Source: Amycolatopsis viridis (GTDB lineage: Bacteria; Actinomycetota; Actinomycetes; Mycobacteriales; Pseudonocardiaceae). From it: DNA of 64,000 nucleotides. The stretch spans positions 2,046,001 through 2,110,000 of the forward strand of contig NZ_JAANOU010000001.1 of assembly GCF_011758765.1 (NCBI RefSeq), given 5' to 3'. Both the position numbers and the translations under genes were made by a program. Of this stretch, positions 1 through 64,000 are shown piece by piece (position 1 is the first letter of the stretch; each line of letters opens with the position of its first letter). The notes under the pieces were generated by a model, which was given only the letters and a program-made list of their open reading frames with translations, ran no database searches and was not told the origin of the DNA.

Positions 1-1
1 C

Positions 2-484
2 CTCGCCGGCGGCGCCAACGTGATCCTCGTACCGGAGCGGCCGTTCTCCGTCGAGCAGGTCGTCGAGTGGGTCGAGCGGCGCTTCGAGAAGATGTACGCG
101 CCGATCATCGTGGTCGCCGAGGGCGCGGTGCCGGAGGGTGGCGCCGAGGTGCTCAAGACCGGGGCGACGGACGCGTTCGGGCACGTCCAGCTCGGCGGGG
201 TGGGCACCTGGCTCGCGGACGAGATCGCGGCCCGCACCGGCAAGGAGTCGCGTGCGGTGGTGCTCGGCCACACGCAGCGGGGCGGCACCCCGACGGCCTA
301 CGACCGGGTGCTCGCCACCCGGTTCGGCCTGCACGCCGTGGACGCGGTCGCCGACGGCGACTTCGGCACGATGGTCGCGTTGCGCGGCACCGACATCGTG
401 CGGGTCAAGCTCGCCGAGGCGACCGCGGAGCTGAAGACCGTGCCGCCGGAGCGGTACCAGGAGGCCGAGGTCTTCTTCGGCTGA
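2..484 (+). CDS. pfkA: ATP-dependent 6-phosphofructokinase, C-terminal part
   Basis: Phosphorylates fructose 6-phosphate in glycolysis (cytoplasm). Only the last 160 residues are in the window; the open frame continues to the left edge. The segment holds the family signature LGHTQRGGTPTAYDR near residue 90 of the fragment, where the substrate-binding loop of bacterial PfkA lies, followed by the usual C-terminal helix region. It ends at a strong terminator, so it is the last gene of its transcript. A PPi-dependent relative cannot be excluded because the Gly/Asp position that separates ATP- from PPi-enzymes is outside the window. Family call is firm, cofactor is inferred. Confidence 0.9.
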   Translation, partial: LAGGANVILVPERPFSVEQVVEWVERRFEKMYAPIIVVAEGAVPEGGAEVLKTGATDAFGHVQLGGVGTWLADEIAARTGKESRAVVLGHTQRGGTPTAYDRVLATRFGLHAVDAVADGDFGTMVALRGTDIVRVKLAEATAELKTVPPERYQEAEVFFG

Positions 485-498
485 TCCGGTGGATCGTC

Positions 499-534
499 CC
501 GGGGGCGCGACGGCTTCGGCCGTCGCGCCCCCGG
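499..534 (+). terminator. pfkA terminator with UUCG tetraloop
   Basis: Perfect 16-bp GC-rich stem (499-514 with 519-534) closed by c(UUCG)g, followed by TTCTTC. It starts 15 bases after the pfkA stop codon. Confidence 0.85.
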
Positions 535-557
535 TTCTTCGCCGCCCCGCCCGCGCT

Positions 558-563
558 TATCGT
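558..563 (+). promoter_or_regulatory. -10 box of a probable leaderless promoter
   Basis: TATCGT lies six bases before the GTG at 570, with no ribosome binding site between. This TANNNT-N6-RTG layout is typical of actinobacterial leaderless mRNAs. Confidence 0.5.
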
Positions 564-569
564 GGCGCG

Positions 570-1238
570 GTGACGAAGTTCGCCGGATTCGGAGAGCACG
601 CCGTCGAGTTCTACGACGGCCTGACCGCGGACAACTCGAAGGCGTACTGGACCGACCACGTCGAGGTCTACCGGTCGGACGTGCGGGGCCCGATGGAGGC
701 GCTGATCGCCGAGCTGACGCCCGAGTTCGGTCCCGGCTTCGGCGAGGGCAAGGTGTTCCGCCCCTACCGCGACGTGCGGTTCGCCCGGGACAAGACCCCG
801 TACAAGACCCACTGCGGCGGCGTGGTCGAGCCGGGCCGTGGCGGCGGTGCGTACTACGTGGAGGTGTCCTCGGCCGGGTTGCGGGTCGGCGGCGGGTGCT
901 TCCACCTCCAGTCCGACCAGCTGGCCCGCTTCCGGCAGGCGGTCGGCACCGAGATCCACGGAGCCGAGCTCGCCGGCATCCTCGCCGGCCTGCGCCGCGC
1001 CGGCTGGACCATCACCGGGGACGTGCTGAAGACGAAACCCCGCGGCTACCCCGACGACCATCCGCGCCTGGACCTGCTCAAGCACCGCTCGCTGTACGCC
1101 GTCCGCTCCTGGGAACCGGACGACACCCTGCACGAACGCGCCTGCCTGGAGCGGGTACGCAAGGCGTGGCGGCAGCTGCGGCCGTTCAACGAGTGGGCCC
1201 GCGACCACGTCGGGGTGAGCGCGAAGCCGCGTCGCTGA
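570..1238 (+). CDS. DUF2461 domain protein
   Basis: Conserved protein of unknown function, 222 residues, matching DUF2461 (TIGR02453) over its whole length. Recognisable features are the N-terminal FAGFGEHAVEFYDGL start, the central KVFRPYRDVRFARDKTPYK block at residues 67-85, and the C-terminal RAWRQLRPFNEWARDHVG-like ending. The GTG at 570 is chosen because the family begins at this point and because a -10-like box sits six bases upstream; an in-frame ATG at 489 would run through the pfkA terminator. It stands alone between two glycolytic genes. No catalytic role is known to me. Confidence 0.85.
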   Translation: MTKFAGFGEHAVEFYDGLTADNSKAYWTDHVEVYRSDVRGPMEALIAELTPEFGPGFGEGKVFRPYRDVRFARDKTPYKTHCGGVVEPGRGGGAYYVEVSSAGLRVGGGCFHLQSDQLARFRQAVGTEIHGAELAGILAGLRRAGWTITGDVLKTKPRGYPDDHPRLDLLKHRSLYAVRSWEPDDTLHERACLERVRKAWRQLRPFNEWARDHVGVSAKPRR

Positions 1239-1371
1239 CCGCGTCCCCCGAACGAGTTAAATCCGGTCCGGCGCCCGTCGCCCGGCCCCTGAGCAGCCGT
1301 GATGCCGCTCACTGGTGAACGTTTGCTGAACCGTTCGAGAGATCGGTACAGACGTGCGGCGGGTAAGGGAC

Positions 1372-1377
1372 TACGCT
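1372..1377 (+). promoter_or_regulatory. -10 box upstream of pyk
   Basis: TACGCT ends eight bases before the GTG at 1386 and no Shine-Dalgarno sequence is visible, so a leaderless transcript is likely. Confidence 0.45.
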
Positions 1378-1385
1378 ATGGGAAC

Positions 1386-2810
1386 GTGAGCCGACGCGCG
1401 AAGATCGTATGCACGATGGGACCCGCCACCGCGACCGCGGAGAAGGTGCGTGCCCTAGTCGACGCCGGAATGGACGTGGCACGCCTGAACTTCAGCCACG
1501 GCAGCCACGGCGACCACAAGCAGGTGTACGACCTGATCCGGGAGGCGGCGGCCGAGACCGGGCGCGCGGTCGGCGTCCTCGCCGACCTGCAGGGCCCGAA
1601 GATCCGGCTCGGCACCTTCGCCGGTGGCCCCGTGGAGTGGCGCACCGGGGACGTCGTGCGCATCACCGTGGAGGACGTCGCCGGTACCCACGACCGGGTC
1701 TCCACCACCTACAAGGGCCTGGCCAGGGACGCCAAGCCGGGTGACCGCCTGCTGGTCGACGACGGCAAGGTGGGCCTGGTCGTCCGGGGCGTCGAGGGGC
1801 CGGACGTGGTGTGCGAGGTCACCGAGGGCGGCCCGGTCAGCAACAACAAGGGCGTGTCGCTGCCCGGCATGGACGTCTCGGTGCCGGCGCTGTCCGACAA
1901 GGACGTCGAGGACCTGGAGTTCGCGCTCGAGCTGGGCGCCGACTTCATCGCGTTGTCCTTCGTCCGCTCGCCCGCCGACATCGACCTGGTGCACCAGGTG
2001 ATGGACCGCGTGGGCAAGGGGCGCCGCCCGGTCATCGCGAAGCTGGAGAAGCCCGAGGCGGTCTACAACCTCGAGGCCATCGTGCTCGCCTTCGACGGCG
2101 TCATGGTCGCCCGCGGCGACCTGGGCGTGGAGCTCCCGCTGGAGCAGGTGCCGCTGGTGCAGAAGCGGGCCATCCAGATCGCCCGGGAGAACGCCAAGCC
2201 GGTCATCGTGGCGACCCAGATGCTCGACTCGATGATCAACAACTCGCGGCCGACCCGCGCCGAGGCCTCCGACGTGGCCAACGCGGTGCTCGACGGCGCG
2301 GACGCGGTCATGCTGTCCGGCGAGACCAGCGTGGGCCGCTACCCGATCGAGACGGTGCAGACCATGTCCCGGATCGTGGAGGCGGTCGAGGCCGACACCC
2401 CGGCCGTGCCGCCGCTGTCGCACGTGCCGCGCACCAAGCGGGGCGTGATCTCCTACGCGGCCAAGGACATCGGCGAGCGGCTCAATGCGAAGGCACTGGT
2501 CGCGTTCACCCAGTCCGGTGACACGGTCCGCCGGCTGGCCCGGCTGCACACGCGGCTGCCGCTGCTGGCGTTCACACCCGAGGAGAGCGTGCGCAGCCAG
2601 CTGTCACTGACCTGGGGCACCTACACCGAGCTGGTGCCGTCGGTGGACTCGACCGACCGGATGATCAAGCAGGTGGACCGCGCGATGCTGGAGACCGGCC
2701 GCTACCAGCCGGGCGACCTGGTCGTCATCGTGGCCGGCTCCCCGCCGGGAACCGTCGGTTCGACCAACCTGATCCGGGTGCACAAGCTGGGTGAGGACGA
2801 CCACGCCTGA
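1386..2810 (+). CDS. pyk: pyruvate kinase
   Basis: Converts phosphoenolpyruvate and ADP to pyruvate and ATP in glycolysis. At 474 residues it is full length for the actinobacterial enzyme. It begins RRAKIVCTMGPAT, shows the NFSHGSH phosphoenolpyruvate-site motif near residue 35, the catalytic lysine at about 219 in VIAKLEKPEAV, the metal-site segment MVARGDLGVELP at about 240-251, and the C-terminal allosteric domain. The start at 1386 is set by homology to this N-terminus; an upstream in-frame ATG at 1299 would add an atypical basic leader. Monocistronic, with its own leaderless-type promoter. Confidence 0.95.
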   Translation: MSRRAKIVCTMGPATATAEKVRALVDAGMDVARLNFSHGSHGDHKQVYDLIREAAAETGRAVGVLADLQGPKIRLGTFAGGPVEWRTGDVVRITVEDVAGTHDRVSTTYKGLARDAKPGDRLLVDDGKVGLVVRGVEGPDVVCEVTEGGPVSNNKGVSLPGMDVSVPALSDKDVEDLEFALELGADFIALSFVRSPADIDLVHQVMDRVGKGRRPVIAKLEKPEAVYNLEAIVLAFDGVMVARGDLGVELPLEQVPLVQKRAIQIARENAKPVIVATQMLDSMINNSRPTRAEASDVANAVLDGADAVMLSGETSVGRYPIETVQTMSRIVEAVEADTPAVPPLSHVPRTKRGVISYAAKDIGERLNAKALVAFTQSGDTVRRLARLHTRLPLLAFTPEESVRSQLSLTWGTYTELVPSVDSTDRMIKQVDRAMLETGRYQPGDLVVIVAGSPPGTVGSTNLIRVHKLGEDDHA

Positions 2811-2834
2811 CACGTCGGTCCCGGCCGCGCCCCG

Positions 2835-2840
2835 TAGGCT
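2835..2840 (+). promoter_or_regulatory. -10 box upstream of tesB
   Basis: TAGGCT ends six bases before the ATG at 2847 and no ribosome binding site follows; a leaderless start is likely. Confidence 0.45.
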
Positions 2841-2846
2841 TTCGGC

Positions 2847-3776
2847 ATGACTGAGCTGGCGCGGGACGCGGCCGCCGGACTGGACGCCCAGGAGGGCGCC
2901 GGCGGGCAGGCGGTGCTCGACAACCTCGTCGCGCTGCTGGACCTCGAGCGCATCGAGGAGGACATCTTCCGCGGGGTCAGCCCGCCGCATTCACCGGTGC
3001 GCGTCTTCGGCGGCCAGGTCGCCGGGCAGGCCCTGGTCGCCGCCGGGCGCACGGTGCCGCCGGAGCGGAAGGTGCACTCGCTGCACGCGTACTTCATCCG
3101 CGGCGGGGACCCGCGGGTGCCGATCGTCTACGAGGTCGACCGCATCCGGGACGGCCGGTCGTTCACCACCCGCCGGGTGGTGGCGGTCCAGCACGGCAAG
3201 GCGATCTTCGCGTTGTCCGCGTCGTTCCAGAAGTCCGAGCCGGGCCTGGAGCACGCGGCCGCGATGCCGGACGTGCCGGACCCGGAGTCCCTGCCGACCT
3301 ACGCCGAGCGGGTCCGCGCGGTCCCGCAGGCGCTGCCGGACTTCCGCGAGCGCCCCCGGCCGATCGACATCCGCTACGTCAACGACCCGCCGTGGGTGAC
3401 GCGGCAGACCGGGGAGCGGCCGGACCGCAACCAGGTGTGGATGCGGGCGGACGGGGTGCTCCCGGACGATCCGCTGCTGCACGTGTGCGTGCTGACCTAC
3501 GCCTCGGACATGACTCTGCTCGACTCGCCGCTGGCCCGGCACGGCGTGTACTGGGACCTGGACCGGGTGCTCGGCGCGAGCCTGGACCACGCGCTGTGGT
3601 TCCACCGGCCGTTCCGCGCGGACGAATGGTTCCTGTACGACACCGAGTCGCCCTCGGCGTCCGGCGGGCGCGGGCTGGCGACCGGCCGGTTCTTCAGCCG
3701 CGACGGGCAGTTGCTGGCGACCGTGGTGCAGGAGGGGCTGCTGCGCGTGCTGCCACCGGACGGACAGCCGGGCTGA
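2847..3776 (+). CDS. tesB: acyl-CoA thioesterase II
   Basis: Hydrolyses acyl-CoA to free fatty acid and CoA. The 309 residues form the usual double hotdog: an N-terminal half with RVFGGQVAGQALVAA (residues 52-66) and HSLHAYFIRGGDP (about 76-88), and a C-terminal half with LTYASDMTLLDSPL and WFHRPFRADEWFLYDTES near residues 250-270. These are the standard TesB landmarks, including the active-site Asp in the SDM stretch. Genes on both sides are unrelated. Physiological substrate is not evident from sequence. Confidence 0.92.
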   Translation: MTELARDAAAGLDAQEGAGGQAVLDNLVALLDLERIEEDIFRGVSPPHSPVRVFGGQVAGQALVAAGRTVPPERKVHSLHAYFIRGGDPRVPIVYEVDRIRDGRSFTTRRVVAVQHGKAIFALSASFQKSEPGLEHAAAMPDVPDPESLPTYAERVRAVPQALPDFRERPRPIDIRYVNDPPWVTRQTGERPDRNQVWMRADGVLPDDPLLHVCVLTYASDMTLLDSPLARHGVYWDLDRVLGASLDHALWFHRPFRADEWFLYDTESPSASGGRGLATGRFFSRDGQLLATVVQEGLLRVLPPDGQPG

Positions 3777-3780
3777 CGGG

Positions 3781-4167
3781 TCAGGCCAGCGGGCTCAGCG
3801 ACCTCGGCGACCTCGGCGACCTCGAGGGTGCTGTGCGGTGCCGGTGCTTGGTCCGCGGCCGCACCACGTCCTCGATCGCCGGCCCCAGGCTGAGCTGCGC
3901 CGCCAGGTAGGCCCGGCACGGTGTGCGCCCGCGGCGCCGGAAGAACAGCCGCGACACGCGGCCGCGGCACACCGGGCAGTGACCGCGTGCGTCGGGGGCG
4001 TGCGTGGCGAGGGTGGCGCGCAGCGCCTCCACCAGGCGGGGGATCTCCCGGGCGGCGAGCTCGGCTGCCCCGTCGCGGTCGGCGAGGCCGGCCGACCGGC
4101 GGAGATCGTCCAGCTTGCGGTGCACGGACGTCTGGAGTGGACCGGCGATGGTGTCGCGGTCGAGCAC
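3781..4167 (-). CDS. hypothetical CxxC protein next to XRE/DUF397 pair
   Basis: A 128-residue protein I do not recognise. The start at 4167 (GTG) is supported by an AGGAGG ribosome site six bases upstream; an in-frame ATG at 4221 has no such site. Residues 1-55 look helical and acidic/basic (KLDDLRRSAGLADRDGAAELAAREIP). Near residue 65 comes HCPVCRGR followed by RLFFRRRGRTPCRAYL, a possible half zinc site with a third cysteine. The tail is rich in Arg, Ser and Pro. It is transcribed divergently from the XRE regulator at 4359, so the two may share a control region. Function unknown. Confidence 0.6.
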   Translation of the reverse strand: MLDRDTIAGPLQTSVHRKLDDLRRSAGLADRDGAAELAAREIPRLVEALRATLATHAPDARGHCPVCRGRVSRLFFRRRGRTPCRAYLAAQLSLGPAIEDVVRPRTKHRHRTAPSRSPRSPRSLSPLA

Positions 4168-4358
4168 GCCGCCTCCTGGAAGTTGGTTACGCGGAGGCGA
4201 GGTTACCGGGGCGTTCTGCAAGTTGCAGCGCGCTGTTCGCGGAACATACCCCGCGGGGGTGAGGAAGGCGGACGGACTTTCCCCATTCGGCTGGTTAGAT
4301 GGAACGCGTTGTCCACGAGCCAGCAGGAACGCGCGCGGGCCGGAGTGGAGGAGCGCAC

Positions 4359-5210
4359 ATGAGCCGGGGTCAGGGTCCCACGATCCGCAGACGACGGCTG
4401 GCGAGCGAACTGCGCCGGTTGCGGGAGACCGCGGACTTCACCATCGACGAGGTCGCGGAGAAACTCGAATGCTCCGCGTCGAAGATCAGCCGCATCGAGA
4501 CCGGGCACGTCGGGGTGACGCCCCGTGACGCGCGCGACATGCTGGAGCTGTACGGCATTGTCGGCGACGAGCGGGAAGCGCTCGTCCAGCTCGCCCGCGA
4601 GGCCCGCAAACCGGGCTGGTGGCAGGCGTACAAGGAGGTCTTCACCGGCACCTTCGTCGGGCTGGAGGCCGACGCCAGCTCGCTGCGGGCGTTCCAGGCG
4701 CTGCTCGTGCCCGGGCTGCTGCAGACCGAGGCGTACGCGCGCACCGTCATCCGCGCCATGCGCCCGGACGCCGACGAGTCCGACATCCAGCGCCGCGTCG
4801 CCGCGCGCACCGCGCGCCAGCAGCTGCTGACCGACGAGAACCCGCCGGAGTACTGGGCGGTCATCGACGAGGCGGTGCTGCACCGCGTGGTCGGGGGCCC
4901 CGAGGTGATGGCGCACCAGGCCCACCGGCTGCTGGCCGTCGCGCAGTTGCCGCACGTCACCATCCAGGTGGTCCCGTTCGGCGCCGGCGCGCACCCGGGC
5001 ATGGAGGGACCGTTCCTCATCCTCGGCTTCCCGGAGCAGGCCGACCCCGACGTGGTGTACCTGGACAGCACCTCCGGTGGCTTCTTCCTCGAACTACCCC
5101 CCGATGTTCGCCGATACATCCTCATGTTCGATCATCTTCGTGCGGCGGCACTCAAACCGGACGACTCGACCGAGGTGATCGCCGCGGCGGTCGAACGCTT
5201 TTCCGGATGA
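4359..5210 (+). CDS. XRE-family regulator with DUF5753 domain
   Basis: A DNA-binding regulator of the Scr1-like class abundant in Streptomyces and Pseudonocardiaceae, 283 residues. An XRE helix-turn-helix occupies about residues 10-65 (FTIDEVAEKLECSASKISRIETG). The rest is the DUF5753 domain, with WWQAYKEVF, the LLVPGLLQTEAYAR motif and IQVVPFGAGAHPG. ATG 4359 is chosen for its GGAGGAG site seven bases upstream; the in-frame ATG at 4299 lacks one. A DUF397 gene follows 55 bases later on the same strand, the standard pairing for this family, in which the DUF397 protein is proposed to act with or on the regulator. Confidence 0.9.
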   Translation: MSRGQGPTIRRRRLASELRRLRETADFTIDEVAEKLECSASKISRIETGHVGVTPRDARDMLELYGIVGDEREALVQLAREARKPGWWQAYKEVFTGTFVGLEADASSLRAFQALLVPGLLQTEAYARTVIRAMRPDADESDIQRRVAARTARQQLLTDENPPEYWAVIDEAVLHRVVGGPEVMAHQAHRLLAVAQLPHVTIQVVPFGAGAHPGMEGPFLILGFPEQADPDVVYLDSTSGGFFLELPPDVRRYILMFDHLRAAALKPDDSTEVIAAAVERFSG

Positions 5211-5265
5211 CCGCGGCCGGGGAGTCGCCCGGGCGTTGCCCGGGAAGTGAGGAGCGGGGAAAGAA

Positions 5266-5475
5266 ATGTCCCATGTGGATCGGAGCGCCCCGGTGTGGCG
5301 CAAGAGCAGCCACAGCGGCGGCGGGAACGACTGCGTCGAGGTCGCGATGATCGCCGGGGGCGTCGGCGTGCGTGACTCCAAGAACCCGGACGCCGGCGAG
5401 CTGCACGTGTCCGCCGAGAGCTGGCGCGGCCTGCTCCGCGCGGTGGGTGCGCTCGACCGCGCCCGGGTGAACTGA
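5266..5475 (+). CDS. DUF397 protein
   Basis: A 69-residue DUF397 protein with the family signature W-R-K-S-S-x-S (residues 11-17), CVEVA (25-29), VRDSKNP (36-42) and a C-terminal W-R-x-L-L helix. It has a purine-rich ribosome site (GGGGAAAG) just before the ATG. It is co-directional with the XRE/DUF5753 gene and ends at a strong terminator, so the two form one unit. In related actinomycetes such pairs influence development and antibiotic production; the role here is inferred from that only. Confidence 0.9.
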   Translation: MSHVDRSAPVWRKSSHSGGGNDCVEVAMIAGGVGVRDSKNPDAGELHVSAESWRGLLRAVGALDRARVN

Positions 5476-5480
5476 CCGGA

Positions 5481-5528
5481 CGACCCCTTACCCCGCCGTA
5501 CGGAGGACACGGCTGGGGTAAGGGGTCG
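5481..5528 (+). terminator. terminator after the XRE/DUF397 pair
   Basis: Perfect 14-bp inverted repeat (5481-5494 with 5515-5528, arm CGACCCCTTACCCC) around a 20-base loop, followed by TTTCG, six bases after the DUF397 stop. Confidence 0.75.
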
Positions 5529-5630
5529 TTTCGCGTCCAGGACGAGGTGATCGTCCGATGCCGGGGGGCCGCCCTCAGGACGACTCTGAGGTTCGCCAGG
5601 GGAATCGACGAACCGGAAGAGGGACTCCCG

Positions 5631-5801
5631 ATGCGCACCGAGTTGATGTTCGACGCCGTGATGGCCGAGGTCGCCTACCGTCGCGAGCAGCTGGAGAAGG
5701 CGGGCCGGCCGGGCCGGCCGTGGTTCCGGCGCGCCCGGACCCGGGTGCAGGTACCCGAGCAGCGCCGCCCGAGCGCGCTCGAGCTCGTCCGGGCCCGGTA
5801 A
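5631..5801 (+). CDS. small hypothetical protein
   Basis: A 56-residue, mostly helical, strongly basic protein (MRTELMFDAVMAEVAYRREQ at the N-terminus, then GRPGRPWFRRARTR). ATG 5631 follows a GGAAGAGGGA ribosome site; the frame is open from 5547 but the upstream part has no better start. It stands between the DUF397 terminator and the LuxR gene. I do not know its function. Codon use at third positions is as GC-rich as its neighbours, which favours a real gene. Confidence 0.5.
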   Translation: MRTELMFDAVMAEVAYRREQLEKAGRPGRPWFRRARTRVQVPEQRRPSALELVRAR

Positions 5802-5868
5802 GGCCCACCGGGGTGAATCGCCCGGCGGGCCGAAAAGGATACCGGTTCTGTCGGTGGGGTGCGTCAGA

Positions 5869-8800
5869 ATGATGGTCGTGCCCCGCCTAGGTTCCGGAAT
5901 CCCGCTGGTCGCCCGTGCTGACGAGATGCGACGGCTGCGTGCTGCCTTCGCCGCCGCCGACCGGGGTGAGGGCGGCGCGGTGCTCGTGTCCGGTGACGCC
6001 GGGGTGGGCAAGACGCGCCTGCTGACCGAGCTGTCCGAGCACGCCGCCTCCCGCGGCGCGCTCGTGCTCACCGGGCGGTGCCTGGACGTGCGGGAGGGCG
6101 GTCTGCCGTACCTGCCCTTCGCCGAGGCGCTGTCCCCGCTGAGCACGGACGAGGATCCGGTGGTGGCCGAGGCGGTGCGGCTCCGGCCGGCGCTGGCGCG
6201 GCTGCTGCCCCAGGGGGCGATGCCGCCGGCGCCGGGCGGTGAGTACCTGGTGCCGGACACGTCGGGGGAGCGGGACGTGCCGTACCGGGTCCGGCAGGAG
6301 CAGGACCTCGGACAGCTCCAGCTGTTCGACGCCGTGTTCGGGGTGCTGACCCGGATCGCCGAGCACCGGCCCGTCGTGCTGGTGCTGGAGGACCTGCACT
6401 GGGCCGACTCGTCCAGCCGGAACCTGCTGTCGTTCCTGCTCAACCGCCTGCGTGGGCATCGGTTGCTGGTCGTCGGCAGCTACCGGGAGGAGGACGTGCA
6501 CCGGCGGCACCCGTTGCGGGCGCTGCTGGTCGAGCTGGTCCGCCTGCCCGTGGTGTCGCGGATCGACCTGCGGCCGTTCGGCGCCGCGGAGGCGCGGGTG
6601 TTCGTCGAGGCCCTGGCCGACGGGCCGGTGTCGCCGGAGGTGCTGACGGACATCGCCGAGCGGTCGGAGGGCAACCCGTTCTTCGCCGAGGAGCTGATGG
6701 CCGCCGGCCTGGACTGCGAGGACCTGCCGGCCGGGCTCGCGGAGGTGCTGCTGTCGCGTCTGGAACGGCTGTCGCCGCAGGCGCGGCGCGTGGTGCGCAC
6801 CGTCTCGGCGGCGGGTGACTCGGTCGCGCACGCCGCGCTGGCCGAGGTCAGCGGGCTGGACGAGCTCGAGCTGGACGAGGCGCTGCGCGAGGCGGTGCAG
6901 CACCACGTGCTGGTCATCGAGCGCGGCGCCTACACGTTCCGGCACGCGTTGCTGCAGGAGGCGGTGTACGCGGACCTGTTGCCGGGGGAGCGGGTGCGCC
7001 TGCACGCGGCGTACGCCGGGCGCATCCGCCGCACCCCGCAGGGCCGTGGCCACGACGCGAAGCTCGCGTACCACAGCCTCCGCAGCAGGGACCTGACCGC
7101 GGCGCTGCCGGCGCTGGCGCGCGCGGCGGAGGAGGCCGAGCGGCTGGGCGCGCCGGGTGCGGCGCTGCGGCAGATCGAACAGGCGCTGGAGATCTGGGAC
7201 GCGGTTCCGGAGGCCGACCGGCCCGCCGACATCACCGAGCTGGACCTGCTGCAGGAGGCGTCCTACTTCGCCGGCACGTCCGGTGAGCCGGAGCGGGCCA
7301 TCGCCTACGCCCGCTCCTCGGTGCAGGCGCTGGGGCCGGACGTGCCGCCGGAGACGGCGGCCAAGACGTGGCGGCGCCTCGCCGAGGCGCTGCTCAACGC
7401 CGAGGGCACCCTGGACGAGGCGCTCGGCGCCATCAACCGTGCGTGGGAGCTGGTCGCCGAGCGCGAGCCGAGCAAGACCCGCGCGTGGGTGCTGGCCACC
7501 CGCGCCTCGATCCTGCGCAGTGCGGGTGAGTTCGAGGCGGCCAGCTGGAACGCGCACACGGCGGCCGCCGACGCGCAGGCCGTCGGCACGGCCGGCGGGG
7601 AGGCCGCCGCCCTGGTCACGCTGGGCGCGCTGGCGGACTGGGCGGGTGAACCGGTGGAGGCACGCAAGCGGCTGCGCGAGGCCGAGCGCAAAGCCGTCGA
7701 ATCCGATTCGCTGAACGTCGAGCTGCGGGCGATCTGCTACCAGGCGTTCAGCCACGAGGACCTGGGCGAGTACGCCGAGGCGATGGAGATCTACCGGCGC
7801 GGTATCGCGCGGGCCGAGCAGACCGGACTGACGTGGAGCATCTTCGGGCTGGAGATGCGCGCCCGGTACGTGACGCTGCGCTACCTCACCGGGGACTGGC
7901 CGGAGATGCCGGGCACGAACGCGCCCGCCCGGGGCGTGTCGAGCGTGCTGGCGGCGCGGATGACCTCGTCGTGGCTGCCGTTCGAGGTCGCGCGCGGCCG
8001 GGTGGCGACGGCCGAGAAGCTCCTGGAGGAGTTGCGGCCGCACTGGCGTGCCGAACCCGCGACCGCGATCGTGAGCGGGGCGACCGGGGCCGAACTCGCC
8101 TACTGGCAGGGTGACTACGAGCAGGCGGTGGAGCGGGCGCGGAAGGTCATCGACTTCCTCCTGGCGTCCGACGAGAACTACCTGCTCGCCACCGTCCGCC
8201 TGGGCGCGCTCGCGGTCGAGGCAGCCGCGGCGTGGGCGGGGAGCGCCCGCCCGCACGGCGATCAGGAGCGGGCCGAGCATGCGGCCGCGGTGGGCCGGGA
8301 GACGATCGAGCACGTGCGGTACGCGGTGGCAAACGGCCGGCCGCGGGCCCAGCAGGTCGGTCCGGAGGCGCGGGCCTGGCTGGCGCGGGCCGAGGCGTCG
8401 GCGAGCGGCCTGGAGGGCCCGGCCGATCCGTCGCTGTGGGCCGCGGCGGTCGCCGCGTTCGACTACGGCGCGGTCTACGAGCAGGCGATCTGCCGCTGGC
8501 ACCACGCCGAAGCGCTCCTGGCCGGACCGGGCGACGCCGGTCCGGCGGCGAAGGAGCTGCTGGCCGCGCACGAGGTCGCCGACCGCCTGGGAGCAGGCCC
8601 GCTGCGCACCGCGATCCGCGAACTGGCCCGCCGGGCGCGCATCGAGATCCCCGGGACGGAGCCGAAAGCCGCCCCCCGCACCACGATCGACCCGCTGACC
8701 GGACGCGAACGCGCCGTGCTCGAACGGGTGGCACTCGGCCGGACGAACAAGCAGGTGGGCGAGGAGCTGTACATCAGCGAGAAGACGGTGAGCGTGCACC

Positions 8801-8883
8801 TGTCCCGGGTGATGGCGAAACTCGGCGCGAGCCGGCGCGCGGAGGCGGTGGCGATCGCCTACGACCGGGGCCTGCTGACCTGA
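5869..8883 (+). CDS. LuxR-family ATPase regulator (LAL type)
   Basis: A large transcription regulator, 1004 residues. An N-terminal AAA ATPase has Walker A GDAGVGKT at residues 42-49 and a Walker B-like LVLEDLHWAD near residue 170. A long alpha-helical TPR-like middle (about 400-900) probably receives a ligand or protein signal. The C-terminal LuxR helix-turn-helix is at about 942-1004 (PLTGRERAVLERVALGRTNKQV, ISEKTVSVHLSRVMAKLG). The start could be ATG 5869, ATG 5872 or GTG 5878; no clear ribosome site separates them. It is transcribed alone and may act on distant genes, since the adjacent gabD2-like gene is convergent. Confidence 0.9.
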   Translation: MMVVPRLGSGIPLVARADEMRRLRAAFAAADRGEGGAVLVSGDAGVGKTRLLTELSEHAASRGALVLTGRCLDVREGGLPYLPFAEALSPLSTDEDPVVAEAVRLRPALARLLPQGAMPPAPGGEYLVPDTSGERDVPYRVRQEQDLGQLQLFDAVFGVLTRIAEHRPVVLVLEDLHWADSSSRNLLSFLLNRLRGHRLLVVGSYREEDVHRRHPLRALLVELVRLPVVSRIDLRPFGAAEARVFVEALADGPVSPEVLTDIAERSEGNPFFAEELMAAGLDCEDLPAGLAEVLLSRLERLSPQARRVVRTVSAAGDSVAHAALAEVSGLDELELDEALREAVQHHVLVIERGAYTFRHALLQEAVYADLLPGERVRLHAAYAGRIRRTPQGRGHDAKLAYHSLRSRDLTAALPALARAAEEAERLGAPGAALRQIEQALEIWDAVPEADRPADITELDLLQEASYFAGTSGEPERAIAYARSSVQALGPDVPPETAAKTWRRLAEALLNAEGTLDEALGAINRAWELVAEREPSKTRAWVLATRASILRSAGEFEAASWNAHTAAADAQAVGTAGGEAAALVTLGALADWAGEPVEARKRLREAERKAVESDSLNVELRAICYQAFSHEDLGEYAEAMEIYRRGIARAEQTGLTWSIFGLEMRARYVTLRYLTGDWPEMPGTNAPARGVSSVLAARMTSSWLPFEVARGRVATAEKLLEELRPHWRAEPATAIVSGATGAELAYWQGDYEQAVERARKVIDFLLASDENYLLATVRLGALAVEAAAAWAGSARPHGDQERAEHAAAVGRETIEHVRYAVANGRPRAQQVGPEARAWLARAEASASGLEGPADPSLWAAAVAAFDYGAVYEQAICRWHHAEALLAGPGDAGPAAKELLAAHEVADRLGAGPLRTAIRELARRARIEIPGTEPKAAPRTTIDPLTGRERAVLERVALGRTNKQVGEELYISEKTVSVHLSRVMAKLGASRRAEAVAIAYDRGLLT

Positions 8884-9034
8884 CCGGGCCTCCTGCCGGT
8901 GCGCGTCCGGCGGGACGTTTCGGGTGTCAGTGGCGTCCGGGCGGGACAGAACGCCCTCGACCCCGGCGGCTGGACGGCGGGGGCGCAGCCTGCGGATTCG
9001 CCGGACGGCGTGCCGGCGCCGCCGGTCCGGGCGC

Positions 9035-10645
9035 TCACCGGCCCGGGAGTTTGCCCAGCAGCCGCAACCCGGCGGTCATCCCCTTGGCCCAGGCGCTGCC
9101 CGGCACGAGCCGCGGCGGCCGTAGCCGCACGCCGCGCTGGACGGCGATCGACTGGACCTCGGTGTACTTCAGCAAACCGTCCCGGCCGTTGCGCCGTCCC
9201 ACACCGCTGGCCTTCATGCCACCCATGGGCAGCCCGACGCTGCCGAAAGTCGCCGCGTAACCCTCGTTCACGTTGACCGTTCCCGCCCGCAACCGGGACG
9301 CCACCGCCCAGCCCGCCGCGCCGCTGCCGGACCACACGCTCGCGTTGAGCCCGTACTCGGTGTCGTTCGCCCGCTCGATCGCGTCGTCCAGATCCGTGTA
9401 ACCGTAGATCGCCACGACCGGGCCGAACGTCTCCTCGCGGAACAGGGCCACGTCCTCGGTCACGTCCGTCACGATCGTGGGCTCGTAGAACAGCGGGCCG
9501 AGATCCGGGCGGGCCCGGCCGCCGGTCAGGATCGCCGCGCCCTTGGCCCGCGCGTCCTCGACGTGCGCGCTCACCGCCGCCAGCTGGGCCGTGCTGGTCA
9601 GCGACCCCATGTCGGCGCCGAACCCGAGCTCGGCGCCCAGCCGCAGCGCCTGCGTCTTCGTCACGAACGCCCGGGTGAACTCCTCGCGGACGTTCTCGTG
9701 CACGTAGATCCGCTCGACCGACACGCACAGCTGCCCCGCTGACGAGAAGCACGCGGTGACGGCGCCCGCCGCGGCCTTGGCGACGTTCGCGTCCGGCAGG
9801 ACGATCATCGGGTTCTTGCCGCCCAGCTCCAGCGAGTACCCGGTCAGCCGCTTCGCGATCTTCTCCGCCAGCACCTTGCCCGTCGGCGTCGACCCGGTGA
9901 AGCACAGGTAGTCCGACTCCTCGGCGATCGCGTCGCCGATCCGGGAGCCCCGGCCGAGCACGATGCGCCACACCCCCGCGGGCAGCCCGGCCTCCTCGGC
10001 CAGCTCGTGCAGCCACAGCGCGGACAGCGCCGTCTGGTTGTCGGGTTTCTGCACGACCGCGTTGCCGGCGGCGAGCGCGGGCAGCACGTCCATGGCGGTC
10101 AGCGCGAGGGGGTAGTTCCACGGCGAGATCACCGCGACGACGCCCTTCGGGTGACGGATCTCGCCCGCCTTCGTCGCCACCGGGATGACCCCCGCCGCCC
10201 GGCGCGCACCGAGGAACTTCGCGCTGTGCCTGCCGTAGTAGCCCGCCACCAGAGCGGTGGCGCTGACCTCGTCGAACGCGTCGATGCGGGCCTTGCCGGC
10301 CTCGACCTGCACCAGGTTCAGGATCTCTTCCTGGCGGCCGAGGATGAGTTCGCCCAGCCGCCGGAGCACCCGCTGCCGTTCGGTCACCGGGCGCGCCGAC
10401 CACGCCCGCTGCGCGGCACGCGCGCGGGCGAACACCGCGCGGACGTCGGGATCGGTGGCCTGCGGCAACGTCACTGTTGGCAGCCCGGTGAACGGCGCGG
10501 TCACCTCGACCGGGGCGGAGTCCTGCCCGCCTTCGGCGCGGCGGGCGAGCTGCGCGGCCCGGGCGGCGGTGGGTGCGCCGGCGATCCCGCCGACCGTGGC
10601 CGGCCCTGTCGAAGCCTCGCCCGTGCTCGCCGTGGTGCTGGTCAT
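9035..10645 (-). CDS. gabD2: succinate-semialdehyde dehydrogenase, GabD2 type
   Basis: NAD(P)-dependent aldehyde dehydrogenase, 536 residues, closest in feel to the mycobacterial GabD2 group that oxidises succinic semialdehyde to succinate. Visible landmarks are the ISPWNYPLALTAMDVLPALAAGN cofactor segment (given here only as its family name region near residue 170), FTGSTPTGK, the general base Glu at about 273 in LELGGKNP, and the catalytic Cys at about 307 in AGQLCVSVERIY. A Pro/Ala-rich 40-residue N-terminal extension precedes the domain. GGAGGG lies ahead of the ATG. A palindromic operator sits about 45 bases upstream. The exact aldehyde is inferred. Confidence 0.8.
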   Translation of the reverse strand: MTSTTASTGEASTGPATVGGIAGAPTAARAAQLARRAEGGQDSAPVEVTAPFTGLPTVTLPQATDPDVRAVFARARAAQRAWSARPVTERQRVLRRLGELILGRQEEILNLVQVEAGKARIDAFDEVSATALVAGYYGRHSAKFLGARRAAGVIPVATKAGEIRHPKGVVAVISPWNYPLALTAMDVLPALAAGNAVVQKPDNQTALSALWLHELAEEAGLPAGVWRIVLGRGSRIGDAIAEESDYLCFTGSTPTGKVLAEKIAKRLTGYSLELGGKNPMIVLPDANVAKAAAGAVTACFSSAGQLCVSVERIYVHENVREEFTRAFVTKTQALRLGAELGFGADMGSLTSTAQLAAVSAHVEDARAKGAAILTGGRARPDLGPLFYEPTIVTDVTEDVALFREETFGPVVAIYGYTDLDDAIERANDTEYGLNASVWSGSGAAGWAVASRLRAGTVNVNEGYAATFGSVGLPMGGMKASGVGRRNGRDGLLKYTEVQSIAVQRGVRLRPPRLVPGSAWAKGMTAGLRLLGKLPGR

Positions 10646-10688
10646 CGGCCCTCCTGACGCTGGTCGGCAACGTTACCGGCGAGTACAG

Positions 10689-10703
10689 CATACCGGCGGT
10701 ATG
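10689..10703. promoter_or_regulatory. palindromic operator upstream of gabD2
   Basis: CATACCG-G-CGGTATG is a perfect inverted repeat with 7-base arms and a one-base centre, 44 bases upstream of the gabD2 ATG. Its shape fits a dimeric TetR/GntR-type repressor site. The cognate regulator is not identified. Confidence 0.5.
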
Positions 10704-10818
10704 GCCGTCTGCCATTCCCGTTCGCAAACGTCATGGCCGGTAGCTGCCCCCGTCTCCCTGGAGAGTGGCCGGCCCGGGCGAGGGCCGGACCGGCCACTCG
10801 GCCCCCCGCACCCGACCA

Positions 10819-11025
10819 CCGACCTCACCGCCCGGACCAGCCAACTCACCGCCCCAACCAGCGAACACGCCGCCCGGACCGGCGAACACGCCGCCCGGAC
10901 CGGCCAACACGCCGGACGCTGGCGTGTTGGCCGCTCGGCGCGCCGTGTTTGCTGTTGTGGGCGGCGTGTATGCCGCTCGTGGTGGCGTGTTTGCCGCTTG
11001 AGGTGGTGTGTTGGCCGGTCGGGTG
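10819..11025. repeat. 21-bp repeat array, locus 1 (inverted double array)
   Basis: Ten units of exactly 21 bp. Units from 10819 to 10923 read with core AACACGCC on the plus strand (the two best are identical, 10861-10881 and 10882-10902). Units from 10921 to 11025 read with the opposite core GGCGTGTT. The two arrays point at each other and meet at a perfect hairpin. The outer units are more diverged. The array fills most of the gap between gabD2 and the tetR stop. The same unit recurs at 17018-17122 and 61821-62009. I do not recognise a named repeat family. Confidence 0.85.
10901..10933. repeat. hairpin at the centre of repeat locus 1
   Basis: 13-bp perfect stem (10901-10913 with 10921-10933, arm CGGCCAACACGCC) around a 7-base loop, formed where the two opposed 21-bp arrays meet. 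It could act as a terminator for the minus-strand tetR transcript. Confidence 0.75.
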
Positions 11026-11068
11026 CGGGAGGGGGCGCTCCCGCGGGGCGGTGAGGGGTTGCGTCCGC

Positions 11069-11671
11069 TCACGCGCCCCGGTAGGCGGCCAGCGCCAGCC
11101 GCTTCCACTCCTCGAGCAGCTGCTTGCGCCGCGCGGGTGCGCCGCCCAGTTCGGCGTCCAGCGCCAGCCCGCGGGTGAAGTTCACCGTCAGCCAGAACAG
11201 CGTCTCCAGCCGTTCGCGGGGCAGCTCCGGCGCGAGCGTGCGGATCTGCGTGAGCGTCTCCCGCCCCAGCGCCCGGTCGACGGGGCGGATGGCGGCGCGC
11301 AGTGCGGGGTCGGTGCGGGCGGCGATCCACAGCTCCGTCGCCGCCGTCGCCAGCGTTCCGGAGTATCCCGCCCACAACAGGTCGATCGCCGTGGGGATGG
11401 CCGCCTCACCCCGCGGCAGATCCGCGAACGACGCCGACAGCGCCGCCATCCGCCGTGTCGTCAGGTGGGCCACGGCGGAGGCCATCAGGTCGGCCTTGTC
11501 GGCGAAGTGGTGCTGCGCCGCGCCCTTCGACACTCCGGCCCTGGCGCAGATCTCCTGCACCGACGTGCGCGCGTAGCCCAGTTCGACCAGGCACTCGATG
11601 GTCGCGTCGAGCAGGGCCGTCCGGGTCTGCTCCCGGCGCTCGGCCTGGGTGCGGTGCCGCCGCGCAGTCAC
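11069..11671 (-). CDS. TetR-family transcriptional regulator
   Basis: A 200-residue TetR repressor with the DNA-binding domain at about residues 10-60 (TRTALLDATIECLVELGYARTSVQEI, then ARAGVSKGAAQHHFADKADLM) and a helical ligand-binding C-terminal domain. It starts with GTG behind GGGAGGCAAC. It is divergent from the acyl-CoA dehydrogenase/CoA-transferase operon at 11762 with 90 bases between, so it probably represses that operon and responds to an acyl-CoA or related ligand. This link is inferred from layout. Confidence 0.88.
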   Translation of the reverse strand: MTARRHRTQAERREQTRTALLDATIECLVELGYARTSVQEICARAGVSKGAAQHHFADKADLMASAVAHLTTRRMAALSASFADLPRGEAAIPTAIDLLWAGYSGTLATAATELWIAARTDPALRAAIRPVDRALGRETLTQIRTLAPELPRERLETLFWLTVNFTRGLALDAELGGAPARRKQLLEEWKRLALAAYRGA

Positions 11672-11702
11672 GTTGCCTCCCTTTACCGGCGAACCCGCCG
11701 GA

Positions 11703-11730
11703 TGTACATTCCAGTGATAACTTACATTCC
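11703..11730. promoter_or_regulatory. candidate TetR operator with direct repeat TACATTCC
   Basis: TACATTCC occurs twice, at 11705-11712 and 11723-11730, 18 bp apart, and the first copy overlaps the palindrome ATGTACAT (11702-11709). It is the only clear repeated element in the 90-base divergent gap between tetR and the acyl-CoA dehydrogenase gene, and is noticeably AT-richer than the flanks. Confidence 0.45.
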
Positions 11731-11761
11731 GAACGTCATGTTTTTCGGCTGGAGGTCACCG

Positions 11762-12907
11762 ATGCCGCTGCCCGCACCGAGGAGTTCCTGGGCGCAGGAC
11801 CTGGGCGAGTTCCGCGAGCTGGCTCGCGCGTTCTGCCAGAAGGAGCTCGCGCCGAACCAGGAGCGGTGGGCCGAGGACAAGCACGTCGACCGCGAGCTGT
11901 GGACCAAGGCCGGTGAGGTCGGCCTGCTCGCGATCTCCATCCCCGAGGAGTACGGCGGCGGTGGCGGCACCTTCGCCCACGAGGCGGTCCTCTACGAGGA
12001 GCAGGCCCGCAGTGGCGACGGCGCTTGGGGCGTGTCCGTGCACAACGGGATTGTGGCGCACTACCTGCTCAACTACGCCACCGAGGAGAAGAAGAAGGAG
12101 TGGCTGCCCAAGCTCGCCAGCGGCGAGTGGGTCGGCGCGATCGGCATGACCGAGCCGGGCACCGGCTCCGACCTCCAGGGCATCAAGACCCGCGCGGTGC
12201 GCGAGGGCGACGAGTACGTCATCAACGGCGCCAAGACGTTCATCAGCAACGGCGGCATGGCCGACCTCGTCGTGCTGGCCTGCAAGACCGATCCGGACGC
12301 GGGCGCGGCCGGTGTGTCGCTGATCGTCGTGGAGACGCACCGCGCGGGCTTCCGCCGCGGCCGGGTGCTGGACAAGGTCGGCCTCAAGGGCCAGGACACC
12401 GCCGAGCTGTTCTTCGACGACGTCCGCGTGCCCGCGGCGAACCTGCTCGGCGAGGAGGGGCAGGGCTTCATCCAGATGATGGAGCAGCTCCCGCAGGAGC
12501 GGCTGATCATCGCCGTCACCGCGGTCGCCGGGATGGAGGCCGCGATCGACCTGACCATCGAGTACACCAAGGGCCGCACTGCGTTCGGCCGCCCGGTCTA
12601 CAACTTCCAGAACAGCAAGTTCAAGCTCGCGGATGCGGCCACCGAGGCGGTCGTCGCCCGCGCCTTCCTCGACCAGTGCATCGAACGGCACCTCAAGGGC
12701 GAGCTGGACGTGCAGGGCGCGGCCATGGTCAAGCTGTGGGCCACCGAGCGCGCGAACAAGGTGGTGGACGACTGCGTCCAGCTGCACGGCGGCTACGGCT
12801 ACATGACCGAGTACCCGATCGCCCGGGCGTGGACGGATCTGCGCGTCTCCCGCATCTTCGGCGGGACCAGCGAGATCATGCGCGAAGTCATTTCCCGGAC
12901 GCTGTGA
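11762..12907 (+). CDS. acyl-CoA dehydrogenase
   Basis: FAD-dependent alpha,beta-dehydrogenation of an acyl-CoA, 381 residues, normal single-domain length. It shows IGMTEPGTGSDLQGIKT (flavin/substrate loop near residue 130), FISNGGMADLVV, LPQERLIIAVTAVAGME and IFGGTSEIMREVI. The last motif has Gly where medium-chain enzymes keep the catalytic Glu, as in long-chain and isovaleryl types where the base comes from the helix near LPQERL. ATG 11762 has GGAGG seven bases upstream. Its stop codon overlaps the start of the CoA-transferase gene. Substrate is unknown; the partner gene suggests a branched or aromatic acyl-CoA. Confidence 0.9.
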   Translation: MPLPAPRSSWAQDLGEFRELARAFCQKELAPNQERWAEDKHVDRELWTKAGEVGLLAISIPEEYGGGGGTFAHEAVLYEEQARSGDGAWGVSVHNGIVAHYLLNYATEEKKKEWLPKLASGEWVGAIGMTEPGTGSDLQGIKTRAVREGDEYVINGAKTFISNGGMADLVVLACKTDPDAGAAGVSLIVVETHRAGFRRGRVLDKVGLKGQDTAELFFDDVRVPAANLLGEEGQGFIQMMEQLPQERLIIAVTAVAGMEAAIDLTIEYTKGRTAFGRPVYNFQNSKFKLADAATEAVVARAFLDQCIERHLKGELDVQGAAMVKLWATERANKVVDDCVQLHGGYGYMTEYPIARAWTDLRVSRIFGGTSEIMREVISRTL

Positions 12908-14049
12908 TGGCGGGACCACTCGCCGGACTGGCGGTCGTCGAGCTCGCCGGGCTGGCTCCGGCGCCGTTCGCCGGCACGCTGCTGGCCGACCTCGGTGCCG
13001 AGGTGGTGCGCGTCGACCGGGCCAGGCCGGGCGCTGATGTGCTGGGCGTGCCGAACGACCCGCTGACGCGTGGGCGCCGGACCATCGGGGTGGACACCAA
13101 GACCGCCGAGGGCGTCGAGGTGGTGCTGCGGCTCGCCGAGCGGTCCGACGTGTTCATCGAGGGTTTCCGGCCGGGCGTGGCCGAGCGCATGGGGCTCGGC
13201 CCGGAGCAGGTCCAGGCTCGCAATCCGCGCATCGTCTACGGCCGGGTGACCGGCTGGGGCCAGGACGGGCCGCTCGCCTCCGCGGCCGGGCACGACATCA
13301 ACTACCTCAGCCTCGCCGGTGCGCTCGAACCGGTCGGGCGCGCGGGGGAGCGGCCGGTGCCGCCGCTCAACCTGGTCGGCGACTTCGCCGGCGGCGGCAT
13401 GCTGCTGGCGCTGGGTGTCCTGGCTGCGCTGCATGAGCGCACCACTTCCGGGCGCGGGCAGGTCGTGGACGCGGCGATGGTCGACGGCGCGGCGCTGCTG
13501 ATGACCCAGCTGTTCGGGATGCGCGCGGCCGGGTTGTGGCCGAACGAGCGGGGCGGCAACCTCCTCGACGGCGGCGCACCGTTCTATGACACGTACGAGA
13601 CCGCGGACGGCAAGTACGTGGCCGTCGGCGCGATCGAGATGCGCTTCTGGGGTGATCTGGTGCGGGTGCTCGAGCTGGATCCGGCCGAGCTGCCCGCGCA
13701 CCTGGACGGGAACCAGTGGCCGCGGCTGCGGGAAATCCTGGCGGCGGCGATCGCCAGGTACACCCGGGACGAGCTGGTGGCCCGGGCCGAGGGCACGGAC
13801 GCCTGCCTGACCCCGGTGCTCAGTCCGTGGGAGGCGGCCGGGCACCCGCACAACGCGGCACGCGGCACGTTCGTCGAGATCGGCGGGGTCGTGCAGCCGG
13901 CGCCGGCGCCGCGGTTCGACCGCACCCCGCCCGGCACCCCGGAACCGCCGCACGAGAAAGGTGCCGACACCGCGGATGTCCTGGCCGAACTCGGGTATGA
14001 CTCCGACGCCCTCGCGGCGCTGCGCGCGGCGGGGGTGATCGCCTCCTGA
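12907..14049 (+). CDS. CaiB/BaiF family, alpha-methylacyl-CoA racemase-like
   Basis: A 380-residue class III CoA-transferase family protein. The N-terminus (LAGLAVVELAGLAPAPFAGTLLADLGAEVV) and the block GHDINYLSLAGAL (about residues 127-139) match alpha-methylacyl-CoA racemases, which epimerise 2-methylacyl-CoA through a His/Asp pair in this region, better than true transferases. It overlaps the dehydrogenase stop (TGATG), so the two are translationally coupled. The pairing fits branched-chain or steroid side-chain beta-oxidation, but there is no KstR box nearby. A transferase role cannot be ruled out. Confidence 0.82.
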   Translation: MAGPLAGLAVVELAGLAPAPFAGTLLADLGAEVVRVDRARPGADVLGVPNDPLTRGRRTIGVDTKTAEGVEVVLRLAERSDVFIEGFRPGVAERMGLGPEQVQARNPRIVYGRVTGWGQDGPLASAAGHDINYLSLAGALEPVGRAGERPVPPLNLVGDFAGGGMLLALGVLAALHERTTSGRGQVVDAAMVDGAALLMTQLFGMRAAGLWPNERGGNLLDGGAPFYDTYETADGKYVAVGAIEMRFWGDLVRVLELDPAELPAHLDGNQWPRLREILAAAIARYTRDELVARAEGTDACLTPVLSPWEAAGHPHNAARGTFVEIGGVVQPAPAPRFDRTPPGTPEPPHEKGADTADVLAELGYDSDALAALRAAGVIAS

Positions 14050-14235
14050 CGCGGAGCGGACGGATCGTTTAGAGTGGTCATCGGCCCGGGCTGGGCACGC
14101 AGGGTCACCACGTTCCGCCGTTCGTGTGAAGGGGTGTCGAAAACGTCCCGGTGACGGCAGGATTGCCGGTGATCCGGGGGCGCACGAGCCTGCGGCACGA
14201 CGCGGGCGCAGCGGAGCGAGGGGAAGGCGTAAGCC

Positions 14236-14403
14236 ATGTCGGCGAACACCAAGAAGATCGTCATCGTGGCCGTCGTCGCGCTCGTGCTCTTCTTCCTGAT
14301 CTCGCGTCCGACGCAGTCCGCCGAGGTCGTGCGCAGCGCACTGGGCTGGCTGCGCGACGGCGCGGAAGCGATCGTGACGTTCGTCCGCAGCCTCTTCTCC
14401 TGA
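14236..14403 (+). CDS. small single-pass membrane protein
   Basis: A 55-residue protein: a short basic start (MSANTKK), a transmembrane helix IVIVAVVALVLFFLI at residues 8-22, then an amphipathic tail ending FVRSLFS. The ATG follows GGGGAAGGCGTAAGCC, a usable ribosome site. A near-perfect terminator hairpin begins 11 bases after the stop, which supports it as a real transcription unit. Function unknown. It is short enough to be missed by ordinary gene calling. Confidence 0.65.
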   Translation: MSANTKKIVIVAVVALVLFFLISRPTQSAEVVRSALGWLRDGAEAIVTFVRSLFS

Positions 14404-14413
14404 CCCCATCCGG

Positions 14414-14450
14414 CCACGGCCGGCACCGTCGTGTGCGGTGCCGGCCGTGG
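14414..14450 (+). terminator. terminator after the small membrane gene
   Basis: Perfect 15-bp stem (14414-14428 with 14436-14450, arm starting CCACGGCCGGCACC) with a 7-base loop. No U-tract follows. The remaining 255 bases up to the next start at 14706 are AT-richer and hold no gene that I can support. Confidence 0.7.
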
Positions 14451-14705
14451 CTGTGCGCGCGTTCGCGAGCGCTACCGAGAGTCACGAAGATTGGCATCAG
14501 AGGGCATTGTTCGACCATCCGGGTGGATTGGTGTGATTAACGTGCTGGTCGCTGAATTCCTTGCCCCGAACCTCTGGCGCGGCAGGCCGGATTCGCCCTA
14601 CGGTGCTCACATTGCGTGACCAGCCGGTTCTTCCCGGCGAAACGGTCAATCGCTTCGATCATCGCCGTTCGACGGTGGCTTTCAGTGGGGCACGAGGAGG
14701 CAGGG

Positions 14706-15188
14706 ATGACCGGAGATCCCGGAGTGGATGCGGTGATTGCGCAGTGGGCGGCCGAGCTCGAGCGCACGCCCGAGGAGATGGAGGCCGACCGGATCGCCTC
14801 CGCCTGGCTCGCCGAACTGCCCCAGCAACCACCAGGGATCCCCGGCCAGCGCGCTCGCACCGGCACGCGCACCTGGAAGCCGGTCGAGTCGGCCGACCCG
14901 GACTACCTCGACGCCATGCGGGAGCGCCTGCCCGGGGTGCCGCTGGACCTGCTGGTCGCCGCCGCGGGGTGGTGGCAGATGGTCGGTGACATCGCGGAGG
15001 CGAAGGCGTGGTGGGACGCCGGCATCAGCCCGCTGGACCAGCGCGCGCTCGACTACCGGTCCGCCGGGCTCACCCCCTCCGACCTGTCCCGCCGCCTGGG
15101 CCCGATGACGGTCCTGCAGCACCTGCGCCGCGGCAGCGCCCCGGCCTGGTGCGTGGCGCGGCTCGCCCGGCAGCAGCGCGCCGGCTGA
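14706..15188 (+). CDS. hypothetical protein
   Basis: A 160-residue soluble protein I do not recognise. It is acidic at the N-terminus (IAQWAAELERTPEEMEADRIAS), has several tryptophans in the centre (TRTWKPVE, AAGWWQMVGD, KAWWDAG) and a basic C-terminus. ATG 14706 follows GAGGAGGCAGG. No signal peptide, cysteine motif or membrane segment is seen. It stands alone before the transglycosylase gene. Confidence 0.65.
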   Translation: MTGDPGVDAVIAQWAAELERTPEEMEADRIASAWLAELPQQPPGIPGQRARTGTRTWKPVESADPDYLDAMRERLPGVPLDLLVAAAGWWQMVGDIAEAKAWWDAGISPLDQRALDYRSAGLTPSDLSRRLGPMTVLQHLRRGSAPAWCVARLARQQRAG

Positions 15189-15309
15189 CCGTCGCGTAAC
15201 GTCGGCGACCGCCGCCTCGTTGGTCAGGCAGGGCTTCGCGCCCGCTTGACACCGGCGCACCTATCGTCGGCGCGGCGGGGCGGGCGCACGTCGCTGGGAG
15301 GCAAGGTTC

Positions 15310-16218
15310 TTGGACACGGGGCAGATCGAGCACGACCCTGCGGACGTGTCCACCGAGGACGACGGCATCGCGGGGGACACGCGGCCCGCCCGGCGGCGGG
15401 CCGTCCCGCCGGTGCTCGGCCGGGTCGCGGTCGTGGTGGTGGTGCTGGCCGCGGCGGTCGGCGGGATCTGGGCGACCAGCACGGTCACCCGCCCCGGCCA
15501 CACGCCGACCACCACCGAGATCCCGGACCTGGACAACCTCGCGGCCTCGGTCGAACCCGGCACGGCGGTCCCGGTCAACGCGACCGTCGAGGGCACGCCG
15601 GTGGCGGAGACACGGCCGCCCCAGCAGGCGCAGCAGCAACAGCACAGCGCCGGCGGGCCGGACCTGCTGTCGCGGTGGGCGGACAAGGTCGCCGACGTCA
15701 CCGGTGTCCCGGCCCGCGCGCTCGTCGCGTACGGCAACGCCGAACTGGAGATGCGGGCCACCCAGCCGAAATGCCGGCTGTCCTGGGCCACGCTCGCCGG
15801 GATCGGCCGGATCGAGTCCAACCACGGCCAGTACGGCGGTGCCGTCTTGCAGGCCAGTGGGCTGCCGTCGAAGCCGATCGTCGGCGTGCCGCTGGACGGC
15901 TCGCCGGGTGTCCGGGCCATCGGCGACACCGACGGCGGCCGGTTCGACGGCGACCCGGTCTACGACCGGGCGGTCGGGCCGATGCAGTTCCTGCCCGGCA
16001 CGTGGGCGCGCTACGGCGGCGGGTACAACCCGCAGCAGATCGACGCGGCCGCGCTCGCCGCCGCGAAGTACCTGTGCGCCGGCGGCCGGGACATGGCCAC
16101 CGCGAGCGGCTGGTGGTCGGGAATCCTGTCCTACAACAACTCCGTGGACTACGGGCAGAAGGTGTTCGCCCTGGCCGACGCCTACGCCAAGGCCGCCCAG
16201 GTCGTCAAGGTCTCCTGA
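15310..16218 (+). CDS. membrane-anchored lytic transglycosylase-like protein
   Basis: A 302-residue envelope protein. Residues 1-32 are cytoplasmic, followed by one transmembrane helix (about 37-55, VLGRVAVVVVVLAAAVGGIW), a Thr/Pro/Gln-rich linker (60-115), and a transglycosylase domain of the MltB/SLT_2 type. The domain contains GIGRIESNHGQYGG with the likely catalytic Glu at about 165, AVGPMQFLPGTWARYG and ILSYNNSVDYGQKV. It should cleave peptidoglycan glycan strands outside the membrane. The start is a TTG behind GGGAGGCAAGG; no ATG or GTG fits. TATCGT about 45 bases upstream may be its -10. Confidence 0.85.
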   Translation: MDTGQIEHDPADVSTEDDGIAGDTRPARRRAVPPVLGRVAVVVVVLAAAVGGIWATSTVTRPGHTPTTTEIPDLDNLAASVEPGTAVPVNATVEGTPVAETRPPQQAQQQQHSAGGPDLLSRWADKVADVTGVPARALVAYGNAELEMRATQPKCRLSWATLAGIGRIESNHGQYGGAVLQASGLPSKPIVGVPLDGSPGVRAIGDTDGGRFDGDPVYDRAVGPMQFLPGTWARYGGGYNPQQIDAAALAAAKYLCAGGRDMATASGWWSGILSYNNSVDYGQKVFALADAYAKAAQVVKVS

Positions 16219-16229
16219 CCCGCGGGTGC

Positions 16230-16235
16230 TAGCGT
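16230..16235 (+). promoter_or_regulatory. -10 box for the 16242 gene
   Basis: TAGCGT ends six bases before GTG 16242, the leaderless spacing, and no ribosome site is present. Confidence 0.45.
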
Positions 16236-16241
16236 CGTGGT

Positions 16242-16637
16242 GTGCCCACGAAGCTGTTCACGCCCCGGCGGATCGCGATCGGCGCGCTGTGCGTCGCCGC
16301 GTTCGCGGTGTGCTGTGGACTGGCGTGGTGGCAGTGGAACCGGTTCGAGTCGGCGAGCGGTACCTTCCAGAACCTGGGTTACGTGTTGCAGTGGCCGCTG
16401 TTCGGGGTGTTCCCGGCGTTCATGGTGTGGCGGATCATGCGGCTGCGCCGCGAGGCCGCCGAGCAGGACGCGGCGCAGCCGGAGCAGGCCCGCGCCGAGC
16501 GGGGTCCCGCGGCCGCGGTGCCGGCGGCTCGGGTGCCCGTGATGCGGCAGGCCGTGCCCGACGAGCCCGACGACGAGCTCGCCGCCTACAACCGGTACCT
16601 GGCCGAGCTGCACGCTCGGGACCAGCGCGAGAGTTAG
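16242..16637 (+). CDS. two-helix membrane protein, function unknown
   Basis: A 131-residue protein with two transmembrane helices (about residues 9-28 and 43-65) and a cytoplasmic, Ala/Glu/Pro-rich tail ending AAYNRYLAELHARD. It lies 14 bases ahead of the DUF3817 gene on the same strand, an arrangement common in actinomycetes, so the two probably work together at the membrane. No enzymatic motif is seen. Confidence 0.75.
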   Translation: MPTKLFTPRRIAIGALCVAAFAVCCGLAWWQWNRFESASGTFQNLGYVLQWPLFGVFPAFMVWRIMRLRREAAEQDAAQPEQARAERGPAAAVPAARVPVMRQAVPDEPDDELAAYNRYLAELHARDQRES

Positions 16638-16651
16638 GAAGGCAGACTGCG

Positions 16652-17008
16652 ATGGTGGACACGGACGAACGCGCCGGCGCCCCGGCCGCGAAGGCCGGCC
16701 CGGCGCTGCGGGGGCCGCTGCTGCGGTACCGCGTGCTGGCCTACGCCACCGGCGTGGCGCTGCTGCTGCTGACGGCGGCGTTCATCCTCAAGTACGGGTT
16801 CGACTCGGCCGGCATGATGAGCTGGGCCGGCGTCACCCACGGCGTGTTCTACATGGTCTACCTGGTGCTGGCGGTCGACCTGGCGCTCAAGGCGCGGTGG
16901 TCGATCAAGGGGACGGTCCTCGTGCTGCTGGCGGGCACCATCCCGTTCCTGTCCTTCGTCGCCGAGCGCGCCGTCACGCACCGCGTGCAGGCGGGCCGCA
17001 AGCTCTGA
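16652..17008 (+). CDS. DUF3817 membrane protein
   Basis: A 118-residue DUF3817 (TIGR03954) protein with three transmembrane helices after a 25-residue cytoplasmic start: YRVLAYATGVALLLLTAAF, WAGVTHGVFYMVYLVLAVDL and TVLVLLAGTIPFLSFVAE, the last followed by RAVTHRV. These WxGxxHG and PFLSF elements define the family. ATG 16652 follows AGGAAGGCAG. Co-transcribed with the preceding two-helix protein. Function unknown. Confidence 0.85.
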   Translation: MVDTDERAGAPAAKAGPALRGPLLRYRVLAYATGVALLLLTAAFILKYGFDSAGMMSWAGVTHGVFYMVYLVLAVDLALKARWSIKGTVLVLLAGTIPFLSFVAERAVTHRVQAGRKL

Positions 17009-17017
17009 CGCCGAGCG

Positions 17018-17122
17018 GCCAGCCCACCGCCCGGAGCGGCCGACACGCTACCCGGAGCGGCCGACACGCTGCCGGGAGCGGTGAACACGCCGCCGGGAGT
17101 GGCCAACACGCCGGCCGCTCAG
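17018..17122. repeat. 21-bp repeat array, locus 2
   Basis: Five head-to-tail units of exactly 21 bp (17018, 17039, 17060, 17081, 17102) with core GCCGACACGCT or GCCAACACGCC followed by a CCGGGAG-type spacer. Same family as loci 10819-11025 and 61821-62009. The last unit runs over the speE stop codon at 17119-17121. It lies between convergent genes, so it may end one or both transcripts. Confidence 0.85.
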
Positions 17123-17964
17123 CGGCGGGCGCGGAGGCTGAACGGCACCACCGTCGAGCCGCGCAGGGTCTCCGCGTCCAAGGTGGCGGGAGTGAACCCG
17201 CCCAGCCGGGAGATCATCGCCCCCACCGGGTCGGCCACCTGGTCCACCCGGCCGGACAGGAACGCCCATTCGTGCTCGTCCGAGCCGAAGTACACCGGGG
17301 TCGCGAACACCTCGGTGAACCGGGCCCACGCGGTGCGCAGCGTGTCGTTGCGCCACAGCGTCGGGCAGCCGCCCTGGCAGCTCACCACGCCGCCGGGCGC
17401 GAGCAGCGCCGCGCACCGGCGCAGGAAATCCGCCCCGTACAACCGGTTGTGCTGGGCACCGGCGTCGGTGTTTTCGTCCGGCAGGTCGATCACCACCACG
17501 TCGTAGCCCCCCTCGGATGCGTCGACGAACGAGAAACCGTCCGCGTAGTGCATCCGCACCGGCCCCTCCCCGCGCTCGGCCGCCTCCAGTTCCTCGACCG
17601 TGTAGCCGTAGGGGAGCAGCTCCGCGCACGCGCGCACCACCACCCGGTCGAGGTCCACGTGGTCCACCAGCGACGCACCGAACTCGACTGCCAGCCGGCT
17701 CGCCACCCCCTCGCTCGAGCCGATGATCAGCACCCGCCGCACCGCGTCCGCGAGCAGCATCGCCGGCACCATCAGCGCCTCGTGGTAGACGAGCTGGCTC
17801 GCCTCCGTGCTCTGCCGCTCGTCGTCGCAGAACAGCGACACGCCCTGCGCGGTGCGGCCGATCAGCACCTGCTGGTACCCGGTGTGCTCGTCGAACAGCA
17901 CCTCCGAGACGTCCCACACCCGGGACAGACCCGGACCGAGGGACTCAACGAGCTGCCGCGACAT
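17119..17964 (-). CDS. speE: spermidine synthase family protein
   Basis: Aminopropyltransferase of polyamine synthesis, 281 residues. The SpeE fold is visible: an N-terminal beta domain (VLFDEHTGYQQVLIG, SLFCDDERQSTEASQLVYHEALM) and a Rossmann domain. The AdoMet-like glycine motif reads IIGSSEGVASR instead of the usual GGGDGG, and the later acidic motif is VVVIDLPDENTD. These changes may shift substrate choice. ATG 17964 follows GAGAAGG. It overlaps the end of speD by 20 bases, so the two are coupled. Putrescine to spermidine is the default expectation. Confidence 0.85.
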   Translation of the reverse strand: MSRQLVESLGPGLSRVWDVSEVLFDEHTGYQQVLIGRTAQGVSLFCDDERQSTEASQLVYHEALMVPAMLLADAVRRVLIIGSSEGVASRLAVEFGASLVDHVDLDRVVVRACAELLPYGYTVEELEAAERGEGPVRMHYADGFSFVDASEGGYDVVVIDLPDENTDAGAQHNRLYGADFLRRCAALLAPGGVVSCQGGCPTLWRNDTLRTAWARFTEVFATPVYFGSDEHEWAFLSGRVDQVADPVGAMISRLGGFTPATLDAETLRGSTVVPFSLRARR

Positions 17965-18325
17965 CCTTCTCTCCACGGTCGACAACCGACATGTGCACCG
18001 CGGTGGTACCCAGTGCCGCGGCGAGCAGCCGGACCGCCAGCACCGGGTCGGCCTGGTGCCCGCAGGTGAACACATCCGCGAACAGGGCCCCGACCTCCGG
18101 GTAGGTGTGCACCGAGGCGTGCGACTCCGACAGCAGCGCCAGCACGGTCACGCCCTGGGGCTCGAACCGGTGGTCGACGACCTCGCGCACCGACGCGCCG
18201 GCCTCGGTCACCGCCACCCGCAGCGCCGCGCGCAGGAACGCCGGATCGTCCAGCAGCGCGGGATCGATGCTCCTCAGCTCGGCCAGGACGTGCCGCCCGG
18301 CGAACGCGCCGATCTCAGATGTCAT
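17945..18325 (-). CDS. speD: S-adenosylmethionine decarboxylase proenzyme
   Basis: Makes decarboxylated AdoMet, the aminopropyl donor for SpeE. The 126-residue class 1B enzyme carries the self-cleavage and catalytic block SESHASVHTYPE, with predicted cleavage between Glu67 and Ser68 to form the pyruvoyl group, and a C-terminal FTCGH motif with the catalytic Cys. ATG 18325 is chosen behind AAGGAG; a TTG at 18346 is possible. Its start overlaps the ornithine decarboxylase stop and its end overlaps speE, so the three form a tight operon. Confidence 0.9.
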   Translation of the reverse strand: MTSEIGAFAGRHVLAELRSIDPALLDDPAFLRAALRVAVTEAGASVREVVDHRFEPQGVTVLALLSESHASVHTYPEVGALFADVFTCGHQADPVLAVRLLAAALGTTAVHMSVVDRGEKDVAAAR

Positions 18326-19472
18326 GGGTGGTCGTGTCTCCTTCAAGGCAGTAGGTGGGCAGTGGCGGGATTCCGTTGAACGCCACCGACGAGTAGCTCG
18401 CCGTGTAGGCGCCGGCGTCGAGGATGTCCAGCCGGTCGCCGGCGCGCAGCGACAACGGCAGTTCGTACGGCGTGCGCTGGTACACCACGTCGTCCCCGTC
18501 GCAGGTCGGTCCGGCGATCACGACGGGCCCGCGCGGACCGTACCGGTCCGGTGGATCCAGCCGGTAGGGGATGGCCTCGTTCTCGGTCTCGGCCAGCCCG
18601 TTGTAGCGCCCGACGTCGAGGTAGACCCAGCGCCGGCCGAACCTGGTGGACACCAGCACCACCTCCGTGCGGATCAGGCCGGCCTCCGCCACGACGGCGC
18701 GACCGGGCTCGAGCAGGACCTCCGGTTCCCGGGGGAAGTGCGCCCGCACCGCGGCGCGGATCGTCCGCGCGTAGGACTCCAGCGGGGGCACCGCCTCCCG
18801 GTAAGTGACGCCGAAGCCACCGCCGAGGTTCAGCCGCCGCAGCTGTACACCGGCGGCGGCGCACTCGGCGAAGATCTTCGCCGCGGCCGCGACCCCCGTC
18901 TCCCACGCCTGCGGGTCCGGTTGCTGCGAACCGACGTGGAACGCGACCCCGGCGGGGTCCAGCCCCAGCCGGACGGCCGCGACCAGCAGTTCGGCCGCGC
19001 GGTCCGGTTCGCAGCCGAACTTCTGCCCGAACGGGGTCGCCGAAGCCGGGCCGTCGACGAGGATCCGCACCGACACCGACGCGCCCGGCGCGTGCTCCGC
19101 GAGCGCCGCCAGGTCACCCTCGGAGTCGGTGGTGAAGTCCCGCACGCCCCGGGCGTGCGCGAAGGCGATGTCGGTGGCCTTCTTGATCGTGTTGCCGTAG
19201 GACAGCGCGGCCGGCTCGGCACCGGCGGCCAGGCACGCGTCGATCTCGGCGGGGCTCGCGACGTCGAACCCGCCGCCCGCGGCCAGGACGGCCCGGAGCA
19301 CGGCCGGCTCCGGGTTCGCCTTGACCGCATAGCACAGCCGGGAACGCGGGAACTCCCGGCCGAACTGCCGGACCCGGGCGGCGACGGCGCCGGTGTCCAC
19401 CACCAGGCACGGCGCGGGCGGGTCGTGCTCGCGCAGGAACCGGCGGATCCGTTCCAGGGTTGCTGGTGTCAC
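18315..19472 (-). CDS. ornithine/lysine decarboxylase, PLP fold III
   Basis: A 385-residue alanine-racemase-fold decarboxylase. The PLP lysine is at about 51 (CYAVKANPEP), the phosphate-binding glycines in LNLGGGFGVTYR, and the C-terminal active-site motif is GPTCDGDDV, which is the ornithine decarboxylase form of the Cys-Asp motif. It should make putrescine (or cadaverine) for the SpeD/SpeE pair that follows directly. The GTG start lies 12 bases after the actP stop, without a strong ribosome site. Substrate preference between ornithine and lysine cannot be read here. Confidence 0.85.
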   Translation of the reverse strand: MTPATLERIRRFLREHDPPAPCLVVDTGAVAARVRQFGREFPRSRLCYAVKANPEPAVLRAVLAAGGGFDVASPAEIDACLAAGAEPAALSYGNTIKKATDIAFAHARGVRDFTTDSEGDLAALAEHAPGASVSVRILVDGPASATPFGQKFGCEPDRAAELLVAAVRLGLDPAGVAFHVGSQQPDPQAWETGVAAAAKIFAECAAAGVQLRRLNLGGGFGVTYREAVPPLESYARTIRAAVRAHFPREPEVLLEPGRAVVAEAGLIRTEVVLVSTRFGRRWVYLDVGRYNGLAETENEAIPYRLDPPDRYGPRGPVVIAGPTCDGDDVVYQRTPYELPLSLRAGDRLDILDAGAYTASYSSVAFNGIPPLPTYCLEGDTTTHDI

Positions 19473-19484
19473 CGCCGAAGGGTC

Positions 19485-21068
19485 TCAGGAGCCGATGCCG
19501 GTCAGCGCACGGACCTCCATCTCGGCGTGCTTGCGCACGTCGGCCCTGTCCCGGCCGGCCAGCGTGCCCACGAAACCGCACAGGAACGAGAACGGGATCG
19601 ACACCAGCCCCGGGTTCTTCAGCGGGAACCAGTGGAAGTCAACGCCCTTGACGATCGACTCCGGTGCCCCGGACACGACCGGCGAGAAGACCACCAGGAC
19701 CAGGCAGGCGGCCAGGCCGCCGTAGATCGCCCACAGCGTGCCGGTGGTGTTGAAGCGCTTCCAGAACAGCGAGTACAGCAGTGTCGACAGGTTCGCCGAC
19801 GCCGCGACCGCGAACGCCAGCGCGACCAGGAACGCGATGTTCTGCCCGTTGGCGAGGATCCCGCCGATGATCGCCAGCACACCGACCACGATCGCGGTCA
19901 GCCGCGCCACCCGCACCTCGTCGGCCGGGTCGGCCTGCCCGCGCTTGACGATGTTCGCGTAGACGTCGTGCGCGAAGGAGGCCGACGCGGTCAGCGTCAG
20001 GCCCGCCACGACCGCGAGGATCGTCGCGAACGCGACCGCCGCGATGATGCCCAGCAGCAGGGTGCCGCCGATGTGCAGGGCCAGCAGCGGCGCCGCGGAG
20101 TTCTCGCCGCCCGGTGCGGCCTTGATCTCGCCGCTGCCGACCAGCGCGGCGGCGCCGAAGCCGATCACCAGGGTGCACAGGTAGAACACGAACATGCAGG
20201 CGGTGGCCCACACCACCGAGCGGCGCGCCTCCTGCGCGTTTGGCACCGTGTAGAAGCGCATCAGGATGTGCGGCAGCGCGGCCGCGCCCAGGATCAGCGC
20301 CACGGCCAGCGACACGAAGTCCAGCTTCGTGGTGCCGTTGGCGCCGTACTGGCCGCCCGGCTCGAGCAGCTTCTCGCCCATCGGGCTGCGGTAGGCGGCC
20401 TGCGAGAGCAGGTTCGACAGGCTGAACCCGAACTTGCCGAACAGGAACACCGTCATCAGCACCGCGGCCAGGATCAGGATGCTGGCCTTGATGATCTGCA
20501 CGTAGGTGGTGCCCTTCATGCCGCCGACCAGCACGTACACCACCATCACAAGGCCCACCACGGCGATGACCAGCGCCTGCCCGAAACCGCCGCGGATGTC
20601 CAGCAGCAGCGCGATCAGGCCGCCGGCGCCGGACATCTGGGCCAGCATGTAGAACAGCGAGATCACCAGCGTCGACGTCGCGGCGGCGGCCCGCACCGGG
20701 CGCTGCTTCATCCGGAAACTCAGCACGTCGCCCATGGTGAAGCGGCCGGTGTTGCGCAGCAGCTCCGCGATGAGCAGCAGGTCCACCAGCCAGGCGACCA
20801 GGAAGCCGATGGAGTAGAGGAAGCCGTCGTAGCCGTGCACCGCGATGGCGCCGGCGATGCCGAGGAACGAGGCGGCGGACAGGAAGTCGCCGGACAGTGC
20901 GATCCCGTTCTGCCTGCCGGTGAACACGCCGTCCGCGGCGTAGTAGTCGGAGCGGGAGGAGTGCCTGCTGCTCACGCGGTACACCACGTACAGCGTGATG
21001 ACGACGAACAGGGCGAACACGGCGATGTTCAGGATCGGGCTGCTGTCCGCGGCGAGAAGGTGGCTCAT
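19485..21068 (-). CDS. actP: sodium:solute symporter, ActP-like
   Basis: A 527-residue SSS-family transporter with about 13 transmembrane helices. It has the family core (SDYYAADG, GLQNG-like GRQNGIALSGDFLSAASFLG, YDGFLYSIGF, GGMKGTTYVQIIKA, ALPHILMRFYTVPNAQEARRS by region) typical of cation/acetate symporters that import short carboxylates with a cation. A DUF485 gene is directly upstream, the usual actP partner. Unusually, polyamine genes follow with a 12-base gap, so the cargo could be something other than acetate. Confidence 0.88.
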   Translation of the reverse strand: MSHLLAADSSPILNIAVFALFVVITLYVVYRVSSRHSSRSDYYAADGVFTGRQNGIALSGDFLSAASFLGIAGAIAVHGYDGFLYSIGFLVAWLVDLLLIAELLRNTGRFTMGDVLSFRMKQRPVRAAAATSTLVISLFYMLAQMSGAGGLIALLLDIRGGFGQALVIAVVGLVMVVYVLVGGMKGTTYVQIIKASILILAAVLMTVFLFGKFGFSLSNLLSQAAYRSPMGEKLLEPGGQYGANGTTKLDFVSLAVALILGAAALPHILMRFYTVPNAQEARRSVVWATACMFVFYLCTLVIGFGAAALVGSGEIKAAPGGENSAAPLLALHIGGTLLLGIIAAVAFATILAVVAGLTLTASASFAHDVYANIVKRGQADPADEVRVARLTAIVVGVLAIIGGILANGQNIAFLVALAFAVAASANLSTLLYSLFWKRFNTTGTLWAIYGGLAACLVLVVFSPVVSGAPESIVKGVDFHWFPLKNPGLVSIPFSFLCGFVGTLAGRDRADVRKHAEMEVRALTGIGS

Positions 21069-21072
21069 CGGA

Positions 21073-21489
21073 TCACTGCACTCCTGCCTGCTGGCGGACC
21101 TCGTCCACGCCGGGGTCGATCCGGCGCCGCGCGAACCGCAGGTATCCGGCGGTGATCGCGGCCGTCGACACGAACTGGAGGACCCCGAGCACGATCGCGA
21201 CGTTGATCTCGCCGTACACCTTCGTGCTCATGAAGTCGTGGGCGTACGCGGCGAGCAGCACGTAGGCGAGGTACCAGAGCACGAACGCCAGGCTCATCGG
21301 GAACACGAACCGCCGGAAGCGGCCGCGCAACTCGGTGAACTCGGGGCTGCGCTGGATGGCGACGAAGTCGGGGCCGGCCGGCGGGCGCGGCTGCGGTGCC
21401 TGGTCCGCGGGAGCGCCGAACAGCGGCCGCGGTTCTCCGGGGTCCTCCACGGGGTTGGGCGCCGCAGGGGTGGGGGCGACGTCCTGCAT
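21073..21489 (-). CDS. DUF485 membrane protein, symporter partner
   Basis: A 138-residue DUF485 (YjcH-like) protein. Residues 1-45 are a Pro/Ala-rich cytoplasmic start, then the DUF485 domain with FVAIQRSPEFTELRGRFRRF leading into two transmembrane helices (FPMSLAFVLWYLAYVLLAAY, and one around 100-120). ATG 21489 follows GGGAGGCAG. It ends four bases before the actP start; DUF485 proteins accompany SSS carboxylate transporters and probably help their assembly or activity. Confidence 0.88.
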   Translation of the reverse strand: MQDVAPTPAAPNPVEDPGEPRPLFGAPADQAPQPRPPAGPDFVAIQRSPEFTELRGRFRRFVFPMSLAFVLWYLAYVLLAAYAHDFMSTKVYGEINVAIVLGVLQFVSTAAITAGYLRFARRRIDPGVDEVRQQAGVQ

Positions 21490-22340
21490 TTCTGCCTCCC
21501 GGCAAGCGAGCGAACTCGGTGGAATTCTTTCGGTGGGCGCACATGCTAGCCACGCCGACCTGGGCCGCTGTCGGCGGAGGACCTCTTCAGAGTGAAGCGA
21601 TGCTGCGCCACCCGGATGGGTTAATCCGCTGTTCGGGGGAAAGGCGTGTGCCATTCCGCGCAAGCACGTGACGCGCAGTTATGTGACGCGGGGTGCCGTA
21701 CGTTGAAGGGGTGAGGCGCGGTGGAATGCGCAACACCGCGCCGATGGTGGGAAAGTGCTGGCCAACGGCGGTGACCCGGCAGAAATCCACATCGCCGCGA
21801 ATGCCACAAGATCGGGGGGTATTGGGTGTATCGCGCCGCGCTGTTCGTACAGCCCGTGCGGATTTTCCCGCTTTACCCCCGCCCGCTTTGGGCTATGTGG
21901 GTGACGCTCCCCGCTCCCGGCGTGTCCTCGCGTAACCGGAAGCACGAGCCGGAGTGCCCTGACGAGGGATTTTCCGGTCAACCCCTGGTCACGGCCGGTG
22001 TTTCCGCAGGTCAGCCGCGCTGGCTTCGGCGGAGTTCCGGTCAGCCCGTTTGGTGTACGCTTCCGGGGCCACGCTGACTCGCTGTGACCGAGCGTAAACC
22101 GGTGTTGTGCACCGCATTGTGCACACCGCATGATGCACGGCACCGCCGCCGTGATCCGGTCCGGCGGGACGGCGGGCGGCCGGGACAGCGCCGTCGGCTG
22201 GGGCTGCACGAGAAGCGACGAGTTCTACCCGTGACGAGGAGAGCCATGCGGTTGACGCCACACGGTGCCGCCGCCATGTGCCCCGGCACGGGTCCGGCCC
22301 ACCGACGCGAACACGAAACGCCGGACAGGGAGTCACCTTC
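21490..22340. other. long intergenic region ahead of the conservon
   Basis: 851 bases without a gene that I can support, less GC-rich than the flanks. It must hold the divergent promoters of the DUF485-actP operon and the conservon. Direct repeats GTGACGCG near 21670-21690 and the TGCAC repeats at 22105-22140 are the only structured elements I see. Open frames on both strands here lack ribosome sites and family features. Confidence 0.6.
22105..22140 (+). repeat. TGCAC direct repeats upstream of cvnA
   Basis: Three consecutive near-copies: TTGTGCACCGCA (22105-22116), TTGTGCACACCGCA (22117-22130) and TGATGCACGG (22131-22140). They lie about 200 bases before cvnA and may be a regulator-binding array. 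Confidence 0.5.
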
Positions 22341-25300
22341 GTGACCGTTGCAGGACAGGGCCAGGTGCCGGTGGGGCAGCTCCTCGGCCAGCAGCCCAAG
22401 GAGCCGTCGAAGTGGGCCGCGTTCACGCGGTGGCGTGACTGGCGGCTGTCCGCCAAGCTCGCCGCCGTGTCGCTGGTGCCCATCGTGGTCGCCCTGGTGC
22501 TGGGCGGGATCACCATCGGCAACCAGGTCGAGCGCTCCGGCAACTACGAGCGGATGAACCGGCTGGTCGAACTGGGCGGCACGGTCCGCACGCTGGTGGA
22601 CGCGCTGGAGCGGGAACGCACCGAGACCGCGGCGCTGCTCACCCAGGGCACCGTCGGCAGCTCGCCCCAGCTGGACGCGGCCCGGCAGCAGGTGGACGCC
22701 ACGACCGGCCCGGTCGGCAACGCCATCGCCCACGCCGCCGACGCCGACGGGAGCGTCCGCGCACCCGGCACGGCAGCCACCACGGCGGTCGGGCGCCTGG
22801 CCGAGGTCCGCCGCCAGGTCGCCGAGGGCCGCCTGGACGCGGTGCAGGCCCTGACCGCCTACAGCGACATGACCGACGCGCTGCTCGGGCTGGACACGGC
22901 AGTGGTCGCCGGCATCGGCGACGACGCCATCGGCGGCACCCCGAGCGCGCTGCACGACCTGATGGTCGTCAAGGAGGAGGTGTCCACCTCCCAGGCGCTG
23001 CTCGGTTACGGCATAGCCCGCGGGAACCTGACCCCGAGCCAGCTCAACGACCTGCGCACCGCCGAGCTGCGCGTGACCGACCGGCTCGCCGACTTCCGCG
23101 CCGCGGCCTCCGCCGCCCAGGAAACCCAGTTCGACCACGCGGTCGTCGGTGCGGACTTCAACACCCGCGCCCGGCTGGTCAACGGGGTGCTCGCCGCCGA
23201 GGGCGCCTCGGTGACCAGCGCGCTGCACGGGATCTCCGCGCCGCAGTGGACGTCGGTGTCGGCGTCCGTGCTCGCCGCGCTCACCACGGTCAGCGACAGC
23301 CTGGGCAACGAGCTCACGGCCACCGCCACCGGCCTCGCCGACAGCGCAGGCACCCACGCGGGCCTGCTCGCGGTGCTGCTGTTCCTCGCGCTGGTGCTCA
23401 CCGCCGCGGTCGTCATCCTGATCACCCGCCACCTGCTGCGTTCGCTGCGGGTGCTCCGGGCGGGTGCCCACGACATCGCCGACCGGCAGCTGCCCGCGGC
23501 GGTGCGCAACATCCAGGAGGGCCGCGAGCAGACCACCGACGTCCAGCCGGTCCCGGTGGACAGCAAGGACGAGATCGGCGAGGTGGCCAGGGCGTTCGAC
23601 GCGGTGCACAGCCAGGCGCTGCGGCTGGCGGTCGAGCAGGCCAACATGCGCGCCGGCTACAGCAGCGTGTTCGTCAACCTGTCCCGCCGCAGCCAGAGCC
23701 TCGTGCAGCGGCAGCTGCAGCTGATCGAGCGGCTGGAGCGGGACGAGGAGGACGCCGACCAGCTGGCGACCCTGTTCCAGCTCGACCACCTCGCCACCCG
23801 GATGCGGCGCAACAACGAGAACCTGATGGTGCTCTCCGGTGCAGAGCCGGGCCGCCGTTCCGGCCAGCCGGTCACCACCTCCGACGTGCTGCGGGCCGCG
23901 GTGTCGGAGATCGAGCACTACCAGCGGGTCGTGGTGCAGCCGCCGCCGGACGCGCGGATCGTCGGGTTCGCCGCCAGTGACCTGATGCGCCTGGTCGCGG
24001 AGCTGCTGGACAACGCGACGGCGTTCTCCGCGCCGGAAACCCAGGTGACGGTGACGACCCGGGTGTCCGACGCCGGCGGGCTGGTCGTCGACATCATCGA
24101 CCAGGGCATCGGCATGAACGAGGCCGAGGTCGCCGAGGCCAACGCGCGGCTGCGCGAGGCCGGCACGATCGACCTCGCGACGTCCCGGCGGATGGGCCTG
24201 TTCGTGGTCGGCCGCCTCGCCGGGCGGCACGACATCGGCGTGGTCCTGCACGGCGGCAAGGACATCGTCGGGGTGCGGGCGACGGTGACGGTGCCCCCGG
24301 ACCTGGTGATGGACCTGCCCGCGCCGGCACCGGTCCGGCAGCAGGCGCCGGACGCGGCGGCCGCGTTGCCGCGGCGGCGCACGGTCAACGGGGCCGGGCG
24401 GCCGGAGGCGCTGGCGAACTTCGGCCAGAGCGAGGGCGGGCACAACGGGCACACCGGGGTGCTGCCCTCGCGGCCGCCGTCGGACCTGGAGATCTCCGGC
24501 ACCGCGCTCTTCACCCCGATTCCCGCCGAGCAGGGCGGCCAGCCACCCGCGCCGCAGGCGGCGCCGCCCGCCGAGCCGGAGCCGGCGTCCGACGAGCTGC
24601 CCAGTGGCAAGGCGCTGTTCGCGGCGAACAGCAGCCCGTTGTCGGAGTGGTGGAGCTCGGCCGCGAACGAGCCGAAGCCGGTCACGCCGCCGCCGACACG
24701 CCGCGAAACGACGCCGATCTTCGACGAGACGCTGTCCGCGTGGTTCCGCAGCGACGATCCGCCGGCCGCCAAGGAGTCCACTGGGGACGAGCCGGCGAGC
24801 CCCAAGTCGGCCAGCAGCTGGGACTTCGCGGTCGACGAGAACTGGCGCGCCGTGCAGGCGGCGTCCCAGGTGGAGCCGAAGACCTTCACCGACGCCGGCT
24901 TGCCCAAGCGGCGGCGCGGCGAGCAGCTGCTGCCGGGCAGTGCGACCGGCGAGGCTCCCGCGGCCGCTCCGCAGCTGCCGGCCCGCGACCCGGCCGACGT
25001 GCGCGGGCGGCTGAGCAGCTTCCAGCACGGGGTCAACCGGGCGCGTCACGTCAAGCGGGACCAGTCCACCGAGGACAGTGGGCAGGCCACCGGTGCGGAC
25101 CAGGCGGACGGGACGGCGCAGGGGTCGCCGGTGCAGCCCGCCGGGCGTTCTGCCACCGAGCCCTCCGGCGCGCCGGAGAACGGCGCGGGCACCGCCGGCA
25201 GCGACCTGCCCCGCCGGAAACCGCGGCCGTCCCCGGACAGCGCTGTCACGCCCCAGCTGGACAGCGCTGTCACGCCCCAGCGGCGCCCGGCACCGGACGG

Positions 25301-26237
25301 CACGGACGACCCGGCGCCGCGGCCGACGGCCACGCAAGCCGAGTCCGCCACGCCCAGCCCTCAGCCCGGGTCGCCGGGCGCCGCGGAACCGGCTCCGGCC
25401 CAGAACGACGACGGCACCGAGGCCGACACCGCCGAGGCCGACACCGCCCGGACCGACACCGCCCAGGCCGACACCGCCGAGGCCGGCGCCACCCGGGCCG
25501 GGACCGGCTTGCCCCGCCGGGAGACCAAGGCGGACAAAGGCGCCCCGCCGCAGTCGACGGCGGGCGTGACCGCGAGCGGGCAGCCGGCGGAGCCTGGGGC
25601 GGACGGGCAGCCGGCCGGTGCGGCCGACCAGGCCGACGGTGGTTCGGCCCAGGCGGACCGGTCCGGCACCGCGCTCCCGCAGCGGCAGTCGACGTCCGGG
25701 AGCGGGCTGCCCCGGCGCCAGCCAGGTGGGCCTGCGGAGCACGGCACCGCCGGACCCGCCCAGCCGGCCGGCGAGGGCACCGGCCTCTTCCAGCCCGTCA
25801 CCGGTGAGGGCACCGGACTGTTCCAGCGGCCGGAGCCGGCCCAGACCGCCCCAGCCGCCCAGGACGAGGGGGCCGGCACGCCGGTCCCACCACGCGAGCC
25901 GGCCGGGGCCGGGCCCCAGCGGCCGGCGAGCGGAACGGGCTCCTGGTCGTTCGCGACCGACGAGAGCTGGGCTGCGGTCCAGGCGGTCTCCTCGGCGTCC
26001 GCGTCGGCACCGTCGAGTTTCACCGCCGCGGGACTGCCCAAGCGGCGCCGCGGCGAACAGCTTCTGCCCGGCAGCGCCCTCTCCCCGGGCGCGGCCACAC
26101 CGGCGGCGCCGCGGACTCGCCGCGACCCGCAGGATGTGCGTGGCAGGCTGAGCAGTTTCCAGCAAGGTGTTCAGCGTGGAAGGCACCGGACCGCTCAGTC
26201 CGCCGACCCCGATCAAGGAACCATGGAGGGTGAATGA
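22341..26237 (+). CDS. cvnA: conservon sensor kinase-like protein (CvnA)
   Basis: First conservon component, a membrane sensor, 1298 residues. One transmembrane helix lies at about 38-60, an extracytoplasmic NIT-type sensor domain at 60-335, and a second helix at about 339-361 (LLAVLLFLALVLTAAVVI). HAMP comes next, then a His at about 483 in QLDHLATRMRRNNEN and an HATPase domain with LLDNATAFS and IDQGIGMN. The remaining 650 residues are Pro/Ala/Glu-rich and contain two copies of the family tail module (about 827-904 and 1202-1281). GTG 22341 follows AGGGAG. It is longer than usual conservon kinases because of the duplicated tail and spacer. Overlaps cvnB. Confidence 0.88.
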   Translation: MTVAGQGQVPVGQLLGQQPKEPSKWAAFTRWRDWRLSAKLAAVSLVPIVVALVLGGITIGNQVERSGNYERMNRLVELGGTVRTLVDALERERTETAALLTQGTVGSSPQLDAARQQVDATTGPVGNAIAHAADADGSVRAPGTAATTAVGRLAEVRRQVAEGRLDAVQALTAYSDMTDALLGLDTAVVAGIGDDAIGGTPSALHDLMVVKEEVSTSQALLGYGIARGNLTPSQLNDLRTAELRVTDRLADFRAAASAAQETQFDHAVVGADFNTRARLVNGVLAAEGASVTSALHGISAPQWTSVSASVLAALTTVSDSLGNELTATATGLADSAGTHAGLLAVLLFLALVLTAAVVILITRHLLRSLRVLRAGAHDIADRQLPAAVRNIQEGREQTTDVQPVPVDSKDEIGEVARAFDAVHSQALRLAVEQANMRAGYSSVFVNLSRRSQSLVQRQLQLIERLERDEEDADQLATLFQLDHLATRMRRNNENLMVLSGAEPGRRSGQPVTTSDVLRAAVSEIEHYQRVVVQPPPDARIVGFAASDLMRLVAELLDNATAFSAPETQVTVTTRVSDAGGLVVDIIDQGIGMNEAEVAEANARLREAGTIDLATSRRMGLFVVGRLAGRHDIGVVLHGGKDIVGVRATVTVPPDLVMDLPAPAPVRQQAPDAAAALPRRRTVNGAGRPEALANFGQSEGGHNGHTGVLPSRPPSDLEISGTALFTPIPAEQGGQPPAPQAAPPAEPEPASDELPSGKALFAANSSPLSEWWSSAANEPKPVTPPPTRRETTPIFDETLSAWFRSDDPPAAKESTGDEPASPKSASSWDFAVDENWRAVQAASQVEPKTFTDAGLPKRRRGEQLLPGSATGEAPAAAPQLPARDPADVRGRLSSFQHGVNRARHVKRDQSTEDSGQATGADQADGTAQGSPVQPAGRSATEPSGAPENGAGTAGSDLPRRKPRPSPDSAVTPQLDSAVTPQRRPAPDGTDDPAPRPTATQAESATPSPQPGSPGAAEPAPAQNDDGTEADTAEADTARTDTAQADTAEAGATRAGTGLPRRETKADKGAPPQSTAGVTASGQPAEPGADGQPAGAADQADGGSAQADRSGTALPQRQSTSGSGLPRRQPGGPAEHGTAGPAQPAGEGTGLFQPVTGEGTGLFQRPEPAQTAPAAQDEGAGTPVPPREPAGAGPQRPASGTGSWSFATDESWAAVQAVSSASASAPSSFTAAGLPKRRRGEQLLPGSALSPGAATPAAPRTRRDPQDVRGRLSSFQQGVQRGRHRTAQSADPDQGTMEGE
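25235..25282 (+). repeat. 24-bp direct repeat inside cvnA
   Basis: Two adjacent 24-bp copies (25235-25258 and 25259-25282, differing at the last base) encode DSAVTPQL and DSAVTPQR in the disordered spacer between the two tail modules. Confidence 0.8.
25419..25493 (+). repeat. 15-bp repeat inside cvnA
   Basis: Five 15-bp units of the GAGGCCGACACCGCC type encode a five-residue EADTA-like repeat in the same spacer. Confidence 0.8.
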
Positions 26238-26674
26238 CCACGCCGCAGCCACAGAACCAGTTCGGATGGCTGGTCAATGATTTCGCCGAGCGTGTGCCTG
26301 GCGTGGCGCACGCGGTGGTCGTTTCGGCCGACGGCCTGTTGCTGACCGCCTCGAACCGGTTGCCGCTCGACCGCGCCGACCAGCTCGCCGCGGTGGCCTC
26401 CGGGCTCATCAGCCTGACGCAGGGCGCGGCGCGGTGCTTCGAGGCGGGCGCGGTCAACGAGACCGTCGTGGAGATGGAGCTCGGGATCATGATCCTGATG
26501 TCCATCAGCGACGGCTCGTGCCTGGCTGTCCTGGCCGCTCCGAACTGCGACATCGGCCAGGTCGCCTACGAAATGACCATGCTCGTCGACCGGGTGGGCC
26601 AGATCCTCACCCCCGAACTGCGCGCCCAGCTGCAGGGTGCCGGCGGGCCCCTGATCGGCGAACCGGTGGGATGA
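26234..26674 (+). CDS. cvnB: roadblock/LC7 conservon protein (CvnB)
   Basis: Second conservon component, 146 residues, a roadblock/LC7 domain (FGWLVNDFAERVPGVAHAVVVSADG at the start, VASGLISLTQGAA, GSCLAVLAAPNCDIGQVAYEM). Roadblock proteins of this class bind the small GTPase of the same cluster and probably act as its activator or scaffold at the membrane. Its ATG overlaps the cvnA stop (ATGA). Confidence 0.92.
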   Translation: MTTPQPQNQFGWLVNDFAERVPGVAHAVVVSADGLLLTASNRLPLDRADQLAAVASGLISLTQGAARCFEAGAVNETVVEMELGIMILMSISDGSCLAVLAAPNCDIGQVAYEMTMLVDRVGQILTPELRAQLQGAGGPLIGEPVG

Positions 26675-26681
26675 TGCCGAC

Positions 26682-27431
26682 ATGACCACGGGATCCGAGA
26701 ATGGCTCCCCCTCCGGCGGCGAACCACAACCCACGTTCGCCGACGTGATGAACAGCTTCAGCCTGGACTCCGGTCGGGGCCGCCGGAAGCGCAAGAAGCA
26801 GCGCGACCCGCAGCCCGAGCCGGACCGGGCGGTCGCCCCCGGGGCACCGCGGGCCGAGCAGGCGCCGCCCGCACCGGCGCCGCAGCCCTCGCCGTCACCG
26901 CATCCGGCACCCGCGCCGGACAAGCCGGCGCCGCCGGCGAGCCCGTTCGGCTCGGCGCCGGGCACCGGGTTCTTCGAGCCCGTGCGGCCCGTCCAGCACG
27001 CGGAGCCGGCGCGGCCGGTTCAGCCGTCCCGGGACGTGCCCGTGTGGCCGGAGGAGCCGGAGATCCACCCCGCCGAGGAGACCGCCGTGGTGCGCCCGTA
27101 CGCGCTCACCGGCGGCCGCACCAAGGCCCGGGTCGCACTGGAGCTGGAGACCCTGGTCTCCGTCCAGGACGCCGTCCTCGCCCGGCTGGACGCCGGGACG
27201 CTGACGGTGCAGTTCGAGCACCGCTCGATCATGGAAGAATGTCGCACACCTCGGTCGGTCGCGGAGATCGCAGCGCTGCTGCGGGTCCCGATCGGCGTGG
27301 CCAGAGTCCTCATCAGCGACGCCGCCGATGCTGGTCTGGTCACCGTGCACCGCACGGTGTCGACCAACGACGACGCCGAGGCGCATCTCATGTTGATGGA
27401 AAGGGTGTTGAGTGGACTCCGTCGGCTTTAA
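26682..27431 (+). CDS. cvnC: DUF742 conservon protein (CvnC)
   Basis: Third conservon component, 249 residues. Residues 1-125 are a Pro/Ala/Glu-rich disordered extension with a basic patch GRRKRKKQR. Residues 128-249 are the DUF742 domain, with VVRPYALTGGRTK, a winged-helix-like part (RTPRSVAEIAALLRVPIGVARVLISD) and the end MERVLSGLRRL. The extension is longer than in many homologues. It starts seven bases after cvnB and overlaps cvnD by 20 bases. Confidence 0.9.
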   Translation: MTTGSENGSPSGGEPQPTFADVMNSFSLDSGRGRRKRKKQRDPQPEPDRAVAPGAPRAEQAPPAPAPQPSPSPHPAPAPDKPAPPASPFGSAPGTGFFEPVRPVQHAEPARPVQPSRDVPVWPEEPEIHPAEETAVVRPYALTGGRTKARVALELETLVSVQDAVLARLDAGTLTVQFEHRSIMEECRTPRSVAEIAALLRVPIGVARVLISDAADAGLVTVHRTVSTNDDAEAHLMLMERVLSGLRRL

Positions 27432-28020
27432 GGCACCGCGGCAGACCGCGCCGCAGACCATGACCTCGGCGAAGATCGTCGTCGCCGGTGGGTTCGGTGC
27501 CGGTAAGACCACCTTCGTCGGCTCGGTTTCGGAGATCGTGCCGCTCACCACCGAGGCGATGATGACCGATGCCAGCCGTGGCATCGACAACCTCGACCAG
27601 ACACCCAACAAGTCGACCACCACCGTGGCCATGGACTTCGGCCGCGTGTCGCTGGACACCGACCTGATCCTGTACCTGTTCGGTACGCCGGGTCAGCAGC
27701 GGTTCTGGTTCATGTGGGACGACCTGGTGCGGGGTGCGATCGGCGCGGTGGTGCTGGCGGACACCCGGCGGCTGGCGGACTCGTTCGCGCCGGTCGACTT
27801 CTTCGAGGACCGCGGGCTGCCCTACATCATCGGGGTCAACACCTTCGACGGGCAGCTGCACCACGAGCTGAGCGACGTGCGCGAGGCGCTGGCGATCGAC
27901 GAGAGCATCCCGATCGTGCGGTGCGACGCCCGCGACCGCGAATCGACCAAGCAGACGCTGATCACGCTGGTCGAGTACGCGATGCGGCAGTGGATCGCGA
28001 TGCGCGCGGGCACGCGCTGA
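27412..28020 (+). CDS. cvnD: conservon small GTPase (CvnD)
   Basis: Fourth conservon component, a Ras-like/MglA-related ATP/GTP-binding protein of 202 residues. P-loop GGFGAGKT is at residues 26-33, TPGQQRFWFMWDDL gives the switch II DxxG-like region, and VNTFDG replaces the NKxD specificity motif. It is expected to cycle between nucleotide states downstream of the CvnA sensor. GTG 27412 lies inside the cvnC end, so translation is coupled; a terminator follows 25 bases after the stop. Confidence 0.92.
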   Translation: MDSVGFKAPRQTAPQTMTSAKIVVAGGFGAGKTTFVGSVSEIVPLTTEAMMTDASRGIDNLDQTPNKSTTTVAMDFGRVSLDTDLILYLFGTPGQQRFWFMWDDLVRGAIGAVVLADTRRLADSFAPVDFFEDRGLPYIIGVNTFDGQLHHELSDVREALAIDESIPIVRCDARDRESTKQTLITLVEYAMRQWIAMRAGTR

Positions 28021-28044
28021 CACAGGCGGGACAGGCGCAACGGG

Positions 28045-28066
28045 GTGCCGGGCGGCGGCCCGGCAC
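28045..28066 (+). terminator. conservon terminator
   Basis: Perfect 9-bp stem (28045-28053 with 28058-28066, arm GTGCCGGGC) with a GGCG loop, 25 bases after the cvnD stop. Confidence 0.7.
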
Positions 28067-28185
28067 GAATCCGTCCAGCGCCGGCTTCGTGCTGCCCGTC
28101 TGCTGAATCGTTACCGTACCGCGTGGGATGTCGCGGCGGTCACGCTTGGGTTTGCGATAGTAGGAAGTCCAAGTATTTTTGAGGC

Positions 28186-31100
28186 ATGAACGCCTCACTT
28201 CACCGGCCCGTGCACCCGGTGCGGTTCGTCACCGCCTCGAGTCTGTTCGACGGGCACGACGCTTCGATCAACATCATGCGGCGCATCCTGCAGTCGCAGG
28301 GTGCGGAGGTCGTCCACCTCGGGCACAACCGGTCGGTGGACGAGGTCGTCCGCGCCGCGATCAGCGAGGACGCCCAGGGTGTCGCGATCAGCGCCTACCA
28401 GGGCGGGCACGTCGAATACTTCAGCTACCTGGTGGAGCTGCTGAACGAGCGCGGCGCCGGGCACATCAAGGTGTACGGCGGCGGTGGCGGCGTCATCGTG
28501 CGCGAGGAGATCGAGCTGCTGCACTCCCGCGGCGTCGCGCGGATCTTCTCCCCGGACGACGGGCTCCAGCTCGGGCTGCCGGGGATGGTCAACCTGATGA
28601 TCAAGGAGTGCGACTACGACCTCGCGGAGGTGCCCGCGGGGCCGGACGACGACCTCCTGGCCGGTGACGTGCCGACCCTGGCGCGCTTCATCACCCAGCT
28701 GCAGGCCGGCCGCGTGGACGACAACCGGCTGGCGCGCATCGCGGAGGCGGCCCGGAGGCGGCCGGTGCCGGTCCTCGGCATCACCGGCACCGGTGGGTCC
28801 GGCAAGTCGTCGCTGACCGACGAGCTGATCCGGCGGTTCCGGCTGGACCAGGAGGACAAGCTGCGGATCGCGGTGCTGGCGGTCGACCCGACCCGGCGCC
28901 GCGGCGGGGGCGCGCTGCTGGGCGACCGGATCCGGATGAACGGGCTGGACAGCTCGCAGATCTACTTCCGTTCGCTGGCCACCCGGCAGGCCGGCGGCGA
29001 GGTGCCGGAAGGGCTGGACGAGGCCGTGCTGGCGTGCAAGGCCGCCGGCTACGACCTGGTGATCGTCGAGACGCCGGGCATCGGGCAGGGCGATGCCGGC
29101 ATCGTCGACCACGTCGACTACTCGCTGTACGTGATGACGCCGGAGTTCGGCGCCGCCTCGCAGCTGGAGAAGATCGACATGCTCGACTTCGCCGACGTGG
29201 TGGCGATCAACAAGTTCGAGCGCCGCGGCGCCGAGGACGCCCGCCGGGACGTGGCGCGCCAGCTGGTGCGCAACCGCGAGGCGTTCGGCGCCTCGCCCGA
29301 GGACATGCCGGTGTTCGGCACCAGCGCCGCGCGCTTCAACGACGACGGTGTGACCGCGCTGTACCAGTACCTGCGGGACGCGCTGGCCGAGCGGGGCCTG
29401 TCGGTATCGGCGGGGCAGCTGCCCAAGGCCGGGACCAAGGTGTCCACCGGAGCCTCGGTGATCATCCCGCCGGCGCGCGAGCGCTACCTCGCCGACATCG
29501 CCGCCACCGTGCGCGGCTACCACGAGCAGACGCGGGAACAGGTCGCGTCGGTCCGCAAGGTCGACCACCTGCGCGCGGCGAAGGACGCGCTGGCCGCGGA
29601 CAACGCGGACACCGAGGCCATCGAACGGCTCCTGGCGAAGGCGGAGTCCGAAGTCGACTCGTCCGTCGCCGGGCTGCTGGAGCGCTGGGACGAGCTGTCC
29701 GAGTCCTACCGGGCCGAGGAGCTGGTCGTCCACATCCGGGACAAGGAGCTGCGCACCCAGCTGTGGCGGGAAACGCTGTCCGGCAACCGGGTCCCGCGGG
29801 TGGCGCTGCCCCGCTACACCGACCGTGGCGAACTGGTGTCGTTCCTGCGCCGGGAGAACCTGCCCGGCTACTTCCCGTTCACCGCGGGCGTGTTCCCGTT
29901 CAAACGCGAGGGTGAGGACCCGGCACGCATGTTCGCCGGCGAGGGCGACGCGTTCCGCACCAACCGCCGGTTCAAGTACCTCTCCGCCGATTCCGAGGCC
30001 AAGCGGTTGTCGACCGCGTTCGACTCGGTGACGCTGTACGGGCACGACCCGGACACCCGCCCGGACATCTACGGCAAGATCGGCACGTCCGGCGTGTCCA
30101 TCGCGACGCTGGACGACATGAAGGCGCTGTACGACGGGTTCGACCTGACCGCGCCGAACACATCGGTGTCGATGACCATCAACGGGCCCGCGCCGACGAT
30201 CCTGGCGTTCTTCCTCAACACGGCCATCGACCAGCGGATGGACGCCTTCCGCGCCGAGCACGGCCGTGAACCCACCGCGGAGGAGGCCGCCGAGCTGCGG
30301 GAGTGGACGCTGCGCAACGTGCGCGGCACGGTGCAGGCCGACATCCTCAAGGAGGACCAGGGGCAGAACACCTGCATCTTCTCCACCGAGTTCTCGCTGC
30401 GGATGATGGCGGACATCCAGGAGTGGTTCATCGAGCACGGCGTCCGCAACTTCTACTCGGTGTCGATCTCCGGCTACCACATCGCCGAAGCCGGGGCGAA
30501 CCCCATTTCGCAGCTCGCGTTCACCCTGGCCAACGGGTTCACCTACGTCGAGTCCTACCTGGCGCGCGGCATGCACGTCGACGACTTCGCGCCGAACCTG
30601 TCGTTCTTCTTCTCCAACGGGATGGACGCGGAGTACTCGGTGCTGGGCCGCGTCGCCCGCCGGATCTGGGCGATCGCGATGAAGGAGCGCTACGGCGCGA
30701 ACGAGCGTTCGCAGAAGCTCAAGTACCACGTGCAGACCTCCGGACGGTCGCTGCACGCACAGGAGATGAGCTTCAACGACATCCGCACCACGCTGCAGGC
30801 GTTGTGCGCGTTGTACGACAACGCCAACTCGTTGCACACCAACGCCTACGACGAGGCCATCACCACTCCGACGGAGAGCTCGGTGCGCCGCGCCATGGCG
30901 ATCCAGATGATCATCAACAAGGAGTGGGGCCTGGCGAAGAACGAAAACCCGTTGCAGGGTTCGTTCATCATCGACGAGCTGACCGACCTGGTCGAGGAAG
31001 CGGTGCTGGCCGAGTTCGACCGGATGGCCGAGCGCGGCGGCGTGCTGGGCGCGATGGAGACCGGTTACCAGCGCGGCAAGATCCAGGACGAGTCGATGCT

Positions 31101-31422
31101 GTACGAGCGGCTCAAGCACGAGGGCTCGCTGCCGATCGTCGGGGTCAACACGTTCCGCAACCCGCACCCCGAGGACGACGAGGTCGAGGTCGAGCTGGCC
31201 CGCGCCACGGAGGAGGAGAAGCAGTCCCAGCTGACGCGGCTGGCCGGCTTCCAGCAGCGGCACGGCCAGGAGGCCCAGGAGGCGCTGCAGGCGCTCCGGG
31301 ACGCCGCCACGCGGGGTGAGAACGTCTTCGGTGTGCTGATGGACGCCGCACGGGTGTGCTCGCTGGGGCAGATCACGGAGGCGTTCTTCGAGGTCGGTGG
31401 CCAGTACCGGCGCAACATCTGA
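28186..31422 (+). CDS. icmF: fused isobutyryl-CoA mutase
   Basis: Adenosylcobalamin enzyme that interconverts isobutyryl-CoA and n-butyryl-CoA, with its GTPase chaperone fused inside, 1078 residues. Domain order is diagnostic: a B12-binding domain (about 10-145; DGHDAS holds the base-off His), a MeaB-like G domain with P-loop GTGGSGKS at 201-208 and VEGPGIGQGD-like ETPGIGQGDAGIVD near 295, a linker, then the large mutase domain (about 540-1078; FPFTAGVFPFKREGEDP, NFYSVSISGYHIAEAGA). It stands alone between two terminators. ATG 28186 follows GAGGC. Links branched-chain and butyrate metabolism. Confidence 0.96.
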   Translation: MNASLHRPVHPVRFVTASSLFDGHDASINIMRRILQSQGAEVVHLGHNRSVDEVVRAAISEDAQGVAISAYQGGHVEYFSYLVELLNERGAGHIKVYGGGGGVIVREEIELLHSRGVARIFSPDDGLQLGLPGMVNLMIKECDYDLAEVPAGPDDDLLAGDVPTLARFITQLQAGRVDDNRLARIAEAARRRPVPVLGITGTGGSGKSSLTDELIRRFRLDQEDKLRIAVLAVDPTRRRGGGALLGDRIRMNGLDSSQIYFRSLATRQAGGEVPEGLDEAVLACKAAGYDLVIVETPGIGQGDAGIVDHVDYSLYVMTPEFGAASQLEKIDMLDFADVVAINKFERRGAEDARRDVARQLVRNREAFGASPEDMPVFGTSAARFNDDGVTALYQYLRDALAERGLSVSAGQLPKAGTKVSTGASVIIPPARERYLADIAATVRGYHEQTREQVASVRKVDHLRAAKDALAADNADTEAIERLLAKAESEVDSSVAGLLERWDELSESYRAEELVVHIRDKELRTQLWRETLSGNRVPRVALPRYTDRGELVSFLRRENLPGYFPFTAGVFPFKREGEDPARMFAGEGDAFRTNRRFKYLSADSEAKRLSTAFDSVTLYGHDPDTRPDIYGKIGTSGVSIATLDDMKALYDGFDLTAPNTSVSMTINGPAPTILAFFLNTAIDQRMDAFRAEHGREPTAEEAAELREWTLRNVRGTVQADILKEDQGQNTCIFSTEFSLRMMADIQEWFIEHGVRNFYSVSISGYHIAEAGANPISQLAFTLANGFTYVESYLARGMHVDDFAPNLSFFFSNGMDAEYSVLGRVARRIWAIAMKERYGANERSQKLKYHVQTSGRSLHAQEMSFNDIRTTLQALCALYDNANSLHTNAYDEAITTPTESSVRRAMAIQMIINKEWGLAKNENPLQGSFIIDELTDLVEEAVLAEFDRMAERGGVLGAMETGYQRGKIQDESMLYERLKHEGSLPIVGVNTFRNPHPEDDEVEVELARATEEEKQSQLTRLAGFQQRHGQEAQEALQALRDAATRGENVFGVLMDAARVCSLGQITEAFFEVGGQYRRNI

Positions 31423-31445
31423 CACCCGCGGCCCGGGCCGGGGAT

Positions 31446-31468
31446 CCCGGCGGGAATAGCCCGCCGGG
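31446..31468 (+). terminator. icmF terminator
   Basis: Perfect 9-bp stem (31446-31454 with 31460-31468, arm CCCGGCGGG) with AATAG loop, 23 bases after the icmF stop. Confidence 0.75.
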
Positions 31469-31489
31469 GTTCCGCGGTTGCCGGAGGAC

Positions 31490-32320
31490 ATGAAGTTCGG
31501 GATCTCCACCTTCGTGACCGACGAAGGAATCCGTCCGGGCGCGCTGGGCCGCGCGCTGGAGGAACGCGGGTTCGACTCGCTGCTGCTCGCCGAGCATTCG
31601 CACATCCCGGTCAGCCGGGAGAGCCCCTACCGCGGCGGCGGTGAGCTGCCGCGGGTCTACTACCGCACCCTCGACCCGTTCGTCGCGCTGACCGCGGCCG
31701 CGGTCGAGACCACCGACCTGCTCCTGTTCACCGGTGTCGCCCTGCTGGTCCAGCGCGACGTGATCCACACCGCCAAGGAGGTCGCGAGCCTCGACCTCCT
31801 CTCCGGCGGCCGGGTCGCGTTCGGGGTGGGCGTGGGCTGGAACCGCGAGGAGATGCGCAACCACGGCACCGAACCACGCACCCGCGGCGCCTTGATCGAC
31901 GAGCAGATCCAGGCGCTCAAGGCGATCTGGACCGCCGACGAGGCCGAGTTCCACGGCGAGTATGTCGACTTCGACCCGATCTGGCAGTGGCCCAAGCCCG
32001 TGCAGCGCCCGCACCCGCCGATCTACGTCGGCGGCGAGAGCGAGGCAGCGCTCACCCGGCTCGCCAAGCACGCCGACGGGTGGCTGCCCCGCGCGCACAC
32101 CTCGCCGGAGGAGATCAAGCGGGTCCGCGCGTGGCTGGCCGAGCAGGGCCGCCCGGACGTCCCGTTCACGGTGTTCGGCGCCGGGCGCAACGAGGAGGCG
32201 CTGGCCGGGTTCGCCGAGGCCGGTGTCGAGCGCGTGACGTTCCTGCTGGGTACCCGTCCCGAGTCGGAGACGCTGACCGAGCTGGACGAGCTCGCCGCAC
32301 TCGCGGAGGGCTACCGGTGA
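31490..32320 (+). CDS. luciferase-like (LLM) F420-dependent oxidoreductase, copy 1
   Basis: A 276-residue TIM-barrel oxidoreductase of the LLM class, TIGR03619-like. It begins MKFGISTFVTDEG and shows AEHSHIPVSRESPY (residues 28-41), GVGVGWNREEMRNHG near residue 105 and PPIYVGGESEAALTR. ATG 31490 follows CCGGAGGAC; a TTG at 31478 would include that ribosome site. It overlaps its paralogue by four bases. Cofactor F420 is the family expectation; the substrate is unknown. Confidence 0.85.
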   Translation: MKFGISTFVTDEGIRPGALGRALEERGFDSLLLAEHSHIPVSRESPYRGGGELPRVYYRTLDPFVALTAAAVETTDLLLFTGVALLVQRDVIHTAKEVASLDLLSGGRVAFGVGVGWNREEMRNHGTEPRTRGALIDEQIQALKAIWTADEAEFHGEYVDFDPIWQWPKPVQRPHPPIYVGGESEAALTRLAKHADGWLPRAHTSPEEIKRVRAWLAEQGRPDVPFTVFGAGRNEEALAGFAEAGVERVTFLLGTRPESETLTELDELAALAEGYR

Positions 32321-33126
32321 AGCTGGGCATCTCGACGTTCGTCACGGACGAGAGCGCGCGCCCGGACGTGCTCGCCAAGGCGGTCGAGGAGCGCGGGTTC
32401 GACGCGCTGTTCATCGCGGAGCACTCGCACATCCCGGTCAGCCGCGAGTCCCCGTACCCGCCGGGTGGCGAGATGGCGCGCCACTACTACCGCGCGCTCG
32501 ACCCGTTCGTCGTGCTGACCGCGGCCGCCGCCGCGACCACGGCGCTCACCCTGGGCACCGGCATCGCGCTGCTGATCCAGCGGGACGTGCTGCACACCGC
32601 GAAGTCCGTCGCGAGCCTGGACCTGCTGTCCGGCGGCCGGTTCCTGTTCGGCGTCGGCGCCGGCTGGAACCGCGAGGAGATGCGCAACCACGGCACCGAC
32701 CCGCGCACCCGCGGCGCGCTGCTGGACGAGCAGATCCAGGCGCTGCGGACACTGTGGACGAACGACGAGGCGGAGTTCCACGGCGTGCACGTGGACTTCG
32801 ACCCGGTGTTCCAGTGGCCCAAGCCGGCTCGCGAGGTGCCCGTCTACATCGGCGGCACCAGCGCGGCGGCCCTGGACCGTGCGAAGCGGCTCGGCGCGGG
32901 GTGGCTGCCCAGCGCGGTGCGCGACCCGGAAGCGGCGACCGCGCAGCTGGCGCACGCGGGCTCGGTGCCGGTGACGGCGACGTCCGCGCCCCCGGACCCA
33001 GGGCTGCTCGACGCCTACGCCGAGGCCGGGGCCGAGCGGGTCACGCTCGCCCTGCCCGCGTCGTCGGCGGGCAGCACGATGCGCCGCCTCGACGCGCTCG
33101 CCGCGCTGGTTCCCCGGTTCAGCTGA
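32317..33126 (+). CDS. luciferase-like (LLM) F420-dependent oxidoreductase, copy 2
   Basis: A 269-residue paralogue of the preceding gene, sharing long identical blocks (GISTFVTDE, AEHSHIPVSRESPYP, GWNREEMRNHGT, TRGALLDEQIQALR) and differing most after residue 190. GTG 32317 overlaps the first copy's stop (GTGA), so the pair is one operon from tandem duplication. The two proteins could form a heteromer or act on related substrates. The 3' end overlaps the convergent gene at 33119 by eight bases. Confidence 0.85.
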   Translation: MKLGISTFVTDESARPDVLAKAVEERGFDALFIAEHSHIPVSRESPYPPGGEMARHYYRALDPFVVLTAAAAATTALTLGTGIALLIQRDVLHTAKSVASLDLLSGGRFLFGVGAGWNREEMRNHGTDPRTRGALLDEQIQALRTLWTNDEAEFHGVHVDFDPVFQWPKPAREVPVYIGGTSAAALDRAKRLGAGWLPSAVRDPEAATAQLAHAGSVPVTATSAPPDPGLLDAYAEAGAERVTLALPASSAGSTMRRLDALAALVPRFS

Positions 33127-33988
33127 GCAGCGGCCGCAGGGCGGCGGTGCCGGCGGTCAGGGCCGGCGGGAGCGCGTGGAAGGACTTGACCGGCGCGCTG
33201 CTCAGCACGACCACCACGTGTCGCGCGTCGGCGCCGAGCAGACCCGTCGTGTGGTAAAAGGCGCGCCCTTCGCTGGTGCCCCAGCCCTGTTTGATCGCCC
33301 ACGTCGTGCCGGGCAGCGCGTCCGGGATGCCGAAGTACTGGTCCGTGCCGTCCGCAGCCGCCGCCGGTGCGTGGTACATGGCGCGGTAGAGCAGGTCGCG
33401 CGCCGGCCGGGGCAGGCTTTCCTCGATGTAGCGGTACACCGTGACGACGTCTTCGGCGGTGATCCAGGTGGAGCCCCACTGGCCGGGCCTGTCCGGCGGC
33501 TGGGTGCCGTGCAGTCCCAGCAGGTGCGCCATGCGGGTCACCAGCGCGCCGCCACCCTGCTGCACCCAATAGGCACTGGCGATGGCGTCGTCACTGGCGC
33601 TGATCATCCGGGTGAGCTGGGCCTGCGTGTGCACGTCGGGCACCTGCCAGTGGCCGGCGCGCAACACGTCCAGCGCGATCAGCAGCTTGACCACGGACAT
33701 CGACGCGAACTGCCAGTCGGCGTTCAGCTGCGTCAGCACGGTGCCGGTGCGGCGGTCGAACACCTCGACCGCGACCTGGGCGGCGGGCAGTGCCGATCGC
33801 ACCCGCTCCTGCACCTGCGTCGCGATGGCCGCGTCCACCAGGGGAACCGCGGAGTGCGTGGCGGTCACCGGGGCGACGGTGCTCGCCAGGGAGGCCCGGG
33901 GCGGGTGCCCGATGGTGAGGATCAGGGCTGTGACGGCGGCGAACACGGCAGCGGGAAGCACGACCCTGGTGGCCGTTCTGCGTCTCAT
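33119..33988 (-). CDS. exported serine hydrolase, beta-lactamase fold
   Basis: A 289-residue protein with an N-terminal signal/anchor (about residues 7-28 after MRRRTATR) and a class A beta-lactamase-like domain. The nucleophile motif SxxK is SMSVVK near residue 100, the SDN equivalent is SDD (in SASDDAIAS), and the KTG equivalent is KQG. No Omega-loop ELN Glu is visible. These changes suggest a penicillin-binding or other serine hydrolase rather than a working beta-lactamase. ATG 33988 or GTG 33994 may start it. It acts outside the membrane. Confidence 0.78.
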   Translation of the reverse strand: MRRRTATRVVLPAAVFAAVTALILTIGHPPRASLASTVAPVTATHSAVPLVDAAIATQVQERVRSALPAAQVAVEVFDRRTGTVLTQLNADWQFASMSVVKLLIALDVLRAGHWQVPDVHTQAQLTRMISASDDAIASAYWVQQGGGALVTRMAHLLGLHGTQPPDRPGQWGSTWITAEDVVTVYRYIEESLPRPARDLLYRAMYHAPAAAADGTDQYFGIPDALPGTTWAIKQGWGTSEGRAFYHTTGLLGADARHVVVVLSSAPVKSFHALPPALTAGTAALRPLLS

Positions 33989-34056
33989 GCCCACCAGACG
34001 CGGGCATGATCACGACTCGTTGCGGCGCCGGTATCCCGATTCCCGGCGAATCTGCG

Positions 34057-34692
34057 TCAGCGCGTGTCGTCCAGCAGCAGGTGCACCGACAGCTCCAGCC
34101 GGTTCGCGACGTCGGCGGCCGAGGCGCGCCGCGTCACCCAGGCCACCAGGTTCGCCATCCACACGTCGGCGATGAGGTGGAACACCGCGCGGTCGTGCTC
34201 GGTCGGCTCCTCGATGCCCATGGCACGGGCGAACATGCTCTCCAGCAGCCGCCCGACCTGCTCGACCTCGGCCGCGGCCGTGGTGTCGGCGAACATGAAC
34301 GCGCGCACCATCGCCTCGGTCAGGTGCGGATCGCGCTGCATCAGCCGGGTGTTGCGGCTGAGCACGAAGATGAGGCGTTCGGTCGGGGTGTCGCCGGGGA
34401 TGCTGCTGCGCTGCAGCTTCTCGTGCGCGCGCTCGAACTCCCGTGCCAGGCCGGACACCAGCAGGTGGATCTTGGACGGGAAGTAGCGGTAGAGGGTGCC
34501 GAGTGCGACGTCGGCCTTCTCGGCGACGGCCCGCATCTGGACGGCGTCGTACCCGCCCTTGGACGCCAGTGCCAGCGTCGCGTCGATGATGCGCCTGCGC
34601 CGGTCCCGCTGCGCGGCGGAACCGAGCTCGTCGGTGGACAACGCGCCCATCCCGTTCTTCGGCTGGGCGGACGTCTTCGCTTTGGCGGCCAT
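34057..34692 (-). CDS. kstR: KstR, TetR-type repressor of cholesterol catabolism
   Basis: Represses sterol catabolic genes; in mycobacteria the inducer is a cholesterol-derived CoA ester. The 211-residue protein matches M. tuberculosis KstR closely in what I recall of it: LGSAAQRDRRRRIIDATLALASKGGY, VQMRAVAEKADVALGTLYRYFPSKIHLL in the DNA-binding domain (residues about 24-75) and the C-terminal DVWMANLVAWVTRRASAADV block. It is divergent from fadE34, the same neighbour as in mycobacteria, and its own promoter carries a KstR box, so it is autoregulated. An N-terminal 20-residue extension is lineage-specific. Confidence 0.94.
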   Translation of the reverse strand: MAAKAKTSAQPKNGMGALSTDELGSAAQRDRRRRIIDATLALASKGGYDAVQMRAVAEKADVALGTLYRYFPSKIHLLVSGLAREFERAHEKLQRSSIPGDTPTERLIFVLSRNTRLMQRDPHLTEAMVRAFMFADTTAAAEVEQVGRLLESMFARAMGIEEPTEHDRAVFHLIADVWMANLVAWVTRRASAADVANRLELSVHLLLDDTR

Positions 34693-34704
34693 CGGTACCT
34701 GCTC

Positions 34705-34718
34705 CGGAACTTGTTTCA
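34705..34718. promoter_or_regulatory. KstR box, kstR side
   Basis: CGGAACTTGTTTCA matches TNNAACNNGTTNNA at all defined positions except the first. It lies 12 bases upstream of the kstR ATG, consistent with autoregulation. Confidence 0.75.
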
Positions 34719-34784
34719 GTTTCGCTCGACAGTCTACCGGCCGGTCTGCTGATCTCGCGCAGTGAGTGGATCTGGCGGCAAAAC

Positions 34785-34802
34785 TGAAACACGTTCTATA
34801 GT
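34785..34802 (+). promoter_or_regulatory. KstR box overlapping the fadE34 -10
   Basis: TGAAACACGTTCTA (34785-34798) is a perfect TNNAACNNGTTNNA site. It overlaps TATAGT (34797-34802), a -10 box seven bases before the fadE34 ATG. A bound repressor would block this leaderless promoter directly. Confidence 0.85.
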
Positions 34803-34809
34803 GAGTCGC

Positions 34810-36804
34810 ATGTCCGTTCGCACCGCGGAGCAGCGCGCCCTCGCCGACACGATCCGCTCCGGCGGCCGCACCCGGGCAGACCTGGTGGCGGCCGGGGTGT
34901 TCGGCATCGGCGTGCCCGAGGAGCTGGGCGGCGCCGGCGGCACGGTGGCCGACGCCGCGGTGGCCGTCGAGGAGGCGGCGGCCGCGCTGGTGCCCGGCCC
35001 GGTGACCGGCACGGTGCTGGCGGCACTGGTGCTGGCCCGGCACGGCGACTCGCCGCCGGCCAAGGAGCTGCTCCCGGCGTTCGCGGACGGCTCGGCGAGC
35101 GCGGGCGTGGCCCTGACTCCGGACGGCCCGGTGCTGGACGCCGACGCCACGCACGTCCTGGTGGCCGACGGCGGCAGCTGGAGCGTGCGGGAATCCGGCG
35201 CCGACGCCGTGGAGTCGTTCGACCTGTCCCGTGCCTTCGGGCGGGTCCGCGCGGGCACGGGGGTGGTGTTCGCGGGCGGCGAACCGCGGACCTTCGCCGC
35301 CACCCTGGCCGCGGCCGAGGCGGCCGGGATCGCGCGCTGGTGCGTGACCACGGCGGCGGAGTACGCGAAGGTGCGCGAGCAGTTCGGCCGGCCGATCGGG
35401 TCGTTCCAGGCGGTCAAGCACCTGTGCGCCGGGATGCTGTGCCGGGCCGAACTGGCCGAGGCGCTGGCCTGGGACGCCGCGCGTGCGGCGGACGAGTCGC
35501 CGGAGCAGCACGCGTTCGCCGCGGCGGTCGCCGCCGCGGCGGCCCTGGATGCGGCGGTGGACACCGCGAAGGACTGCATCCAGGTGCTCGGCGGGATCGG
35601 GTTCACCTGGGAGCACGACGCGCACCGGTACCTGCGGCGCACGGTCGCGTTGCGACAGTGGCTCGGCGGTTCCGCGCTGTGGCGGCGCGCGGCGGCGTCG
35701 CTCGCGCTGGGCGGCGTCCGCCGGGAGCTGGGGGTCGACCTCTCGGAGCACTTCGACCCGCGGGTGCGGGCGACCGCCGAGGAGATCGCCGCCCTGCCCG
35801 AGGGTGACCGCCGGGAGCGGCTGGCCGCGACGGGGTACCTGATGCCGCACTGGCCGGAGCCCTACGGGGTGGCCGCGAGCCCGGCGCAGCAGCTGGTGAT
35901 CGACGCGGAGCTGGCCCGCGCCGGCGTGACGCGACCCGATCTGGTGATTGGCGCGTGGGCGGTGCCCACCCTGCTGGAGCACGGCACCGAGGAGCAGCGG
36001 CGACGGTTCGTGATGCCGACGCTGCGCGGTGAGCTGACCTGGTGCCAGCTGTTCAGCGAACCGGGTGCCGGCTCGGACCTGGCGTCGCTGCGCACCCGGG
36101 CGCGGCGAGTGGACGGCGGGTTCGTGCTGTCCGGGCAGAAGGTCTGGACCTCGCTCGCACATGAGGCCGACTGGGGCATCTGCCTCGCCCGGACCGATCC
36201 GGACGCGCCGAAGCACCGGGGCATCACCTACTTCCTGGTCGACATGTCGGCACCGGGCATCGATGTGCGGCCGCTGCGGGAGATCACCGGGGCCGAGCGG
36301 TTCAACGAGGTCTTCCTGGACGAGGTGTTCGTCCCGGCGGCGAACGTGGTGGGCGAGGTGGACGACGGCTGGCGGCTGGCCCGCACGACGCTGGCCAACG
36401 AGCGGGTCGCGATGGCGGGCGGGTCGTCGGTCGGGGAGGCCGCCGAGGAACTGCTGGCGGCGGTGACGGATCCCGATCCGGCGGTGCTGGAACGGCTTGG
36501 CGCCCTGGTGGCCGAGGGCACCGCCTGCGCGCTGCTCGACCTGCGGTCCACGCTGCGGCGGTTGGCCGGACAGGACCCGGGGCCGGAGTCGAGCGTGCGC
36601 AAGCTGATCGGCGTGCGGCACCGGCAGGCGGCGGCCGAGACGGCGCTGGAGCTGCTGGGCCCGTCGGGCGTCCTGGTGACCGCGCAGACCTCCGGCCCGC
36701 AGCACGAGTTCCTGCTGTCGCGCTGCCTGAGCATCGCGGGCGGAACCACGCAGATCCTGTCGTCCGTGGCGGCGGAACAGCTGCTGGGGATGCCACGCGG
36801 CTGA
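34810..36804 (+). CDS. fadE34: two-domain acyl-CoA dehydrogenase FadE34 (ChsE3)
   Basis: Sterol side-chain acyl-CoA dehydrogenase, 664 residues, two dehydrogenase domains in one chain, as in mycobacterial FadE34. The first domain (1-310) has VREQFGRPIGSFQAVKHLCA and QVLGGIGFTWEHDAHRYLRR. The second (about 330-664) has CQLFSEPGAGSDLASLRT, VWTSLAHEADWGICLAR and IAGGTTQILSSVAAEQLLG. Such fusions replace the two-gene heterotetramers used elsewhere in sterol side-chain oxidation. Adjacent to kstR under a perfect KstR box. Work in mycobacteria places it on five-carbon side chains; that is inferred for this protein. Confidence 0.92.
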   Translation: MSVRTAEQRALADTIRSGGRTRADLVAAGVFGIGVPEELGGAGGTVADAAVAVEEAAAALVPGPVTGTVLAALVLARHGDSPPAKELLPAFADGSASAGVALTPDGPVLDADATHVLVADGGSWSVRESGADAVESFDLSRAFGRVRAGTGVVFAGGEPRTFAATLAAAEAAGIARWCVTTAAEYAKVREQFGRPIGSFQAVKHLCAGMLCRAELAEALAWDAARAADESPEQHAFAAAVAAAAALDAAVDTAKDCIQVLGGIGFTWEHDAHRYLRRTVALRQWLGGSALWRRAAASLALGGVRRELGVDLSEHFDPRVRATAEEIAALPEGDRRERLAATGYLMPHWPEPYGVAASPAQQLVIDAELARAGVTRPDLVIGAWAVPTLLEHGTEEQRRRFVMPTLRGELTWCQLFSEPGAGSDLASLRTRARRVDGGFVLSGQKVWTSLAHEADWGICLARTDPDAPKHRGITYFLVDMSAPGIDVRPLREITGAERFNEVFLDEVFVPAANVVGEVDDGWRLARTTLANERVAMAGGSSVGEAAEELLAAVTDPDPAVLERLGALVAEGTACALLDLRSTLRRLAGQDPGPESSVRKLIGVRHRQAAAETALELLGPSGVLVTAQTSGPQHEFLLSRCLSIAGGTTQILSSVAAEQLLGMPRG

Positions 36805-36822
36805 ACTGTCGGTGGTTCCGCC

Positions 36823-36828
36823 TAGGGT
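36823..36828 (+). promoter_or_regulatory. -10 box of the SNF2 gene
   Basis: TAGGGT ends seven bases before GTG 36836 and supports that start over GTG 36812 or 36827, both of which would precede or overlap the box. Confidence 0.5.
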
Positions 36829-36835
36829 GACCGGC

Positions 36836-39511
36836 GTGGACTGGAGCGGGACGACGAGGGCGATCTTCGTGCCCTCCGAGCCGCCCCGCGACGGTGTGCT
36901 GGCCGTGTGGGGGGACGAGCCGGGGCCGACGCCGGTCGAGCTCGTGCTGCCCGGGGCGGGGAGATCCGTTCACCGCACCAGGGTCGAGGCGCACGTCCTC
37001 CCGCTTGCCGACGCCCTGCCGCGGTTGCTCGCCGCCGGTGACGGCAGCCCGGGCCTGCGCGCGTGGTCGGCGGCGGTGGCGGCGGGAGCGGACCTGGTCT
37101 CCCGCGGCCGGGTGCGGCCGGTGCCGGGCCCGGGCGAGGTGGCGGCCTGGCGGGCCGGGCCGCTCGACCGGGCGGACGAGGAACTGCTGCGCGACCTGGC
37201 CGCGGCCCTGCCGCCCGAGGCCCACGCCCTGCCGCTGTCCGGCCTCAAGCGGATCCGCCTGCACTCGCCGGAGACCCTGGTGCGCGCGCTCTGGGATGCC
37301 ACCGCCGACGTGCTCGCCGGCGGGGGCGCCGCGGACGGGGCGCAGCTCCAGCTCCGCGTCGAGGTCCGGGAGACCGGCGACGGCTTCGCCTTCGCCGGTG
37401 TTCTCGCGCTGCGCAGCCGCGCCGATCCGAGCCTGGTGGTGGACGCCGCCGCGCTGCCGGCCGCGCCGGCGGCGGTGCGGTCCCGGTTCGGCGGCCAGGT
37501 GCAGGCCCAGCTGCTCGTCGCGGTGCGGCGCGCCGCTCGTGCCTGGGCGCCGCTGGGCCGCCTGCTCGGCGCCGCCGCGCCGGCCGAGCTGTCCCTGGAC
37601 GACACCGAGGTCGTCGAGCTGCTCGACGACGGCCGGGGCGCGCTGGCCGCGGCCGGTGTCGAGGTGCTGTGGCCAAGCGGCCTGGCCGCCGAGCCGGTCC
37701 GGGTCCGGGCGAGCGTCACGCCGTCGCCGGGCGGCGAGGGCGTGTTCCGCCTGAGCGAGCTGTTGCGCTTCCGCTGGCAGCTGAGTGTGGGCGAGCAGAC
37801 CCTGACCGACGCCGAGGTCACCGCGCTCGCCGAGGCCAAGCGCCCGCTGGTGCGGCTGCGCGGGCGATGGGTGCGGGTGGACGACGCTCTGCTGTCCCGC
37901 CTGCGCGGGACACGCCGGGCGGTCACCGGTGCGCGGGCGCTCGCCGCGGCGCTGACCGGCGAACTCGAGCTCGGCGACGAGCACGTGGACTTCGCCGCCC
38001 CGCCGGCGCTCGCCGGGCTCGTCGCCCGGCTGCGCGTACCGGGGGAGCCGGTCGAACCGGATGCCGGCCTGCAGGCCACCCTGCGGCCCTACCAGCGCGC
38101 CGGGGTGTCGTGGCTGGCGCGCATGACCGAGCTGGGGCTCGGCGGCGTCCTCGCCGACGACATGGGCCTGGGCAAGACGATCCAGCTGATCGCGCTGCAC
38201 CTGCACCGGCGCGCGCTCGGCGCTGGTCCGACGCTGGTGCTGTGCCCGATGTCGTTGCTGGGCAACTGGGAACGCGAGGTGGCGCGGTTCGCGCCGACGG
38301 TACCGGTGCGGCGTTTCCACGGCGGCGGGCGGCACCTGACGGGCGTGAAGCCGGACGAGATCGTGCTCGCCACGTACGGGGTGCTGCGCCGCGACGGCGC
38401 CGCGCTGTCCGAAGTGGACTGGGGGCTGGTGGCGGCGGACGAGGCCCAGCACGTGAAGAACCCGCAGTCGGTGACGGCCGGACAGCTGCGGCGTGTCCCC
38501 GCCGCGGCGCGCGTCGCGCTCACCGGCACGCCGGTGGAGAACCGGCTCACCGACCTGTGGTCCATTCTGGACTGGACCACCCCGGGCCTGCTCGGCACCC
38601 TGGAGCACTTCCGCTGCACCACCGTGCGCCCGGTCGAGCGCCACCGGGACGCAGCCGCCGCCGACCGGCTGGCGGCGACGGTGCGGCCGTTCCTGTTGCG
38701 GCGCCGCAAGACCGACCCGGACATCGCGCCGGAGCTGCCGCGCAAGACCGAGACCGACCGGTACGTGCCGCTGACCGCGGAGCAGGCCACCCTGTACGAG
38801 GCCGTGGTGCGGGAGAACCTGGCGGTGATCCGGGAGTCCCGTGGCGTGCGGCGGCGCGGTCAGGTGCTCAAGCTGCTCACCGAGCTGAAGCAGATCTGCA
38901 ACCACCCGGCGCAGTACCTGAAGGAGACCGGGCCGCTGCCCGGGCGGTCGGGCAAGCTGGCCGCGTTCGAGGAGCTGCTGGACGTGATCCTCGACGAGGG
39001 CGAGAGCGTGCTGGTGTTCAGCCAGTACGTGCGCCTGTGCCGGTTGCTGGCGGCGCGGCTGGGCGAACGCGGGGTGCCGGTGCAGCTGCTGTCCGGTGCT
39101 GATCGCGCGGGGGAGCGGGAGGTGAAGGTGGCGCGGTTCCAGCGGGGTGACGTGCCGGTGTTCCTGTTGTCGCTCAAGGCCGGCGGCGTCGGGTTGAACC
39201 TGACCCGCGCGACGCACGTGATCCACTACGACCGCTGGTGGAATCCCGCGGTGGAGGACCAGGCGACCGACCGGGCCCACCGGATCGGCCAGGACCGCCC
39301 GGTGCAGGTGCACCGGCTCGTCGCGGAGGGCACGGTCGAGGAGCGGGTGGCCGCGGTGCTCGCCGGGAAGCGCCGGCTGGCGGAGGGCGTGGTCGGCTCC
39401 GGGGAGGACTGGATCACCGACCTGTCCGACGAGGAGCTGACCACGCTGGTCCGTCTGGGTGAGCCGGGCCGGGCGCCGGCTCAGGTGCGCCCGCGGAGCC
39501 AGCGCAGGTAG
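36836..39511 (+). CDS. SNF2-family DEAD/H-box helicase
   Basis: An ATP-dependent DNA translocase of the bacterial SNF2/HepA class, 891 residues. The N-terminal 400 residues are the bacterial SNF2-associated region. The ATPase core follows: LRPYQRAGVSWLARM (Q-like motif), Walker A DDMGLGKT, DEAQ box VAADEAQHVKNP, LTGTPVENRLTDLWSIL, and in the second RecA lobe LVFSQYV, SLKAGGVGLNLTRATHVIHYDRWWNPAVEDQATDRAHRIGQ (by region). No SWIM zinc motif is seen in this protein. It lies between fadE34 and the side-chain operon without a KstR box, so it is probably an unrelated passenger. Confidence 0.92.
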   Translation: MDWSGTTRAIFVPSEPPRDGVLAVWGDEPGPTPVELVLPGAGRSVHRTRVEAHVLPLADALPRLLAAGDGSPGLRAWSAAVAAGADLVSRGRVRPVPGPGEVAAWRAGPLDRADEELLRDLAAALPPEAHALPLSGLKRIRLHSPETLVRALWDATADVLAGGGAADGAQLQLRVEVRETGDGFAFAGVLALRSRADPSLVVDAAALPAAPAAVRSRFGGQVQAQLLVAVRRAARAWAPLGRLLGAAAPAELSLDDTEVVELLDDGRGALAAAGVEVLWPSGLAAEPVRVRASVTPSPGGEGVFRLSELLRFRWQLSVGEQTLTDAEVTALAEAKRPLVRLRGRWVRVDDALLSRLRGTRRAVTGARALAAALTGELELGDEHVDFAAPPALAGLVARLRVPGEPVEPDAGLQATLRPYQRAGVSWLARMTELGLGGVLADDMGLGKTIQLIALHLHRRALGAGPTLVLCPMSLLGNWEREVARFAPTVPVRRFHGGGRHLTGVKPDEIVLATYGVLRRDGAALSEVDWGLVAADEAQHVKNPQSVTAGQLRRVPAAARVALTGTPVENRLTDLWSILDWTTPGLLGTLEHFRCTTVRPVERHRDAAAADRLAATVRPFLLRRRKTDPDIAPELPRKTETDRYVPLTAEQATLYEAVVRENLAVIRESRGVRRRGQVLKLLTELKQICNHPAQYLKETGPLPGRSGKLAAFEELLDVILDEGESVLVFSQYVRLCRLLAARLGERGVPVQLLSGADRAGEREVKVARFQRGDVPVFLLSLKAGGVGLNLTRATHVIHYDRWWNPAVEDQATDRAHRIGQDRPVQVHRLVAEGTVEERVAAVLAGKRRLAEGVVGSGEDWITDLSDEELTTLVRLGEPGRAPAQVRPRSQRR

Positions 39512-40722
39512 GTCCACTCCAGGAAGCGTTCCACGCCACGCACCACGTGGGCGCTGCGGATGGACGGGAAGACGTCGAACGCGTGCTGCGCGCCGGGCAG
39601 TTCCGCGTACGCCACCGGCTGTCCGGAGGTCTCCCGCAGGCGCCGGACGAACTCGCGCGCCTCCCGGACCGGCACCAGCGAGTCGTGTGCGCCGTGGATC
39701 ACGAAGAACGGCGGCGCCTTGCCGGTGATCCGGTCCAGCGGTGACGCGGCGCGGTACTCGTCCAGGTGCTGCGCCGGGTCCTTGCCCACCACGTACCGGG
39801 CCAGCAGCGCGTGCAACCGCACCGTGCTGGCCCGCGAACCGCTCGACGCGGCGAAGTCGTACACCCCGTAGTGCGGCACGCACGCCTGCACGCGGGTATC
39901 GGCGCCGGCGAAACCGGGTTGCAGTCCCGCGTCGTCCGCGGTGAGCGCCAGCAGCGCGGCCAGGTGACCGCCGGCCGAACCGCCCGTGGCGGCCAGGAAC
40001 GCCGGATCGCCGCCGTACTCGCCGATGTGCTCGCGGATCCACGCCACCGCGCGCTTGACACCGACGATGTGGTCCGGCCAGTGCGCCTTCGGCGACAGCG
40101 GGTAGTTCACCGCGACGCACACCCAGCCGCGCTGCGCCATGTGCAGCATCAGCGGAATGCCCTGGTGGTCCTTGCTGTCCACCATCCAGGCGCCGCCGTG
40201 GATCTGCAGCAGCACCGGGCGCCCCCGCACCGGTTCACGCGGCCGGTAGATGTCCATCAGGAACCGCTTGCCCCCCGGCGCGTAGGCGAGGTTCCGGTCG
40301 CGCCGCACGTCGGGGTTGCGCATCCGGAACGGCAGCACCAGCTGCCCCCACGGCGTCGCCAGGTCCCGCGGGTCCGGCGGGCGTTCCAGATCCGCCGCGT
40401 ACCGCGGCCCGAGCGCCTCCGCCAGCGCCTGCTCCACCGCACCCTTCGCCCGCTGCGACGTCACGATCAGCGACCCCAGCCCGGCCACCGATGCCGCGGC
40501 GAGCCCCAGGCCGGCCCGGTCCGCCCGCGTGCGCAACCCGTACCGCGCCAGGTGCGCGGCGGTGTCGGCGACCGTGAGCGCGAGCAGGTGCGGCGCGAGC
40601 TCCCCGGTCAGCCAGCCGGCGAAGAACGCGGGTACCGAGGCGCGCACCCCGGGCACCGGGCGCAGCGCGTTCGCCGTCAGGGCGAGCTGCAGGGCCCGCC
40701 GGGTGCGGAATCGGGGTCGCAT
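39481..40722 (-). CDS. alpha/beta-hydrolase, HSL/LipC-like esterase
   Basis: A 413-residue esterase/lipase. Residues 1-140 contain hydrophobic helices (a membrane-associated cap), then the hydrolase domain: oxyanion motif HGGAW, nucleophile elbow GGSAGGH with catalytic Ser, Asp in HGAHDSLVPV and His in PGAQHAFDVF. This matches actinobacterial carboxylesterases of the LipC/LipN kind. It is divergent from a wax-ester synthase, suggesting neutral-lipid turnover. The 3' end overlaps the convergent SNF2 gene by 31 bases. Substrate not determined. Confidence 0.85.
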   Translation of the reverse strand: MRPRFRTRRALQLALTANALRPVPGVRASVPAFFAGWLTGELAPHLLALTVADTAAHLARYGLRTRADRAGLGLAAASVAGLGSLIVTSQRAKGAVEQALAEALGPRYAADLERPPDPRDLATPWGQLVLPFRMRNPDVRRDRNLAYAPGGKRFLMDIYRPREPVRGRPVLLQIHGGAWMVDSKDHQGIPLMLHMAQRGWVCVAVNYPLSPKAHWPDHIVGVKRAVAWIREHIGEYGGDPAFLAATGGSAGGHLAALLALTADDAGLQPGFAGADTRVQACVPHYGVYDFAASSGSRASTVRLHALLARYVVGKDPAQHLDEYRAASPLDRITGKAPPFFVIHGAHDSLVPVREAREFVRRLRETSGQPVAYAELPGAQHAFDVFPSIRSAHVVRGVERFLEWTYLRWLRGRT

Positions 40723-40748
40723 GTCCCATGATCGTAGTCGCTTTCCCT

Positions 40749-40754
40749 TACCCT
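40749..40754 (+). promoter_or_regulatory. -10 box of the wax-ester synthase gene
   Basis: TACCCT ends six bases before GTG 40761 with no ribosome site between; leaderless layout. Confidence 0.5.
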
Positions 40755-40760
40755 TACCGG

Positions 40761-42158
40761 GTGCGACCGCTCAGTGGACTCGACGCCAGTTTCCTGTACC
40801 TGGAAACGTCTTCCCAGGTGCTGCACGTGTGCGGGCTGCTCACCCTGGACGGGTCGAGCATTCCGGGTGGTTACCGCTTCGCGGAGTTCAAGCGCACGCT
40901 CGCCGGGCGCATCTGCGCGATTCCGGAGTTCCGCCGGAAGCTGCACAACTCCCCGCTGAACTTCCTGCACCCGGTGTGGGTCGAGGACGACGCGTTCGAC
41001 ATCGACCACCACGTGCACCGCGTCGCCGTGCCCGCGCCGGCCGACCGGGAGACGCTGGCCGAGCTGTGCGCCCACTTCGCCGGTCAGCCGCTCAACCGGG
41101 AGCGGCCGCTGTGGGAGATGTACGTGATCGAGGGCCTGCCCGGCGACCACGTCGCGGTGTTGTTCAAGATGCACCACGCGACGGTCGACGGGGTCGGCGG
41201 CGCCAACCTGATCGCCTACCTGGCGGGCACCGAACCGGGTGAACTTCCGCCGCTGCCGGACCCGGAGCCCAACCTCGAGCCGCCCTCGCACCTCCAGCTG
41301 CTGCGCGCGAGCGTCCAGGAGCTGGCGCGGCGCCCGGTGGAGGTGGCCAAGCTGCTGCCCGGTCTCGCCGGCATGGCGCCGCGCTGGCTCGGCCGCGCGC
41401 TGCGCCGCCAGGGCATGCCGGTCCCGTTCACCGCGCCGCGCACCTCGTTCAACTCCACGATCACCGGCGTGCGCAGCATCGCCTACGGCACCGTGGACCT
41501 GGACGACGTCAAGACGGTGAAGAACGCCTTCGGCGTGAAGGTGAACGACGTGGTCCTGGCGCTGTGCGCGGGCGCGCTGCGCCGGTACCTGGACGCGCGC
41601 GGCGAACTGCCGCCGGATCCGCTGGTCGCGACCGTCCCGGTGTCCACGCTGGGCCGCACCGGCCAGGAGGGCGACAGCAGCAACAAGGTGTCCGCCTTCT
41701 TCGCGACCCTGCCCACGCACCTGCCGGAGGCCGCCGCGCGGATCTACGCGGCCGCGGAGGGCAACCGGCAGGCGAAGGAGCACCACCACGAGATCGACGC
41801 CGACATGCTGCAGAACTGGGCGCAGTTCGCCGCGCCCGGCCTGTTCGGGCTCGCCGTGCGGGCGTATGCGGCGCTGCGCCTGGCGGACAAGCACCCGGTG
41901 GTGCACAACCTGGTCGTCTCCAACGTGCCCGGCCCGCCGATGCCGCTGTACTTCGTCGGTGCGCGGGTCACCGCGTTCTACCCGCTCGGCCCGGTGTTCC
42001 ACGGCGCCGGGCTGAACGTGACCGTGCTGTCCTACGCCGGCAAGATGGACATCGGCCTGCTCGCCGCGCGAGAACTGGTTCCAGATGTGTGGGTGCTCGT
42101 CGAGGCGATGCGGGACGAGATGCGGGAACTACTCGCGGCGGCCGCGGCTCTTGCCTGA
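40761..42158 (+). CDS. wax ester synthase/diacylglycerol acyltransferase
   Basis: Transfers acyl-CoA to diacylglycerol or fatty alcohols to make storage lipid, 465 residues, full length. It starts RPLSGLDASFLYLET as the family does, carries the active-site HHxxxDG as HHATVDG at residues 138-144, PLWEMYVIEGL just before, and the C-terminal NLVVSNVPGPPMPLYFVGA block. GTG 40761 is set by homology and by the -10 spacing. It precedes the fadE28 operon but a KstR box and its own ribosome site separate them, so the two are probably independent. Confidence 0.93.
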   Translation: MRPLSGLDASFLYLETSSQVLHVCGLLTLDGSSIPGGYRFAEFKRTLAGRICAIPEFRRKLHNSPLNFLHPVWVEDDAFDIDHHVHRVAVPAPADRETLAELCAHFAGQPLNRERPLWEMYVIEGLPGDHVAVLFKMHHATVDGVGGANLIAYLAGTEPGELPPLPDPEPNLEPPSHLQLLRASVQELARRPVEVAKLLPGLAGMAPRWLGRALRRQGMPVPFTAPRTSFNSTITGVRSIAYGTVDLDDVKTVKNAFGVKVNDVVLALCAGALRRYLDARGELPPDPLVATVPVSTLGRTGQEGDSSNKVSAFFATLPTHLPEAAARIYAAAEGNRQAKEHHHEIDADMLQNWAQFAAPGLFGLAVRAYAALRLADKHPVVHNLVVSNVPGPPMPLYFVGARVTAFYPLGPVFHGAGLNVTVLSYAGKMDIGLLAARELVPDVWVLVEAMRDEMRELLAAAAALA

Positions 42159-42179
42159 ACTCGTCTCCTCGGCTAAGAC

Positions 42180-42193
42180 TAGAACAGGTTTCA
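42180..42193 (+). promoter_or_regulatory. KstR box upstream of fadE28
   Basis: TAGAACAGGTTTCA is a perfect TNNAACNNGTTNNA site, 22 bases before the fadE28 start, which has a GAGGAG ribosome site. Confidence 0.88.
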
Positions 42194-42215
42194 GTCTTGT
42201 TGCCGAGGAGCCGGT

Positions 42216-43238
42216 GTGGACTTCACCCTGGATGCGACCCAGGCCGACATCGCCGCGCTGACCGCGGACGTCCTGGCACGGGAGCCGGCGGACGCCTGGC
42301 CGGCGCTGGCCAAAGCGGGCCTGCTCGCGCTCGCCCTGCCCGCCGAACTGGGCGGGGACGGGCTGGGTCCGGCCGAGGTCGCCGTGGTGCTCACCGAGGT
42401 CGGCCGGGCAGCCGCGGACGTGCCGGCGCTGGCTGCCCTCGCGCTCGGGGTGCTGCCGCTGGACCGGCTGGGCAGCCCGGAGCAGCGGGCGCGCTGGCTG
42501 CCCGCGATCGCGTCGGGCGAGGCGGTGGTCACGGCCGCGCCGCACGAACCGTCGGCCCCGTTCGTCACCGCGCCGTCCACCGAAGCCGTGCCGGCCGGCG
42601 GGGGATGGGCGCTGACCGGTACGAAGACGCTCGTGCCGTCGCTGCCGGAGGCGCGGTGCGTGCTCGTGCCGGCCACCCTGCCGTGGGGCACCGGGGTCTT
42701 CCTGGTCGATCCGTGCGCACCGGGCGCGCAGGTCTGCGGCACCACCCTGCGGCTGACCGGCGTACGGGCCGGGGAGGCGGACCTGCTGCCCGCGGGCGCA
42801 CTGGCCGACCTGCACCGGTTCGCGCTCGCCGGTGCGGCCGCGCTGGGCGACGGCGCCGTGGCCGGAGCGCTCGCGCTGACCACCGGGCACGTGCGGCGGC
42901 GCGAGCAGTTCGGTCGTCCACTCGCGACGTTCCAGGCGGTGGCCCAGCAGATCGCGGACGTCTACATCACCTCCCGCACGTTGCACCTGGCGGCGCTGTC
43001 GGCGGTGTGGCGGCTCGCCGAAGGTCTGGACCCGGACGAGGACCTGGCGGTCGCGGCGTACTGGCTGGCCGAGGAGGCCCCCCGGGCGCTGGCGCTGTGC
43101 CACCACCTGCACGGTGGTCTCGGCGTCGACGTCACCTACCCGCTGCACCGCCACTACGGGCTGGTCAAGGAGCTCGCCGCGGTCGTCGGGGGCGCGGCGG
43201 AGCGGCTGGACCGGCTCGGCGACCTGGTGGAGAGCTGA
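42216..43238 (+). CDS. fadE28: acyl-CoA dehydrogenase FadE28 (ChsE1)
   Basis: Alpha subunit of the heterotetrameric dehydrogenase that acts on the three-carbon side chain (3-oxo-pregn-4-ene-20-carboxyl-CoA) of cholesterol. The 340 residues match mycobacterial FadE28 in length and in blocks such as LPAELGGDGLGPAEVAVVL, REQFGRPLATFQAVAQQIADVYI and CHHLHGGLGVDVTYPLHRHY. It is shorter than a normal acyl-CoA dehydrogenase, as expected for the ChsE1 subunit. GTG start behind GAGGAGCC. Directly overlaps fadE29 (shared ATG/TGA), giving one operon to ltp2. Confidence 0.93.
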   Translation: MDFTLDATQADIAALTADVLAREPADAWPALAKAGLLALALPAELGGDGLGPAEVAVVLTEVGRAAADVPALAALALGVLPLDRLGSPEQRARWLPAIASGEAVVTAAPHEPSAPFVTAPSTEAVPAGGGWALTGTKTLVPSLPEARCVLVPATLPWGTGVFLVDPCAPGAQVCGTTLRLTGVRAGEADLLPAGALADLHRFALAGAAALGDGAVAGALALTTGHVRRREQFGRPLATFQAVAQQIADVYITSRTLHLAALSAVWRLAEGLDPDEDLAVAAYWLAEEAPRALALCHHLHGGLGVDVTYPLHRHYGLVKELAAVVGGAAERLDRLGDLVES

Positions 43239-44380
43239 TGCACATCGAACTGACCGCGGCGCAACGGAAACTGCGGGACGAGCTGCGCGAGTACTTCGCC
43301 GGGCTGGTCACGCCGGAGGAGCGGCGGGCGCTGCTGCGCGAGCGGCACGGCGAGGTCTACCGCCGCATCGTGCGGCGCATGGGCGCCGACGGGCGGCTGG
43401 GCGTGGGCTGGCCGGCGGAGTACGGCGGTGGCGGGTTCGGCGACCTCGAGCAGCACCTGTTCGCGGACGAGGCCGCCCGCGCCGACGTGCAGCTGCCGTC
43501 GGTGACCCTGCAGACGGTCGGCCCGACGCTCCAGGAGTACGGCACCCCGGAGCAGAAGGCGTTCTTCCTGCCGAAGATCCTCGCCGGTGAGGTGCACTTC
43601 GCGATCGGCTACACCGAACCGGACGCCGGCACGGACCTCGCGTCGCTGCGCACCACCGCGGTGCGGGACGGCGAGTCCTATGTGGTCGACGGACAGAAGA
43701 TCTTCACCACGGGCGCGCACGACGCCGACTACATCTGGCTCGCGGCGCGCACCGACCCGGATGCGCCCCGGCACCGGGGCATCTCGATCCTCATCGTCGA
43801 CACCCGCGACCCCGGTTACTCCTGGACCCCGATCATCACCTGCGACGGCGCGCACCACGTCAACGCCACCTACTACTCCGGGGTCCGGGTGCCGGTGGCG
43901 ATGCGGGTCGGCGCGGAGAACCAGGGCTGGCGCCTGATCACCACGCAGCTCAACCACGAGCGGGTCATGCTCGGCCCGGCCGGCCGGGTCGGCGGTCTCT
44001 ACGACCGGGTGCGCGCCTGGGCAGCGGAGCGCGGCCTGCTGGACCGGCCGGACGTGCGGCGGGCGCTGGGCGAGACGCGGGCGGTGATGCGCATCAACGA
44101 GCTGCTGAACTGGCAGGTGGCGGGTGCGGCCCTGGATGTCGCGGACGCGTCGGCGACGAAGGTGTTCGGCTCCGACCGCATCCAGCGGGTGGCACGGCTG
44201 ATGGAGGAGATCGTGACCCGTCACGGTGACCTGTCCGATCCGGACACCGCCGAACTGGCGGAGTGGCTCGACGTGCTGGCGCGGCGCAACCTCGTGCTCA
44301 CCTTCGGCGGCGGTGTCAACGAGATCCAGCGCGAGCTGATCGCCACCGCCGGGCTGGGGCTGCCGAGGGTGCCGCGATGA
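43238..44380 (+). CDS. fadE29: acyl-CoA dehydrogenase FadE29 (ChsE2)
   Basis: Beta subunit partner of FadE28, 380 residues. It contains the complete flavin/substrate loop IGYTEPDAGTDLASLRT, FTTGAHDADYIWLAARTDPDAP, the helix QLNHERVMLGPAGRVGG and the C-terminal FGGGVNEIQRELIA. In the mycobacterial enzyme each active site is built at the FadE28-FadE29 interface and uses residues of FadE29 for catalysis. Overlap with chsH2 (ATGA) shows translational coupling. Confidence 0.94.
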   Translation: MHIELTAAQRKLRDELREYFAGLVTPEERRALLRERHGEVYRRIVRRMGADGRLGVGWPAEYGGGGFGDLEQHLFADEAARADVQLPSVTLQTVGPTLQEYGTPEQKAFFLPKILAGEVHFAIGYTEPDAGTDLASLRTTAVRDGESYVVDGQKIFTTGAHDADYIWLAARTDPDAPRHRGISILIVDTRDPGYSWTPIITCDGAHHVNATYYSGVRVPVAMRVGAENQGWRLITTQLNHERVMLGPAGRVGGLYDRVRAWAAERGLLDRPDVRRALGETRAVMRINELLNWQVAGAALDVADASATKVFGSDRIQRVARLMEEIVTRHGDLSDPDTAELAEWLDVLARRNLVLTFGGGVNEIQRELIATAGLGLPRVPR

Positions 44381-45267
44381 GCATCGAAGCAGCCGCGGCG
44401 CGCATCGCCGCCCAGGGCGAGTCGTCCCGGCGGCTCGCGCGGGATCCGGTGAACCAGGCGATGATCAACAACTGGCTGGAGGCCATCGGCGACACCGACC
44501 CGCGCTACACCCGGGGGGTCGCGCCACCGGCGATGGTGCAGGTGTGGACGATGCCGGGCCTGCACGGGCAGCGCGCCGCGGACGACCCGCTGGGCGCGAT
44601 GATGAGGGTGCTCGACGAGGCCGGCTACACCTCGGTGGTCGCGACCAACTCCGAGCAGACCTACCACCGCTACCTGCGCGTCGGCGAGCACGTCTCGGCG
44701 TCCACGGCGCTGGAGTCGGTGGTGGGGCCGAAGCGGACCGCGCTCGGCGAGGGCTGGTTCGTCACCACGCGCACGTCCTTCTACGTCGGCGGGGAACTGG
44801 TCGCCGACATGCTGTTCCGGGTGCTCAAGTTCGCGCCACCACCGGCGCAGCCGGCGCAATCGGTGCAGTCGGCGCCGGGTGTGCTGCGGCCGGTGATCAG
44901 CCGGGACACCGAGTTCTTCTGGGCGGGCACGAAGGCCGGTGAGCTGCGGATCCAGCGGTGGGGCGACACCCTGCGGCACCCGCCCGGTCCGATGCCGCCG
45001 GACGGCGACCTCGGCGCGGAACCCGGCTGGGTCGTGGCGAGCGGCCGCGGCACCGTGCACAGCTACGTCGTGCACCACCGGCCGGCGGTGCCGGGCCGGG
45101 AGCCGCCGTTCGTGATCGCGCTGGTCGAACTGGAGGAGGGAGTCCGCATGCTGGGTGAACTGGTCGGCGCCGATCCGGCGGATGTCCACATCGGACTACC
45201 GGTGACCGTCACCTTCGTGACCGTGGACGACGACCTGACCCTGCCGGCCTGGCGGGTGGCGCGGTGA
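44377..45267 (+). CDS. chsH2: ChsH2, MaoC-like hydratase/DUF35 protein
   Basis: 296 residues with two domains. The N-terminal MaoC-like hydratase half (about 1-150: AMINNWLEAIGDTDPRY, TYHRYLRVGEHVSAS) pairs with ChsH1 to hydrate the 17(20)-enoyl-CoA. The C-terminal DUF35 half (about 165-296: FFWAGTKAGELRIQRWGDTL) binds the Ltp2 aldolase. The protein has no cysteine, so the zinc-ribbon cysteines of many DUF35 proteins are absent here. Overlaps chsH1 by four bases. Confidence 0.93.
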   Translation: MSIEAAAARIAAQGESSRRLARDPVNQAMINNWLEAIGDTDPRYTRGVAPPAMVQVWTMPGLHGQRAADDPLGAMMRVLDEAGYTSVVATNSEQTYHRYLRVGEHVSASTALESVVGPKRTALGEGWFVTTRTSFYVGGELVADMLFRVLKFAPPPAQPAQSVQSAPGVLRPVISRDTEFFWAGTKAGELRIQRWGDTLRHPPGPMPPDGDLGAEPGWVVASGRGTVHSYVVHHRPAVPGREPPFVIALVELEEGVRMLGELVGADPADVHIGLPVTVTFVTVDDDLTLPAWRVAR

Positions 45268-45650
45268 TCGCCGCCGGCACCGAGCTGCCCGAACTGGCCT
45301 TCGACGTCACGCCGACGTTCGTGATCAGCACCGCGCTGGCCACCCGGGACTTCCAGGACGTGCACCACGACCGGGACGCGGCCGTCGCACGCGGCTCGGC
45401 GGACATCTTCCTCAACATCCTCACCGACACCGGGCTGGTGCAGCGGTTCGTCGCCGGGTGGGCCGGGCCGGACGCGCTGGTGCGGTCGATCAGGATCAAG
45501 CTGGGGGTGCCGTGTTACGCGGGGGACCGGCTGGTGTTCACCGGCCGGGTCCGTTCGGTCGAGGGCCGCGTGGCGGTCGTCGAGGTGACCGGGACCGGGA
45601 AACTGGGGGCGCACGTGAGCGGGACGGTGACCGTGGAGCTGGACTCATGA
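45264..45650 (+). CDS. chsH1: ChsH1, MaoC-like hydratase subunit
   Basis: A 128-residue single hotdog domain. The catalytic dyad is visible in RDFQDVHHDRD, with Asp29 and His34 at the positions reported for the mycobacterial protein. It forms an alpha2beta2 hydratase with the N-terminal half of ChsH2 and adds water to the steroid 17(20)-double bond before aldol cleavage. GTG start overlaps the chsH2 stop, and the stop overlaps the ltp2 ATG. Confidence 0.93.
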   Translation: MIAAGTELPELAFDVTPTFVISTALATRDFQDVHHDRDAAVARGSADIFLNILTDTGLVQRFVAGWAGPDALVRSIRIKLGVPCYAGDRLVFTGRVRSVEGRVAVVEVTGTGKLGAHVSGTVTVELDS

Positions 45651-46816
45651 GCCTGGCGGGCAAGGCCGCGATCGCCGGCATCGGCGCGACCGAGTTCTCC
45701 AAGGACTCCGGGCGCAGCGAGTTGCGGCTGGCGGCCGAGGCGGTACGCGCCGCGCTGGACGACGCCGGGCTCCGTCCATCCGATGTGGACGGTCTGGTGT
45801 CGTTCACCATGGACGGCAACGCCGAGATCGCGGTGGCGCGGGAGCTGGGCATCCCGGAGCTGACGTTCTTCAGCCGCGTCCACTACGGCGGCGGCGCGGC
45901 GGCCGCGACCGTTCAGCAGGCAGCGATGGCGGTCGCGACCGGCGTGGCCGAGGTGGTGGTCGCCTACCGGGCGTTCAACGAGCGCTCCGGGCACCGGTTC
46001 GGGCAGGTGTCGGCGGCCGCCGCGGGGCAGGTCAACTCCTCCGGCCTGGACAACGCGTTCCACTACCCGATGGGGCTGGCTACCCCGGCGGCCACGGTGG
46101 CGATGGTGGCGCAGCGGTACCTGCACGAATACCGCGCCTCGACCGAGGACTTCGGCCGCATCGCCGTGCTGGACCGCAAGCACGCGGCGACGAACCCCGC
46201 CGCGTGGTTCCACGGCAAGCCCATCACGCTCGAGGACCACCAGGCGTCGAAGTGGATCGCCGAGCCGCTGCGGCTGCTCGACTGCTGCCAGGAGTCCGAC
46301 GGCGGGGTCGCCCTGGTGATCACGAGCGTGGCGCGGGCGCGAGACCTGCGGCGGAAACCGGCGGTGATCGCGGCGGCGGCGCAGGGCAGCGGTCCGGACC
46401 AGTACGTCATGACCAGCTACTACCGGGACGAGCTCACGGAACTGCCCGAGATGGGCGTGGTGGCGCGGCAGCTGTGGGCGCAGGCCGGGGTGGGGCCCGC
46501 GGACGTGGACGTGGCCGTGCTCTACGACCACTTCACGCCGTACGTGCTGATGCAGCTGGAGGCGCTGGGCTTCTGCGGGCGGGGCGAGGCTGCCGGTTTC
46601 GTGGCGTCCGGCGCACTGGAGCTGGACGGTTCGCTGCCGCTCAACCCGCACGGCGGTCAGCTCGGCGAGGCCTACATCCACGGGATGAACGGCATCGCCG
46701 AGGGCGTCCGGCAGATCCGCGGTGAGTCGTGCAACCAGGTGGCGTCGGTAGAGCACGTGCTCGTCACGGCCGGTACCGGGGTGCCGACGAGCGGGCTGGT
46801 GCTGGCTCAGTCGTAG
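45647..46816 (+). CDS. ltp2: Ltp2, steroid aldolase (thiolase fold)
   Basis: Retro-aldolase that cleaves the last side-chain carbons as propionyl-CoA and leaves androst-4-ene-3,17-dione, in complex with the DUF35 domain of ChsH2. The 389-residue lipid-carrier thiolase-like protein shows GIGATEFSKDSGRSELRLA at the start, VHYGGGAAAATVQQAAMA, and the C-terminal LYDHFTPYVLMQLEALGFCGRGE and NPHGGQLGEAYIHGMNG. The catalytic thiolase Cys near the start of the fold is missing, as expected for an aldolase rather than a thiolase. Last gene of the fadE28 operon. Confidence 0.93.
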   Translation: MSLAGKAAIAGIGATEFSKDSGRSELRLAAEAVRAALDDAGLRPSDVDGLVSFTMDGNAEIAVARELGIPELTFFSRVHYGGGAAAATVQQAAMAVATGVAEVVVAYRAFNERSGHRFGQVSAAAAGQVNSSGLDNAFHYPMGLATPAATVAMVAQRYLHEYRASTEDFGRIAVLDRKHAATNPAAWFHGKPITLEDHQASKWIAEPLRLLDCCQESDGGVALVITSVARARDLRRKPAVIAAAAQGSGPDQYVMTSYYRDELTELPEMGVVARQLWAQAGVGPADVDVAVLYDHFTPYVLMQLEALGFCGRGEAAGFVASGALELDGSLPLNPHGGQLGEAYIHGMNGIAEGVRQIRGESCNQVASVEHVLVTAGTGVPTSGLVLAQS

Positions 46817-46935
46817 CCGCGGACGAGGTGGCTCTCGTCGTCCGCGGGCAGCGTTTCGGGCGTGCCGGGTGCCGGGTCGAGGGCGCCGCTGTCGAGGTCG
46901 GGTGCGGGGTCGGTGATCGGTTCGGTGACGGTCAT
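46807..46935 (-). CDS. 42-residue acidic small protein (candidate)
   Basis: A possible 42-residue peptide, MTVTEPITDPAPDLDSG at the start, about a third acidic, with the C-terminal end DESHLVRGYD. ATG 46935 has AGGAAGG 11 bases upstream, and the third codon positions are strongly GC-rich as in real genes here. Its last ten bases overlap the ltp2 3' end on the opposite strand. No family is recognised. It could be a precursor-like peptide or a spurious frame; a third possibility is an ltp2 antisense transcript. Confidence 0.4.
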   Translation of the reverse strand: MTVTEPITDPAPDLDSGALDPAPGTPETLPADDESHLVRGYD

Positions 46936-47110
46936 CGTCTGTTGTCCTTCCTGACTTCGCCTCCCTGGTGTGGTTCCCGTCACACCTGCGGTGAAACACC
47001 AGTGCTGTCAGCGCATGGGGGGAACCGTCACCGGCTGCGTCGTCTCATGGTGTGGAATTCACCGGGTTGACCGCTAGCGCGCCGGCCGGGCCGTGCGCGA
47101 ACTTGGGGGC

Positions 47111-47671
47111 ATGCACATCCCGGCCGCCCTCGCGTGGAGTTTGACCGTGGCGTTCGCGCTGCTGGCCGTGCCCAGCCTGGCGCGGCTGGTCCGCCGGGAC
47201 GCGCTGACCACGACCCCGGACACCCGTCAGATGGACCTCGCCGAGCTGCTGATGGTCCTGGCGATGCTCGCGATGGTCTCGCCGCTCGGCGGGCCCATCC
47301 CGGCGGCCGGGTGGCAGGCGATCCTCGTGCTCACCGCGGGCTGGTTCCTGGTCGCCGCGCTGCGCGGGCGGCGTTGCTGCGCCCTGCACCACCTGGTGTC
47401 CGCCGCCGCGATGCTCTACATGATCACGGCGATGCCCGGCCACCACGAGCACGGGCCGTGGCTGTCCATGGCGGGCCATCCGGTCAAGCTCGCCTGGCCG
47501 GTGCTCGCCCTCGCCGCGATCGCCTACTTCGCGGTGGACAGCGTGCGCGCCGGGCTGCTGGGCGTGCGCTGGGCGCGCACCGAGAGCCTGCGCGACCACC
47601 GCGCGTCCCGCCAGGTCTGCCGGGCGCTGATGGGCGCCGGCATGGCCTACATGCTGGTCACCGGCCTGTAG
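47111..47671 (+). CDS. DUF5134 membrane protein
   Basis: A 186-residue membrane protein with about six hydrophobic segments (ALAWSLTVAFALLAVPSLARL at the start, LAELLMVLAMLAMVSPL, GWQAILVLTAGWFLVAAL, HHLVSAAAMLYMITAM and two more). The His-rich loop MPGHHEHGPW and HHLVSAAAMLYM match DUF5134, which resembles other small metal-associated membrane proteins. Function unknown. ATG 47111 follows TTGGGGGC. It is convergent with the kshB operon and has no KstR box. Confidence 0.8.
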   Translation: MHIPAALAWSLTVAFALLAVPSLARLVRRDALTTTPDTRQMDLAELLMVLAMLAMVSPLGGPIPAAGWQAILVLTAGWFLVAALRGRRCCALHHLVSAAAMLYMITAMPGHHEHGPWLSMAGHPVKLAWPVLALAAIAYFAVDSVRAGLLGVRWARTESLRDHRASRQVCRALMGAGMAYMLVTGL

Positions 47672-47759
47672 GCACCAGCAGCCGGTCCAGCGGACCGCGC
47701 AGGACGAGCGCACGCGGGTGACGCCGGTATTCCGGCTGGGCGAGTGTATCGAGGGTCTC

Positions 47760-48773
47760 CTACTCGTAGCTGACCGAGACCTCGTCGGTCAACGGCACCG
47801 ACTGGCAGGCCAGCACGATGCCGTCGGCGATGTCCTCGGCATCCAGGACCTCGTTGTTCAGCATCTTCACCTCGCCGGACACGATGCGGCAGGCACACGC
47901 GCTGCACTGCCCCTCCCGGCAGGAGTACGGCGCGTCCAGCCCGCGGGCCAGCAGGACGTCGAGCAGTTTCTGCTGCCGGGGCCAGGAGAGCGAGTGCTGC
48001 GCCCCGTCCAGATCGACCGACAGCGCGGTCGTCCCGCCCGCTGCCGGCGCGGTCGCCGCGGCCTTGTCCTCGAAGGGATTGCCGCCCAGCGACACGAACC
48101 GTTCCAGGTGGATCCGCCGGCGCGGCAGGCCGAGGTCCTGGAGCGCCTGCCGGCCGGCCGTCATGAACGCCTCGGGACCGCACAGGAACGCCTCGAACTC
48201 CGCGTACGGCCGGGCCAGCTCGCGCAACTGGGTCACCGACGGCAGCCCCTGCACGCTCTCCAGCCAGTGCACCAGAACCAGCCGATCCGGGTGCTCCCGC
48301 GCCAGCGCGGCCAGCTCCTGGGCGAAGATCACCGACGATTCGTCCCGGTTGGCGTAGACCAGCACGATCCGGCCACCGCCGGAGGCCAGCGCCGACTTCA
48401 GGATCGACATCACCGGGGTGATCCCGCTGCCACCGGCCAGCAGCAGCAGGTCGGCGTCCAGCGACTCCGGGGTGAACACCCCCGCCGGTGGCAGGACGTC
48501 CACAGTGGAACCGGCACGCACGTTGTCGCACAACCAGTTCGAGCCGTACCCGCCGGCGGTGCGCTTCACGGTCACCTTCAGCCGGGAGCCCTCGTGCGGG
48601 GCGCTGGACAACGAGTAGCACCGCGCCGCCGCACCGGCCCGCAGCGTCAGGAACTGTCCCGGCCGGTACCGGAACTCCGCGGCGTGCTCGGCAGGCACGT
48701 CGAACACGATCGAGGACGCCTGTGCCGTTTCGGCGATCACCTCGGCGACGGTCAGCGGATAGCTATCCGGCAT
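47760..48773 (-). CDS. kshB: 3-ketosteroid-9-alpha-monooxygenase reductase
   Basis: KshB passes electrons from NADH through FAD and a 2Fe-2S cluster to KshA. The 337-residue protein has the FAD domain (YRPGQFLTLRAG, RCYSLSSAP), the NAD domain (LLLLAGGSGITPVMSILKSAL, CGPEAFM) and a C-terminal plant-type ferredoxin domain with the cluster cysteines in CREGQCSACAC and ACQS. ATG 48773 lies in the end of the preceding small gene, so translation is coupled. Fourth gene of the kstD-kshA operon. Confidence 0.95.
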   Translation of the reverse strand: MPDSYPLTVAEVIAETAQASSIVFDVPAEHAAEFRYRPGQFLTLRAGAAARCYSLSSAPHEGSRLKVTVKRTAGGYGSNWLCDNVRAGSTVDVLPPAGVFTPESLDADLLLLAGGSGITPVMSILKSALASGGGRIVLVYANRDESSVIFAQELAALAREHPDRLVLVHWLESVQGLPSVTQLRELARPYAEFEAFLCGPEAFMTAGRQALQDLGLPRRRIHLERFVSLGGNPFEDKAAATAPAAGGTTALSVDLDGAQHSLSWPRQQKLLDVLLARGLDAPYSCREGQCSACACRIVSGEVKMLNNEVLDAEDIADGIVLACQSVPLTDEVSVSYE

Positions 48774-49029
48774 CGAGAACCCCGAACTCCCCGTCCCGCA
48801 CCGCCGCCCCGATGCTGTCCACCAGCTTCGGGCAGGTGTCCAGCAGCGCGGTGGGCGCACCGCCCGCGGCGTGCTCGGCGAACACCGGGCAGCTGCCGGC
48901 GTCGGTGGTCCACTGGATGCTGGTGTGCTTGAGGCTGTTCTTCTTCACCAGCACCCGCGTGCCGCACGACGCGCAGGCGTGCGGCCGCATCCCGCCGGCG
49001 AGGAACTCGGTGCGCTCGGCCGTCGTCAT
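48763..49029 (-). CDS. small CxxC protein within the ksh operon
   Basis: An 88-residue protein I do not recognise, with HACASCGTRVLVKK (CxxC near residues 19-22) and later SCPVF and TCPKLV cysteines, so it may bind zinc or an iron-sulfur cluster. Its ATG overlaps the kshA stop and its end overlaps the kshB start by 11 bases, so its level must be tied to the two monooxygenase subunits. This position suggests a helper for assembly or electron flow in the Ksh system; that is inference only. Confidence 0.8.
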   Translation of the reverse strand: MTTAERTEFLAGGMRPHACASCGTRVLVKKNSLKHTSIQWTTDAGSCPVFAEHAAGGAPTALLDTCPKLVDSIGAAVRDGEFGVLDAG

Positions 49030-50159
49030 CCGGCGATCCCCGCCTCCTGCTGCCGGGCCAGGTTCTCGGCCACCTCCCGCGCCCACACCTCGTTGGCCTT
49101 GGTGGTGTCCACCTCGAACTCGAACCGGCGCGTCATGTCCTCGGTGACGTCCTCCACGTCCACGTAGAACTGCTCGTACCAGCGGCGCAGCTGGTAGACC
49201 GGGCCGTCCTCCTCGCACAGCAGCGGGTTGTCGATGCGGGTCTTGTTCTTCCAGATCTCCACGTCCTGCAGGAACCCCACGCCGATGCTCCGGGCGAACT
49301 TGCCGGCGATCTTGTCCGCCTGCTCGTCCGAGACGCCCGGCAGCTTCTTCACGCTCACACCCCACTGCAGGACGAAGGAGTCCGGCGTGACCGGGTAGTG
49401 GCAGTTGATCAGCACGTTCTCGATCTCGAAGCCCCGGTAGGTGTTGAGCAGCTTGTTGATCATGTACGACGGCCCGAAGTAGCTCGCCTCGGAGCGCAGC
49501 AGGTTGTCCTCACCGCCGTAGTTGGACGCCATCCCGACGTCCGGGCGGCCCTTGGTGTTGAGGTACTGCGTCGCGATGTGGCCCTCGAACACGTTCTTGA
49601 AGTAGGTCGGGAACGCGTAGTGGATGTAGAAGAAGTGGGCCATGTCCACCATGTTGTCGATGATCTCGCGGCAGTTGGAGCCCTCGATCAGCACCGAGTC
49701 CCAGGTCCAGTTGCTCCACTCGCCGGTGAAGACGCCCTCGATCCGCGGGATCACCACATCCGGCGGCGGCGGGTTGCCCTGCGGGTCGTGCCACACGAAC
49801 AGCTGCTTGTTCTCCTCCAGCGTGAGCCACGACCGGGTGCGGGCACGCAGCGGAACCCGTTTGGCGTAGGGGATCGACACGCACTTGCCGTTGCCGCCCC
49901 AGCGCCAGTCGTGGAAGGGGCAGGCCACCTCGTTGCCCTTGACGCTGCCCTGGCTCAGGTCACCGCCCATGTGACGGCAGTAGGCGTCCAGGACGTGGAG
50001 CGTCCCGTCCGCACCGGCGAACACCACGAGCTTGGTGCCGAACGCGGTGACGGCGTGCGGTTTCCCGTCCCGGAACGTCTCGGCCAGCCCCAGGCAGTGC
50101 CAGCCACGCGCGAACCGCGCCGGCGGCGCACCCGCGTCGATCGTGCGGACTTCAGTCAT
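49026..50159 (-). CDS. kshA: 3-ketosteroid-9-alpha-monooxygenase, oxygenase subunit
   Basis: KshA hydroxylates C9 of 3-ketosteroids, which with KstD opens ring B. The 377-residue Rieske oxygenase has cluster ligands Cys61 and His63 (CRHMGG) and Cys80 and His83 (CPFHDW), and the mononuclear-iron region with DNMVDMAHFFYIHYAF supplying His/Asp ligands. GGAGGTCG precedes tandem ATGs at 50162 and 50159; the second has the better spacing. Directly overlaps the kstD stop. Confidence 0.95.
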   Translation of the reverse strand: MTEVRTIDAGAPPARFARGWHCLGLAETFRDGKPHAVTAFGTKLVVFAGADGTLHVLDAYCRHMGGDLSQGSVKGNEVACPFHDWRWGGNGKCVSIPYAKRVPLRARTRSWLTLEENKQLFVWHDPQGNPPPPDVVIPRIEGVFTGEWSNWTWDSVLIEGSNCREIIDNMVDMAHFFYIHYAFPTYFKNVFEGHIATQYLNTKGRPDVGMASNYGGEDNLLRSEASYFGPSYMINKLLNTYRGFEIENVLINCHYPVTPDSFVLQWGVSVKKLPGVSDEQADKIAGKFARSIGVGFLQDVEIWKNKTRIDNPLLCEEDGPVYQLRRWYEQFYVDVEDVTEDMTRRFEFEVDTTKANEVWAREVAENLARQQEAGIAG

Positions 50160-51826
50160 CATCGACCTCCAGTGCGATTCTGGGTGGCCAGGTGCCGCGC
50201 GGCAAGGAACCCGAAGACCATCGCCGGCCCGATGGTGGCGCCGGGGCCGGCGTAGGTGTGTCCCATGACCGCGGCGCTGGTGTTCCCGGCCGCGTACAAC
50301 CCGGGGATCACCGACCCGTCCTCGCGCAGCACGCGGGCATGCGTGTCGGTGCACAGCCCGCCCTTGGTGCCCAGGTCGCCGGGCACGATCTCGACCGCGT
50401 AGAACGGGGCCTTCTCGAGCGGGCCGAGGCTGGGGCTGGGTTTCTGGCGCGGATCGCCGTAGTAGTGGTCGTAGGCGCTGCGCCCGCGGCCGAAGTCCTC
50501 GTCCACGCCGCGCCGGGCGAAGCCGTTGAAGCGCTGCACGGTCGCGGTCAGCGCGCCGGGCGGGACCTCGATGCGGGCGGCGAGTTCGGCGAGGGTGGGC
50601 GCGGTGACCACGACGCGGTGTCTGAACCAGCGGCCGGGGAGCTTCTGCCGTGGGCCGATCCCGGTGAACATGTACCGGTCGCGGTAGCGCTGATCGAAGA
50701 TCAGCCAGGCCGGGATGTTCACCGCGGGGCCCTCGCCCGGGCCGTACATCGCGTGGACCGCCTCGACGTAGGGCGCCGACTCGTTGACGAACCGTTCGCC
50801 GCGCGCGTTGACCATGATGCTGCCCGGGCGGGAGCGCTCGGCCAGGGCGAACCACGGCCCGCCGGGCAGCGGGATCGTCGGGCCCCACCACGCGTCGTCC
50901 ATCAGCGCGACCGCGGCGCCGAGCTTGAGCCCGGCCGTGATCGCGTCGCCGGTGTTGGCCTTCGCGCCGACAGTCCACCGGGTGCCGATCGGGCTGCGCT
51001 GGTACTTCGCGCGCATCTCCTCGTTGTGCTCGAACCCGCCCGCGGCGAGCACGACCCCCAGCCGCGCTCGCAGGATCTCCTCCCGGCCGTCCCGCCGGAC
51101 CACCACACCGGTGACCCGGTCGTCCTCGGTGACCAGGTCGAGCAGGGGAGTGTCCAGCCACACCGGCACGTCCGCCCGCAGCAGGCCGGCGCGCAGCCCG
51201 GCGGCCAGCGCCTGGCCCATCGACAGCAGCCGCTGCCCGCGCGCCACCCCGGCCAGCCACCGCGCGCCGATGCGCAGCACGCGCAGCACCCCCTTCGGGT
51301 GCCTCGCGAGCAGGCTCAGCCAGCGGTAATCCGCCTGCGTGATCGGCACGCCGAGCGGCGCCCCGCTGTAGGGCGGTTCCAGCCGGGCCAGCTCGGCACC
51401 GAGCACCTTGCCGTTCAGCGGGACCGGCTCGACCGACCGCCCGCCGGCCCGTCCACCGGGTGCCTCCGGGTGGTAGTCGGAGTAGCCGGGCACCCAGCGC
51501 AGGCGCAGCGGGGTCGTGCGGTGCACGAACGACACCACCTCCGGCCCGTGGTCGAGGAAGGCCTGGCGCAGCCCGGCCGGCACGACGTCGCCGACGATCG
51601 CGTCGAGGTAGGCGCGCGCCTGTCCGGGGCTGTCCACGACGCCGGCCGCGTGCAGCGCCTCGTTGCCGGGGAGCCACACCCCGCCACCGGAGCGGGCGGT
51701 GGAACCGCCGAACTTCGCCGCCTTCTCGATCACCACGACGGACAGGCCGGCGTCGGCGGCCGCGAGCGCGGCGGTCATGCCGGCCGCGCCGCTGCCGGCC
51801 ACCACGACGTCGAACTCGTCGGTCAT
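50159..51826 (-). CDS. kstD: 3-ketosteroid 1-dehydrogenase
   Basis: FAD enzyme that introduces the 1(2)-double bond in ring A of androstenedione-type steroids, 555 residues. The FAD-binding motif is VVVAGSGAAGMTAALAAADAG at the N-terminus by region (GSGAAG core, residues 11-16), then the SGGGVWLP loop, LAAGGFEHNEEMR, and the C-terminal GLYAAGNTSAAVMGHTYAGPGATIGPAM block with its active-site Tyr and Gly residues. First gene of the kstD-kshA-CxxC-kshB operon, whose promoter carries a perfect KstR box. Confidence 0.94.
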   Translation of the reverse strand: MTDEFDVVVAGSGAAGMTAALAAADAGLSVVVIEKAAKFGGSTARSGGGVWLPGNEALHAAGVVDSPGQARAYLDAIVGDVVPAGLRQAFLDHGPEVVSFVHRTTPLRLRWVPGYSDYHPEAPGGRAGGRSVEPVPLNGKVLGAELARLEPPYSGAPLGVPITQADYRWLSLLARHPKGVLRVLRIGARWLAGVARGQRLLSMGQALAAGLRAGLLRADVPVWLDTPLLDLVTEDDRVTGVVVRRDGREEILRARLGVVLAAGGFEHNEEMRAKYQRSPIGTRWTVGAKANTGDAITAGLKLGAAVALMDDAWWGPTIPLPGGPWFALAERSRPGSIMVNARGERFVNESAPYVEAVHAMYGPGEGPAVNIPAWLIFDQRYRDRYMFTGIGPRQKLPGRWFRHRVVVTAPTLAELAARIEVPPGALTATVQRFNGFARRGVDEDFGRGRSAYDHYYGDPRQKPSPSLGPLEKAPFYAVEIVPGDLGTKGGLCTDTHARVLREDGSVIPGLYAAGNTSAAVMGHTYAGPGATIGPAMVFGFLAARHLATQNRTGGR

Positions 51827-51837
51827 GCCACCTCCGC

Positions 51838-51851
51838 TGCAACCTGTTCCA
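51838..51851 (-). promoter_or_regulatory. KstR box upstream of kstD
   Basis: TGCAACCTGTTCCA is a perfect TNNAACNNGTTNNA site ending 12 bases before the kstD ATG; GGAGG lies between box and start. Confidence 0.85.
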
Positions 51852-51894
51852 GTTTGATTCCAGCCTGTTCGTCGTCCCGTTGGTCACGATAGAC

Positions 51895-51908
51895 GAGAAC
51901 GTGTTTCA
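51895..51908 (+). promoter_or_regulatory. KstR box for the flavoprotein gene at 51926
   Basis: GAGAACGTGTTTCA matches the KstR consensus except at the first position. It sits five bases upstream of the -10 box at 51913. With the box at 51838 it makes a two-site divergent promoter. Confidence 0.78.
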
Positions 51909-51912
51909 GTTC

Positions 51913-51918
51913 TAGGGT
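51913..51918 (+). promoter_or_regulatory. -10 box, leaderless, for the 51926 gene
   Basis: TAGGGT ends seven bases before GTG 51926, which favours that start over GTG 51917 inside the box. Confidence 0.55.
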
Positions 51919-51925
51919 GGGGCGG

Positions 51926-53512
51926 GTGACACACACGGCGGATGTCATCGTGATCGGGTTCGGGGCGGCCGGCGCCTGTGCGGCGATCGAGGCCGCCGAC
52001 GCCGGTGCCGACGTGCTGGTGGTCGACCGGTTCGGCGGCGGCGGAGCGACCGCGCTCAGCGGCGGGATCGTCTACGCGGGCGGGGGCACCGCGCAGCAGC
52101 GCGCGGCCGGGGTCGACGACTCGGCCGACGCCATGTACGACTACTTGCGGCTCGAGGCCGGCGACGTGGTGTCGGAGGAGACGCTGCGCCGCTTCTGCGC
52201 GGAGAGCCCGGCCATGATCGAGTGGCTGGAGCGCAACGGGGTGCCGTTCGACGGCAGCCTGTGCCCGTACAAGACCTCCTACCCCAACGACGACTACTAC
52301 CTCTACTACTCGGGCAGCGAATCCGCGGGCGGGTTCCGCGACCTGGCCAAACCGGCGGCGCGCGGGCACCGCGCGAAGGGGCCGGGCACCTCGGGGAAGG
52401 TGCTGTTCGCCCGGCTGGCCGAGGCGGCCCGGCGGCGTGGCGTGCGGGTGCTGCCCGGTACCCGGGCCGAATCGCTGATCGTCTCCGGCGGTGTGGTGAC
52501 CGGCGTGCGCGTGCGGACCCTGCGCGACGCGCCCGCGCGGGTGCGTGCCGCGCACGCCCGGATGGCGCGGTACGCGGCCAAACCCGGCATCTACGTGCCG
52601 GCCGTGCGCAACGCCCTGCGGCGCCGGATCGAGCGGCTGGAGCGCCGGTACGCCCGCGAAGTGGATCTGACGGCGCGGCGCGGGGTGGTGATCGCGGCCG
52701 GCGGGTTCATCACCGACCGGGAGCTCGTGCGCGAGCACGCTCCGGCCTACCGCGGCGGGCTGCCGCTGGGCACGATCGCCGACGACGGATCGGGCATCGG
52801 CCTCGGCACCGCGGTCGGGGCCGCGACCGCCGAGATGCACCGGATCTCGGCCTGGCGGTTCATCACCCCGCCGAGCGCGTTGCTCACGGGCGTACTGGTC
52901 GACGCCGCCGGCCGGCGGATCATCGACGAGTCCCGCTACGGCGCAGCCATCGGCGAGGTGCTGATCGGCGAGCACGACGGCAGGGGCTGGCTGCTCGCCG
53001 ACGCCGGGACCATCGCCGAGGCGCGCCGCACCGCGCGGCGGGAAAGCCAGTGGTTCCAGTGGTTGCAGGCCCGGTACCTGCTGCGGCGCGGCCGGGTGTC
53101 CGCGCACTCGCTGGAGGAGGTGGCCCGGCGCGCGGGGGTGGACGCCCAGGGGCTGAGGGCGACCGTCGAGGCGTACAACGCGGCCGCGGAGACCGGGGCG
53201 GCCGATCCGGCGGGCAAGCCCGCCGAGTACGTGCGGCCGGTGCGCACGCCGCCGTTCTCGCTCATCGACGTCTCCATCAAGCCCAGCCTCGGTTTCCCGT
53301 GCCCGATGCTGACCCTCGGTGGCCTGGTGGTGGACGAGTCGACCGGCCAGGTGCGTGCCGGGGACGGCACCGGGATCGCGGGCCTGTATGCCGCGGGCCG
53401 CTCCGCGGTGGGAATCTGTTCCAGGTCCTACGTGAGCGGTCTGTCTCTTGCCGACTGTGTGTTCTCCGGCCGCAGGGCGGGAATATCCGCAGCTCGACGG
53501 CTGGACGGATGA
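51926..53512 (+). CDS. KstD-like FAD-dependent dehydrogenase
   Basis: A 528-residue flavoprotein of the fumarate reductase/KstD superfamily. FAD motif VIVIGFGAAGACAAIEAADAG at the N-terminus by region (GFGAAG core), the loop GGATALSGGIVYAGGGT, VVIAAGGFITDRELV, and the C-terminal GIAGLYAAGRSAVGICSRSYVSGLSLAD. It differs from the adjacent kstD in most positions, so it is a separate activity rather than a copy, perhaps a Delta4 or other ring dehydrogenase. The KstR-type box and leaderless promoter place it in the sterol regulon. Exact reaction unknown. Confidence 0.82.
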   Translation: MTHTADVIVIGFGAAGACAAIEAADAGADVLVVDRFGGGGATALSGGIVYAGGGTAQQRAAGVDDSADAMYDYLRLEAGDVVSEETLRRFCAESPAMIEWLERNGVPFDGSLCPYKTSYPNDDYYLYYSGSESAGGFRDLAKPAARGHRAKGPGTSGKVLFARLAEAARRRGVRVLPGTRAESLIVSGGVVTGVRVRTLRDAPARVRAAHARMARYAAKPGIYVPAVRNALRRRIERLERRYAREVDLTARRGVVIAAGGFITDRELVREHAPAYRGGLPLGTIADDGSGIGLGTAVGAATAEMHRISAWRFITPPSALLTGVLVDAAGRRIIDESRYGAAIGEVLIGEHDGRGWLLADAGTIAEARRTARRESQWFQWLQARYLLRRGRVSAHSLEEVARRAGVDAQGLRATVEAYNAAAETGAADPAGKPAEYVRPVRTPPFSLIDVSIKPSLGFPCPMLTLGGLVVDESTGQVRAGDGTGIAGLYAAGRSAVGICSRSYVSGLSLADCVFSGRRAGISAARRLDG

Positions 53513-53519
53513 CAAAAAC

Positions 53520-53537
53520 GAGAACGTGTTCTAGTCT
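53520..53537 (+). promoter_or_regulatory. KstR box and -10 of the hsa operon
   Basis: GAGAACGTGTTCTA (53520-53533) matches the KstR consensus except at the first base. TAGTCT (53532-53537) overlaps its end as a likely -10. The hsaA start is 41 bases further on. Confidence 0.8.
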
Positions 53538-53578
53538 GAGTGGCGACAACAGCGGGACATGACGGACGGGGCGTGCAG

Positions 53579-57035
<3,457 letters not shown>

Positions 57036-57182
57036 CGGCGGACATCGGGCGGCCCCTGGCGGACGCTCGTCGTGAGCAGGACCACTGAGGCGGATCACCA
57101 CGGGCACGACGGGTCCATGATCGGTACATTCGATCTTACCGGGCGGCGCCTGGCTCCTGCGTCCACAGTGGACAGAACCGGG

Positions 57183-57435
57183 ATGGCGCACACCGTCGTC
57201 GACCCGGCAGGCCTGGCCAACCCCGTGCCCTACGGCTACAGCCACCTGACCCGTACGTCGAGCGGACTGGTCTTCGTGGCGGGGCAGTACGCGGCCGACG
57301 AAACCGGGCAGATCGTGCTCGGCCAGCAGATCGGCGGGATCTGGGGACAGCGGCCAACCCGCCCAGACCCTCGCCGGCGTGGCCCGGCTGGCGCTGCCCG
57401 GGATGCTCTTCGAGGTGGACGCGATCGCCGCGTGA
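57183..57435 (+). pseudogene. ridA-family gene, decayed
   Basis: Frame 57183-57340 reads MAHTVVDPAGLANPVPYGYS then VFVAGQYAADETGQIVLGQQIGGIW, the N-terminal RidA part followed directly by a late RidA segment; about 50 central residues are missing. Near 57342 the frame shifts by one base, and the shifted frame reads PAQTLAGVARLALPGMLFEV and DAIAA, the family C-terminus, to a stop at 57433-57435. So there is an internal deletion plus a frameshift. RidA proteins deaminate enamines or imines; this copy is probably inactive. Confidence 0.75.
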
Positions 57436-57460
57436 CCTGCCATCCGGCGCCGCGCGGCTC

Positions 57461-57466
57461 TAGAGT
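57461..57466 (+). promoter_or_regulatory. -10 box of the M20 gene
   Basis: TAGAGT ends six bases before ATG 57473 with no ribosome site; leaderless layout. Confidence 0.55.
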
Positions 57467-57472
57467 CGGGTA

Positions 57473-58678
57473 ATGGATCTCAGGCAAGACGCGCAGGAGC
57501 TGTCCGGCGATCTCGTGGCACTGCGGCGCGCGCTCCACCAGGTTCCCGAACTCGGTCTCGACCTGCCCCGCACCCAGGAGACGGTCCTCGGCGCCCTCGA
57601 CGGCCTGCCCCTGGAGATCAGCACCGGCACCGGCCTCTCGTCGGTCACCGCGGTGCTGCGCGGTGCCCGGGACGGCGGCGGTGGCCCGGTCGTGCTGCTG
57701 CGCGGCGACATGGACGCGCTGCCGGTCACCGAGGACACCGGCGCCGAGTTCAGCTCGCGGCACGAGGGCCGGATGCACGCGTGCGGTCACGACCTGCACA
57801 CCGCGGGACTCGTCGGCGCCGCGAAGCTGCTGTCGGCACACCGGGACCGGCTCGCCGGGGACGTGGTGTTCATGTTCCAGCCCGGCGAGGAGGGCCACGA
57901 CGGTGCCGGGCGCATGATCGCCGAGGGCGTGCTGGAGGCGGCCGGCCGTCCGGTCGCCGAAGCCTACGGGCTGCACGTGGTGTCCGCGATGATCCCGCGC
58001 GGGATGTTCGTCTCGCGGCCGGGGCCGCTGATGGCCGCCGCCGACGGCCTGTTCGTGCGGGTGCTCGGCGCCGGCGGTCACGGGTCGCGGCCGCACGCCG
58101 CGCTCGACCCGGTGCCGGCGGCGTGCGAGATGGTGACCGCGCTGCAGACGATGGTGACCCGCCGGTTCAGCGTGTTCGACCCGGTCGTGGTCACCGTCGG
58201 CACCTTCCACGCCGGCACCCAGCGCAACATCATCCCCCCGGACGCCCGCTTCGAGGCCACCATCCGCAGTTTCTCCCGGCAGGCGCGGGAGCGGGTGGCG
58301 GAGCTGGCCGTCCCGCTGTGCCGGGACATCGCCGCGGCGCACGGCCTCGAGGTGGAGATCCGGTACCAGGCCGAGTACCCGGTCACCGTCAACGACCCGG
58401 CCGGGCACGAGTTCGTCGCCGAGACCGTGCGGGAGGTGTTCGGCGAGGAGCGGTTCGCGGTGGCTCCGGATCCGGTCACCGGGTCCGAGGACTTCTCACG
58501 CGTGCTGGATCGCGTCCCGGGCGCGTTCGTGTTCCTCGGTGCGACCTTCGCCGACGACCCCGACTCGGCTCCCTACAACCATTCTCCGCAGGCATCGTTC
58601 GACGACAGCGTGCTCGCCGACGGCGCTGCGCTGCTCGCCGAACTGGCCGCGCGGCGCCTGCAGGGGGTGCCAGCATGA
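57473..58678 (+). CDS. M20 family amidohydrolase/carboxypeptidase
   Basis: A 401-residue dinuclear-zinc hydrolase of the M20D (hippurate/IAA-amino acid hydrolase) class, cutting N-acyl amino acids. Motifs are LRRALHQVPELGL, LLRGDMDALPVTED, the metal site HACGHDLHTAGLVGAA, PGEEGHDGAGRMI with the general base Glu, GGHGSRPHAALDP, and EDFSRVLDRVPGAFVFLG with a final metal ligand. It overlaps the next amidohydrolase gene by four bases (ATGA), giving a two-gene operon. Substrate unknown. Confidence 0.88.
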   Translation: MDLRQDAQELSGDLVALRRALHQVPELGLDLPRTQETVLGALDGLPLEISTGTGLSSVTAVLRGARDGGGGPVVLLRGDMDALPVTEDTGAEFSSRHEGRMHACGHDLHTAGLVGAAKLLSAHRDRLAGDVVFMFQPGEEGHDGAGRMIAEGVLEAAGRPVAEAYGLHVVSAMIPRGMFVSRPGPLMAAADGLFVRVLGAGGHGSRPHAALDPVPAACEMVTALQTMVTRRFSVFDPVVVTVGTFHAGTQRNIIPPDARFEATIRSFSRQARERVAELAVPLCRDIAAAHGLEVEIRYQAEYPVTVNDPAGHEFVAETVREVFGEERFAVAPDPVTGSEDFSRVLDRVPGAFVFLGATFADDPDSAPYNHSPQASFDDSVLADGAALLAELAARRLQGVPA

Positions 58679-59895
58679 CCCGGATCCTGTTCGCCGGCGG
58701 CCGCGTGTTCGACGGTACCGGCAGCGACCCGTTCGAGGCGGACGTGGTGGTCGAGGACGGGCGCATCGCCGGGATCGGCACCGGCCTGGACGGCGACGAG
58801 GTCGTCGACTGCGCCGGCACCACGCTGCTGCCCGGCCTGTTCGACTGCCACGTGCACGTCACGGTGTCCGACATCAGCCTGATCAAGCAGTTCCAGAAAC
58901 CGTTTTCCTACCAGTTCTACGAGGCCGCGCGGAACCTGCGCAGCACCCTGGAGCTGGGCATCACGACGGTGCGGGACGCGGGCGGCGCCGATCTCGGCAT
59001 CAAGAAGGCGCAGGCGGACGGACTGATCGCCGGTCCGCGGCTGGACATCTCGATCGGGATCATCAGCCAGACCGGCGGGCACGGCGACGACTGGATGCCC
59101 TCCGGGCACTGCGTCCCGCTGACGCTGCCGCATCCCGGCCGCCCGCGGACGGTGGTCGACGGGCCGGACGAGATGCGCAAGGTCGCCCGCACCCTGCTGC
59201 GCGCCGGGGCCGACGTGCTCAAGGTGTGCACGACCGGCGGTGTCCTCTCCCCGGGCGACGACCCGCGGCACACGCAGTTCTCGCCGGCCGAGCTCGACGT
59301 GCTCGTCGCCGAGGCGGCGATGCAGGGTAAGGCGGTGATGGCGCACGCACAGGGCACCGACGGCATCAAGAACGCGGTGCGGGCCGGGATCCGGTCCATC
59401 GAGCACGGGATCTACCTCGACGACGAGGCCATCGACCTGATGCTCGCGCACGGCACCTGGCTCGTGCCGACGCTGATCGCGCCGATCGCGGTGATCCGCG
59501 CGGCCCGGGCCGGCGCCGCCCTGACCGACGAGATGATCCGCAAGGCCGAGGACGTCGCCGAGGTGCACGCGGACTCGGTGCGCCGGGCGGTCGAAGCGGG
59601 GGTGAAGATCGCGACGGGCACCGACAGCGGTGTCGGCCCGCACGGCACGAACCTCGAGGAGCTGCCGTTGATGCTGGCGGCCGGGATGACGCCGGGTCAG
59701 GTGCTCGCGGCATCCACCTCGTCGGCCGCCGAGCTGCTCGGGTACGGCGACTCGCTGGGGCGGCTCGCACCCGGGTTCCGCGCGGACCTGGTGGTCGCCT
59801 CCGGCGACCCCTACGACCTGGCCGCGCTGCCCGGGCGCATCCGGGAGGTGTGGCAGGACGGCGTGCAGGTGGTGGCCCCGGGTGCAGCGAAGTGA
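58675..59895 (+). CDS. amidohydrolase superfamily protein (Sgx9260/imidazolonepropionase-like)
   Basis: A 406-residue metal-dependent TIM-barrel amidohydrolase. First metal motif is LPGLFDCHVHVTVSD (HxH), the bridging lysine is in ADVLKVCTTGG, then His in VMAHAQGTDGIKNAVRAG and SIEHGIYL, and Asp in IATGTDSGVGPHG. This set resembles Xaa-Pro or N-acyl dipeptidase relatives (Sgx9260 group) rather than imidazolonepropionase. Co-transcribed with the M20 enzyme, suggesting sequential breakdown of an amide- or peptide-bearing compound. Confidence 0.87.
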   Translation: MTRILFAGGRVFDGTGSDPFEADVVVEDGRIAGIGTGLDGDEVVDCAGTTLLPGLFDCHVHVTVSDISLIKQFQKPFSYQFYEAARNLRSTLELGITTVRDAGGADLGIKKAQADGLIAGPRLDISIGIISQTGGHGDDWMPSGHCVPLTLPHPGRPRTVVDGPDEMRKVARTLLRAGADVLKVCTTGGVLSPGDDPRHTQFSPAELDVLVAEAAMQGKAVMAHAQGTDGIKNAVRAGIRSIEHGIYLDDEAIDLMLAHGTWLVPTLIAPIAVIRAARAGAALTDEMIRKAEDVAEVHADSVRRAVEAGVKIATGTDSGVGPHGTNLEELPLMLAAGMTPGQVLAASTSSAAELLGYGDSLGRLAPGFRADLVVASGDPYDLAALPGRIREVWQDGVQVVAPGAAK

Positions 59896-59937
59896 CCTTC
59901 GCGCGGGTGCTGCGCCCGCCGGCGGAGACCGGCACGT

Positions 59938-60070
59938 GAAAAGACCCCCGGGCCGCACCGAACTGGGGGAGGAGGGCACGGCCCGGGGGCCTACGCTCCA
60001 GCGCCCGAGGGGGAGGTAAGCGCCGGAGCTCCGGCCGGTGCGAAACTGGGGAGGATGACACCGGCCGTAT
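59938..60070 (-). ncRNA. candidate small RNA with three CCUCC-loop hairpins
   Basis: Read on the minus strand from about 60070, three hairpins follow each other. Hairpin 1: 9-bp stem, 60059-60067 with 60032-60040, loop with CCUCCCC. Hairpin 2: 10-bp stem, 60020-60029 with 59995-60004, containing one G-U pair, loop with CCUCCCCC. Hairpin 3: 11-bp stem, 59979-59989 with 59945-59955, loop with CCCUCCUCCCCC, then the tail UCUUUUC. A -10-like TATCCT sits at 60077-60082. The wobble and the U-tail fit only the minus strand. It resembles 6C-type or cuckoo-type anti-Shine-Dalgarno RNAs. Confidence 0.7.
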
Positions 60071-60144
60071 GTCATCAGGATAGCGCGCGTTGTCCCGCCG
60101 GAAACGGTTTCTCAGGAACTCGGCAGGTTTCCGGCGGGAGCGGG

Positions 60145-60948
60145 TCAGAGCACCAGATCGGCGAGAACGACGTTCAGCGCCGCGGCGAAGGTTTTCGCGT
60201 CCCGTTGCGGGGCCAGGTGTGCCCCGGGCAGCTCGACGAACGGCAGTCCGAGTTCGAGGGCGAGCGCGCGAGCCGGCCGGTAGTGGTAGTAGCCGCGGCT
60301 GCCCTCGCCCGCGGTCAGCACGATCGGCACCGGGGTGCGGCGCAGCGCGTCCAGGTCCGGCAGGTAGCGGTAGATGCCGACGAGTTCGCGGTCGAACAGC
60401 ACCTGCCACTCGTGTTCGTGCGGCAGGCGCACGGTCTTGAGCGGGGGCAGCCCGGCGCCCGCGATCGAGGCGAGGAAGGCCCGGAAGGCGCCGAAGACAT
60501 CGCCGGAGGCGCTCCGCGCCGCCTGTTCCCGGGCGAAGGCGATCCAGTCCTCGGCGTCCGGCAGCAGGCCGACCGCCGGTGGCTCGTGCACGACCAGGCC
60601 ACCCACCACCTCCGGGTGCCGGGCGGCCAGCTCCAGGCCGATCTGACCGCCCGCGCTGCTGCCGAACACGAGCGCCTTGCCGTAGCCGAAGTGCTCGACA
60701 ACGGCCCGCGCGTCGTCGGCGTGGCGGGTGACGGTGAGCGGGCCGCCGGTGCGGCTCGCGCTGCCGAAGTGGCCGCGCCGGTCGTACCCGAGGACGGTGT
60801 AGTCCCGGGCGAGTTCGTCGGCGAGGGCGTGGTAGGCGGCCGCGGCGCCGGTGCCCCCGGCGACCAGGAGCAGGGCCGGACCCGATCCGCGCCGCTCGAC
60901 GTGCAGTTGCCCGTCCGGCACCGGGCACGTACCGCTGTCCGAGATCAT
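60145..60948 (-). CDS. alpha/beta-hydrolase
   Basis: A 267-residue alpha/beta-hydrolase. The strand-helix core is visible in GPALLLVAGGTGAAAAYHALADEL, VLGYDRRGHFGSA, the nucleophile elbow FGSSAGGQIGLELAAR (Ser in GSSAGG), and a late PGAHLAPQRDAKTF with the catalytic His. It could be an esterase or C-C hydrolase. Start ATG 60948 is preferred over GTG 61014 because residues before it are low-complexity Ala-rich, but no ribosome site marks it. Convergent with the sRNA candidate region. Confidence 0.8.
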   Translation of the reverse strand: MISDSGTCPVPDGQLHVERRGSGPALLLVAGGTGAAAAYHALADELARDYTVLGYDRRGHFGSASRTGGPLTVTRHADDARAVVEHFGYGKALVFGSSAGGQIGLELAARHPEVVGGLVVHEPPAVGLLPDAEDWIAFAREQAARSASGDVFGAFRAFLASIAGAGLPPLKTVRLPHEHEWQVLFDRELVGIYRYLPDLDALRRTPVPIVLTAGEGSRGYYHYRPARALALELGLPFVELPGAHLAPQRDAKTFAAALNVVLADLVL

Positions 60949-61036
60949 GTGCGCAGTCAAGCACAGCGCGGCGGCCCGCCCCGCCGCCAGGGCCGCGTCG
61001 GCGCCGCCCTCCACAGTGGATCGGGGCGGTCTCTGG

Positions 61037-61762
61037 CTAGGCCCGTTCGGCCAGGAACACGAGTTCCGCGCCGGGCCGGTCCGGCGCGTCCCGCACGTCC
61101 GCCACCCGGAACCCCTGGGCCGCCAGAGTTCCGGTGATCTCCGTGCGGTCCCGGAACCGCAGCGTCGAGTCCGAAGTGACCACCTCGCCGTCGTCGTGGA
61201 ACCTGTAGGTGAACCGGAACGAGACGAGCGGCAGGCTGACGTCGGTCACCTCGAGCCGGCGGGTCACGGTGCCCACCCCGGGGACGTCGAGCACGAGCGG
61301 CTCACCGGCCGCCGCCCAGTCCTCCCAGGCGCGCCGGTCCGGGCGCCGCGTCTCGAACACGAACCAGCCGCCCGGCCGCACCGCGGCGTGGATGCCCGCG
61401 AGCGTGCGGCTCCAGTCCTCATCGGTGACGAAGACCTGCGCGACGTTGCCCGTCATGACCGCGAGATCGGCCCCGGCACGCGGCAGGTCGGTGGCGTCCC
61501 CGTGGATCCAGGTCACGTGACCGGCGGTGTCCTTCGCCCTGGCGATCTCCAGCGAGGCCGCGGCCGGGTCGACGCCGATGACGGTGCGGCCCCGCGCGGC
61601 GAGCAGCAGCGCCAGGCTGCCCGTCCCGCAGCCGACGTCGACGACCCGCTCCGCGCCGAGTTCGTCGGCGATCGCGAGGTAGTTACCGAGGTCGTCGCGG
61701 GGGCCGTCGAAGGTGTCGTAGACGGCGGCGAGACGGGGGTGGGCGAAGATCGCGTCCGGCAT
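61037..61762 (-). CDS. class I SAM-dependent methyltransferase
   Basis: A 241-residue methyltransferase. The SAM site is VVDVGCGTGSLALLLAARG near residue 45, then VIGVDPAAASLEIAR and HVTWIHGDATDLP, followed by the PGGWFVFETRRPDRRAW block. The C-terminal half has the antiparallel strands seen in small-molecule methyltransferases. ATG 61762 is set by the family start and by TACGGT (61775-61770) seven bases upstream, a leaderless layout. A longer start would run into the 21-bp repeat array. Substrate unknown. Confidence 0.85.
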   Translation of the reverse strand: MPDAIFAHPRLAAVYDTFDGPRDDLGNYLAIADELGAERVVDVGCGTGSLALLLAARGRTVIGVDPAAASLEIARAKDTAGHVTWIHGDATDLPRAGADLAVMTGNVAQVFVTDEDWSRTLAGIHAAVRPGGWFVFETRRPDRRAWEDWAAAGEPLVLDVPGVGTVTRRLEVTDVSLPLVSFRFTYRFHDDGEVVTSDSTLRFRDRTEITGTLAAQGFRVADVRDAPDRPGAELVFLAERA

Positions 61763-61769
61763 GCCCGCG

Positions 61770-61775
61770 ACCGTA
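61770..61775 (-). promoter_or_regulatory. -10 box of the methyltransferase gene
   Basis: On the minus strand TACGGT ends seven bases before ATG 61762 with no ribosome site. Confidence 0.45.
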
Positions 61776-61820
61776 TCCGCGGGTGCGGTGCGGCGCGACC
61801 GGTTTCCCCGGCCGCCCCGG

Positions 61821-62009
61821 CGTGTTCGCCGCCCCCGCGGGCGTGTTCGCCGCTCCGGCGGGCGTGTTGGCCGCCCACGGCAGCGTGTTGGCCGCTCCGG
61901 CGGGTGTGTTGGCCGCTCCGGCGGGTGTGTTCGCCGCCCACGGCAGCGTGTTGGCCGTTCCGGCGGGTGTGTTCGCTGCCCACGGCAGCGTGCTGGCTGC
62001 CCGCGGCGG
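61821..62009. repeat. 21-bp repeat array, locus 3
   Basis: Nine head-to-tail units, each exactly 21 bp, from 61821 to 62009. Core CGTGTTSGCCGCYC, with two spacer types that partly alternate (CCGGCGGG and CACGGCAG). Same family as loci 10819-11025 and 17018-17122. On either strand a seven-codon heptad would be read, but no start, ribosome site or family supports translation. The array fills the gap between the methyltransferase start and the fadA5 stop; 62010-62215 holds nothing I can support. Confidence 0.9.
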
Positions 62010-62215
62010 CAATCGGCTCCCGCCGGCGTGTGGCGGGCGAGCCGGCCGGTGCCGCCTGCCACGAGCAAGGCGCGGAACCGTGCACCGGGACAGCCGGTTG
62101 GTGCTGCACGCGTTCCCGTCCGCCGACGGCGACGCGAAGCGCTCCGGTACGACCGTCGCGGCCACCGATCGCGGCCGGCGCACGTGCGCCTGGTGGGAGC
62201 GCGGTCGTCCGGGAC

Positions 62216-63427
<1,212 letters not shown>

Positions 63428-63550
63428 GTATTGGGCAAGTGTGATCCAGGTCAACCGCTATTCGGTGACGAATCGGACGATATGCGCCGACCAGGGATTT
63501 CAAGATCGAGTAAACAGGTATCACTCAAACGCTCGACTTGGTTAACACCG

Positions 63551-63556
63551 TATGCT
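63551..63556 (+). promoter_or_regulatory. -10 box of cyp125 (candidate)
   Basis: TATGCT lies upstream of the KstR box at 63568 and 64 bases before the cyp125 start; a repressor on the box would sit just downstream of the promoter. Confidence 0.4.
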
Positions 63557-63567
63557 CTAATCGTCTC

Positions 63568-63581
63568 TAGAACGTGTTCCA
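63568..63581 (+). promoter_or_regulatory. KstR box upstream of cyp125
   Basis: TAGAACGTGTTCCA is a perfect TNNAACNNGTTNNA site, 38 bases before the cyp125 start. Confidence 0.85.
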
Positions 63582-63619
63582 CGACCACGTGAGGCACTGA
63601 GGCACCTCGGGAGGTAGCC

Positions 63620-64000
63620 GTGGCCACGCCCCTGATCCCCGCCGGCTTCGATTTCACCGACCCCGACCTGATCGCGCAGCGGCTGCCACTGGCGGAGTTC
63701 GCCGAGCTGCGCCGCACCGCACCGGTCTGGTGGAACGCGCAGCCGTACAACCGCGCGGGTTTCCGCGACGACGGCTTCTGGGTCGTCACCCGGCACGAGG
63801 ACGTCAAGACCGTGTCGAAGGACAGCGAGCTGTTCTCCTCGCGGGAGAAGCTCGCGATCATCCGCTTCGACCAGACGATGACCGACGAGAGCCTCGACGC
63901 GAACCGGCTCGTCCTGCTGAACATGGACGCCCCGCAGCACACCAAGCTGCTCCGGATCGTGTCCAAGGGCTTCACGCCCCGCGCGATCTCCCGGCTGGAG
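63620..64000 (+). CDS. cyp125: steroid C26-monooxygenase CYP125, N-terminal part
   Basis: Cytochrome P450 that oxidises the terminal methyl of the sterol side chain to start its degradation. Only 127 residues are in the window and the frame is open to the right edge, so the heme-binding cysteine loop cannot be checked. Residues FAELRRTAPVWWNAQP, DGFWVVTRHEDVKTVSKDSE and NMDAPQHTKLLRIVSKGFTPR are typical CYP125 blocks. GTG 63620 follows GGGAGGTAGCC. Divergent from fadA5, matching mycobacterial order, with a KstR box in front. Confidence 0.9.
   Translation, partial: MATPLIPAGFDFTDPDLIAQRLPLAEFAELRRTAPVWWNAQPYNRAGFRDDGFWVVTRHEDVKTVSKDSELFSSREKLAIIRFDQTMTDESLDANRLVLLNMDAPQHTKLLRIVSKGFTPRAISRLE

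Follow-up and report, generated by a model that had tools for sequence, protein, structure and literature searches.

Intergenic regions that could fold into RNA with C-rich loops raise the question of whether they are RNA genes and, if so, what the loops are for. We examined such a region in Amycolatopsis viridis, within a 64,000-nt stretch of genomic DNA (the window). An earlier note, made from the letters of the window, had proposed a candidate small RNA with three C-rich-loop hairpins on the minus strand at positions 59938 to 60070. Sequence, predicted fold, and conservation agree with that proposal, and they indicate that 59938 to 60070 is a real, conserved RNA gene.

Three hairpins are predicted on the minus strand

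The small RNA gene, supported by a covariance model and by conservation, spans 59938 to 60070 on the minus strand, with a predicted length of about 133 nt and a predicted RNA start near 60070. Folding places hairpin 1 at 60032 to 60067, with the loop CAUCCUCCCCAGUUUC at 60057 to 60042; hairpin 2 at 59995 to 60029, with the loop UUACCUCCCCCUCGG at 60019 to 60005; and hairpin 3, a terminator-like stem, at 59943 to 59991, with the loop CUCCUCCCCCAGUUC at 59974 to 59960. The loops are of two types: loops 1 and 3 carry UCCUCCCC(C)AGUU, and loop 2 carries ACCUCCCCCUCGG. This three-hairpin fold had a minimum free energy of -81.9 kcal/mol (z = -5.0), which none of 200 shuffled sequences equaled; the plus-strand fold was weaker (z = -2.0), with 5 of 200 shuffles as good. 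The loop cores had predicted ensemble unpaired values of 0.73 to 0.80 for loop 1 (in the 17 aligned sequences having it), 0.78 to 0.90 for loop 2, and 0.83 to 0.92 for loop 3, higher than the 0.33 to 0.42 of the whole RNA in the same prediction.

The window holds 21 single hairpins with C-rich loops, no more than expected by chance: 30 Markov shuffles averaged 25.3. Three of them clustered within about 150 nt occurred in one of the 30 shuffled windows. Chance is nevertheless excluded as the origin of the cluster, because 18 of the 19 genus genomes keep the RNA with compensatory changes in its stems. A small protein encoded at the locus is not supported, since indels of 1 to 2 nt separate relatives inside the RNA.

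The RNA is conserved within Amycolatopsis

A DNA search of 61 genomes recovered the RNA from 18 of 19 genus members, A. viridis among them, and from no other genome (0 of 42). Conservation of loops and stems in relatives, on which the earlier note had let its proposal depend, was therefore present. The covariance model built from those 18 loci (R1) matches 59933 to 60071 on the minus strand at 140.3 bits, this sequence being among the ones that built it. Run over 39 relatives at E values up to 1, R1 gave strong matches in the same 18 genomes. Weak second places turned up in five of them, G006 gave a reverse-strand echo, and three further genomes (G020, G021, and G049) had one weak place each. 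With strict filters, R1 matched 11 of 200 family genomes, every one in this genus. The remaining genus member, G016, had neither the RNA in the DNA and R1 searches nor a match to the neighboring hydrolase at E values up to 1e-40. A pattern scan of the contigs of 84,980 genomes, which may omit the A. viridis record and close ones, returned 11 stretches. Nine came from Amycolatopsis (tucumanensis, deserti, thermalba, sacchari, alkalitolerans, acididurans, acidicola, pithecellobii, and sp. GM8) and two from metagenome-assembled genomes (MAGs); single-sequence folding gave such hairpins in one of these MAG stretches (L037) and none in the other (L034). In these searches, the RNA is found in one genus group, Amycolatopsis.

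The consensus predicted by RNAalifold has three hairpins and 35 pairs, with 98.6% of 560 cells paired in the 16 distinct rows. Nine of the 35 pairs changed on both sides, compared with 4.2 in shuffled alignments, and none of 500 shuffles reached that number; when the structure was slid along the alignment as a control, at most 3 pairs had both-side changes. Hairpin 1 contributes most of the covariation (5 of 10 pairs), followed by hairpin 3 (3 of 15). Hairpin 2 is paired in 100% of cells, with a both-side change in 1 of 10 pairs and 7 of 10 pairs invariant. The loop cores UCCUCCCCAGUU (loop 1), CUCCCCCUCG (loop 2), and UCCUCCCCCA (loop 3) are each kept in 17 of 18 rows. Mean column conservation was 0.928 for loops and 0.906 for stems, so the stems are almost equal to the loops by this measure. 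The alignment also contains one sequence, from G015, without loop 1, and a two-loop form therefore exists.

The RNA resembles known C-loop RNAs without belonging to their families

No Rfam family reached its gathering threshold in the window. The best subthreshold scores in 59700 to 60300 were 27.8 bits for ar14 (threshold, 58.8), 25.3 bits for ar7 (60), and 20 bits for sX13 (50). Elsewhere, a match to the guanidine-III riboswitch model lay below its threshold in another stretch (L018, 726 to 775, plus strand; 25.1 against 36 bits).

The earlier note had named actinobacterial 6C RNA as an analogue, and we ran the Rfam model of that family (RF01066; membership cutoff, 47 bits). It had no match in 59700 to 60300 at E values up to 10, and the genome's own 6C RNA lies elsewhere, at C1:626443-626515 (68.9 bits); membership in 6C is rejected on both grounds. 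A 6C RNA over the cutoff was present in 15 of the 19 genus genomes. Both RNAs are actinobacterial and have C-rich loops, but 6C/B11 carries runs of C in two loops and occupies a separate locus in the same genome, whereas the RNA described here has three hairpins and mixed C/U loops with AGUU or UCGG tails. R1 scored weakly on 3 of 10 canonical 6C loci tested (L043, 23.8 bits; L001, 22.5 bits; L046, 21.6 bits) and on other C-loop loci, including the second RNA described below (L161, 18.4 bits). We read these weak scores as shared design and not as descent.

The other analogue put forward, the alphaproteobacterial "cuckoo" RNAs, fits in design and fails as a family assignment. These RNAs (ar14, RF02344; also alpha-r14/NfeR1 and SmelA075) are described as having three hairpins in a row, anti-Shine-Dalgarno C-rich loops, and variable stems (PMC10746234, PMC3927594). 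The same arrangement is found here, with stems that vary most in hairpin 1 and little in hairpin 2, and ar14 was the best Rfam resemblance (E = 0.003 in the 601-base search). Each ar14 loop carries an identical CCUCCUCCC in those descriptions, whereas the Amycolatopsis loops are of two types; this difference and the score below threshold led us to reject membership. Judged from sequence, the three-hairpin design is most similar to that of ar14/cuckoo RNAs, and common descent is without support. The likeness may reflect convergence with the alphaproteobacterial design, because these searches returned no intermediate homologue.

Among other actinobacterial RNAs, Streptomyces scr5583 and scr1434 likewise have a C-rich loop on a stable stem, but the account in PMC3765725 describes a single such loop. 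The model of Scr3202 (RF02833) scored 18.7 bits here, against a cutoff of 52, and 32.7 bits in one relative. No description of the Amycolatopsis three-loop RNA was found in the literature searched, supplements aside, and it is apparently undescribed.

The loop 2 sequence recurs on other stems

A second unannotated C-loop RNA, which we call RNA-B, lies in the A. viridis genome at C1:4171404-4171559 on the minus strand (L115 and L161; orthologues L162 to L178), preceded by a gene that we take, from its C terminus, to be rsmE. Its loops are ACCUCCCCC(C)UCGG and GACCCCCAG; it has a CCCCCAG loop on its terminal hairpin and a -10-like box, TANNCT. RNA-B had a strong match in 18 of the 19 genus genomes and a weak one in G015. 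Its fold comprises three hairpins, stem 2 being invariant, and its covariation is weaker (3 pairs, versus 1.0 in shuffles). The loop 2 sequence and the -10-like box are shared with the three-loop RNA, but the stems and synteny differ, as does the distribution. The RNA-B core GACACCTCCCCC(N)TCGGTC, as a sequence motif with folds taken from the genus, occurred in 32 of 397 genomes of the order, in 13 genera and all among the 79 genomes of this family, whereas the three-loop RNA was confined to one genus group. The reversed core pattern was absent from the matches listed.

The loop 2 motif ACCTCCCCCTCGG had 37 exact matches in the 19 genomes, compared with 6 for the reversed pattern. Nine of the 37 are the three-loop RNA itself. 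The other 28 fall into three sets: five occupy loops at sRNA-like hairpin loci (L115, L093, L119, L129, and L091); eight belong to a single type of long hairpin, GGAAGCCCCGGCCC-ACCTCCCCCTCGG-CGGGCCGGGGCTTCC, that recurs in eight genomes (L116, L123, L125, L126, L132, L136, L138, and L140); and 15 sit in no such hairpin. Three examples of the long hairpin (L116, L123, and L126) had no match in Rfam or with a tRNA finder. That one loop is carried by different stems at separate loci suggests that it is the loop that does the work.

Further loci with C-rich loops came to light in these searches. At the lineage-specific loci L119, L129, L092, L091, L094, and L095 (in G009, G007, G018, G011, G003, and G005), a hairpin whose loop is of the CUCCCCC(C)UCGG type precedes a strong terminal hairpin. 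TACACT stands upstream of the first three, and subthreshold scores were obtained for L091 with Scr3202 (35.9 bits) and for L092 with ar14 (31.6 bits). In the MAG stretch L037 (Acidobacteria contig JAKBAG010000133.1), positions 7672 to 7735 form two hairpins whose loops contain CCUCCCCAGUU and CCUCCCCCUC, the second followed by TTTTGTTTTT; this locus is a candidate anti-Shine-Dalgarno sRNA in another phylum.

The loops may block Shine-Dalgarno sites

The anatomy of the RNA and the precedents of B11/6C and ar14 led us to the reading that it acts on ribosome-binding sites. In Mycobacterium abscessus, the genes upregulated on deletion of B11, a 6C RNA, are reported to be enriched for complements at their ribosome-binding sites, and either B11 loop is reported to suffice for repression of a target 5' untranslated region (UTR) by pairing (PMC10470900). 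For ar14 RNAs, many mRNA targets are predicted in the published accounts (PMC10746234, PMC3927594). We consider it probable that the Amycolatopsis RNA is a stand-alone, intergenic, trans-acting antisense sRNA whose loops block Shine-Dalgarno sites and repress several mRNAs. RNA polymerase would start at a conserved TANNCTG -10-like box and terminate beyond hairpin 3, and the product of about 130 nt would be very stable. Its three rigid hairpins would present accessible C-rich loops of two kinds, and these would pair with G-rich Shine-Dalgarno regions and keep the ribosome off several mRNAs.

A survey of 251 gene starts, called across 464 kb with a crude GC-frame criterion and so indicative only, found loop complements of at least 7 nt in 15 Shine-Dalgarno windows, compared with 7 coding windows and with 7 for reversed letters, a control that also contains GGAGG and is not fully independent. 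At 5 to 6 nt, there was no difference between loop complements and reversed letters (100 versus 97 and 46 versus 48 of 251). Pairing with "many mRNAs," as the earlier note put it, is what we infer, and the complementarity in this small survey is modest. The exact complement AACTGGGG(N)AGG occurs in the A. viridis genome at only two sites besides the RNA gene (L051 and L052), and a script placed neither ahead of a start codon, so this search of its own genome gave no conserved ribosome-binding-site target. Extending the search to the 19 genomes, we viewed 40 stretches, a set that excludes the variants CAGG, AAGG, and TAGG as well as two more AACTGGGGAGG sites in G015. The sequence AACTGGGGAGG, which complements loop 1, is the apparent ribosome-binding site of a membrane-like protein in G009, G018, and G015 (L105, L106, and L114). 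This protein was matched in 10 of the 19 genomes, A. viridis having no match, and its start region was located in three of the 10. The AACTGGGG(N)AGG site precedes other open reading frames (ORFs) in single genomes (L056, L075, and L083).

Alternatively, the partner of the loops might be a protein, or else a G-rich regulatory RNA, instead of Shine-Dalgarno sites, making the molecule a scaffold or a sponge. The conserved loop sequences, with their AGUU and UCGG tails, are longer than a Shine-Dalgarno complement requires, and the reappearance of the loop 2 motif in RNA-B would also fit such a role. CCUCC-type loops are, however, the complement of GGAGG, and action on ribosome-binding sites has been shown or predicted for the nearest analogues that have been studied (PMC10470900, PMC10746234). 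We regard a scaffold or sponge as unlikely.

The RNA appears to be a separate minus-strand gene

The earlier note had pointed to a TATCCT -10-like box ahead of the RNA, and we found it by direct reading at 60082 to 60077 on the minus strand. Across the 18 loci, it corresponds to TANNCTG, whose T, A, C, T, and G columns are invariant in a free alignment; a second alignment that gave TANNCTG in 18 of 18 was anchored on that motif. Its distance to loop 1, measured at 16 loci, is 27 to 28 nt, also in six genomes where the box stands 554 nt or more from the hydrolase stop codon. No conserved -35 box was found in the 18 loci, nor was one found by a sigma-70 consensus scan. At the other end, the sequence UCUUUUC, which had been taken for a terminator tail, is indeed present at 59944 to 59938, and the U-rich tail 3' of hairpin 3 occupies 59938 to 59942. 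A terminator scan gave one match here, a small stem within hairpin 3 followed by the U-rich tail; it picked the small inner stem because its loops were limited to at most 8. The tail is less U-rich in several aligned relatives. The conserved features bearing on transcription of the RNA are the -10-like box and the terminator-like end, with a -35 consensus not found.

The RNA could instead be a processed 3' UTR, or a terminator or attenuator, of the mRNA of the upstream alpha/beta hydrolase gene (60145 to 61014, minus strand; Pfam Abhydrolase_1 and Abhydrolase_6), which is its same-strand neighbor in every one of the 18 RNA-bearing genomes. In a genome of another genus (G033, L159), the 900 nt downstream of a more distant hydrolase homologue held no C-rich cluster. 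An origin as hydrolase 3' UTR is at odds with the near-constant distance of the -10-like box from loop 1 and with the presence of three conserved loop sequences that a terminator does not need. Moreover, at least 554 nt separate the hydrolase stop codon from the box in 6 of the 18 genomes, and in both of the six that were inspected (G006 and G008), an opposite-strand ORF occupies the gap, the one in G006 being a Mac/Hexapep acetyltransferase by Pfam. An origin solely as hydrolase 3' UTR is disfavored by the box spacing, the wide gaps, and the opposite ORFs, and we hold it to be improbable. The conserved -10-like box, the variable hydrolase gap, and the neighbor data together suggest that the RNA travels with the hydrolase locus yet seems to have its own promoter.

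On the other side, an amidohydrolase gene (58675 to 59895, plus strand; Pfam Amidohydro_1) converges on the RNA. It overlaps an M20-family peptidase gene by a few bases, and the two (57473 to 59895, plus strand) look like one operon. A functional plus strand, either as a CsrA-type sponge with GGA loops (they would read GGGGAGGA, GAGGGGGAGG, and GGGGGAGGAGG) or simply as the amidohydrolase terminator, is barely credible, since 47 of the 560 aligned cells are G-U on the minus strand, against 1 A-C, and would become A-C mismatches; CsrA (PF02599) is encoded in none of the 19 genus genomes, so that the sponge is rejected; and the amidohydrolase is a full-length or nearly full-length neighbor in only 12 of the 18 loci (1.5-kb flank). 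The count of G-U against A-C cells identifies the minus strand as the RNA. The earlier argument from a G-U closing pair is correct in substance, the pairs in question being G60024-U60000, within hairpin 2, and G59990-U59944, close to the foot of the hairpin 3 stem.

Implications

Actinomycetes are a main source of antibiotics, and to our knowledge, only a small number of their base-pairing small RNAs have been characterized. The near-invariant loops of the conserved three-loop RNA offer a direct handle for experiment. It is possible, though we put this forward tentatively, that the three-loop RNA is one node of a network of C-loop RNAs in the family that jointly tune translation initiation, and that it is an independently evolved actinobacterial counterpart of the cuckoo RNAs with two loop specificities per molecule. 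If so, different stems, those of the three-loop RNA, RNA-B, 6C, and the lineage-specific loci, would display a small set of shared loops. Considered alongside RNA-B and 6C, the three-loop RNA suggests more than one origin for C-rich loops on interchangeable stems, which would be a general means of silencing ribosome-binding sites in GC-rich genomes.
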